Shown in pieces: positions 1 through 33,453 of a stretch of 33,453 nt of DNA (within the stretch, counting starts at the first letter, position 1; every line of letters begins with the position of its first letter). The stretch covers positions 1-33,453 of the forward strand of contig CAJJCU010000156.1 of NCBI GenBank assembly GCA_905182775.1, read 5' to 3'. Both the position numbers and the translations under genes were made by a program. This stretch comes from an uncultured Flavobacteriales bacterium (GTDB lineage Bacteria > Bacteroidota > Bacteroidia > Flavobacteriales_D > Crocinitomicaceae). Under the pieces are notes generated by a model. The model saw nothing but the letters and a program-made list of their open reading frames with translations. It did no database searches and had not been told where the DNA came from.

Positions 1-2
1 AA

Positions 3-638
3 TTTAAAGAAAACACTTACGAGGCTATTGAGAAAAAAATATCTCTAAATCCTATTCTAAATTCATTTCAATGGGCAGTAAACAAATACAATATCTCGCA
101 TGAGCTCATTGAAACTTTTTTAAATTCAATGGAAATGGACCTTTATAAAAAAGTTCATGACAAAGAAACATACGATCGCTATATACTAGGCTCTGCTGAG
201 GTAGTGGGCTTAATGTGTCTAAAGATATTTGTTGGTGGCGACGAGTCAGAATACGATCGACTAAAAATGAATGCAATGAAGCTTGGCTCAGCCTTTCAAA
301 AAATTAACTTTTTACGAGATCTAAATGATGATTTCAATGAGTTAGGAAGAACTTATTTTCCAGGTATACATATGACCGAATTCAATAACATCGTCAAAAA
401 AGAAATTGAAGAAGACATTGAAAAAGACTTTAGACTTGGTTACGAAGGAATCCTTATGTTGCCAAAACAAGCACGTTTTGGTGTTTACATGGCTTATAAA
501 TACTATTTTAAGTTGTTTAAAAAAATTCAACGGACGCAAGCCGCAACAATCTTAGAAGAACGGGTAAGAATTCCAAACCGAAAAAAAGCACGCATTCTTG
601 TTACCTCTTATGTGCGTCACAATCTAAATATTCTTTAA
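3..638 (+). CDS. crtB: Phytoene synthase, C-terminal part (gene runs off the left edge)
   Basis: The open frame is already running at the window edge, with frame position 3 as the first full codon. The first in-frame ATG at 129 lies inside the conserved region, so it is not the true start. The enzyme joins two geranylgeranyl diphosphates into phytoene, the first committed step of carotenoid synthesis. What can be read is the family core: SMEMDL just at that ATG, the helix GSAEVVGLMCLKIF, and the second Asp-rich motif NFLRDLNDD followed by GRTYFPG. All are typical of squalene/phytoene synthases, and the end of the protein is intact. About 211 codons are present of a family length near 280. The stop is followed after one base by idi, so the two are very probably cotranscribed. 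Family assignment is firm; the N-terminus and any upstream crt genes or regulator lie outside the window. Confidence 0.93.
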   Translation, partial: FKENTYEAIEKKISLNPILNSFQWAVNKYNISHELIETFLNSMEMDLYKKVHDKETYDRYILGSAEVVGLMCLKIFVGGDESEYDRLKMNAMKLGSAFQKINFLRDLNDDFNELGRTYFPGIHMTEFNNIVKKEIEEDIEKDFRLGYEGILMLPKQARFGVYMAYKYYFKLFKKIQRTQAATILEERVRIPNRKKARILVTSYVRHNLNIL

Positions 639-639
639 T

Positions 640-1158
640 ATGATTGAAGTTCAACTGGTAGATGCACAAGACCAGCCGACTGGTACTATGGAGAAAATTG
701 AAGCACACAGATTGGGTTTATTACATCGTGCACTCTCCGTTATTATTGTTAACTCTCAGAAAGAATTACTGCTCCAGCGCAGAGCAAACGGAAAATACCA
801 CTCACCAGGGCTTTGGACGAACACCTGTTGCAGCCACCCATATCCCGCTGAGCTTCCATTAGCTGCTGCGAACCGAAGATTAAAAGAGGAAATGGGAATG
901 GATACAGACCTTGAATATGTATTCAAGTTTCTTTACAAAGTAGACTTCGAGAACGGATTAATCGAACATGAGCTAGATCATGTTTTTGTTGGTCAATCTG
1001 ATGAAAACCCTAAGTTAAACCCCGAGGAGGCAATGGACTTCAAATGGGTCTCAATTACAGCTCTTGAGAAGAACATGAATGAGAACCCTGAGGCCTATAC
1101 ATTTTGGTTTAAATTAATCATTCAGTCCTATGGAGACTCCTTAAAAAGTTATTTATAA
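640..1158 (+). CDS. idi: Isopentenyl-diphosphate delta-isomerase, type I (Nudix fold)
   Basis: This 172-residue enzyme interconverts isopentenyl and dimethylallyl diphosphate, the building blocks used by the carotenoid branch. The visible signature is NTCCSHP (residues 61-67) with the catalytic Cys at about 64, metal-ligand His residues near 23 and 30, the Nudix-like helix RRLKEEMG (79-86), and the acidic pair in IEHELDHVF (108-116). The length fits bacterial type I enzymes. It starts two bases after the crtB stop and its own stop TAA overlaps the next ATG by one base, which suggests translational coupling. Because idi is often unlinked from crt genes, its position here supports a dedicated carotenoid supply unit. 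The assignment is confident; no unusual residues were noted. Confidence 0.95.
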   Translation: MIEVQLVDAQDQPTGTMEKIEAHRLGLLHRALSVIIVNSQKELLLQRRANGKYHSPGLWTNTCCSHPYPAELPLAAANRRLKEEMGMDTDLEYVFKFLYKVDFENGLIEHELDHVFVGQSDENPKLNPEEAMDFKWVSITALEKNMNENPEAYTFWFKLIIQSYGDSLKSYL

Positions 1159-1562
1159 TGAAAGTTTGTAGAATCGCAAAATTTAATGCCGCCCACAGAC
1201 TCTATCGCCCAGATTGGGCAGATGAAAAGAATGATTTGATATTTGGGAAATGTAACAACCCTAATTTCCATGGTCACAATTACGTATTAGAAGTATGGGT
1301 TGATGGGAAAATAGACCCTGAAACGGGCTATGTGATTGATTTAAAAGTTCTGAAAGAAATCATTAATGATGAAATTATTGAACGTTTTGATCATCGAAAC
1401 CTAAATCTAGATTGTCCAGAATTCAATAATTTCATTCCAACTGCCGAGCATATCAGTATTGTTTGTTGGGATTTATTACGTGTAAAATTAGATCTTAAAT
1501 ACGATTTATCAGTACGTTTATGGGAAACCGAAAACAACCTCTTCGAGTATTCTGGCAGCTAA
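1158..1562 (+). CDS. 6-pyruvoyl-tetrahydropterin synthase / QueD family protein
   Basis: A 134-residue T-fold enzyme of the PTPS/QueD family, which acts on 7,8-dihydroneopterin triphosphate. Zinc ligands are readable as H13 (NAAHRL) and H38/H40 (FHGH). The catalytic Cys is C32 within GKCNNPNFHGHNY, and the second catalytic pair is D78-H79 in RFDHRNLN. WETENN near 122-127 carries the substrate-anchoring Glu. The string CNNPN-x-HGHNY followed by DPETGYVIDL matches the animal-type PTPS motif better than the shorter QueD motif, so a reduced-pterin product is possible; queuosine synthesis cannot be excluded. It overlaps idi by one base and lies upstream of a flavin reductase and a photolyase, whose antenna can be a folate or related pterin. 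That functional link is inference. Confidence 0.85.
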   Translation: MKVCRIAKFNAAHRLYRPDWADEKNDLIFGKCNNPNFHGHNYVLEVWVDGKIDPETGYVIDLKVLKEIINDEIIERFDHRNLNLDCPEFNNFIPTAEHISIVCWDLLRVKLDLKYDLSVRLWETENNLFEYSGS

Positions 1563-1581
1563 AAACTAAACCATCATAGCT

Positions 1582-2193
1582 ATGCAAACCACAGTCTCCA
1601 AACAATTTAAAGAAATGGAAGACAGAGAATACACGTCATTTCTCAATTCACTTTCAGGAGCAAAGCCAGCTTTTTTAATTGGCTCAGGTACAGGCAGCGA
1701 TGAGAATATAGCTATTTTCAATTCCATTACACATCTTGGAGCCAACCCGCCATTAATGGGGTTCATTCAAAGACCTACGAGTGTCGAAAGACATACCTAT
1801 GAAAATATCCTTAAGTATGGACATTACAGTTTTAATTTAATTTCGGAAGACATGTATATGAAGGGACATCAAACATCGGCGCGCTACCCCAAGGGACAAA
1901 GTGAATTTAAAGAAGTAGGCTTAACGCCCACATATAGAACCGGGATGAAATGCCCATTTGTGGAAGAGTCTCCGCTTCATATTGCTTTAGAACTTTTTGA
2001 TGACATCAAGATAAAATCAAACAATACCCATCTGATCGTAGGGAAGGTATTATCTGTTTCTAAATTGGGAATAAAGAACGAGAAAGCAACAGATATCAAT
2101 TTTGAAACCTTGAATGGTGTTAATGTGTCTGGGCTTTCAGATTATTATTCTTTACAAAAGCTTTCCTCACTCCCTTATGCTAAGGTTAAATAA
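1582..2193 (+). CDS. Flavin reductase-like (FMN-binding split barrel) protein
   Basis: A 203-residue protein that I place in the flavin reductase-like domain family. Features I can point to are the early core GAKPAFLIGSGTGSDENIAIFNS (split here as residues about 26-48), the run PPLMGFIQRPTSVERHTYENI where phosphate and isoalloxazine contacts usually fall, a middle segment YSFNLISEDM, and a late strand HLIVGKVLSVS. Members bind FMN or FAD and use NAD(P)H or act as flavin carriers; the actual substrate here is unknown. The ATG is 19 bases after the PTPS stop. Its stop TAA overlaps the photolyase ATG by one base, so it is probably cotranslated with that flavoenzyme. Supply of reduced flavin to the photolyase is a reasonable but untested idea. 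No signal peptide is present, so a cytoplasmic location is expected. Confidence 0.78.
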   Translation: MQTTVSKQFKEMEDREYTSFLNSLSGAKPAFLIGSGTGSDENIAIFNSITHLGANPPLMGFIQRPTSVERHTYENILKYGHYSFNLISEDMYMKGHQTSARYPKGQSEFKEVGLTPTYRTGMKCPFVEESPLHIALELFDDIKIKSNNTHLIVGKVLSVSKLGIKNEKATDINFETLNGVNVSGLSDYYSLQKLSSLPYAKVK

Positions 2194-3506
2194 TGGATAT
2201 GAAATTCAATAAATCTATATTTTGGCATAGACGAGATCTAAGAATTGAGGACAATGCTGGGCTTTTCAAAGCTCTTTCCAATTCGACTGAGGTACTTCCT
2301 GTTTTTATTTTTGATCGTTCAATCCTGTCAAAATTGCCTAAGAGAGACAGACGCGTTGTATTTATTCATCAAGAAATCACAAAACTGAAGAAACAATACA
2401 ATGCTTTAGGTTCAGACCTCTTGGTTCTGTATGGAGAACCTATAGAGCTCATTCCGCAGTTAGCCTCTACAAACTCAGCAAATGCTGTATTTACAAATCG
2501 AGACTACGAGCCCTACGCCATTGGACGTGACAAAACCATTCATGAAGCCTTACAAAAAACAAAAATTGAATTTATAGGAACCAAAGACCATGTCGTTTTT
2601 GAAAAAAACGAAGTATTAAAAGCAGATGGACTCCCCTACACAGTCTACACCCCTTACTCCAGAAAATGGAAAGATTATTTTAAAGATCATTATATCAGTA
2701 AATACCCAAGCGAGGATTTGGTTGAAAAACTAACGAAACGAACTGAAAAACAAGAACTCACAGAATTAATCGAAATGGGATTCGAAAATTCCACCTTGGC
2801 ATTTCCAGAAAAAACAGTTTTAAAGAAGACACTAAGCTCTTATAATGAGAAAAGAGATTTCCCTTCTCAGGAGGGCACCTCGTTAATGGGTATTCACCTT
2901 CGCTTTGGGACACGAAGTATTCGATCTCTTGTCAATGATTCGATTGGAAAGAGTGAGACTTATCTAAACGAGCTAATTTGGCGTGATTTTTACCAAATGA
3001 TATTGTACCATTTTCCACATTCGGCAGAAAATTCATTTAGAAAAAAGTATGATCTAATTGAATGGGAAAAAAACATGACGCTCTTTGATTTATGGTGTCA
3101 GGGAAAAACAGGATATCCAATTGTGGATGCTGGAATGAGAGAATTAAATGCGACTGGATTCATGCACAATCGAGTCCGTATGATTGTAGCATCTTTTTTA
3201 ACCAAACATTTATTAATAGATTGGAGACTAGGAGCCGCCTATTTCGCTGAGCATCTATTAGATTTTGAGTTAGCGAGCAATACAGGTGGCTGGCAATGGG
3301 CAGCGGGATGTGGTTGTGATGCCGCCCCCTATTTCCGTATATTCAATCCCTATACGCAGCAACAAAAATTTGATAAAAACTTTACCTATATAAAAAAATG
3401 GGTGCCTGAATTCGGTACAGACGAATATACAGAAGCAATTGTTGAGCACAAGTTTGCAAGAGAAAGAGCGCTCAGTAGATATAAAAAAGGATTAGATAAA
3501 TTATGA
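2193..3506 (+). CDS. phrB: Deoxyribodipyrimidine photolyase, class I (cryptochrome/photolyase family)
   Basis: A 437-residue flavoprotein that uses blue light to split cyclobutane pyrimidine dimers. The N-terminal antenna domain begins with FWHRRDLRIEDNAGL (residues 10-24). The C-terminal FAD domain shows ELIWRDFYQMILYHFP (260-275), GYPIVDAGMRELNATGFMHNR (308-327, the DNA and flavin face), and ASNTGGWQWAAG (361-372), which contains the Asn facing flavin N5 and the terminal Trp of the electron chain. DAAPYFRIFNP (376-386) closes the site. The Asn (N363) favours a repair photolyase over a plant-type cryptochrome. The start overlaps the flavin reductase stop by one base, and a second Met at codon 3 is an alternative. 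The usual Thr before CDAAPYF is Cys here (AGCGCDA). The last codons overlap the peroxiredoxin start by four bases. Confidence 0.94.
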   Translation: MDMKFNKSIFWHRRDLRIEDNAGLFKALSNSTEVLPVFIFDRSILSKLPKRDRRVVFIHQEITKLKKQYNALGSDLLVLYGEPIELIPQLASTNSANAVFTNRDYEPYAIGRDKTIHEALQKTKIEFIGTKDHVVFEKNEVLKADGLPYTVYTPYSRKWKDYFKDHYISKYPSEDLVEKLTKRTEKQELTELIEMGFENSTLAFPEKTVLKKTLSSYNEKRDFPSQEGTSLMGIHLRFGTRSIRSLVNDSIGKSETYLNELIWRDFYQMILYHFPHSAENSFRKKYDLIEWEKNMTLFDLWCQGKTGYPIVDAGMRELNATGFMHNRVRMIVASFLTKHLLIDWRLGAAYFAEHLLDFELASNTGGWQWAAGCGCDAAPYFRIFNPYTQQQKFDKNFTYIKKWVPEFGTDEYTEAIVEHKFARERALSRYKKGLDKL

Positions 3507-3958
3507 CTATTGGAGAGAGATTCCCGGAATTAAATATTCAAAATCAATATGGTAAAAACATTGATTTTAAAAACATCGTAGGCACTAAAAATATTGTTCT
3601 CTTTTTTTACCCAAAAGATTTTACGCCCGGATGCACAAAAGAAGCGTGTAGCTTTCGTGATAATTTTGATCGCTTTAAAACATTCAATTGTGAAATCATA
3701 GGAGTCTCATCAGACAGTGAGAAAAGACACCTCTCTTTTTCTAATAAATACGAACTGAATTACCACCTCATTGCAGACAGTAATCAAGAATTAAGGAAAT
3801 CATTTGATGTTCCAAGAAACTTGTTTGGACTGATTCCTGGCCGCGTAACATTTGTTTTCAACGAAAAAGGAATCTGTATCGGAACCTTTAACTCAATGAG
3901 CAATGCAGAAGGACATATTAGCCATGCCTTAAATTGTTTGCAAAAAGACAAGGAATAA
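3503..3958 (+). CDS. bcp: Peroxiredoxin, BCP/PrxQ type
   Basis: A 151-residue thiol peroxidase that reduces hydrogen peroxide and organic hydroperoxides with thioredoxin as electron donor. The catalytic stretch FYPKDFTPGCTKEACSFRD (36-53) holds the peroxidatic Cys C44 and a resolving Cys C49 four residues later, the classic PrxQ layout. PGRVTFVFNEKG (about 112-123) is the conserved Arg-containing loop of the active site. Size is normal for the family and no signal peptide is seen, so it is cytoplasmic. ATG overlaps the photolyase stop by four bases (ATGA), indicating tight coupling and the same operon. Its stop lies only two bases from the stop of the convergent acyl-CoA dehydrogenase, with no room for a terminator between them. 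A role in removing photo-oxidative peroxides fits the neighbours. Confidence 0.94.
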   Translation: MTIGERFPELNIQNQYGKNIDFKNIVGTKNIVLFFYPKDFTPGCTKEACSFRDNFDRFKTFNCEIIGVSSDSEKRHLSFSNKYELNYHLIADSNQELRKSFDVPRNLFGLIPGRVTFVFNEKGICIGTFNSMSNAEGHISHALNCLQKDKE

Positions 3959-3960
3959 GG

Positions 3961-5103
3961 CTAATCCTTAAGAACACCTCTAGAAATCACTATTTTCTGT
4001 ACTTCAGAAGTCCCTTCATAGATTTGGGTAATCTTGGCATCTCGCATTAATCGCTCTACATGGTATTCTTTAACGAAGCCATAACCTCCATGTATCTGAA
4101 CAGCTTCAACTGTCTGTTCCATAGCAACTTTTGAAGCATAAAGCTTCGCCATTGCGCTAGATTGATCAAAATTTCTTCCTTGATCCTTATCCATAGCAGA
4201 CCTGTATACTAAAAGTCGTGCTGCCTCAATTTCAGTGGCCATGTCTGCCAATTTAAATGCAATCGCTTGGTGCTTATAAATCTCTTTACCGAAAGCTTTT
4301 CTTTGCTTAGAATATTCTAAAGATAGTTCCAAACCACCCGCAGCAATACCCAGTGCTTGTGCAGCAATACCGATCCGACCACCTGAAAGAACTTTCATAG
4401 CAAACTTAAAACCGAAACCATCTTCACCTATACGATTCTCTTTAGGAACTTTAACATCATTAAAAAGCAATGTATGTGTATCGCTGCCTCGGATACCAAG
4501 CTTGTCTTCTTTTGCACCGACGATGAAACCATCCATACCGCGCTCAATTATAAAAGCGTTGATTCCTTTATGGCCTGCTTCAACATTGGTTTGTGCAATC
4601 ACGATATAAACACTAGCCGATGAGCCATTCGTGATCCAATTTTTAGTTCCATTCAATAAGTAATGGTCCCCTTGATCTATTGCAGTTGTTTTTTGAGATG
4701 TCGCATCTGAACCTGCTTCTGGCTCTGACAAACAGAATGCGCCTATTTTTTGACCGGAAGCCAAGGATATCAAATATTTTTGTTTTTGCTCTTCTGTTCC
4801 AAATTTATCAAGCCCCCAACACACTAAAGAGTTATTGACCGACATGCAAACCGATGTAGATGCATCAACTTTAGAAATTTCTTCCATAGCCAGCACATAA
4901 GAAAGCGTATCCATACCACTTCCTCCATACTCAGGAGAAACCATCATCCCCATGAAACCTAGCGCTCCGAGCTCCTTGATTTGTTCAGTCGGGAATTCCT
5001 GGTCATTATCACGTTGAATTACGCCTTTCTTTAAAACGTTCTGTGCAAAATCTCTTGCCGCTTCTTTTACAGATAACTGCTCTTCTGATAGGTCAAAATT
5101 CAT
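3961..5103 (-). CDS. Acyl-CoA dehydrogenase (short-chain/butyryl type)
   Basis: A 380-residue FAD enzyme that oxidises acyl-CoA thioesters to 2-enoyl-CoA and passes electrons to ETF, in fatty acid or branched-chain amino acid breakdown. Readable signatures are CLSEPEAGSD (FAD and substrate site), KNWITNGSSASVYIV, GIRGSDTHTLLFNDVKVP, QALGIAAGGLELSLEYSKQRKAFG, and the C-terminal IHGGYGFVKEYHVERLMRDAK followed by QIYEGTSEVQ. The Glu of YEGTSE (E363) sits where short-chain enzymes hold the catalytic base. Length is standard. It is transcribed away from anmK, from a 63-bp shared region, and ends two bases from the bcp stop. Chain-length preference cannot be fixed from sequence alone. The start MNFDLSEEQ matches the family. 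Confidence 0.93.
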   Translation of the reverse strand: MNFDLSEEQLSVKEAARDFAQNVLKKGVIQRDNDQEFPTEQIKELGALGFMGMMVSPEYGGSGMDTLSYVLAMEEISKVDASTSVCMSVNNSLVCWGLDKFGTEEQKQKYLISLASGQKIGAFCLSEPEAGSDATSQKTTAIDQGDHYLLNGTKNWITNGSSASVYIVIAQTNVEAGHKGINAFIIERGMDGFIVGAKEDKLGIRGSDTHTLLFNDVKVPKENRIGEDGFGFKFAMKVLSGGRIGIAAQALGIAAGGLELSLEYSKQRKAFGKEIYKHQAIAFKLADMATEIEAARLLVYRSAMDKDQGRNFDQSSAMAKLYASKVAMEQTVEAVQIHGGYGFVKEYHVERLMRDAKITQIYEGTSEVQKIVISRGVLKD

Positions 5104-5120
5104 ATTGGTGAAATTTAAAT

Positions 5121-5128
5121 TAATTTTG
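5121..5128 (+). promoter_or_regulatory. Candidate -7 element (TAATTTTG) for anmK
   Basis: The sequence matches the Bacteroidetes -7 consensus TAnnTTTG exactly and lies 38 bases upstream of the anmK ATG. A TTG at 5105-5107 is present but only 13 bases away, shorter than the usual 17-23, so the -33 element is not convincing. It sits one base from a matching element on the opposite strand. Confidence 0.42.
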
Positions 5129-5129
5129 A

Positions 5130-5137
5130 CAAAAATA
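5130..5137 (-). promoter_or_regulatory. Candidate -7 element (TATTTTTG on the minus strand) for the acyl-CoA dehydrogenase gene
   Basis: Read on the minus strand this is an exact TAnnTTTG match, 26 bases upstream of the dehydrogenase ATG. I found no TTG at proper spacing. The element abuts the plus-strand -7 of anmK with a single base between, so the two promoters would compete for polymerase if both are real. Confidence 0.42.
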
Positions 5138-5166
5138 CTTATTTCTAAGGGGATTAAAAAAAGCAG

Positions 5167-6258
5167 ATGAATTTAAAAAATTTGATTGGACTTATGAGCG
5201 GCACATCACTAGATGGCTTAGACATAGCGCATGTCAAATTCGAAGAAAATGAGAATGGTATTGATTTCTCGATTATGAGTTGCAGAACGATTAGCTATCC
5301 ACCTGATTTAGAAGAGAATATTAGACAATCTAGCAAAAAAAGTGTGCAAGAAATACAAATATTGGATAAGGCAATTGGTCTTTTTTATGCAGAGCAGGTA
5401 AAGCTTTTTTTAACTGATTTTAATATCGAACGCAATTCAATTGAAGCAATAGCTTCCCATGGACAAACCATACTGCATCAACCTGAAAATGGATTTACTT
5501 TACAAATAGGTTGCGGCAGCTCCTTAGCATACCACACTGGTATCCCCGTAATAAACAACTTCAGAACTTTAGATATTGTTGCAGGCGGTCAAGGAGCACC
5601 CTTGGTTCCCATTGGGGATTTTAACCTGTTTAAAGATCAAGCAGAAGCCTATTTAAACATTGGTGGGTTTTGCAACATTAGCTTTAAAGACAATGATACG
5701 GTTCATGCCTTTGACGTATGTCCGGGAAACTTACCCCTTAATAAATATGCCAAAGAACTCCATCAACCATTTGACAAAGGAGGCGAATTTGCAAGAAAAG
5801 GAAATTTAAACCTTGCTCTTTTAGCTGCTCTAAACACACTGGAGTACTATAAACGACCTGCACCAAAATCACTAGGTACAGAGTGGTTAGATGCACATTT
5901 CTACCCTTTGGCCCTACCTATTAACAATCCTCATGATGGACTTAGAACAATTACAGAACATATCGCAGAACAAATCGCGAACACATTACAAACAAACCAT
6001 TTAAGTTCCGTCTATATTACTGGAGGCGGCGCAAAAAATGATTTTCTAATAGAGAAAATTAAAACTTTATTCAAGGGAGAAGTTGTCATTCCAGAACCAA
6101 GTATTATTGACTTTAAGGAAGCATTAATCTTTGCCTACCTCGGTTATTGCTACTTGCTCAACCGAACCACAACCATACCATCAGTCTCCGGATCAGAGAC
6201 ATCTTTATGCACAGGAGTGTTCCATAAACCGGGCTACCCTACTTTTCCACATCCGTAA
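5167..6258 (+). CDS. anmK: Anhydro-N-acetylmuramic acid kinase
   Basis: A 363-residue sugar kinase of the ASKHA fold that cleaves the 1,6-anhydro ring of anhydroMurNAc and phosphorylates it to MurNAc-6-phosphate, a step in peptidoglycan recycling. It opens with GLMSGTSLDGLDIA (residues 8-21), the diagnostic phosphate-1 loop. AIASHGQTILHQP follows, then the phosphate-2 region AYLNIGGFCNIS and AFDVCPGNLPLN, where many homologues have DTGPGN. The adenosine loop is VYITGGGAKNDFLIEKI. Length is close to the 369 residues of the E. coli enzyme. The cytoplasmic location is expected. MurQ or other recycling genes are not in the window, so the pathway partner must be elsewhere. The Cys-Pro replacement (DVCPGN) is a mild departure and may be normal in Bacteroidetes. 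Confidence 0.93.
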   Translation: MNLKNLIGLMSGTSLDGLDIAHVKFEENENGIDFSIMSCRTISYPPDLEENIRQSSKKSVQEIQILDKAIGLFYAEQVKLFLTDFNIERNSIEAIASHGQTILHQPENGFTLQIGCGSSLAYHTGIPVINNFRTLDIVAGGQGAPLVPIGDFNLFKDQAEAYLNIGGFCNISFKDNDTVHAFDVCPGNLPLNKYAKELHQPFDKGGEFARKGNLNLALLAALNTLEYYKRPAPKSLGTEWLDAHFYPLALPINNPHDGLRTITEHIAEQIANTLQTNHLSSVYITGGGAKNDFLIEKIKTLFKGEVVIPEPSIIDFKEALIFAYLGYCYLLNRTTTIPSVSGSETSLCTGVFHKPGYPTFPHP

Positions 6259-6304
6259 TGTTAGTAAATTGAAAAAAAACGAATCGATTGCATTAGGTTA
6301 TTGT

Positions 6305-6312
6305 TACTTTTG
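6305..6312 (+). promoter_or_regulatory. Candidate -7 element (TACTTTTG) for the dehydrogenase-nhaD-exb-folC run
   Basis: An exact TAnnTTTG match 25 bases before the ATG at 6338, in a 79-bp gap following anmK. A TTG lies at 6288-6290, only 14 bases upstream, so the -33 match is weak. It would drive the long plus-strand run that ends at 11904. Confidence 0.5.
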
Positions 6313-6337
6313 TTGACACTTTGAATGTACATACACC

Positions 6338-7567
6338 ATGAAAGAATTATTAGAGAAATTTGAAAACAAGCAACCTGAAATCGTTTTTGAGTGGAGCGAT
6401 GCAGAAACGGATGCCAAAGGATGGGTCGTCATTAATTCACTTCGTGGTGGTGCTGCCGGTGGTGGTACGCGCATGAGAAAAGGACTGGACAAAAGAGAAG
6501 TAGAATCTCTTGCCAAAACAATGGAGATAAAGTTTACTGTCGCTGGCCCACCAATTGGTGGCGCGAAGTCAGGAATAAACTTTGACCCAAAAGACCCTAG
6601 AAAAGAAGAAGTTCTCAGAAGATGGTATGCTGCGGTCTCCCCATTATTAAAGCATTACTATGGAACCGGAGGAGATTTAAATGTTGATGAAATTCACGAG
6701 GTGATTCCAATCACAGAGGACTGCGGTGTATGGCATCCACAAGAAGGCGTCTTTAACGGACATTTCCAACCTAAAGAGGCTCAAAAGATTAATAGAATTG
6801 GCCAACTTAGGCAAGGTGTACTTAAGGTTATCGAAAACGAATTATACACACCATCAGTAGCTAGAAAGTATGTTATTGCCGATATGATTACCGGTTATGG
6901 TGTAGCCGAATCTATCAAGCACTACTACACTATTTGGGGTGGTCAATTAGAAGGTAAAAAAATTATTGTTCAAGGTTGGGGAAATGTAGGCTCTGCAGCT
7001 GCCTTTTACTTGTCACAAAGCGGTGCTAAAGTAGTCGGAATAATTGATCGCGTTGGAGGACTCATCAAAACTGACGGGTACTCATTTGAGGAGATTAGAG
7101 ATTTATTCCTAAATAAAAACGGAAATGAATTGGTTTCTTCTGAAATGCAAAACTACGATGCTGTTAACGATAAAATATGGGATACTCAAGCCGATGTTTT
7201 TATCCCGTGTGCTGGATCAAGAATGATTTCTAAAGAACAACTAGATAGAATGATTCAGGCTGGTATAAAGGTTATTTCAGCGGGTGCTAACGTTCCTTTC
7301 GCAGATCCTGAAATATTCTTTGGTTCAATTGCTGAGAAGGCAGATGAATCACTTGCACTCATTCCTGATTTCATTGCAAACTGTGGTATGGCCCGTGTTT
7401 TTGCTTACCTCATGTCTAACGACCTTAAAAAACTTGAAGACAACGAAATATTTGAAGACACAAGCAACATCATAAAAAATGCTCTGGAAGAAACATATAA
7501 AGTAAATCCAAGTACTACAGGCTTGGCAAAATCAGCCTTTGAAATCGCATTAAACCAATTAGTTTAA
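6338..7567 (+). CDS. Glu/Leu/Phe/Val dehydrogenase family protein (NAD(P)-dependent amino acid dehydrogenase)
   Basis: A 409-residue oxidative deaminase that interconverts an amino acid and its 2-oxo acid plus ammonia. The N-terminal domain has GGAAGGGTRMRKGL (37-50), KFTVAGPPIGGAKSGINFDP (65-84) with the substrate Lys at 65 and the catalytic Lys at 77, and YGTGGDLNVDE (108-118) with the catalytic Asp. The C-terminal Rossmann domain shows VQGWGNVGSAAAF with the GxGxxG turn, and ADVFIPCAGSRMI. The length is short of hexameric glutamate dehydrogenases (about 450) and close to leucine/valine-type members, so glutamate as the substrate is not certain. Only four bases separate its stop from the nhaD start, so cotranscription is likely. 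The start fits the family; it has no Shine-Dalgarno, as is usual in this group. Confidence 0.9.
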   Translation: MKELLEKFENKQPEIVFEWSDAETDAKGWVVINSLRGGAAGGGTRMRKGLDKREVESLAKTMEIKFTVAGPPIGGAKSGINFDPKDPRKEEVLRRWYAAVSPLLKHYYGTGGDLNVDEIHEVIPITEDCGVWHPQEGVFNGHFQPKEAQKINRIGQLRQGVLKVIENELYTPSVARKYVIADMITGYGVAESIKHYYTIWGGQLEGKKIIVQGWGNVGSAAAFYLSQSGAKVVGIIDRVGGLIKTDGYSFEEIRDLFLNKNGNELVSSEMQNYDAVNDKIWDTQADVFIPCAGSRMISKEQLDRMIQAGIKVISAGANVPFADPEIFFGSIAEKADESLALIPDFIANCGMARVFAYLMSNDLKKLEDNEIFEDTSNIIKNALEETYKVNPSTTGLAKSAFEIALNQLV

Positions 7568-7571
7568 CATT

Positions 7572-8924
7572 ATGGAGATCTTTATTCTAGTCATTTTTGT
7601 TCTCGGATATTTTGCAATCACAATTGAACATACCTTAAAAATAGACAAGCTTATTCCGGCTTTAGTAATGATGGCTTTGGCTTGGGCTGGAGTTGCGTTC
7701 GGTCTAGAATCATTCACGACTTGGTTTGACCCAGGAAAACACCACCTTGTAGATGGCTTCGCCAATCTTCCTTTATCCGGAAGCCATGGAGAAATGTCTA
7801 AAATGGATTGGATGGAGGAAACCTTGCTCCATCATTTTGGGAAAACTTGTGAAATCTTAATATTTCTAGTTGGTGCAATGACCATTGTTGAAATAATAGA
7901 TCATTTTAATGGTTTTCAGACTTTCAAATCAATGATTAGCACAAGGAAAAAATCAAAGCTATTATGGATTGTTTGTATCTTAGCCTTCATTCTTTCTGCG
8001 ATTATCGATAATCTTACTGCAACCATTGTTTTGATTACCATTCTAAGAAAAATAATCAAGGATAAAAATCTACGCATGTGGTTTGCCGGTATGATTATTA
8101 TCGCTGCTAACGCCGGAGGCGCATGGTCCCCAATTGGAGATGTTACAACAACGATGCTTTGGATGCAAGATAAAGTAACTGCAGGGGTTCTTATAGAATC
8201 ATTGCTGATTCCTTCCTTAGTTTGTATGATTATCCCAACGTTTATCGCTACCTACCTCCCAATATTCAAAGGTGAGATAGAAGCAGAAGAACGTTCGGAA
8301 GAAAGAAGTAAAAATAGTGCTTTCATGCTTGTATTGGGCTTACTACTGATCGTATTTGTCCCCATCTTCAAGACAATGACCCACCTACCTCCTTACATAG
8401 GGATGATGCTCTCTTTAGGAATCATGTCTATGGTCGCTGAAATTTTAACCAATAGAGATTTCTCCCTAACAAAAAAAGAAAAAGGCGAACATGACCATGG
8501 CCCTACATTTAAGGCCCTTACCAAAATTGAAATGCCTAGTATTTTATTTTTCTTAGGAATCCTAATGACAGTTGCCGCATTAGAATCTTTAGGAATGATT
8601 TATACATTTGGAAATACCGTAAATGCTCGAATGGACCAAGACTTATTTGTTTCTTTACTAGGAGTTGGGTCTGCAATTATAGACAATGTACCCCTTGTGG
8701 CTGCCTCCATGGGAATGTTCCAAGATGCTCCGGACTCACAGGTTTGGCACTTCATTGCATATGCTGCAGGTACAGGAGGATCGATGCTCATCATAGGTTC
8801 CGCTGCAGGTGTTGTCGCTATGGGTATGGAAAACATTTCATTCTTCTGGTACCTCAAGAGAATTTCCTTGTTGGCTCTTATTGGCTATTTTGCTGGTATT
8901 GGAGTCTTTTTAATTTTACAGTAA
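7572..8924 (+). CDS. nhaD: Na+/H+ antiporter, NhaD family
   Basis: A 450-residue inner-membrane protein of the ion transporter superfamily that exchanges Na+ (or Li+) for H+. Many hydrophobic segments are visible from residue 3 to the C-terminus. Family signatures include SAIIDNLTATIVLITIL (142-158), AANAGGAWSPIGDVTTTMLW (178-197), and a second inverted-half motif AIIDNVPLVAASMGMF. The paired IIDN motifs carry the Asp-Asn residues expected in the ion path. A His/Asp-containing hydrophilic loop (GEHDHGPTF) lies between the halves. It belongs to the run starting at 6338 and is followed after 28 bases by exbB. With the NQR operon further along it gives the cell two sodium-handling systems, which suits a marine organism. 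pH control is probable but not shown by the sequence. Confidence 0.93.
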   Translation: MEIFILVIFVLGYFAITIEHTLKIDKLIPALVMMALAWAGVAFGLESFTTWFDPGKHHLVDGFANLPLSGSHGEMSKMDWMEETLLHHFGKTCEILIFLVGAMTIVEIIDHFNGFQTFKSMISTRKKSKLLWIVCILAFILSAIIDNLTATIVLITILRKIIKDKNLRMWFAGMIIIAANAGGAWSPIGDVTTTMLWMQDKVTAGVLIESLLIPSLVCMIIPTFIATYLPIFKGEIEAEERSEERSKNSAFMLVLGLLLIVFVPIFKTMTHLPPYIGMMLSLGIMSMVAEILTNRDFSLTKKEKGEHDHGPTFKALTKIEMPSILFFLGILMTVAALESLGMIYTFGNTVNARMDQDLFVSLLGVGSAIIDNVPLVAASMGMFQDAPDSQVWHFIAYAAGTGGSMLIIGSAAGVVAMGMENISFFWYLKRISLLALIGYFAGIGVFLILQ

Positions 8925-8952
8925 CTAACAAACACTAATACGTTTATATATT

Positions 8953-9621
8953 ATGAATACATTTTTTTTAACCGCTGCACCCAAAGAAACGACAAAGACC
9001 TTTTGGGAAGTTTTCGTCAATACAGACGAGCTTGTTGGATTAACGATTAACGTAACGCTTCTTCTTATTTTAGGGTATGTCGTATTTATTTTCGTGAAAA
9101 AATATTTCGACTATAACAGCATACTGAAAAGCTACAGCGCGATCAATAGAAAAATTGAGGAAGAATATGACTCCATGATGTTAAGTAAGTATGATAACTC
9201 AACAAACCCTTTTAAAAAGTTGATTTCTAAATACATCTCTACACAAAAAGATGGCAACAAAAAATCCACTGCTGAATCTCAGCTGAAAAATCAAGGAGAT
9301 TTTGAAATGTCCCGTTTAGGAGAAAAACTTGGTGTTTTAGCTACTTGCTCTGGTGTAGCTCCAATGATTGGATTCCTTGGAACAACCCTTGGTATGGTTT
9401 CTGTATTTATTGGTTTAGAAGGTGCTGGAACCTTAGAAATAAAAACAATTTCAGGAGGTATACTAACAGCGATGACCACAACGGTATCAGGTTTGGTTGT
9501 CGGTATTGTTGCTTATGTTGGCTACAATCATTTGGTAATGAAATTGGAGAAGATCGCTATTGAGATGGAAAACATCTCCTTCAACTTAATGAAGCACTAC
9601 GATAAGAAAGGCGACAATTAA
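8953..9621 (+). CDS. exbB: MotA/TolQ/ExbB proton channel family protein
   Basis: A 222-residue inner-membrane protein with three predicted membrane segments: about 28-48, then after a long cytoplasmic loop, about 118-140 and 155-180. The core AGTLEIKTISGGILTAMTTT and GVAPMIGFLGTTLGMV are the conserved channel-lining helices of the ExbB/TolQ family. ExbB forms the ring that channels protons and, with ExbD, drives TonB. The next two genes are ExbD/TolR-like and TonB-like, with gaps of 11 and 6 bases, so an ExbB-ExbD-TonB set rather than Tol-Pal is favoured. No Tol-Pal partners (TolA, TolB, Pal) occur in the window. The Glu-rich cytoplasmic loop (KIEEEYD) is ordinary. Confidence 0.9.
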   Translation: MNTFFLTAAPKETTKTFWEVFVNTDELVGLTINVTLLLILGYVVFIFVKKYFDYNSILKSYSAINRKIEEEYDSMMLSKYDNSTNPFKKLISKYISTQKDGNKKSTAESQLKNQGDFEMSRLGEKLGVLATCSGVAPMIGFLGTTLGMVSVFIGLEGAGTLEIKTISGGILTAMTTTVSGLVVGIVAYVGYNHLVMKLEKIAIEMENISFNLMKHYDKKGDN

Positions 9622-9632
9622 TCCATTAGACC

Positions 9633-10043
9633 ATGAGTTTTAAACAAAGAAATAAAATAAAAATTGAGGGAGGTATGGCCAGTATGACTGACCTCGTATT
9701 CTTGCTTTTGATTTTCTTCATCATTATGAGCTTGATGGCGAATAACCAAACACCTCTTGACCTACCAAAGGCTGAACAAAATCTACCTACTGACCAAACA
9801 CCTGTAGAGCCAACAGTTCTCGTCTTAGAGAACAACACCTATATTGTAAAAACAGGAGATAAAGAAAGTGACCCTGTTGCCTATGAAGACATGGAGGGAC
9901 TAATTACTACAGCGGTTGAAGAATCTGGAAAGACAAAGGTGCGCATCGCAGGACATAAGGAAGCAAACTATGAAGCCGTATTCAAAGTACTTGGCTTGTC
10001 ACAATACAATGGATGGGATCCAGTTCTTGCCTACGATAAATAA
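9633..10043 (+). CDS. exbD: ExbD/TolR family biopolymer transport protein
   Basis: A 136-residue protein with a short cytoplasmic N-terminus, one membrane helix (about 19-37) and a periplasmic domain. The helix holds the key acidic residue in MTDLVFLLLIFFI (D20), which carries protons through the ExbB ring. The segment NQTPLDLPKAEQN just after the helix is the conserved ExbD/TolR plug-like motif. The periplasmic part ends with a fold resembling a TolR domain (NYEAVFKVLGLSQYNGWDPVLAYDK). The start MSFKQRNKIKIEGG is in the expected place. It is read from the same transcript as exbB (11-base gap) and is followed six bases later by a TonB-like gene. Confidence 0.9.
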   Translation: MSFKQRNKIKIEGGMASMTDLVFLLLIFFIIMSLMANNQTPLDLPKAEQNLPTDQTPVEPTVLVLENNTYIVKTGDKESDPVAYEDMEGLITTAVEESGKTKVRIAGHKEANYEAVFKVLGLSQYNGWDPVLAYDK

Positions 10044-10049
10044 ACAAAA

Positions 10050-10700
10050 TTGAAGAAAGAAAAGAAAGACGAACACAAAAAGAAATCATTGATCTTCACG
10101 CTAAGCTTTATGCTTATCGTATTGGTTTGCTTGTCTTTTATTCAATTTCGAATTCCTCATGAGGTCAAATCCTTAGTCAGTGTAGCTCCTCCCCTTCCTC
10201 AAGAAATCAAAAACTTTGTAGCTGAGTCACACAAAGCCCAAAGTAAAAAACCATCAAGATCTAAAAAACCGTCTCAAAGTAAAAACCCAAGTAACAATTC
10301 GAGTGATGTCTTAACCGACAACAACCCTGATGAAGCCGTCTCTAATCCCTTTGGAGGGAGCGGTGGTAGCCAAGAGTTTGGCGGAGGAATTAATGACGAC
10401 GGTGATGGCGGTGGTGGTAACGGAGGAGATGGCGGTGGCGGATTTGGTGAGTTAGTCAGAACAAATGCTCCTGTACCGGACCAACCCAATACAGATTACA
10501 GCGGGCAGGTAACTGTCTTACTTACTGTAAATGACAAGGGAGTAGTAATTTCGGCCAAGTCAACAAATGGAACCACACATCCCGATCAAAATGTCATCAA
10601 ACTTGTTGTTGATCACGTAAAAAAGAATGTAAAATTCAAAGCGCAAGCTGGCGCTCCGATCCGAACCGCATATTACACTGTTCGAATTGACGCAGGATAA
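10050..10700 (+). CDS. TonB-like energy transducer with a Gly-rich linker (TTG start)
   Basis: A 216-residue protein: a Lys-rich cytoplasmic N-tail (1-13), one membrane anchor (14-31), PPLPQEI, a short repeat of PS-x-SKKPSQSKNPS (about 68-81), a Gly/Asp-rich stretch (102-133), and a C-terminal domain (about 145-216) with VTVLLTVNDKGVVISAKS and a final YYTVRIDAG. The tail resembles the TonB C-terminal fold that touches the Ton box of outer-membrane receptors. Position after exbB and exbD makes TonB function likely. Instead of a long Pro-rich spacer it uses Gly. No in-frame ATG precedes the anchor, so TTG at 10050 is the only plausible start. The gene's end overlaps the folC start by 14 bases. 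Confidence 0.75.
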   Translation: MKKEKKDEHKKKSLIFTLSFMLIVLVCLSFIQFRIPHEVKSLVSVAPPLPQEIKNFVAESHKAQSKKPSRSKKPSQSKNPSNNSSDVLTDNNPDEAVSNPFGGSGGSQEFGGGINDDGDGGGGNGGDGGGGFGELVRTNAPVPDQPNTDYSGQVTVLLTVNDKGVVISAKSTNGTTHPDQNVIKLVVDHVKKNVKFKAQAGAPIRTAYYTVRIDAG

Positions 10701-11904
10701 TTACAACTCAAAAATAGACTGGCTATTTCATCAATTCCCTGCCTTTCAAAAGCAAGGGGGCAAGGCCTACAAACCTGGGTTATCACATACCATATCACTT
10801 CTTGAGGTATTTAAACTAGATATCACTAAAATTAAGGCGGTTCATATAGCAGGGACAAACGGCAAAGGCAGTACCTGTAGTTTTTTAGCTTCTTTACTCA
10901 CAGAATCAAATCAAAAAGTGGGTCTATTCACATCACCACATATATTTGACTTTAGAGAGCGCATTCGCGTAAATGGAGCAATGATTTCAAAAACAGAGTT
11001 AACCCAATTTATTGAAGAAATTCAAGATTTAGAGTTAGCGTTTAAGCCTTCCTTTTTTGAAATTACTTTTATACTTGCTGTCAAACATTTCATAGCTCAG
11101 GAATGTGATATTTGTGTATTTGAAACAGGAATGGGCGGGCGCTTAGATGCAACAAATGTTCTTTCCCCAATCGCAACAGCGATTACAAACATTAGTCTAG
11201 ACCATACTGAATTCCTTGGAGACACCCTCGAGACTATAGCGGAAGAAAAAGGAGGAATCATCAAGAATAATACACCATTGTTCCTTGGAAAAAAAGAAGC
11301 ACACAGCTACTCGATTTTCGAAGAAATAGCGCACAGTAAAAACAGTACTATTTTTATAAACGAGCCGCGCCATACTTTTGAGGGCTTGCCCGAATATCAA
11401 AGGGAGAACTTCAATCTCGCTATTCAAATAGTGGGCTACATAAAGCAAACTGAAATAAGGAGCGAACTGATTTCAAAGGCCCTAAATCAACTGGAGAAAA
11501 ACACGGGCTATGGTAAAAGAATGGAGCTTTTAGAGCGCGCACCGGATATGTATCTCGATGTCGCACACAATGACAAGGGAATTCAAGCCTCAATAGAATT
11601 TGCCAAAAAGAAAACAAAAGGAAGGCTCCATGTCATTCTAGGAAGTGCACAGGATAAAATATATGAAGACCTTACAATAGAACAACTTTTAAGTACCGAA
11701 ATCTCTTTTTGTATATTTTCCAATAAGCGCTCAAAAACAAAAATGGATTGGATGGAATTCAACACCCAATTCAAAAAAGAAATAACCATTTATCCAACGA
11801 TTCAAGATGCAATTCTTGGTGTAAAGCGTAAACTAAAGGAAGAAGACACGCTTCTGATTACAGGTAGTTTCTTTCTAATTTCCGATTATATTCCTCCCTT
11901 TTGA
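10687..11904 (+). CDS. folC: Bifunctional folylpolyglutamate synthase / dihydrofolate synthase
   Basis: A 405-residue Mur-ligase-type enzyme that adds glutamate to dihydropteroate or tetrahydrofolate with ATP. The N-terminal sequence NSKIDWLFHQFPAFQKQG and KPGLSHTISLLEVF are the family opening. The P-loop is AGTNGKGSTCSFLASLL (55-71). GMGGRLDATNVL and ITNISLDHTEFLG follow as substrate and magnesium motifs. A C-terminal domain with LYLDVAHN-like DMYLDVAHNDKGIQ and HVILGSAQDK completes it. The only start compatible with this N-terminus is TTG at 10687, which overlaps the upstream gene by 14 bases in a different frame and implies translational coupling. The length fits FolC. This exbB-exbD-tonB-folC order is one I associate with Bacteroidetes in general. 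Confidence 0.93.
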   Translation: MTQDNYNSKIDWLFHQFPAFQKQGGKAYKPGLSHTISLLEVFKLDITKIKAVHIAGTNGKGSTCSFLASLLTESNQKVGLFTSPHIFDFRERIRVNGAMISKTELTQFIEEIQDLELAFKPSFFEITFILAVKHFIAQECDICVFETGMGGRLDATNVLSPIATAITNISLDHTEFLGDTLETIAEEKGGIIKNNTPLFLGKKEAHSYSIFEEIAHSKNSTIFINEPRHTFEGLPEYQRENFNLAIQIVGYIKQTEIRSELISKALNQLEKNTGYGKRMELLERAPDMYLDVAHNDKGIQASIEFAKKKTKGRLHVILGSAQDKIYEDLTIEQLLSTEISFCIFSNKRSKTKMDWMEFNTQFKKEITIYPTIQDAILGVKRKLKEEDTLLITGSFFLISDYIPPF

Positions 11905-11916
11905 CGATGGATTCGT

Positions 11917-11945
11917 TTGTAAATCCCAAAATACCTTTATCTTTG
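11917..11945 (+). promoter_or_regulatory. Bacteroidetes-type promoter of pyrR (TTG - 18 bp - TAtcTTTG)
   Basis: TTG at 11917-11919 is followed after 18 bases by TATCTTTG at 11938-11945, a full match to the Bacteroidetes -33/-7 pattern. Only five bases separate it from the pyrR ATG at 11951. Transcription starting 5-7 bases past the -7 element would begin at or next to the start codon, so the mRNA would be leaderless. Confidence 0.65.
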
Positions 11946-11950
11946 CTCCA

Positions 11951-12499
11951 ATGGAAAAGCAGGTCATCCTTAATGAGAAGCACCTTGAACTGACTCTAAA
12001 AAGACTTTGCCATGAGCTCATTGAAACCCATAACGACTTTAGTGAAACTGTAATTATAGGACTCCAGCCTAGAGGGATCCATGTTGTTGAGCGGCTTAAA
12101 GTACAGCTCGAAAATATCCTGAATAAAGAAATAACTTGCGGAAGTCTTGATATTACTTTTTATAGAGATGATTTCCGCAGAAGAGAAACACCGCTTATTC
12201 CAAGCGTGACCAATATAGATTTTAGTATTGAGAACAAAAATATTATTCTTGTAGATGATGTATTATTTACGGGACGAACAATTCGATCCGGACTCGATGC
12301 ACTATTATCGTTTGGTAGGCCTAAAGGAGTAGAACTGTTGGTCTTGATTGACCGCCGATTTAGAAGGGACCTCCCCATTGAAGCCAACTATGTTGGGAAA
12401 GCAGTGGACACCCTACTTTCAGAACGAGTAACGGTCGAATGGGCAGAAATTGAAGGACAAGATAAAATAGTATTGTACAGTAAAGAAAATGATGAATAA
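11951..12499 (+). CDS. pyrR: PyrR: pyrimidine operon regulator / uracil phosphoribosyltransferase
   Basis: A 182-residue phosphoribosyltransferase-fold protein. The PRPP loop is clear in NIILVDDVLFTGRTIRSGL (97-115), with the two acidic residues of VDDV. IIGLQPRGIHVVERL (36-50) and SLDITFYRDDF (65-75) are typical of PyrR. In Gram-positive bacteria PyrR binds pyr mRNA to cause attenuation and also has weak uracil phosphoribosyltransferase activity; whether it regulates RNA here is unproven. No pyr attenuator hairpin is visible upstream, and the leader seems absent. Its 3' end overlaps pyrB by 11 bases, so the pair is coupled. Confidence 0.93.
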   Translation: MEKQVILNEKHLELTLKRLCHELIETHNDFSETVIIGLQPRGIHVVERLKVQLENILNKEITCGSLDITFYRDDFRRRETPLIPSVTNIDFSIENKNIILVDDVLFTGRTIRSGLDALLSFGRPKGVELLVLIDRRFRRDLPIEANYVGKAVDTLLSERVTVEWAEIEGQDKIVLYSKENDE

Positions 12500-13421
12500 T
12501 TTAAGTGTTGCGCATCTCATTGGAATTAAGGACCTATCCCCAGAGGATATCCAATTAATTTTCAAAACAGCCGATAGTTTTAAGGAAGTAATCAATCGCC
12601 CAATTAAAAAAGTCCCATCACTCAGAGACATAACCATAGCGAACTTGTTTTTTGAAAATTCAACAAGAACCAAGCTATCTTTTGAGCTTGCGGAAAAAAG
12701 ACTTTCTGCAGATATTGTAAACTTCAGTGCATCTGGAAGCTCCGTAAAAAAGGGAGAAACATTAGTGGATACCGTGAATAACATCTTGTCAATGAAAGTT
12801 GACCTCGTGGTCATGCGCCACCCGAATCCAGGAGCAGCAGCATTTTTATCGAAAAAGATTGGAGCTAAAGTCATCAACGCCGGAGATGGGACACATGAAC
12901 ACCCAACACAAGCTTTACTTGATGCTTATTCAATCCGAGAAAGATTAGGTAGCGTTAAAGGTAAAAAAGTAGTTATTGTCGGAGATATCCTACACTCTAG
13001 AGTTGCACTATCGAACATCTATTGCCTACAAAAGCTTGGCGCTGAAGTAATGGTATGTGGCCCGCTAAACCTAATCCCAAAAGGAATGGAAGCATTAGGT
13101 GTCAAGGTTTCTACCAACCTAAAAGAAGCACTAGAATGGTGTGATGTCGCCAATATGCTTAGAATACAGCTCGAACGTCAGGATGAAAAATTCTTCCCAT
13201 CACTGAGAGAATACGCCATGCTATTCGGCCTAAACAAGGAGCTTTTAGACTCTTTGTCTAAGAAAATAATTGTGATGCACCCTGGACCAATTAACAGGGG
13301 TGTTGAAATCACGTCAGATGTTGCAGATAGCGACCAAAGTATCATCTTACAGCAAGTTGAAAATGGTGTTGCGATCAGAATGGCAGTAATTTATTTGCTC
13401 GCCGCTCAAATTGAACGCTAA
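12489..13421 (+). CDS. pyrB: Aspartate carbamoyltransferase catalytic subunit
   Basis: A 310-residue transcarbamylase that joins carbamoyl phosphate and aspartate, the first dedicated step of UMP synthesis. The carbamoyl-phosphate loop is FFENSTRTKLSFE (54-66). GSSVKKGETLVDT carries the swinging-loop Lys, and HEHPTQALLDAYSIRE and MHPGPINRGVEI (the aspartate-side loop) are plain. Length matches the catalytic chain. It overlaps pyrR by 11 bases; two ATG codons in tandem (12489 and 12492) are possible starts. No regulatory subunit (pyrI) is next to it, so the enzyme is probably unregulated by CTP binding or works as a trimer. The downstream STAS gene begins 20 bases after the stop. Confidence 0.95.
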   Translation: MMNNLSVAHLIGIKDLSPEDIQLIFKTADSFKEVINRPIKKVPSLRDITIANLFFENSTRTKLSFELAEKRLSADIVNFSASGSSVKKGETLVDTVNNILSMKVDLVVMRHPNPGAAAFLSKKIGAKVINAGDGTHEHPTQALLDAYSIRERLGSVKGKKVVIVGDILHSRVALSNIYCLQKLGAEVMVCGPLNLIPKGMEALGVKVSTNLKEALEWCDVANMLRIQLERQDEKFFPSLREYAMLFGLNKELLDSLSKKIIVMHPGPINRGVEITSDVADSDQSIILQQVENGVAIRMAVIYLLAAQIER

Positions 13422-13427
13422 TTTTTA

Positions 13428-13435
13428 TATTTTTG
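13428..13435 (+). promoter_or_regulatory. Candidate -7 element (TATTTTTG) for the STAS gene
   Basis: An exact TAnnTTTG match six bases before the ATG at 13442, inside the 20-base gap after pyrB. A TTG at 13411-13413 is 14 bases away, closer than usual. If used, it would exclude the upstream ATG at 13436 and give a near leaderless mRNA for the STAS-rnz pair. Confidence 0.35.
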
Positions 13436-13441
13436 ATGATC

Positions 13442-13783
13442 ATGAAAAACTTTTCATCGGAACACAAAGGAAATATCGCGGTAGTATACGCCCACGTAGA
13501 AAAACTAGACTCAAGCAATGCTCCTGAGTTAAAAGGCATGTTTCTACATCTCAATAAAGGATCAAACAATCTCATTGTACTGGATATGAGCCAAACAAAA
13601 TACTGTGACTCTTCAGGATTGAGTGCCATCCTTATAGCGAATAGACTTTGTAAAGATACGAGTGGATCTTTTCACCTCGCGGGATTACAACCAAACGTTC
13701 TAAAGCTTATCCAAATTGCGCAGCTTGACCAAGTTCTTAATTTGTGTGAAAATTTAGACAGCGCACTTGTTAAATTGAAATAG
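13442..13783 (+). CDS. STAS-domain protein (anti-sigma factor antagonist-like)
   Basis: A 113-residue single-domain STAS protein. The conserved loop YCDSSGLSAILIANRLC (residues 56-72 here) contains the Ser that is phosphorylated in SpoIIAA-like antagonists. The fold is complete from the N-terminal strand (IAVVYAHVEKLDSSNAPEL) to the last helix. Starts are ambiguous: TTG 13433, ATG 13436 and ATG 13442 are all in frame. I chose 13442 because MKNFSSEHKG aligns best with the domain start and because a -7 element overlaps the earlier codons. The next gene, rnz, begins on the last base of its stop codon. No anti-sigma kinase or phosphatase is in the window, so the partner is unknown. Confidence in the domain is high and in the role low. 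Confidence 0.82.
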   Translation: MKNFSSEHKGNIAVVYAHVEKLDSSNAPELKGMFLHLNKGSNNLIVLDMSQTKYCDSSGLSAILIANRLCKDTSGSFHLAGLQPNVLKLIQIAQLDQVLNLCENLDSALVKLK

Positions 13784-14715
13784 TGAATTTCTCTGTTACC
13801 ATTCTTGGAAGTGGTGCTGCTTTACCTACTAAAAACAGAATGCCTACCTCGCAATATATAAATTGCAATAACCGACATTTTCTGATTGATTGCGCAGAAG
13901 GAACCCAGCTGCAGCTCCGGAAGTATAAAATTAATTTTCAGAAAATTAGCCACATTTTCATTTCTCATCTCCATGGAGATCATTATTTTGGATTGGTCGG
14001 TCTCTTGAGTACCATGAACCTTCTTGGACGTGAAAAAGAACTTTTTATCCATGGACCGAAAGAGCTTCAAGAGCTCATTTTACCTATGCTCCACTTTGGA
14101 GGCGCTCGCTTAGCTTTTAAGCTAAACTTCACCGACTTGAACAACACAGATAAAACCAAAATCTATGAGGACAGTGTTCTTGAGGTACATAGCTTTCCTT
14201 TAGTTCACAAAATCCCTACTTGTGGTTTTATCATTAAAGAAAAAAAGAAAGCCTTAAAAATAAACCCCGCGAAAATCAAAGAGAAGAACTTAAAAATTAT
14301 GCATTTTAAGGCCCTGCAAAACGGACAAGATATAAAACTAGAAAACGGAGAAGAAATTAGCTTTAAAGACGTTACATTTCCCCCAACAGAAGTGCTGAGC
14401 TATGCCTATTGCTCTGACACTAAGAAAAACCTAAAAGTTGTCGAATTCATTAAAGAAGCAACAGTTTTGTATCACGAGGCAACATTCCTGATCAAGGATC
14501 AAAATAGAGCCAACAGTACGTATCATTCATCAACTAAGGACGCTGCCATTATTGCCTCAAAAGCAAATGTGAAAAAACTTATTGTAGGGCACCTATCCTC
14601 TAGATACAAGACAAATGATGCGCATACGCTGGAACTTAAAGAACTATTTTCAAATAGCAAAGTTGCAGAAGATGGTCTTTGTATCGATTTGGCTAAAGAA
14701 CAATCAATGCCCTAA
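13783..14715 (+). CDS. rnz: Ribonuclease Z (tRNA 3' processing), GTG start
   Basis: A 310-residue metallo-beta-lactamase enzyme that cuts precursor tRNA after the discriminator base. The N-terminus shows VTILGSGAALPTKNRMPTSQ (5-24), and SHLHGDHYFGL (61-71) holds the zinc-binding HxHxDH motif. FPLVHKIPTCGFII, LYHEATFL and IVGHLSSRYK supply the remaining metal and phosphodiesterase residues. The size matches the short form (RNase Z S). It starts with GTG at 13783, whose first base is the last base of the STAS stop (TAGTG), so translation is probably coupled. The C-terminal 23 bases overlap the antisense small ORF at 14693-14899. The STAS-rnz pairing recurs in Bacteroidetes to my knowledge, but no functional link is established. 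Confidence 0.94.
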   Translation: MNFSVTILGSGAALPTKNRMPTSQYINCNNRHFLIDCAEGTQLQLRKYKINFQKISHIFISHLHGDHYFGLVGLLSTMNLLGREKELFIHGPKELQELILPMLHFGGARLAFKLNFTDLNNTDKTKIYEDSVLEVHSFPLVHKIPTCGFIIKEKKKALKINPAKIKEKNLKIMHFKALQNGQDIKLENGEEISFKDVTFPPTEVLSYAYCSDTKKNLKVVEFIKEATVLYHEATFLIKDQNRANSTYHSSTKDAAIIASKANVKKLIVGHLSSRYKTNDAHTLELKELFSNSKVAEDGLCIDLAKEQSMP

Positions 14716-14899
14716 TCGCCATCATAATTAAAAAAAATGATGCGAAAATTGTAAAAAACAATACCATCGATTCTACTTTATGTTTTGTTTCTACTACAAT
14801 TTGCTCTTTTCGATGTAGTGATGCAGTTTGAAAGGCAACTTTATTACTGATAAATAATTTCATGATAACATGATTTAATTTGATTTGCACGCGTTTCAT
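14693..14899 (-). CDS. Small predicted tail-anchored membrane protein (hypothetical)
   Basis: I do not recognise this 68-residue protein. Its first 40 residues are hydrophilic with many Lys and Glu, and residues about 44-68 form one hydrophobic segment (SMVLFFTIFASFFLIMMAIRALIVL, read in two parts around 44-53 and 54-68). That layout suits a C-terminally anchored inner-membrane protein. A second start, MKLFISNK, at codon 13 (ATG 14861-14863) gives 56 residues. The minus strand upstream has CACTTTTG, one mismatch from the -7 consensus, at 14920-14927. Its 3' end overlaps rnz by 23 bases. The hydrophobic run is strong, but an AT-rich gap can yield such runs by chance, so reality is uncertain. 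Confidence 0.5.
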   Translation of the reverse strand: MKRVQIKLNHVIMKLFISNKVAFQTASLHRKEQIVVETKHKVESMVLFFTIFASFFLIMMAIRALIVL

Positions 14900-15147
14900 T
14901 GTTGTGTTTGTTTGTAGGACAAAAGTGCCTTAAATAAAAGGATACACATGTTAAGGACCTAAATCAAAAGACAATCTAAAGAACCTTACACAGTATATGG
15001 TAAGTATAGACACTATGCGGGTTACATAAAAACACTTAGGTCAATTCTATTTGAATAAACAAATTATTTAATAGAGTCTTGTATCTTTGTCGAATCGTTT
15101 TAAATTTCCAGTGAAAAGCGAAAATAAAAAAGACAACATATTTCAAT
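14900..15147. other. Intergenic region ahead of the 1080-residue T9SS cargo gene
   Basis: A 248-bp AT-rich gap. I find no RNA gene, coding ORF or convincing hairpin in it. It holds the -7 candidates for both flanking genes. Confidence 0.6.
15082..15089 (+). promoter_or_regulatory. Candidate -7 element (TATCTTTG) for the 1080-residue protein
   Basis: An exact TAnnTTTG match 58 bases before the ATG at 15148. The nearest TTG (15051-15053) is 28 bases upstream, longer than the usual spacing, so the -33 element is not convincing. Confidence 0.45.
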
Positions 15148-18100
15148 ATGACAAAGTTTTCCAAAATAGTTTTTTTCCTATTTCTTTCGTTCAAATCATT
15201 TGCTTGTGATGACTCTTCTTTTAGTTTACTCAACCAAACTAACAACGGAGACGGTACTTATACCTATGAAATAGAATTATGCAACCAAATGTTGGGCCTT
15301 GAGGGTATCCCTGATGGTTTTGAACTGGCCTTTTCCGGAGGTACATTTACCAATGTCATAGGCTTTAATCCAAGTTCTTTATTCACCTCTGGATCCGATG
15401 AATATATTGGGTCAATCGAGGGCGTGGGTACCTCAGTCCTTTGGGAACTTCAAACTATATTTCCAATCCATAATTCGAACTTATTCTGTAACACAATCAC
15501 AATCACTACGCAAGGAGAACCCACTACGATTGATGTAGATTACCATCAAGGATATCCGGGTTGTACAGATCAATTTACGTTTCCATCCATACAATGCGAG
15601 ATCGAATTAATTGCAGGGAATCAAACTCCTTGTGACCCGAGTACAAACACATATACACAGGAGGTAATTGTCACTTATTCAAATGCCCCTACAACAGGTA
15701 CCTTAGACATAAACGGTCAATCTTTCCCAATTTCTTCTAGTCCTCAAACGATTACCTTGACTGGGTTAGTAGCCAATGGAAATATAGTAAATGTTGACGC
15801 TTCATTTTCAGTAGAACAGACATGTAGTATTACCAGTAATGGTTTATTCACAGCCCCAGTAGCCTGTACTTGTGGCGCATCCACGGGGGACATTACGATC
15901 ACAGGAGGAACCTTAGTGGGTACAAATGAATATGACCTAACGAATTGTGAGACCATCACGTTTACGGCTTCAAATGAGGATTTAAACGTAGGGGTTTTGA
16001 CCTATGGTTGGGCAGTATTTAACTGTGAGCCTAATTTACCATTTACAGCAGGTGAGATTTTAGACTTCAACAACAACCCATGTTATTTGGGTTCTGATTA
16101 TGGACTAACGACAAATGACATAGATGCTGGAGGGATTTCTGGAACGATTTCAGGAGGGTATAACGCTTTATGGATTGTTCCTTACACCAGTGATGTAGCA
16201 AACTCCTTAGACGCGAACGGAGACGCTTGTTATGACTTCGGAGCACCTATACAAATCAATTACCTACCACCATCGTGCGGGACTTGTGATGATCCAACAT
16301 GCGCAGTAGGGAGTGTAAATACTTTTGAGGACAGAACCTATCTCTTGTGCAACAACCCATGTGCCGATTTAAATGATTTGACCTATATAACCTACCACAC
16401 AGTTACAACGGATGGATTTGGAAATATCGGGGTTGTACAACAACTTAACTTTAGCCAATCGTTTTGCACAGAGCTCACTAGATCTGCTGTCTTACGAGAT
16501 GCAGCTAATTCATGCGGCGGACCAGATATTGCACCAAGCATATTAAATGCAAATGGTGTTGGAAGTGGTTTCAACCCGGAATGGTTCGGTTTAATACCGA
16601 GTACAAACTACACCTTAATCGTCACTACAGTAATAGGATCAGATTGTAATTATGATTTTGGATGTATTGACTTTTATGGCATACCAGGATGCGCAGCAAA
16701 TATCGGAAATACAACTATTGAAACTTCAAATGTCACAAATAATGACTTTATACTTTGCTTTAATGAATCCATTGATTTATCAACGACGGGATATACCCTT
16801 CCTACAGGTGGGCCAAACGAAAACATAGGCTATGCGCTCTATACATGTGAACCCACAACTAATAATCCTGCAACAGACCCTTGCTTTACAGGCCAATACG
16901 TAATCGGTGCTGAAGCCAGCAGTATCAATGACGGCACCTTTGCACCTGCATTGACAGCAACGAATCAAACGATTTGGTTGACTCCTATAACAATGGATAT
17001 GGCCGTGTCACCTATATTTAATCATGATGCAGATGCAGATGGGTGCTACACCATGGGGACTCCTATTCAAATCACTTATCTAAACCCTATACAAACCTCG
17101 GATGTCATAGATTGCAGCAATGAATCGGTTACTGTCACCATTAATGGTGGATACCCTGAGTTTTTTACTGGTAATTATAATTTAACAAATACAGGAAACG
17201 GCATCTTAAACACGTCGACTTTGGCAGCAAGCGGTGGTACGGTAATTATATCAGGACTAACAAACGGAGATTCATATTCTTTTACAATTGAAGATGATAA
17301 TGATTGCCCTCAGACCTTTTCAGGGAACTTTATTTGCGTTGAATGTGAGATTACAGATTTATCAGCAGTTGTTTTAACATGTGACCCCATAGACAACACC
17401 TACAGTGCAGATATTACCGTCACTTATTTCAACCCTGCTTTAAGCGGTACATTAGACATATACGCTCCTGCCGTACAATCTTTTGCGATCACATCCAGCC
17501 AACAAACTGTTTCACTTACAGGCCTCATTGCCGATGGGCAGACCGTAGATATTTCGGCACAATTTAGCGATGACGCCTCTTGCACCTATTCAGAGCTTGC
17601 GCTATTTACAGCTCCATCAGTGCCGGATCTAATAATTACAGACCCGGAAGCAGTATGTACTCCCGAGAGCATTGATCTTTTAGCACCAGAGCTTACCGCA
17701 GGAAGTACAGGTGGCGTTTCACTGACTTATTGGACGGACGCATCACTATCAATACCTCTTACGAATCAAGAAGCTGTCACTGTTTCGGGAACCTACTTTA
17801 TTCAAAGCGAAAGCGCATTAGGTTGTATTGCTTTTGAAGCAGTGAATGTACTGATCAATCAAATACCAAATCCTCCCTCTGTATCTGAGGATCAACTTTA
17901 TTGTAACAATGAAGAAATTCTTGCCCTAGAAGCTCAGGGAAGTGCAGGAAGCTACACCTGGTATTCAGATGAAAACCTCACTCAAGTTATTGGGAATGCG
18001 GCACAGTATCTTCCAGAAAATACAATAGGTACTTCAAACTATTACGTTACTGCCACAGAAAACAATTGCGAAAGCCAATCTGTACAAGTTGTAATTGAGA

Positions 18101-18390
18101 TTGAAGAATGTAACATCATTATCCCTACTGCATTTACACCTGATGGAGATTTTGCAAATGACAAATGGAACATAGAAAATATTGACCTCATATATCCAGA
18201 GAATGTTGTGAGCATCTATAATCGATGGGGAAACAAAATCTATGAATCTCAGCCAGGAAGCTATAACTCGAATCAATGGGATGGGCGCTATAAAGGGGAA
18301 ACACTTCCCGTTGCTACTTACTATTATATCATTGAATACAATGATCAATTCACAGAAGCTACCCAAGGTATCGTTAGTCTATTAAAATAA
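15148..18390 (+). CDS. Large secreted repeat protein with T9SS type B (CHU_C) C-terminal domain
   Basis: A 1080-residue protein with a short signal peptide (MTKFSKIVFFLFLSFKSFAC, cleaved around residue 19-20) and many Cys residues. The last ~92 residues (989-1080) are the gliding-motility-associated CHU_C domain: IIPTAFTPDGDFANDKWNI, VVSIYNRWGNKIYES, QWDGRYKGETLPVATYYYII, GIVSLLK. This is the type B sorting signal that sends cargo through the type IX secretion system, to the surface or medium. The body is built of duplicated modules: A (150-240 and 733-823) and B (264-374 and 537-646), plus Ig-like stretches near 824-988. No enzyme motif was found, so an adhesive or structural role is a guess. 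The outer-membrane secretion genes are not in the window. Confidence 0.87.
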   Translation: MTKFSKIVFFLFLSFKSFACDDSSFSLLNQTNNGDGTYTYEIELCNQMLGLEGIPDGFELAFSGGTFTNVIGFNPSSLFTSGSDEYIGSIEGVGTSVLWELQTIFPIHNSNLFCNTITITTQGEPTTIDVDYHQGYPGCTDQFTFPSIQCEIELIAGNQTPCDPSTNTYTQEVIVTYSNAPTTGTLDINGQSFPISSSPQTITLTGLVANGNIVNVDASFSVEQTCSITSNGLFTAPVACTCGASTGDITITGGTLVGTNEYDLTNCETITFTASNEDLNVGVLTYGWAVFNCEPNLPFTAGEILDFNNNPCYLGSDYGLTTNDIDAGGISGTISGGYNALWIVPYTSDVANSLDANGDACYDFGAPIQINYLPPSCGTCDDPTCAVGSVNTFEDRTYLLCNNPCADLNDLTYITYHTVTTDGFGNIGVVQQLNFSQSFCTELTRSAVLRDAANSCGGPDIAPSILNANGVGSGFNPEWFGLIPSTNYTLIVTTVIGSDCNYDFGCIDFYGIPGCAANIGNTTIETSNVTNNDFILCFNESIDLSTTGYTLPTGGPNENIGYALYTCEPTTNNPATDPCFTGQYVIGAEASSINDGTFAPALTATNQTIWLTPITMDMAVSPIFNHDADADGCYTMGTPIQITYLNPIQTSDVIDCSNESVTVTINGGYPEFFTGNYNLTNTGNGILNTSTLAASGGTVIISGLTNGDSYSFTIEDDNDCPQTFSGNFICVECEITDLSAVVLTCDPIDNTYSADITVTYFNPALSGTLDIYAPAVQSFAITSSQQTVSLTGLIADGQTVDISAQFSDDASCTYSELALFTAPSVPDLIITDPEAVCTPESIDLLAPELTAGSTGGVSLTYWTDASLSIPLTNQEAVTVSGTYFIQSESALGCIAFEAVNVLINQIPNPPSVSEDQLYCNNEEILALEAQGSAGSYTWYSDENLTQVIGNAAQYLPENTIGTSNYYVTATENNCESQSVQVVIEIEECNIIIPTAFTPDGDFANDKWNIENIDLIYPENVVSIYNRWGNKIYESQPGSYNSNQWDGRYKGETLPVATYYYIIEYNDQFTEATQGIVSLLK
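15595..15867 (+). repeat. Protein module A, copy 1 (residues 150-240)
   Basis: Cys-bounded module containing the series PCDPSTNTY, TGTLDINGQSF, PITLTGLVANG-like strands and a final LFTAPV. Copy 2 is at 17344-17616 and shares the same order of motifs. The similarity is visible at the protein level and is moderate, so it is an old duplication. Confidence 0.7.
15937..16269 (+). repeat. Protein module B, copy 1 (residues 264-374)
   Basis: Module with LTNCETITF, a short run of Tyr and Ala, CEPN, NPCYLG, ALWIVPYTSD, DANGDACYDFGAPIQINYL. The closing element GDACYDFGAPIQINYL recurs as ADGCYTMGTPIQITYL in copy 2 at 16756-17085. Confidence 0.72.
16756..17085 (+). repeat. Protein module B, copy 2 (residues 537-646)
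   Basis: Shows CFNESIDLS, GYALYTCEPTT, DPCFTGQYVIGAEASSI, IWLTPITMD and DADADGCYTMGTPIQITYL in the same order as copy 1, with clear divergence between them. Confidence 0.72.
17344..17616 (+). repeat. Protein module A, copy 2 (residues 733-823)
   Basis: Cys-bounded copy with TCDPIDNTY, SGTLDIYAPAVQSF, TVSLTGLIADGQTVDISAQF and ALFTAPS, matching copy 1 in motif order. Confidence 0.7.
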
Positions 18391-18392
18391 GA

Positions 18393-18414
18393 AAAGCCCT
18401 CAATTGAGGGCTTT
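18393..18414. terminator. Bidirectional hairpin terminator
   Basis: A perfect inverted repeat: arm AAAGCCCTCAA (18393-18403) followed directly by its complement TTGAGGGCTTT (18404-18414), with no mismatch. It lies two bases after the 15148-18390 stop and 28 bases before the stop of the minus-strand subtilase. Its A-run on one side and T-run on the other allow termination in both directions, and it separates two convergent genes. Confidence 0.88.
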
Positions 18415-18442
18415 ACATTTTGAAACTTAAACATTAAAGCAT

Positions 18443-20809
18443 TTATCTTACAACGAGCTTTTTAGTTGCCACATAACTGTTGTTCTCAGAAAGATTGATA
18501 AAATAGATTCCTGAAGTTAGAGCTTTCGTTGTATAGGTATTCTTCATCGCTACATCTACCTCTTGGACTATTTGACCATTTGAATTGAGAATAGCAATCG
18601 TATTTATTGCGTCATTATCCCATGAGATTTGAGCGTAGTCAGCAGTCGGATTTGGATAAACACCAACTTGCATGGACTCTACTTCTGAAATACCTGAGGT
18701 ATTTAAATTCTCAATAGTTGTGCTGGCTTCCTTTATACAACCATTCGCATCCATAACGGTGACTTCATAAAAACCACTGGAAACACCATATAAATCCTCA
18801 GAGAAATCACCTGTATTCCATGTATAAGAATAAGGAGCAATTCCACCTTCTACAGTCAAATCTAAATCCGATACAGGAGCATAAATCAATGGCTCCACAA
18901 CTTCGAGATGCGTTTCAACATCAGCAGGCTGTACCACCTCATAAGAAGCTAAGGATTCACACCCATTACCGTCCGTTATTTTTACCCGATATGTGCCAGG
19001 TGCAAGATCAAAAATATCCTCAGTTGTCATATCATTACTCCATAAGTAAGAGTAATTAGGAGTTCCATCAAGGATCGTAAGGTCTATTGCACCATTCGAA
19101 ACACCATTACAGGTTACATGCTGAATAGCGCTCTCGAATACCAAAGCCGTAACATCATCAATGGTAAAAGTAGAATCTTTTAAACAGCCCATAGCATCTG
19201 AAACTGTTACGGTATATTCACCACTTTGTAGATTTGAAAGACTAAAATCTGTGGCTCCATTTGACCAGGAAGCAGCATAAGGAGCAACGCCCCCAAGAAC
19301 ACCCATCTCTAATTGCATTCCAACATCTCCACAAGAAAAATCTTGAACTGCACCAACCAATTCTAATGGCGTAATCGCCTCAACAGTAAAGGTAGAATCT
19401 GTAGAGCAACCCATAGCATCTGTAACGGTAACGCTATACGCACCGCTCTGAAGGCTTGAAAGACTGAGACCAGAATAACCATTTGACCAAGCGGCAGTAT
19501 AGGGAGCAACCCCTCCATTGATATTCATATCCAACTGCACACTAGCTTCTTCACAAGAAAAAGATACCAATGCTGATAATTGCATTTCATTGAAATTAAC
19601 TGACATGGCTAAAGCAGCTCCAGCATCTAATCGCCCCGCACCAATTAAACCTGCATAGTCCGGATTAATATCATCTATAAATGCAGATGAGTTTTTCAAT
19701 ATATATTCTATGTTTTCATTTGTAAGGCAAGGGTTAGCTGCAAGCATAAGACCAACAGTCCCAGTCACATAAGGGGTCGCATAAGAAGTACCTGTCCCCA
19801 GAACAGTCCAACCTTGAGCAGGGCTAATACTTACATAATAACCAGGAGCGCTTAAATCAACCATCTCATTATGTTGGTGTGTAGATGAGGCATTACCAAT
19901 GATTCGCTCATGGTTGTCCTGAGCTCCTATGCTTGTGACTGAAAAAACATGCTCATAAGCTGCTGGATATACTAAATTGTCCGGACCACCACATGTTGAT
20001 CCATTCCCAGAAGCCGCAACAATGAAGGTTCCATTGTCATAAACCTCTTCAATGATCACCTGAACATAAGGATTGAAATCACAACCAGAGGTCCAGCTAA
20101 GATTAATTACCTTATGTCCCGCATAAGAAGCTAAAAGAACTTCGTCGTAATTCATCTGATAAAATGCAATAGAACTATTAAAACCGATATGGCTCGATAT
20201 TATGTCATTATCGGTATTCCCTGCAGCAACTATTGAAACTGCTGTACCATGCGTAGATGAAGTCTCGTTACTCCCATCAAAATGAACTACTTTACCAAGA
20301 AGTTCAGAGTGATTCGTGTCAATGTTTTGATCTGAGATCGCTATAACGACCGATGAACTTCCTATCGAATAATCCCAAGCGGATTCAGCATTTATCAAAT
20401 TAATTGCATAATCTACTGCAATCCCCTGATGATCATTTGGTGTCTCCAAGGTGTTATATATTGGAGCATATACAATACCACTCAATGCGGCAACCTTATT
20501 GGTTAATGCGGCAAGAAGCTCTGACGGATTAACAGAAGAAGATGCTATTTCATATACATTACTTAGAGAAGGTGTCTTTGACGAAGGAACAGCTTTAAAA
20601 ACTTTCGTTATTCCCAATTCGGAAATCATAGAATTAAATGAAGCGTCATTTGAAATTAAATCACCTCGATTATTCAAAAATGGAACATCACTTGAATTCA
20701 GAATCGTCGCCCATACTTTTGCTTCATCTTGCGCGATAACAGCAAAGAATGAAAGACAACAAAAGGTAAAAAGTAAAAAGGTAGTCTTAACTGCGTCTAA
20801 TATTTTCAT
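18443..20809 (-). CDS. S8 subtilisin-like peptidase with SprB-like repeats and T9SS type A domain
   Basis: I start the gene at ATG 20807-20809, 11 codons inside the longest frame, because MKILDAVKTTFLLFTFCCLSFFAVIA is then an ordinary signal peptide (residues 1-26). The frame has 788 residues. The subtilase triad is D160 (VIAISDQNID), H187 (SSTHGTAVS) and S342 (GTGTSYATPYVTG), with Asn 269 (AASGN) as the oxyanion residue. After it come four repeats of about 70 residues (410-701), rich in GGVAPY, WSNG, VTVTDAMGC and Ser/Thr, like SprB modules. The last ~78 residues carry the type A sorting domain, opening with VGVYPNPTADYAQISW and ending KKLVVR. It therefore should be secreted by T9SS and anchored or released. 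Substrate is unknown. Confidence 0.9.
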   Translation of the reverse strand: MKILDAVKTTFLLFTFCCLSFFAVIAQDEAKVWATILNSSDVPFLNNRGDLISNDASFNSMISELGITKVFKAVPSSKTPSLSNVYEIASSSVNPSELLAALTNKVAALSGIVYAPIYNTLETPNDHQGIAVDYAINLINAESAWDYSIGSSSVVIAISDQNIDTNHSELLGKVVHFDGSNETSSTHGTAVSIVAAGNTDNDIISSHIGFNSSIAFYQMNYDEVLLASYAGHKVINLSWTSGCDFNPYVQVIIEEVYDNGTFIVAASGNGSTCGGPDNLVYPAAYEHVFSVTSIGAQDNHERIIGNASSTHQHNEMVDLSAPGYYVSISPAQGWTVLGTGTSYATPYVTGTVGLMLAANPCLTNENIEYILKNSSAFIDDINPDYAGLIGAGRLDAGAALAMSVNFNEMQLSALVSFSCEEASVQLDMNINGGVAPYTAAWSNGYSGLSLSSLQSGAYSVTVTDAMGCSTDSTFTVEAITPLELVGAVQDFSCGDVGMQLEMGVLGGVAPYAASWSNGATDFSLSNLQSGEYTVTVSDAMGCLKDSTFTIDDVTALVFESAIQHVTCNGVSNGAIDLTILDGTPNYSYLWSNDMTTEDIFDLAPGTYRVKITDGNGCESLASYEVVQPADVETHLEVVEPLIYAPVSDLDLTVEGGIAPYSYTWNTGDFSEDLYGVSSGFYEVTVMDANGCIKEASTTIENLNTSGISEVESMQVGVYPNPTADYAQISWDNDAINTIAILNSNGQIVQEVDVAMKNTYTTKALTSGIYFINLSENNSYVATKKLVVR
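18707..19582 (-). repeat. Four SprB-like repeats in the subtilase (minus strand)
   Basis: Four tandem modules of about 65-75 residues, in order from the N-terminal side. Shared elements are a Cys after FSC or TCNG, the GG-x-APY turn, W(S/N)(N/T)G, a VTVTD-type strand and a closing GC. Copies 1 and 2 are most alike (AMGCSTDSTFTVE against AMGCLKDSTFTID), which suggests a recent duplication. The third and fourth diverge more. Confidence 0.75.
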
Positions 20810-20974
20810 GTCCGAGTTTTTAATAGTTGAGTCAAACCTCATCCTATTTCAAGGGACTACAAAAGAATTTTATCGTTCAGGGGTTAAAATACAAAAGGCT
20901 ACGAACAAGAACATACGTAATGTTAACGCGTCTAGTAAGTGATACTACGCAGAGACAAAAATAAGAGCAATGGT

Positions 20975-22051
20975 TTACTTTTGAGAAAATCTAAATAAAA
21001 TCAGAGCCAAACAAGCAAAGAATAGATTAGGAATCCAGACAGATAGCAAAGGAGGAAATCCCACCTTTAAGGAAGCTACCGTTAACATTTTCATGGAAAA
21101 TATATATACAAAAACGATTCCTAAACCTATGGCAATATTGACACCTATGCCACCTCTTCGCTTTTGTGAAGCAACAGAAACACCTATTAAGGTTAAAATA
21201 TAAGCGGCAAATGGATAAGAAGTCCTCTGGTGAAGCTCGATTTGATATAAAGGTACCAAAGAAGAACCTTTCGCTTGTTCTCTACCTATAAACGCATTGA
21301 GCTCGGAATAGCTCATCGTCTCTGCTGTATTCTCCCTTTGCGCCATATCAGATATGCTAAAATCAAAGGTAGTATCTAATGTTTTTATATGCCGAATTGC
21401 GATAGAATCCTTAAAAAAACGTTTTTCATACAAATCATTCAGTACCCACTTCTTGGAGTTCGGCTCATTTAAGGCGTAACGCGATTTCACGAAATAGATA
21501 GGCTTCATGTCCGGTGACCATTTTTGAAAAGTAAAATCATTCACACGACCATCAGAATTGGTAAAGTTCGAAAAGTACACGGAAACATTTTCAGGGAATT
21601 CAGCATGATAATCCCGAACAACCATAACATCTCTATAGTACTTTTCCTCAAATGCTAGACGTACTTTGTTGGCTCTAGGAACCATAAAATGATTGATCAT
21701 CAATGAAAACAGCATTAAAATACTAGCTGCTATAAAATATGGCCTAAGATACCTTGTCATTGGCTTTCCACTGAACCATATAGGTATGATCTCGGTGTCT
21801 TTAGCCATAATCGTTGTAAACCAAATGACAGATAGAAACACAATCATAGATGTAAACATGTTTCCGTAAAGAATAAGGAAGTTGACATAATAATCAAAAA
21901 CAATTGCCTTAAGCGGTGCCTTATTCGAAATGAACTCCCCAAGCTTTTCTGAAACATCAAAAACAATAGCAAACATCATAATCACGCCCAACATAAAAAA
22001 GAATGTTGAAAGGAATTTCTTTATGATATATCTATCAATGATCGACAACAT
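20975..22051 (-). CDS. LptF/LptG family permease (lipopolysaccharide export)
   Basis: A 358-residue inner-membrane protein with hydrophobic segments around 12-34, 52-75 and 100-122, then a long soluble beta-rich domain (about 125-275), then three more segments (about 282-300, 310-330 and 336-354). This is the architecture of LptF/LptG, which with LptB form the transporter that takes LPS from the inner membrane to the periplasmic bridge. MLSIIDRYIIKKFLSTF at the start and SVASQKRRGGIGVNIAIGLG in the C-terminal half are recognisable. Whether it is LptF or LptG cannot be told; as a second family member is not in the window I leave the symbol blank. Its start overlaps the tgt stop by one base, a pairing I know from Bacteroidetes. 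Confidence 0.88.
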   Translation of the reverse strand: MLSIIDRYIIKKFLSTFFFMLGVIMMFAIVFDVSEKLGEFISNKAPLKAIVFDYYVNFLILYGNMFTSMIVFLSVIWFTTIMAKDTEIIPIWFSGKPMTRYLRPYFIAASILMLFSLMINHFMVPRANKVRLAFEEKYYRDVMVVRDYHAEFPENVSVYFSNFTNSDGRVNDFTFQKWSPDMKPIYFVKSRYALNEPNSKKWVLNDLYEKRFFKDSIAIRHIKTLDTTFDFSISDMAQRENTAETMSYSELNAFIGREQAKGSSLVPLYQIELHQRTSYPFAAYILTLIGVSVASQKRRGGIGVNIAIGLGIVFVYIFSMKMLTVASLKVGFPPLLSVWIPNLFFACLALILFRFSQK

Positions 22052-23181
22052 TATAGACGAATATTCATTTGTTTTACCATTTTATTTTTCCATTCCGTAA
22101 AGCTTCCATCTATAATTCTTGCCCTTGCTTCTTTCATTAATCTAAGATAAAATGATAAATTATGAATCGTAGCAATTTGCATCCCCAGAAATTCTCCTGA
22201 CTTCAGTAAATGACGCAAGTAAGCCTTAGAATAATGTTGATCAACATAACACGGACTACCTGCATCAATCGGAGAAAAATCAGTTGACCATTTTTTATTC
22301 TTTATGTTAATAGTACCATTTTCCGTAAACAAAAGACCATGACGTGCATTTCGAGAAGGCAATACACAATCGAACATATCAATACCCAAAGCGATGCATT
22401 CAAGTAAATTCCAAGGGGTCCCAATTCCCATTAAATACCGGGGCTTCTCTTTAGGTAAAATATCAGTCACCAACGCCGTCATTTCATACAAATCCTCTTC
22501 GGGCTCGCCAACAGATAAACCTCCAATCGCATTACCGATAGCGTCAAAAGAAGATATGACTTCCGCTGATTCTCGTCTTAGATCTTTATAGGTACTCCCT
22601 TGAACTATAGGAAACAAAGCTTGTTGATAACCATAAGCACAATGTGTTTTGTCCATCTGGTCAATACATCTCTTTAACCATCTATGTGTAAGCCCCATTG
22701 AATTCTTAGCATAGCCATAATCACAAGGATAAGGGGTGCATTCATCAAATGCCATAATAATATCAGCACCTATGCTTCTTTGGATATCAATTGCCCTTTC
22801 TGGGGTGAAATAATGATAACTCCCATCGATATGCGACTGGAATTTAACGCCCTCCTCATTAATTTTACGTGACCCGGACAAAGAGTAAACCTGGTAGCCG
22901 CCACTATCAGTTAAAATCGGCCTGTCCCAATTCATGAACTTATGCAATCCACCTGCACCTTCAATAATATCCATTCCTGGCCTTAAAAAAAGATGATAGG
23001 TATTCCCTAAAATGATTTCTGCCTGAATATCTTCCTTAAGTTCACGTTGATGAACCCCCTTTACAGTACCCGCTGTACCAACAGGCATAAAGATTGGTGT
23101 CTCAATCAAACCGTGGTCCGTTTGAAGCGTCCCTGCTCGTGCGGATGAGTTCTTGTCTGTGTGTATTATATCAAAGTGCAT
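22051..23181 (-). CDS. tgt: Queuine/preQ1 tRNA-ribosyltransferase (tRNA-guanine transglycosylase)
   Basis: A 376-residue enzyme that replaces guanine 34 by preQ1 in tRNAs with GUN anticodons. I start it at ATG 23179-23181; the longer frame adds nine codons that do not match the family. The TIM-barrel shows LGNTYHLFLRPGMDII (58-73), ILTDSGGYQVYSLS (89-102) with the general base D92, AFDECTPYPCDYGYA (144-158), GGLSVGEPEEDLYEM (220-234) and the nucleophile D271 in MFDCVLPSRNARHG. In the C-terminal zinc site only C311 and H340 of the four usual ligands remain (GSPCYVDQHYSKAYLRHL). It overlaps the LptFG-like gene by one base and is divergent from the glycosyltransferase. Confidence 0.94.
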   Translation of the reverse strand: MHFDIIHTDKNSSARAGTLQTDHGLIETPIFMPVGTAGTVKGVHQRELKEDIQAEIILGNTYHLFLRPGMDIIEGAGGLHKFMNWDRPILTDSGGYQVYSLSGSRKINEEGVKFQSHIDGSYHYFTPERAIDIQRSIGADIIMAFDECTPYPCDYGYAKNSMGLTHRWLKRCIDQMDKTHCAYGYQQALFPIVQGSTYKDLRRESAEVISSFDAIGNAIGGLSVGEPEEDLYEMTALVTDILPKEKPRYLMGIGTPWNLLECIALGIDMFDCVLPSRNARHGLLFTENGTINIKNKKWSTDFSPIDAGSPCYVDQHYSKAYLRHLLKSGEFLGMQIATIHNLSFYLRLMKEARARIIDGSFTEWKNKMVKQMNIRL

Positions 23182-23205
23182 AAAAATGTTAATAACAATA
23201 TCTGT

Positions 23206-23213
23206 CAAAGATA
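23206..23213 (-). promoter_or_regulatory. Candidate -7 element (TATCTTTG on the minus strand) for tgt-lptFG
   Basis: An exact TAnnTTTG match 24 bases upstream of the tgt ATG, in the 75-bp divergent gap. I found no well-spaced TTG. Confidence 0.5.
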
Positions 23214-23215
23214 CA

Positions 23216-23242
23216 TTGAAAACGTTTCATAGGTCATATTTG
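23216..23242 (+). promoter_or_regulatory. Candidate promoter for the glycosyltransferase gene (TTG - 16 bp - CATATTTG)
   Basis: TTG at 23216-23218 and CATATTTG at 23235-23242, one mismatch from TAnnTTTG, with 16 bases between them. The -7 element ends 14 bases before the ATG. It lies a few bases from the minus-strand -7 of tgt, so the divergent promoters sit nearly back to back. Confidence 0.35.
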
Positions 23243-23256
23243 TATAACCATAAAGC

Positions 23257-24402
23257 ATGAAGTTTTTACAAGACCCTATTCCAGTAGACCTATTTCTTCT
23301 CACGTTAAGCATCTTTAGCTTAACGGTGCTTATTCAGTTGTATTATATTTTAATCATTCAAAGGAAGCTGGCATTTTTCAATTCAAATCAAGTCAAGCCA
23401 GCTAAAACATCAAGTGCTTTTCCCGTAAGCATTATTATTGCAGCAAGAAATGAGAGTGACAATCTATTTAAAAACCTCCCACATATATTAGGGCAAGCTT
23501 ATCCGGAATTTGAGGTTATTGTCGTGAACCACCAATCAATAGACAACAGCAAAGATATTTTAGATGCTTTTTCTAAGCAGTATTCAAATTTAAAAATAGT
23601 AGAACTTGCTCAAGACAAGCATTTAAGAGCGGGTAAAAAGCTTCCTTTAACGATTGGTATAAAAGCAGCCCAATATGAGCATCTTTTATTTACCGATGCT
23701 GATTGTAAGCCAAGCTCTGTGCATTGGCTAACTAAAATGTCTGGTAGCTTTAGTCGCTCAAAGCAAATCATACTTGGTTATGGTCCAATGACTAAGACCA
23801 AGGGCTTTCTGAATAAACTCATACGTTTTGATACCGCTTGGATAGGTGTGAGCTATTTATCTCTGGCCCTGAATAAAAGACCATACATGGGCGTAGGAAG
23901 AAATTTAGCCTATAGCAAAACCACATTTTTTGCTGTTAATGGCTTTAAATCTCATTATTCCATTGAGTCAGGAGATGATGACCTATTTATTCAAGAAGCG
24001 GCTAAAAAGAATAATTATTCGATCCAAATTGACCCTGAAACCTTTATGGAATCACCATCAAAAGAGAGGCTATCAGATTGGATCAATCAAAAAGCAAGAC
24101 ACTACACTACATCTGTAAAATATAAGTTTATTAAAAAACTATTGTTAGCAATCTACCCTGTGTCATTGATTCTGACTTGGTTTTCTTTTGTTTCTTTGGT
24201 TCTGTTGGGGACTAACAGCCTTATAATCTGTTCTATTATGGCCGCTTTTTACGTACTAAAGTGGTGGATTCAAGGACGTTGTCTCAATAAGTTACAGGAA
24301 AAAAGGTTTGCATTATTCTTTCCATTTTGGGACTTGTTTTATGCATTGTTTATACCTGTGATGTTTGCAATAGCAAAAAATAAAAAGAAGGGCACATGGT
24401 AA
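23257..24402 (+). CDS. Membrane-associated glycosyltransferase, family 2
   Basis: A 381-residue GT-A enzyme with one N-terminal membrane segment (about 14-36) and two or three C-terminal ones (about 294-325 and 350-373). The catalytic domain has VSIIIAARNESDNL (57-70), the metal-binding D-x-D in LLFTDADCKPSS (143-154), SGDDDLFIQEA (238-248) as the acceptor or base motif, and QKARHYTTS (278-286), resembling the Q/RxxRW element of processive enzymes. The sugar and acceptor are unknown; cell-surface or lipid-linked glycans are candidates. It overlaps the following sigma factor gene by seven bases (24396-24402), so expression is linked. The start lies 16 bases from a candidate promoter element. 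Confidence 0.88.
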   Translation: MKFLQDPIPVDLFLLTLSIFSLTVLIQLYYILIIQRKLAFFNSNQVKPAKTSSAFPVSIIIAARNESDNLFKNLPHILGQAYPEFEVIVVNHQSIDNSKDILDAFSKQYSNLKIVELAQDKHLRAGKKLPLTIGIKAAQYEHLLFTDADCKPSSVHWLTKMSGSFSRSKQIILGYGPMTKTKGFLNKLIRFDTAWIGVSYLSLALNKRPYMGVGRNLAYSKTTFFAVNGFKSHYSIESGDDDLFIQEAAKKNNYSIQIDPETFMESPSKERLSDWINQKARHYTTSVKYKFIKKLLLAIYPVSLILTWFSFVSLVLLGTNSLIICSIMAAFYVLKWWIQGRCLNKLQEKRFALFFPFWDLFYALFIPVMFAIAKNKKKGTW

Positions 24403-25001
24403 ACAAGGATCATTTATCGGATAAAGCGAAGCACGACTTGACATTGGTCGAATCCGCTATTAAAGGAGACCAGTCTGCATATGCTGACCTCATGGGACGG
24501 TATCGAGAGTCCATTTATTACATGATGCTTAAAATGGTAAAGAATACCGATGATGCCGACGATCTAACAATTGAAGCATTTGGAAAAGCATTCAACCGAT
24601 TGCCACAATACTCGCCAAGCTTTGCGTTTAGCACATGGTTATTTAAAATTGCTTCTAATAATTGTATCGATTTTATTCGAAAAAAACGGATCAAAGTAAC
24701 TTCAATGGATACCGGTGTCAAAACAGAAAATGGAGATATCTTGAGGATTGATGCTAAATCAAACACTTTAAACCCCGAAGAAACTTACATCCAGGATCAA
24801 CGTGTTGTTCACATGCGACTGCTTGTTAGCAAGCTAAAACCAAAATATAGAGACTTGGTTGAAATGCGGTATTTTCAGGAGCTCAGCTATGAGGAGATCT
24901 CAACAGAACTAAACCTACCATTAGGAACAGTTAAAGCACAGCTGTTTAGAGCTCGAGACTTTTTATCAGGTATGGCAGAAAAGACAAAAGACTCCATTTA
25001 A
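24396..25001 (+). CDS. RNA polymerase sigma factor, ECF type
   Basis: A 201-residue sigma factor with region 2 (about 28-97: YADLMGRYRESIYYMMLKM, DADDLTIEAFGKAFNRL, FSTWLFKIASNNCIDFIRKK) and region 4 (about 145-195: LKPKYRDLVEMRYFQELSYEEIS, LGTVKAQLFRARDFL). Region 3 is absent, as in ECF factors. The regions recognise the -10 and -35 elements of specific promoters. The gene starts within the glycosyltransferase and is followed with no gap by rsmG. No anti-sigma gene is next to it, which is unusual for many ECF factors but common in this lineage. Its targets are unknown. Confidence 0.92.
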   Translation: MVNKDHLSDKAKHDLTLVESAIKGDQSAYADLMGRYRESIYYMMLKMVKNTDDADDLTIEAFGKAFNRLPQYSPSFAFSTWLFKIASNNCIDFIRKKRIKVTSMDTGVKTENGDILRIDAKSNTLNPEETYIQDQRVVHMRLLVSKLKPKYRDLVEMRYFQELSYEEISTELNLPLGTVKAQLFRARDFLSGMAEKTKDSI

Positions 25002-25616
25002 ATGGATCTAATCAGATATTATTTTCCCGACTTTACATCCTTACAACATGAGCAACTAGACCAACTCACTCCGCTCTATAATGAATGGAATTCTAAAATC
25101 AATGTTATATCAAGAAAGGACATGGAAAACTTCCGCGAAAGACATGTGCTTCACTCCCTAGCCCTTGCAAAATGCATCTCATTCCCTAAAGGAAGTCATC
25201 TGTTAGATATCGGTACAGGAGGAGGTTTCCCTGGGGTACCCCTTGCGATAGCCTACCCGAATTGCTCCTTTGTGTTATTAGACTCTATCGGCAAAAAGCT
25301 AAAAGTGATCAATGAAATTGCTGGTGTTCTAGGATTAAAAAACATCCAGACTGTCCATTCGAGGGTAGAAGACCACAAGGGAGATTATAATTATTTGATA
25401 AGTCGCGCCGTAACAAACATGCCGAACTTCATGAAACTCACAAATCATCTTACACGATTTGGAAATAAAAACTTTAAAGAGATTCTATATTTAAAAGGGG
25501 GGGATTTTGACGACGAGCTACATAAAATAAAGCTAAATTGTCAGGTTCACGAATTAGATAAAATATTTAGCGAACCCTTTTTTGAAACCAAAAAAGTAAT
25601 TCAGCTTCGCTATTAA
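25002..25616 (+). CDS. rsmG: 16S rRNA (guanine527-N7)-methyltransferase
   Basis: A 204-residue SAM-dependent methyltransferase that modifies G527 of 16S rRNA; loss of this mark gives low-level streptomycin resistance in other bacteria. The SAM site is HLLDIGTGGGFPGVPLAIAYP (66-86), with LLDSIGKKLKVI as motif II and YNYLISRAVTNM as motif IV. FRERHVLHSLALAK (44-57) is the family opening. It begins at the base after the sigma factor stop, so it lies in the same operon. Its stop codon overlaps the stop of the convergent apaG by four bases. Confidence 0.93.
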   Translation: MDLIRYYFPDFTSLQHEQLDQLTPLYNEWNSKINVISRKDMENFRERHVLHSLALAKCISFPKGSHLLDIGTGGGFPGVPLAIAYPNCSFVLLDSIGKKLKVINEIAGVLGLKNIQTVHSRVEDHKGDYNYLISRAVTNMPNFMKLTNHLTRFGNKNFKEILYLKGGDFDDELHKIKLNCQVHELDKIFSEPFFETKKVIQLRY

Positions 25617-25999
25617 TTCAATAAATCAGGGTAAACTAGATTGAATGTTGGGATTTCAGCATAAATAATTTCTTCGAGGTCAAGATTTTTAAAGAAAAAC
25701 TTACCGTACATCATCCCCATTGAATTAATCAGCTCACATCCACTAACATATTTAAACTCTTCCCCAGGTAAAAGAACAGGCTTTTCTCCAACAACTCCCT
25801 CACCACTAATGGTAGATGTTCCATGCAGCAAATGCACAACATGCCATTCTCGAGTCAATAACTGAACGGGAACAGACAAACGATTTGTTATGATAATTTC
25901 ATAATTATAAAAATAATTAGAGTTTGCTTCGTTTGATAGATCTTCTCGATACCAATTAGAAACAACAATTTCAATTCCTAGAGTTTTCGTGTAAGTCAT
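25613..25999 (-). CDS. apaG: ApaG-like protein (FnIII-like DUF525 domain)
   Basis: A 128-residue single-domain protein. The signature YNYEIIITNRLSVPVQLLTREWHV, GEGVVGEKPVLLPGEEFKYVSGCEL and MYGKFFF is that of ApaG, in which the GExVxGxxPxL motif is highly conserved. The family has a fibronectin III-like fold. It was linked to Co2+/Mg2+ tolerance in enteric bacteria and also occurs as a protein-binding domain in eukaryotes; its biochemical role is unclear. The start MTYTKTLGIEIVVSNWY is standard. It converges on rsmG with a four-base overlap and is transcribed away from the nqr operon. Confidence 0.9.
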   Translation of the reverse strand: MTYTKTLGIEIVVSNWYREDLSNEANSNYFYNYEIIITNRLSVPVQLLTREWHVVHLLHGTSTISGEGVVGEKPVLLPGEEFKYVSGCELINSMGMMYGKFFFKNLDLEEIIYAEIPTFNLVYPDLLN

Positions 26000-26170
26000 G
26001 AACTAAAGTTATTCTATTCTTTTCAATTATCCATAAGCATTTGACATTTTAGCCAAAATTGCGCAAACATTTCTTCAAGATGACTACAACATGAGAAACT
26101 ATATTGACTAAAAACATAAAGCAACAATAAGAACCGCTTTTTAAATACCTTGTTTCAGTAGGTGTTTTTT

Positions 26171-26189
26171 ATTTAGAACCGTTCTAAAT
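26171..26189. promoter_or_regulatory. Perfect 19-bp palindrome ahead of nqrA, likely operator
   Basis: ATTTAGAAC, one central C, then GTTCTAAAT: nine-base arms with no mismatch. It lies about 57 bases upstream of the nqrA -7 candidate and 90 from the ATG. A lone GAACCG copy of its core half-site is at 26131-26136. The spacing suits a dimeric repressor or activator. I cannot name the protein. Confidence 0.6.
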
Positions 26190-26245
26190 TAATATTTACG
26201 CGTATAAATTATATTCTCAACACCTTACTACGATTGCTAAATTCG

Positions 26246-26253
26246 TAATTTTG
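26246..26253 (+). promoter_or_regulatory. Candidate -7 element (TAATTTTG) of the nqr operon
   Basis: An exact TAnnTTTG match 25 bases before the nqrA ATG. A TTA at 26225-26227, 18 bases upstream, is one base from the -33 TTG. The rest of the 279-bp gap from apaG holds only the palindrome and no ORF or hairpin terminator that I could see. Confidence 0.5.
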
Positions 26254-26278
26254 ATGTCTAATTATAATTGCAAATTTC

Positions 26279-27631
26279 ATGTCCAATACAATCAGTATTC
26301 GAAAAGGTCTAGATATCAGACTAGTAGGAGAAGCGACAAAAGAAATAAGAGAAGTCTCTGTGACTGGAATCGTTGCGGTTTCACCACTTGATTTTCATGG
26401 TTTAATACCAAAGATGGTTGTCAAAGAGGGAGACACCGTTTCAGTAGGAGACATCTTATTCTTTGATAAAAAGAAAGAAAGCATCAAGTTTGTAAGTCCC
26501 GTCAGCGGAACTGTTCAACAAATTGTTCGAGGTGAGAAAAGAAGAATCACAAATATTCTTATTGCCACAGATAGCAAACAAACAGCAAAGAAATTCGACC
26601 TTAAAAAAATCTCAGAGTATTCAAGTGAAGAAATCAAAAACCTTCTTTTAGAAGCTGGATTTTGGTCATCAATGAAACAAAGACCACTTGACATTATAGC
26701 AGACCCTGATAATGAAGCTAAAGGACTTTTTGTCTCATCATTTGATTCTGCGCCGCTTGCTCCGGACTATGACTTTGTATTAAATGAAGACATGGAATCT
26801 TTGCAAGTAGGGTTTGAAGCATTAAATATTTTGATGGATGGTAAAGTTCATTTAAGCAGCAAGCCTAATTCGGTGTTTTCTAAACTAAATGCAGTAACGC
26901 ATCATACATTTGAAGGTGTACATCCCGTTGGAAATGTTGGAACTCAAATCCATCATATCGATCCGGTAAACAAAGGCGAATTTGTTTGGACTTTAAACAT
27001 TCAAGAAGTAGCTGCGATAGGTAAATTTTTAAATACTGGAACCGTAGATCCAACGAGGAAAATAGCTTTAACTGGTTCAGAGGTTCATACAACGACCTAT
27101 CTAAAAATAGTCAAAGGCACAACAATAAGTAGTCTCGTTGACAATACAATTGAAGGCGAAAACGTTAGATATATCTCGGGAAATGTACTAACTGGAGATA
27201 AAAAAGAGCTGACAGACTATATTGGTCATTACGCCAATCAAATCACGGTGATACCTGAAGGAGATGAGTACAAGTTCTTTTTAACTACAGGATGGTTAGG
27301 TCATGGGTTTGATAAATTTTCAAACTCAAGATTGTTTCCAACCTTCCTTTTACCCAAAAGCAAGAAGTTCCGATTGGATACAAATACCAATGGAGAAGAA
27401 AGAGCGTTTGTAGTAACGGGCGAATTAGAGCGCGTGTTTCCATTTGACATCCTACCAGTTCAATTGACAAAAGCAGCGATTACTGAGGATATTGACAGTA
27501 TGGAAAACCTCGGCATCTATGAAGTGGCACCAGAAGATTTTGCATTGTGCGAGTATGTTTGTACAACAAAAATCAATATTCAAGATAAAATTAGACAGGG
27601 GCTAGACCTTATTGCTAGCGAATGTATGTAA
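26279..27631 (+). CDS. nqrA: Na+-translocating NADH:quinone reductase subunit A
   Basis: A 450-residue soluble subunit that sits on the cytoplasmic side of the NQR complex and takes part in quinone binding. It has the family opening SIRKGLDIRLVGEA (residues 5-18) and a barrel-sandwich stretch, GLIPKMVVKEGDTVSVGDILFFDKK (about 41-65, in two parts), the middle region GTVDPTRKIALTGSEVH, and a C-terminal part with DFALCEYVC. Length is close to the V. cholerae subunit (446). It opens a run of six nqr genes in the usual A-F order. The ATG at 26279 follows an AT-rich leader without a Shine-Dalgarno, as is normal here. Regulation may involve the upstream palindrome. Confidence 0.95.
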   Translation: MSNTISIRKGLDIRLVGEATKEIREVSVTGIVAVSPLDFHGLIPKMVVKEGDTVSVGDILFFDKKKESIKFVSPVSGTVQQIVRGEKRRITNILIATDSKQTAKKFDLKKISEYSSEEIKNLLLEAGFWSSMKQRPLDIIADPDNEAKGLFVSSFDSAPLAPDYDFVLNEDMESLQVGFEALNILMDGKVHLSSKPNSVFSKLNAVTHHTFEGVHPVGNVGTQIHHIDPVNKGEFVWTLNIQEVAAIGKFLNTGTVDPTRKIALTGSEVHTTTYLKIVKGTTISSLVDNTIEGENVRYISGNVLTGDKKELTDYIGHYANQITVIPEGDEYKFFLTTGWLGHGFDKFSNSRLFPTFLLPKSKKFRLDTNTNGEERAFVVTGELERVFPFDILPVQLTKAAITEDIDSMENLGIYEVAPEDFALCEYVCTTKINIQDKIRQGLDLIASECM

Positions 27632-27647
27632 CCTTAATACTGAAACA

Positions 27648-28892
27648 GTGAAATTTTTAGAGAAATATTTACACAAAATGGAGCCCCACTTTATCAAAGG
27701 TGGAAAATACGAAAAATGGAATCCATTATTTGAAACCCTTGCTACTTTTGCTTTTACGCCAAAGATCGTAACGACAAAAGGAACACACATACGCGATGGT
27801 GTTGACCTTAAAAGAACTATGATGACCGTAGTTCTGGCCTTAATCCCGTGTTTGATTTTTGGTATTTATAATACTGGGCATTGGGAAATGGCGGTTCAAG
27901 AAGGCAATAGAAACCTGCCCTACTTCACTGAAATGATGGCTAAATTCCTTACAGGACTTACGATTGTTCTTCCAGTAATAGTTGTCTCTTATGGTGTCGG
28001 GTTAACCATCGAATTTATGTTCGGAATGATTCGCGGACACTCGCTACACGAAGGTTTTCTAGTTTCAGGAATGCTAATTCCATTGACAATGCCTGCTGAT
28101 GTTCCATTGTGGATGGTAGGTTTAGCTACTGCCTTTGCCGTTATTATTGGAAAAGAAATTTTCGGTGGAACGGGGATGAACGTAGTCAATATCGCCTTAA
28201 CTGCAAGAGCTTTCTTATTTTTTGCCTATCCAACATCTATGTCCGGAGATAAAGTTTGGATGTCAGGTTTAGGAGATAAAATGGCTACAAACCCTGAAGG
28301 CTTAGATGGTTTCTCAGGAGCGACTGCACTCGGTGATCTGGCGTCTTTTATGTCTGACAAAGCCACTGTAGCTGGAGAAGTAGTCCAATCAAATGAGGCT
28401 GTTCAAAATTTCTCTAGTGAATATACCGCTTGGGAATCTTTTGCGGGAATGATTCCAGGATCGATAGGAGAAACATCAACAATGGCATGCCTTCTTGGTG
28501 CTTTAATTCTTGTCATAACAGGAGTTGGTTCACTAAGGATCATACTCTCCTTTTTTGCTGGAGGATTTATTATGGGGCTTTTACTAAATGCTTTAGGAGG
28601 TAATCCTTATTTAGACTTACCCGCCTACTATCACTTAATTATTGGAGGTTTTGCGTTCGGTGCTATATTTATGGCTACTGACCCTGTAACAGCATCGCAA
28701 ACTGCATTAGGCAAAATCATCTACGGATTTCTAGGAGGCTTCTTAGCCATCATGATTCGTGTTCTCAACCCCGCATATCCAGAAGGTGTATTCCTCGCGA
28801 TACTCTTTATGAATATTATGGCACCTATTATTGACCATTATATAGTTCAAGCGAACATCAATAGAAGACTTAAAAGATTAAAAACAGCATAA
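27648..28892 (+). CDS. nqrB: Na+-translocating NADH:quinone reductase subunit B (GTG start)
   Basis: A 414-residue membrane subunit with about ten hydrophobic segments, holding the riboflavin and one covalent FMN. I take GTG 27648 as the start, 16 bases after nqrA, since KFLEKYLHKMEPHFIKGGKY then matches the usual N-terminus. The longer frame from TTG 27612 would overlap nqrA, and ATG 27678 would remove conserved residues. The flavinylation site is in GFSGATALG (222-230) with Thr 226, and KEIFGGTGMNVVNIALTARAFL (169-190) and FMATDPVTA are core membrane motifs. It forms the ion-pumping core with NqrD and NqrE. The ORF is otherwise regular in length. Confidence 0.93.
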   Translation: MKFLEKYLHKMEPHFIKGGKYEKWNPLFETLATFAFTPKIVTTKGTHIRDGVDLKRTMMTVVLALIPCLIFGIYNTGHWEMAVQEGNRNLPYFTEMMAKFLTGLTIVLPVIVVSYGVGLTIEFMFGMIRGHSLHEGFLVSGMLIPLTMPADVPLWMVGLATAFAVIIGKEIFGGTGMNVVNIALTARAFLFFAYPTSMSGDKVWMSGLGDKMATNPEGLDGFSGATALGDLASFMSDKATVAGEVVQSNEAVQNFSSEYTAWESFAGMIPGSIGETSTMACLLGALILVITGVGSLRIILSFFAGGFIMGLLLNALGGNPYLDLPAYYHLIIGGFAFGAIFMATDPVTASQTALGKIIYGFLGGFLAIMIRVLNPAYPEGVFLAILFMNIMAPIIDHYIVQANINRRLKRLKTA

Positions 28893-28893
28893 T

Positions 28894-29637
28894 ATGGCAC
28901 TTAATAAAGAATCGAATGGATTTACGTTTGGGTTTGCGATTGTACTTGTCGTCGTACTAGGTATTATTCTTGCTTCTCTAGCTGAAGGTTTAAAGCCACT
29001 CAAAGAGCAAAACGTTCGGGTAAAGAAACAAATCGATATACTCTCTGCAATGATGGATGTAGAAGCAGTAGGAATTGACCGCTCGAATGCAGAAAAAGAG
29101 TTTCCAAAATATGTAAACCTTGACGACGCTATTGTTTTAAATAATAGTGGCACTGAAATAGGAAAAGGCAAGGAAGCTTTTGAAATTGACATCAAAAAGG
29201 AATACCGAGACAAAACACTCGAAACGAAAGACAAAAGGTTCCCGTTATTTATTGCTAAAGATAAAACAGGTGCCTCTCGATATATCATACCTGTCGTAGG
29301 TAAAGGGCTTTGGGGACCAATATGGGGCTACATTTGTCTTAAAGAAGATATGAGAACTGTAGCAGGTGTATCCTTTGCGCACAAGACAGAGACACCAGGT
29401 CTAGGAGCTGAAATAAACAAGCCATTCTTTATGGATCGATGGAAAGCTTCTATGATTAGTGATGCTTCAAGAAATTTTAAGAAATATGAAGTTGTAAAAG
29501 ACAACTCAGGTTCGACCGACCCAAGTAAAATTGACGGTATAACCGGAGGAACCATTACATCAAAAGGTGTAGAAGAAATGGTCAATCGAAGTCTCGCAAT
29601 ATACTCGAACTATTTTAAGAACCTAAACACTAAATAA
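28894..29637 (+). CDS. nqrC: Na+-translocating NADH:quinone reductase subunit C
   Basis: A 247-residue periplasmic subunit with one N-terminal membrane anchor (about 11-30) and a flavin-carrying domain. The FMN is attached through a Thr phosphoester; here the site reads DGITGGTITSKGV (214-226) with Thr 220. The motif has Thr and Gly where the best known version has Ser and Ala (SGAT). GLGAEINKPFF (170-180) is the conserved loop. The start is one base after the nqrB stop. Attachment needs the flavin transferase ApbE, which is not beside this operon. Length is normal for the family. Confidence 0.94.
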   Translation: MALNKESNGFTFGFAIVLVVVLGIILASLAEGLKPLKEQNVRVKKQIDILSAMMDVEAVGIDRSNAEKEFPKYVNLDDAIVLNNSGTEIGKGKEAFEIDIKKEYRDKTLETKDKRFPLFIAKDKTGASRYIIPVVGKGLWGPIWGYICLKEDMRTVAGVSFAHKTETPGLGAEINKPFFMDRWKASMISDASRNFKKYEVVKDNSGSTDPSKIDGITGGTITSKGVEEMVNRSLAIYSNYFKNLNTK

Positions 29638-29638
29638 C

Positions 29639-30316
29639 ATGAGTACTGAAAAAAAATCTTCAGAGCCTCTATTTTCGAAGAAGAATAAAAAGCTCATTAC
29701 GGATCCATTAACGGATAACAACCCCGTAACTATTCAGGTATTAGGTATCTGTTCAGCATTGGCAATTACAGTTCAAGTAAATCAGGCTATTGTCATGTCG
29801 ATGTCTGTACTTTTTGTCATCATAATGGGGAACTGGATTGTTTCTCTCTTAAGAAATTTAATTCCGTCTAGGATTAGAATTATTGTTCAACTCTTGATTG
29901 TTGCTTCTTTGGTGATTATCGTTGACCAAGTATTGGCTGCCTACCTCCCTGATCTTTCAGAGAAGCTATCGGTTTTTGTCGGACTAATTATTACCAATTG
30001 TATCATCATGGGTCGCCTTGAGGCATTCGCCATGGCGAACAAGCCTTGGCCTTCAATCCTTGATGGATTTGGAAACGGAGTAGGTTATGGCGCTATCCTT
30101 ATTATTGTTGCTGTGTTCAGAGAACTCTTTGGATCAGGTACCCTAATGGGTATTCCAATTTTCGGAAACCCGCTACCGGGAGAAGAGTCAGGATTGTATG
30201 AATTAGGCTATCAAAACAACAACCTTATGATTCTGCCTCCAATGGCCTTGATCATTGTAGGTATTATTATTTGGGTTCAACGCTCTAGAAATAAAGCGTT
30301 AATTGAAGAACATTAA
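29639..30316 (+). CDS. nqrD: Na+-translocating NADH:quinone reductase subunit D
   Basis: A 225-residue inner-membrane subunit with about six helices. The pair of Cys proposed to hold the membrane Fe centre shared with NqrE is present: C38 in [11 protein letters not shown] and C121 in [28 protein letters not shown] is the conserved loop near the C-terminal half. It begins one base after the nqrC stop. Length is slightly above the typical 210 because of a Lys-rich N-terminal extension ([18 protein letters not shown]). Confidence 0.95.
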
Positions 30317-30327
30317 AAAAAAGAACA

Positions 30328-31020
30328 ATGGAAAGTACTCTTGATATATTTGTAAAAGCTATTTTTTCCGAGAACATGATTTTCGCATACTTTCTCGGGA
30401 TGTGCTCCTACCTGGCGGTTTCTAAAACCGTAAAAACTGCAGTGGGCTTAGGAGCAGCTGTTATTTTTGTTTTAACAGTTACGGTACCGGTTAATTTTCT
30501 ACTTGAGAATTACGTCCTTAAGGAAGGCGCGCTATCCTGGTTAGGCGAAGAATATGCTGAATTAGACTTAAGCTTTCTATCGTTTATCATGTATATAGCG
30601 GTTGTTGCGTCAATCGTTCAATTGGTTGAAATGTTAGTTGAGAAATTTGCACCTGCCCTATATGGTGCGCTTGGTATTTTCTTGCCACTAATTGCAGTAA
30701 ACTGTTCCATTTTAGGTGGCGCATTGTTTATGCAAGAAAGACAATACTCAACGATCTTAGATGCAACAGCATTTTCATTAGGCTCAGGAGTGGGATGGTT
30801 TATTGCTATTGTTGCTATTGCTGCAATACGTGAGAAGTTGCGTTATTCAAATGTCCCAGGACCATTAAGAGGATTGGGAATAACATTTATTGTAACAGGA
30901 CTTATGGGTATGGCTTTCATGAGTTTTATGGGTATTAAATACGGTAAAGAAGCTCCAACTGAGGATGTTGAAACTGTAACAACTATGATTGACACAAACA
31001 AAGAAAATAACATTAACTAA
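30328..31020 (+). CDS. nqrE: Na+-translocating NADH:quinone reductase subunit E
   Basis: A 230-residue membrane subunit, homologous to NqrD but inverted in the membrane. The two Fe-centre Cys are C26 in [12 protein letters not shown] and C126 in [12 protein letters not shown]. The end of the protein is an acidic tail ([21 protein letters not shown]) not part of the core fold. It is 11 bases after nqrD and five bases before nqrF, so it belongs to the same message. Confidence 0.95.
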
Positions 31021-31025
31021 TCATT

Positions 31026-32330
31026 ATGGGAACAATTCTGATCATAACCTTAATTGCATTTCTAACGGTCATTTTATTATTGACCTCAATGCTATTGTTT
31101 GTAAAGGCTAAAATTTCACCTAAAGGAAAATTGGTGATTGATATTAATAATGGCGAGAGAATGCTAGAAGTAGATGGTGGTGGCACCTTACTCAGTACAC
31201 TTGGAAGTTCAGGTATCTTTTTACCATCCGCATGCGGAGGCGGTGGAACTTGCGTTCAATGTATATGTCAAGTCAATGAAGGTGGCGGCGAAATCCTCCC
31301 AACTGAAGCTCCTCATTTCTCGAGAAAAGAAATTGCCTCTAACCATAGACTTGGATGTCAAGTTAAAGTAAAGGAAAATATGAAAATTCATATTGAAGAG
31401 GAAGTACTTGGTATTAAAGAATGGAAAGCTAAAGTTTCGTCAAACTATAATGTCGCTACCTACATTAAAGAATTCATTGTTGAAATTCCAGAAGACATGA
31501 ATTACAAAGCCGGTGGTTATATTCAAATTAATATTCCCGAAACAGAAGTTAAGTTTTCTGAAATGGATATTACAGCGCATCCTCAAGATCACCCAGGGGA
31601 ACCAAAGAAATTCGAAAAAGATTGGTCTGAAGGTAAATTTGCGATAAGAGACCTCGTTATGAAAAATAATGAAGAGGTTATACGGGCCTATTCAATGGCG
31701 TCTTATCCAGCAGAAGGAAGAAAAATCATGCTTAATGTTAGGGTTGCAGCTCCACCATGGGATCGCGCTAAAGACACCTGGGCAGATATCAACCCAGGAA
31801 TAGCATCTTCCTACATATTCGGACTTAAAGAAGGAGACGAGGTTACTATTTCAGGACCTTACGGTGAATTCTTTATCAATGAATCTGATGCCGAAATGCT
31901 TTACATCGGTGGTGGCGCGGGTATGGCACCAATGCGATCACATTTATATGAACTCTTCAAGACCCTTCAGACAGGAAGAAAAGTCACCTATTGGTATGGT
32001 GGTCGTTCAAGAGCCGAATTATTTTATATCCATTACTTTAGAGATTTGGAAAAAGAATTTCCAAATTTCAAATTCTTCTTAGTGCTTTCCGATGCATTAC
32101 CTGAAGATAATTGGGTTAATAAAGAAAATTGTGACGATCCTAATGGCGATGGTTTCAGTGGTTTTGTACACCAAGTTGTGATGGATCAATACCTTGAAAA
32201 ACATGAGGCTCCAGAAGACTTAGAAGTCTATTTCTGTGGTCCTCCTTTGATGAATCAAGCGGTAATAAAAATGTGCGATGATTGGGGTGTTCCTGATGAA
32301 AATGTAAGATTCGACGATTTCGGAGGATAA
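31026..32330 (+). CDS. nqrF: Na+-translocating NADH:quinone reductase subunit F (NADH entry)
   Basis: A 434-residue subunit that takes electrons from NADH. It has an N-terminal membrane helix (4-26), a plant-type ferredoxin domain with Cys 70, 76, 79 and 111 as ligands (SACGGGGTCVQC and LGCQV), the FAD site RAYSMAS (220-226), and the NADH-binding part GGGAGMAPMRSHL (295-307) and FCGPPLMNQ. The ligand spacing equals that of the V. cholerae subunit. It ends the operon; a bioF-like gene converges 12 bases downstream. NqrM, needed for the Fe centre, is not seen next to it. Confidence 0.96.
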   Translation: MGTILIITLIAFLTVILLLTSMLLFVKAKISPKGKLVIDINNGERMLEVDGGGTLLSTLGSSGIFLPSACGGGGTCVQCICQVNEGGGEILPTEAPHFSRKEIASNHRLGCQVKVKENMKIHIEEEVLGIKEWKAKVSSNYNVATYIKEFIVEIPEDMNYKAGGYIQINIPETEVKFSEMDITAHPQDHPGEPKKFEKDWSEGKFAIRDLVMKNNEEVIRAYSMASYPAEGRKIMLNVRVAAPPWDRAKDTWADINPGIASSYIFGLKEGDEVTISGPYGEFFINESDAEMLYIGGGAGMAPMRSHLYELFKTLQTGRKVTYWYGGRSRAELFYIHYFRDLEKEFPNFKFFLVLSDALPEDNWVNKENCDDPNGDGFSGFVHQVVMDQYLEKHEAPEDLEVYFCGPPLMNQAVIKMCDDWGVPDENVRFDDFGG

Positions 32331-32342
32331 GAATTAATTGAG

Positions 32343-33419
32343 TTATTTTAGCGCATTAGAAAGAAGTACTATATCTTCTTCAGTGTTATAGGAATGAATA
32401 CATATTCTTAATCTTGCCTTTCCCACAGGGACCGTTGGCGGCAAAATGCTTTTTGTATAAATACCTTTAGACTTAATTTTCAAAACAACTTCTTGAAGTG
32501 ATCTCGGTTCGAAAAACTCTAATATTTGAATAGGTGATTTTGTGTCCGATAAAAAATCAAGTCGGGTATTTAGTTTCCTGAAAAACGCAATATTCTTTTC
32601 TAATTCCTTTTGATTTTGAGCGATACTTTGACCGCCAACCAGAGCTTTTATTTTAGTGTAATCTCCTGAAGGCATTGCAGTAGAATAAATAAAAGACCGA
32701 GAAAAATTAATCAAATATTCTTTTAGCGAGAGCGTTCCTAAAACAACTGCTCCATGGTAGCCGAACCCCTTTCCAAAAGTTATTATTCGAGCAAAAACAC
32801 GAGAAGTAAGGCCTTCCTCATAGACTAATCCACGGCCAAGCGCTCCAAAAACACCACCTGTATGAGCCTCATCCACAATTAAATAGGCATTACAAGCCTC
32901 GCAAATCTCAACGAGTCTTTTCAAAGGAGAAAAATCACCATCCATAGAGTATAACGACTCTACAAGTACATAATTGGTCTTCGATTTACTTTTATTGAGC
33001 TTCTTTTGTAAATCCTCGCAATCATTATGCTTAAAAGCAATAGAGTCAGCGTAAGAAAGGCGAATCCCATCTCTTGAGCTTGCATGAATATATTGATCAT
33101 AAAAAACAGCATCTCCACGCTGTAAAACAGAAGACAAGAGTCCCAAATTTGCAGCGTAACCAGAATTAAAGACCAATGAAGCGGGTGACTGAAAGTGTGC
33201 CGCTAAAAAATGCTCACAATCTTCTGCTTCTATGGAATTTCCTGACAACAAACGAGAGCCTGTAGCCCCCTTATTTAGAGTATTTGAAGATTCGTTTTTT
33301 CTGGCCAAGCCAAGATAATCATTGGAAAAAAAATCCTTTTCAAGATCTGGAACGAAAAGCTCGCGAAATGCTCCGGATTCTTTTCGATCTAGCAACTTTT
33401 TTATAAGTTGCTCATTCAT
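32343..33419 (-). CDS. bioF: 8-amino-7-oxononanoate synthase family protein (BioF-type)
   Basis: A 358-residue PLP enzyme of the alpha-oxoamine synthase family, which joins pimeloyl-thioester and alanine in biotin synthesis. The PLP Lys is K217 in ITFGKGFGYHGAVVLG, the ring-binding Asp is D183 in IVDEAHTGG (DEAH, H186), and NDYLGLA and GATGSRLLSGN are the substrate-side motifs. FNSGYAANLGLLSS (84-97) positions the cofactor phosphate. Length is a little short of many family members (about 380). No other biotin genes are in the window, so a related acyl-CoA/amino-acid condensing function cannot be excluded. The gene starts 34 bases from the right edge, so its promoter is probably partly cut off. 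Confidence 0.88.
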   Translation of the reverse strand: MNEQLIKKLLDRKESGAFRELFVPDLEKDFFSNDYLGLARKNESSNTLNKGATGSRLLSGNSIEAEDCEHFLAAHFQSPASLVFNSGYAANLGLLSSVLQRGDAVFYDQYIHASSRDGIRLSYADSIAFKHNDCEDLQKKLNKSKSKTNYVLVESLYSMDGDFSPLKRLVEICEACNAYLIVDEAHTGGVFGALGRGLVYEEGLTSRVFARIITFGKGFGYHGAVVLGTLSLKEYLINFSRSFIYSTAMPSGDYTKIKALVGGQSIAQNQKELEKNIAFFRKLNTRLDFLSDTKSPIQILEFFEPRSLQEVVLKIKSKGIYTKSILPPTVPVGKARLRICIHSYNTEEDIVLLSNALK

Positions 33420-33453
33420 TCTAGAGAGTCAACTGTTCGCACTTTTCTCGGTG

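Follow-up and report, generated by a model that had tools for sequence, protein, structure and literature searches.

A palindrome upstream of the nqr operon in a Flavobacteriales genome is very probably a Fur box, held at an activator-like position before respiratory genes

The Bacillus PerR box (TTATAATnATTATAA) and the Escherichia coli Fur box, with arms TTATAAT and TGATAAT, respectively, share a 7-1-7 geometry with the palindrome described here. In Riemerella anatipestifer, the text of one study gives the Fur box as ATTTAGAATTATTCTAAAT and the abstract of the same study an E. coli-like box; in gel shifts, purified R. anatipestifer Fur retarded promoter fragments from four genes, and the targets include an iron-dicitrate-type receptor, as they do in relatives of the genome analyzed here (PMC5609570). 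The boxes tabled in that study lie 9–91 bp from start codons, those of uptake genes and others, and the table names none of these genes nqr, act or sdh (PMC5609570). Porphyromonas Fur is described as a separate subfamily that does not bind the E. coli box (PMC6613475), so Bacteroidota Fur proteins need not all act alike. In another phylum, the Fur-activated norB, aniA and nuoA genes of Neisseria, the last encoding a subunit of the respiratory NADH dehydrogenase and in that respect akin to an nqr target, carry Fur boxes of a different sequence well upstream of the promoter, at ~100 bp, whereas in a repressed gene the box lies over the promoter; the review describing them terms direct activation by Fur rare (PMC3788343). 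Alphaproteobacterial Irr boxes, or iron control elements, resemble the present case in having a Fur-superfamily regulator and iron-using targets, and differ from it in phylum and promoter type (PMC3413700). No report of Fur controlling nqr or alternative complex III in Bacteroidota was found among the open-access titles listed; PMC9331221 contains none of five Fur-box terms, and PMC8552683 does not mention Fur.

The window, meaning the whole 33,453-nucleotide stretch of DNA that was analyzed, is contig C156 of a 1.95 Mb, 80% complete assembly from an uncultured Flavobacteriales bacterium. Its named relatives are Flavobacteriales/Crocinitomicaceae assemblies, the closest of them by NqrA being UBA952 (90% identity). 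Within the genus nqrA is patchy, present in 8 of 36 relatives and in the window's own genome. A perfect 9-1-9 palindrome, ATTTAGAAC-C-GTTCTAAAT, sits between a divergent apaG-like gene and nqrABCDEF:

25613–25999, minus strand: apaG-like gene, divergent neighbor (PF04379)
26131–26136, plus strand: GAACCG half-site, not conserved (3/75) and probably no part of the system
26171–26189, no strand: putative Fur box ATTTAGAACCGTTCTAAAT, perfect 9-1-9 palindrome, predicted center about -78 from the transcription start
26246–26253, plus strand: sigma-A-type -7 box TAATTTTG (TAnnTTTG), predicted transcription start near 26258
26279–27631, plus strand: nqrA (NF003761, 565 bits, cut-off 450; TIGR01936, 444 bits, cut-off 321)
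27612–28892, plus strand: nqrB (PF03116)
28894–29637, plus strand: nqrC (PF04205, FMN-binding domain)
29639–30316, plus strand: nqrD (PF02508)
30328–31020, plus strand: nqrE (PF02508)
31026–32330, plus strand: nqrF (2Fe-2S, FAD and NAD domains)

The 3' end of the palindrome is 89 bp upstream of the nqrA ATG (26279), and 57 bp separate the end of its 17-base core from the -7 box, which is the single TAnnTTTG on the plus strand within 25991–26290. A first-pass annotation had pointed out both the palindrome and this 57-bp distance, and both are borne out by the sequence. Because the flavobacterial sigma-A -7 consensus TAnnTTTG is placed at -12 to -5 in F. psychrophilum (PMC9723704), transcription would start near 26258 and the box would be centered near -78. 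The 9-1-9 form occurs once in the entire window. Dinucleotide shuffles of the 279-bp intergenic stretch yield a perfect 9-1-9 palindrome in 15 of 2000 cases and, with any loop of 0–8 bases allowed, a perfect palindrome in 70 of 2000. An origin by chance alone is unlikely at these rates of about 1 to 4%, improbable yet not negligible; the earlier wording, "very unlikely", was right in direction and too strong in degree. The reality of the palindrome is settled by its conservation in relatives, not by the shuffle odds.

That conservation extends across much of the order. The sample is selective: nqrA is present in 204 of 349 genomes, and 98 upstream regions were read, one per genome, covering 47 genera. 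Forty added loci were picked mostly at one or two per genus, seven loci were first found via the box itself (L069, L071, L073, L092, L150, L155 and L162), and L009 was left out since its start could not be placed. With a box counted at three or fewer mismatches to TTTAGAATnATTCTAAA between -130 and -85, the relatives do carry the same site where the first-pass annotation had proposed to look for it, in 75 of the 98 upstream regions and 33 of the 47 genera; by subtraction, 68 of 91 regions have it when the seven box-found loci are set aside. Twenty-two of the 75 boxes have no mismatch, 30 have one, 19 two and four three, and 16 are perfect 9-1-9 palindromes. By family, the box precedes nqrA in f1 (45/45), f3 (13/14), f4 (5/6), f11 (1/1), f9 (10/17) and, weakly, f13 (1/4); none was found before nqrA in the remaining 7 of 17 loci of f9 or in seven other families (0/11). 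The GAACCG half-site that had been noted at 26131–26136 is present in the sequence, but GAACCG or its complement occurs within 60 bp upstream of the box in only three of the 75 boxed regions, all from the window's genus, and it was rejected as a component.

The consensus of the 75 boxes is ATTTAGAATnATTCTAAAT, and the commonest base at each of their arm positions is that of the Riemerella Fur box, the same kind of 19-bp palindrome with the same outer arms. The copy in the window differs from the consensus at two positions of the core and equals the Riemerella box at 16 of 19 positions. This identity of the consensus with a published flavobacterial Fur box upholds the earlier proposal of a dimeric-regulator operator of 7-1-7, Fur/PerR-type geometry in the nqr promoter; the accompanying remark that the sequence was not a known consensus does not stand, as the box had already been published for R. 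anatipestifer. A PerR box was considered and rejected, the consensus arms here being TTAGAAT versus TTATAAT. The palindrome is very probably a landing site of the iron regulator Fur. Binding of the box by Fur is highly likely in our judgment, and Fur would be the binder in this organism as well.

The position of the box is conserved too. Spacing was counted between the last base of the core and the TA of the -7 box, allowed as TAnnTTTG or TAnnTTTA in the nqrA upstream regions. It is 55–58 bp in 56 of the 75 regions, 45–48 bp in 18 and 50 bp in one (52, 15 and one of 68, by subtraction, without the box-found loci). The short class occurs in several f1 genera and in those f9 genera that have the box. 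In 22 long-spacing genera, the spacer holds 0.33 bits per column versus 1.60 for the box and 1.68 for the -7 box, so its length is kept and its sequence is free. The two classes differ by one helical turn, which would fit a protein contacting RNA polymerase from one face. At a spacing of 57 the box lies upstream of the promoter without overlapping it, the arrangement of Fur-activated promoters; this differs from Riemerella in that the box is 57 bp ahead of the -7 box of a respiratory operon. A functionless product of chance could draw on the shuffles that do produce such palindromes, but a box kept in three quarters of the sampled regions at fixed spacing contradicts it and leaves it a negligible probability.

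The same box occurs before other genes of the order. The exact sequence TTTAGAAnnnTTCTAAA is present in 74 of 150 genomes, compared with 24 of 150 for the backwards control, among the matches listed. Sixty-nine loci (29 + 40) were read, again among the matches listed; the genes following exact boxes encode TonB receptors, Fe-S assembly proteins (Fe-S_biosyn, Nfu) and DUF4856 lipoproteins, or are nqrA, actA and sdhC. Because the box is thus common to iron-uptake receptors, Fe-S assembly genes and iron-rich respiratory complexes, the evidence points to iron. The first-pass annotation had suggested a regulator sensing Na+, redox or respiration. The presence of the box before nqr, complex III and sdh genes would agree with such an operator, but the same box before TonB receptors and Fe-S assembly genes, together with the match to the published Fur box, makes it quite improbable, and a Na+ or redox sensor was rejected on the ground that iron-uptake and Fe-S genes share the site.

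Spacing largely sorts these sites by type of gene. Among the matches listed, all 26 respiratory sites, before nqrA (8), actA (16) and sdhC (2), lie at 46–48 or 56–58 bp, versus none of 15 iron-uptake-type sites, eight of them before TonB receptors and seven before lipoproteins of DUF4856 type or similar, at 45–48 or 55–58 bp. These 26 and 15 sites were sorted by hand, with families verified for a sample, and five of the 15 (three receptors and two lipoproteins) have no assigned TAnnTTTG and were scored as off-spacing. The 10 uptake-type sites with an assigned -7 box have spacings of 4 or 39–41. Other sites abut or overlap the promoters of small proteins and of an Fe-S assembly gene (spacings -25, 0 and 4), and fabI-like and channel-like genes, named by eye, have spacings of 68–69. 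Exceptions are a gene of no respiratory complex at spacing 48 (L068) and, in the class-wide search below, a TonB receptor at spacing 55 (L253).

Several further features of these promoters were observed. An ATACC-N6..8-GGTAT palindrome stands beside many Fur boxes, mostly in TonB-receptor promoters, by eye and with no control count (L072, L075, L078, L080, L083, L085, L086, L088, L090 and L091; L126 in the window's own genome). In DUF4856-type lipoprotein genes (L154 and L187 by Pfam; L182, L185 and L188 by eye) the Fur box is 39–41 bp ahead of the -7 box, as in several FecA-type receptors, which hints that DUF4856, a domain of unknown function, may have a role in iron uptake. A box directly abutting the -7 box (spacing -25), the typical position of a repressor, is found at L066, L082, L087 and L089 and at L127 of the window's own genome; it appears to be followed by a short Lys/Cys-rich frame in L082, L087 and L089 (by eye) and by a response-regulator-like gene at L127.

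A class-wide search that used no gene names shows the favored spacings as well. The exact composite Box-N{36,66}-TAnnTTTG gives 82 matches in 63 of 395 Bacteroidia genomes, compared with three for the backwards control. Thirty-four of the 82 fall at 55–58 bp and 26 at 45–46 bp (60/82); when matches are counted once per family and spacing, 29 of the 48 resulting cells lie at 45–46 or 55–58 (binomial p = 5e-10 relative to a uniform distribution over 31 spacings). Fifty of the 82 loci were read, with genes named mostly by eye from the first residues and family searches on a sample. At the two favored spacings, 41 of the 47 loci read precede actA (alternative complex III), nqrA or sdhC. The 31 read of 34 at 55–58 comprise 23 actA, three sdhC, one nqrA and four others, namely the TonB receptor of L253, two small proteins across an actA box and a membrane protein of unclear identity; the 16 read of 26 at 45–46 comprise seven actA, four nqrA, three sdhC, one aconitase-like gene (by eye) and one locus without a readable gene. 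The sequence of the box is ordinary for the order. What is new is its position: fixed, activator-like and common to three respiratory complexes over many families.

The window's own genome repeats the arrangement. A search for a box with three or fewer mismatches, N57 and a -7 box, covering the spacing of 57 only, recovers nqrA, actA (contig C45) and one site inside a coding frame, with none in the control. The C45 gene encodes six CxxCH motifs, matches subunit A of alternative complex III (6btm chain A, E = 2e-68) and is followed by a gene for a 1091-residue Fe-S protein. The first-pass proposal to look for the site elsewhere in the genome is therefore answered in part, by an actA site at the same spacing; the relaxed box without a -7 box hardly exceeds its control (34 versus 28, and 53 versus 39 at three mismatches), and no regulon was built for this reason. 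The genome's sdhC has no box (best candidate, four mismatches). Nor does its fur gene (best candidate, five mismatches), and autoregulation of fur was rejected. Among the few own-genome loci read, no iron-uptake gene was identified behind a box; related genomes have such genes.

Two FUR-family proteins are encoded in this genome. The main Fur (148–153 residues, contig C118) matches PF01475 at 95.8 bits and falls short of the cut-offs of all NCBIfam Fur models (at best 68.7 bits, with 146 required). Its recognition-helix stretch reads YRVSRATLYNT, with N where the rhizobial L301, L303 and L305 have R. The Fur proteins of a Bacteroides and of a Bernardetia plasmid record also have YNT, as do 25 of the 30 FUR loci from relatives, the helix being left unread in the other five; the N of YNT may set the sequence of the box. 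The second protein is divergent and has the stretch STLYRTL.

Another member of the Fur superfamily could bind the box instead, either this divergent paralog or an Irr-like protein that represses iron-using genes at low iron. The Irr/ICE motif differs little from the box in sequence. Genomes of the genus that bear nqr more often have multiple FUR matches (7 of 9, versus 5 of 28 lacking nqr; Fisher p = 0.002, kinship uncorrected; noted at L139:1412–1828), and in a Riemerella fur mutant sdh and complex III genes still respond to iron, as discussed below. Against this reading, G003, G050 and G056 carry the box before nqrA with a single FUR-family match each, and the main Fur is the better candidate for that reason; moreover, a fixed helix face near -78 is not expected of a repressor. 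Against the two Irr models, whose cut-offs are 150 and 170, the main Fur reaches 33.8 and 32.4 bits; the paralog has no match to either. No Irr protein was found in the genome at the model cut-offs, an absence that is not final in an 80% complete assembly; rhizobial and Paracoccus plasmid-borne relatives fall below the Irr cut-offs too. A different Fur-superfamily binder is unlikely on balance, and the main Fur is preferred.

If the main Fur binds, the sign of its control is the next question. Several expression studies point to activation with iron. First, the quinol:cytochrome c oxidoreductase genes of Elizabethkingia anophelis are reported 4.1–8.6x higher in iron-rich medium, with one sdh gene also up (PMC7221216). 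Second, cytochrome genes of R. anatipestifer CH-1 are reported down in low iron (PMC5429918). Third, in another phylum, nqrA–E of Actinobacillus pleuropneumoniae are reported down under iron restriction (PMC1832192). In the R. anatipestifer YM fur mutant, sdh, one chain of NADH:ubiquinone oxidoreductase and a subunit of complex III are still listed as falling in low iron (PMC5609570, Table 2), so iron control of such genes there does not require Fur. In part, and as a comparison made by function and not by box, these data speak against a need for Fe-Fur at sdh and a complex III gene.

Fur might also bind and repress nqr, for example through spreading or looping from its upstream position, with NQR then going up when iron is low. 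Repression is the best-known action of Fur. Oligomers of the protein on DNA have been described (PMC3788343). This reading is distinctly improbable, and slightly more so than that of another binder: the fixed spacing of 45–48 or 55–58 is unlike that of iron-uptake-type sites, and repression runs against the higher, not lower, complex III expression in iron-rich Elizabethkingia and the fall of nqr in iron-restricted A. pleuropneumoniae.

The reading that we favor is activation by Fur. The main Fur, as an iron-loaded dimer, would occupy the box before nqr on a fixed face of the helix, with its center near -78 (or near -66 to -68 where relatives have one turn less), from where it would most likely aid RNA polymerase at the nqr promoter. 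The Na+-NQR operon would then be on with sufficient iron and down when iron is scarce, and actA and, in many relatives, sdhC would be controlled alongside it. Binding is well supported; activation and a Fur-polymerase contact are what we infer, and this reading as a whole, box and activation from about -78, is somewhat more probable than its negation. It departs from the Neisseria cases (~100 bp upstream) in that the distance is ~66–78 bp, in two spacing classes that many families share, and in that activation is here deduced. More broadly, it is plausible, at roughly even chances, that in Bacteroidia as a whole Fur directly activates the genes of aerobic respiration when iron is available, from a box on one fixed helix face that precedes the nqr, alternative complex III and succinate dehydrogenase genes at about -78 or -67, that a YNT-for-YRT helix goes with a phylum-specific box, and that position separates activated from repressed genes.

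Growth is iron-limited in much of the ocean, the home of this flavobacterium's relatives. The arrangement before iron-rich respiratory genes in many Bacteroidota suggests that their respiration may be switched on by plentiful iron. If true, this would be a route other than the RyhB small RNA of enterobacteria. The Na+-NQR of these bacteria gains a candidate regulator, and direct activation by Fur becomes testable at many promoters together. Should the position code prove right, the genes of Bacteroidota that iron turns on and those that it turns off could be predicted from sequence alone.
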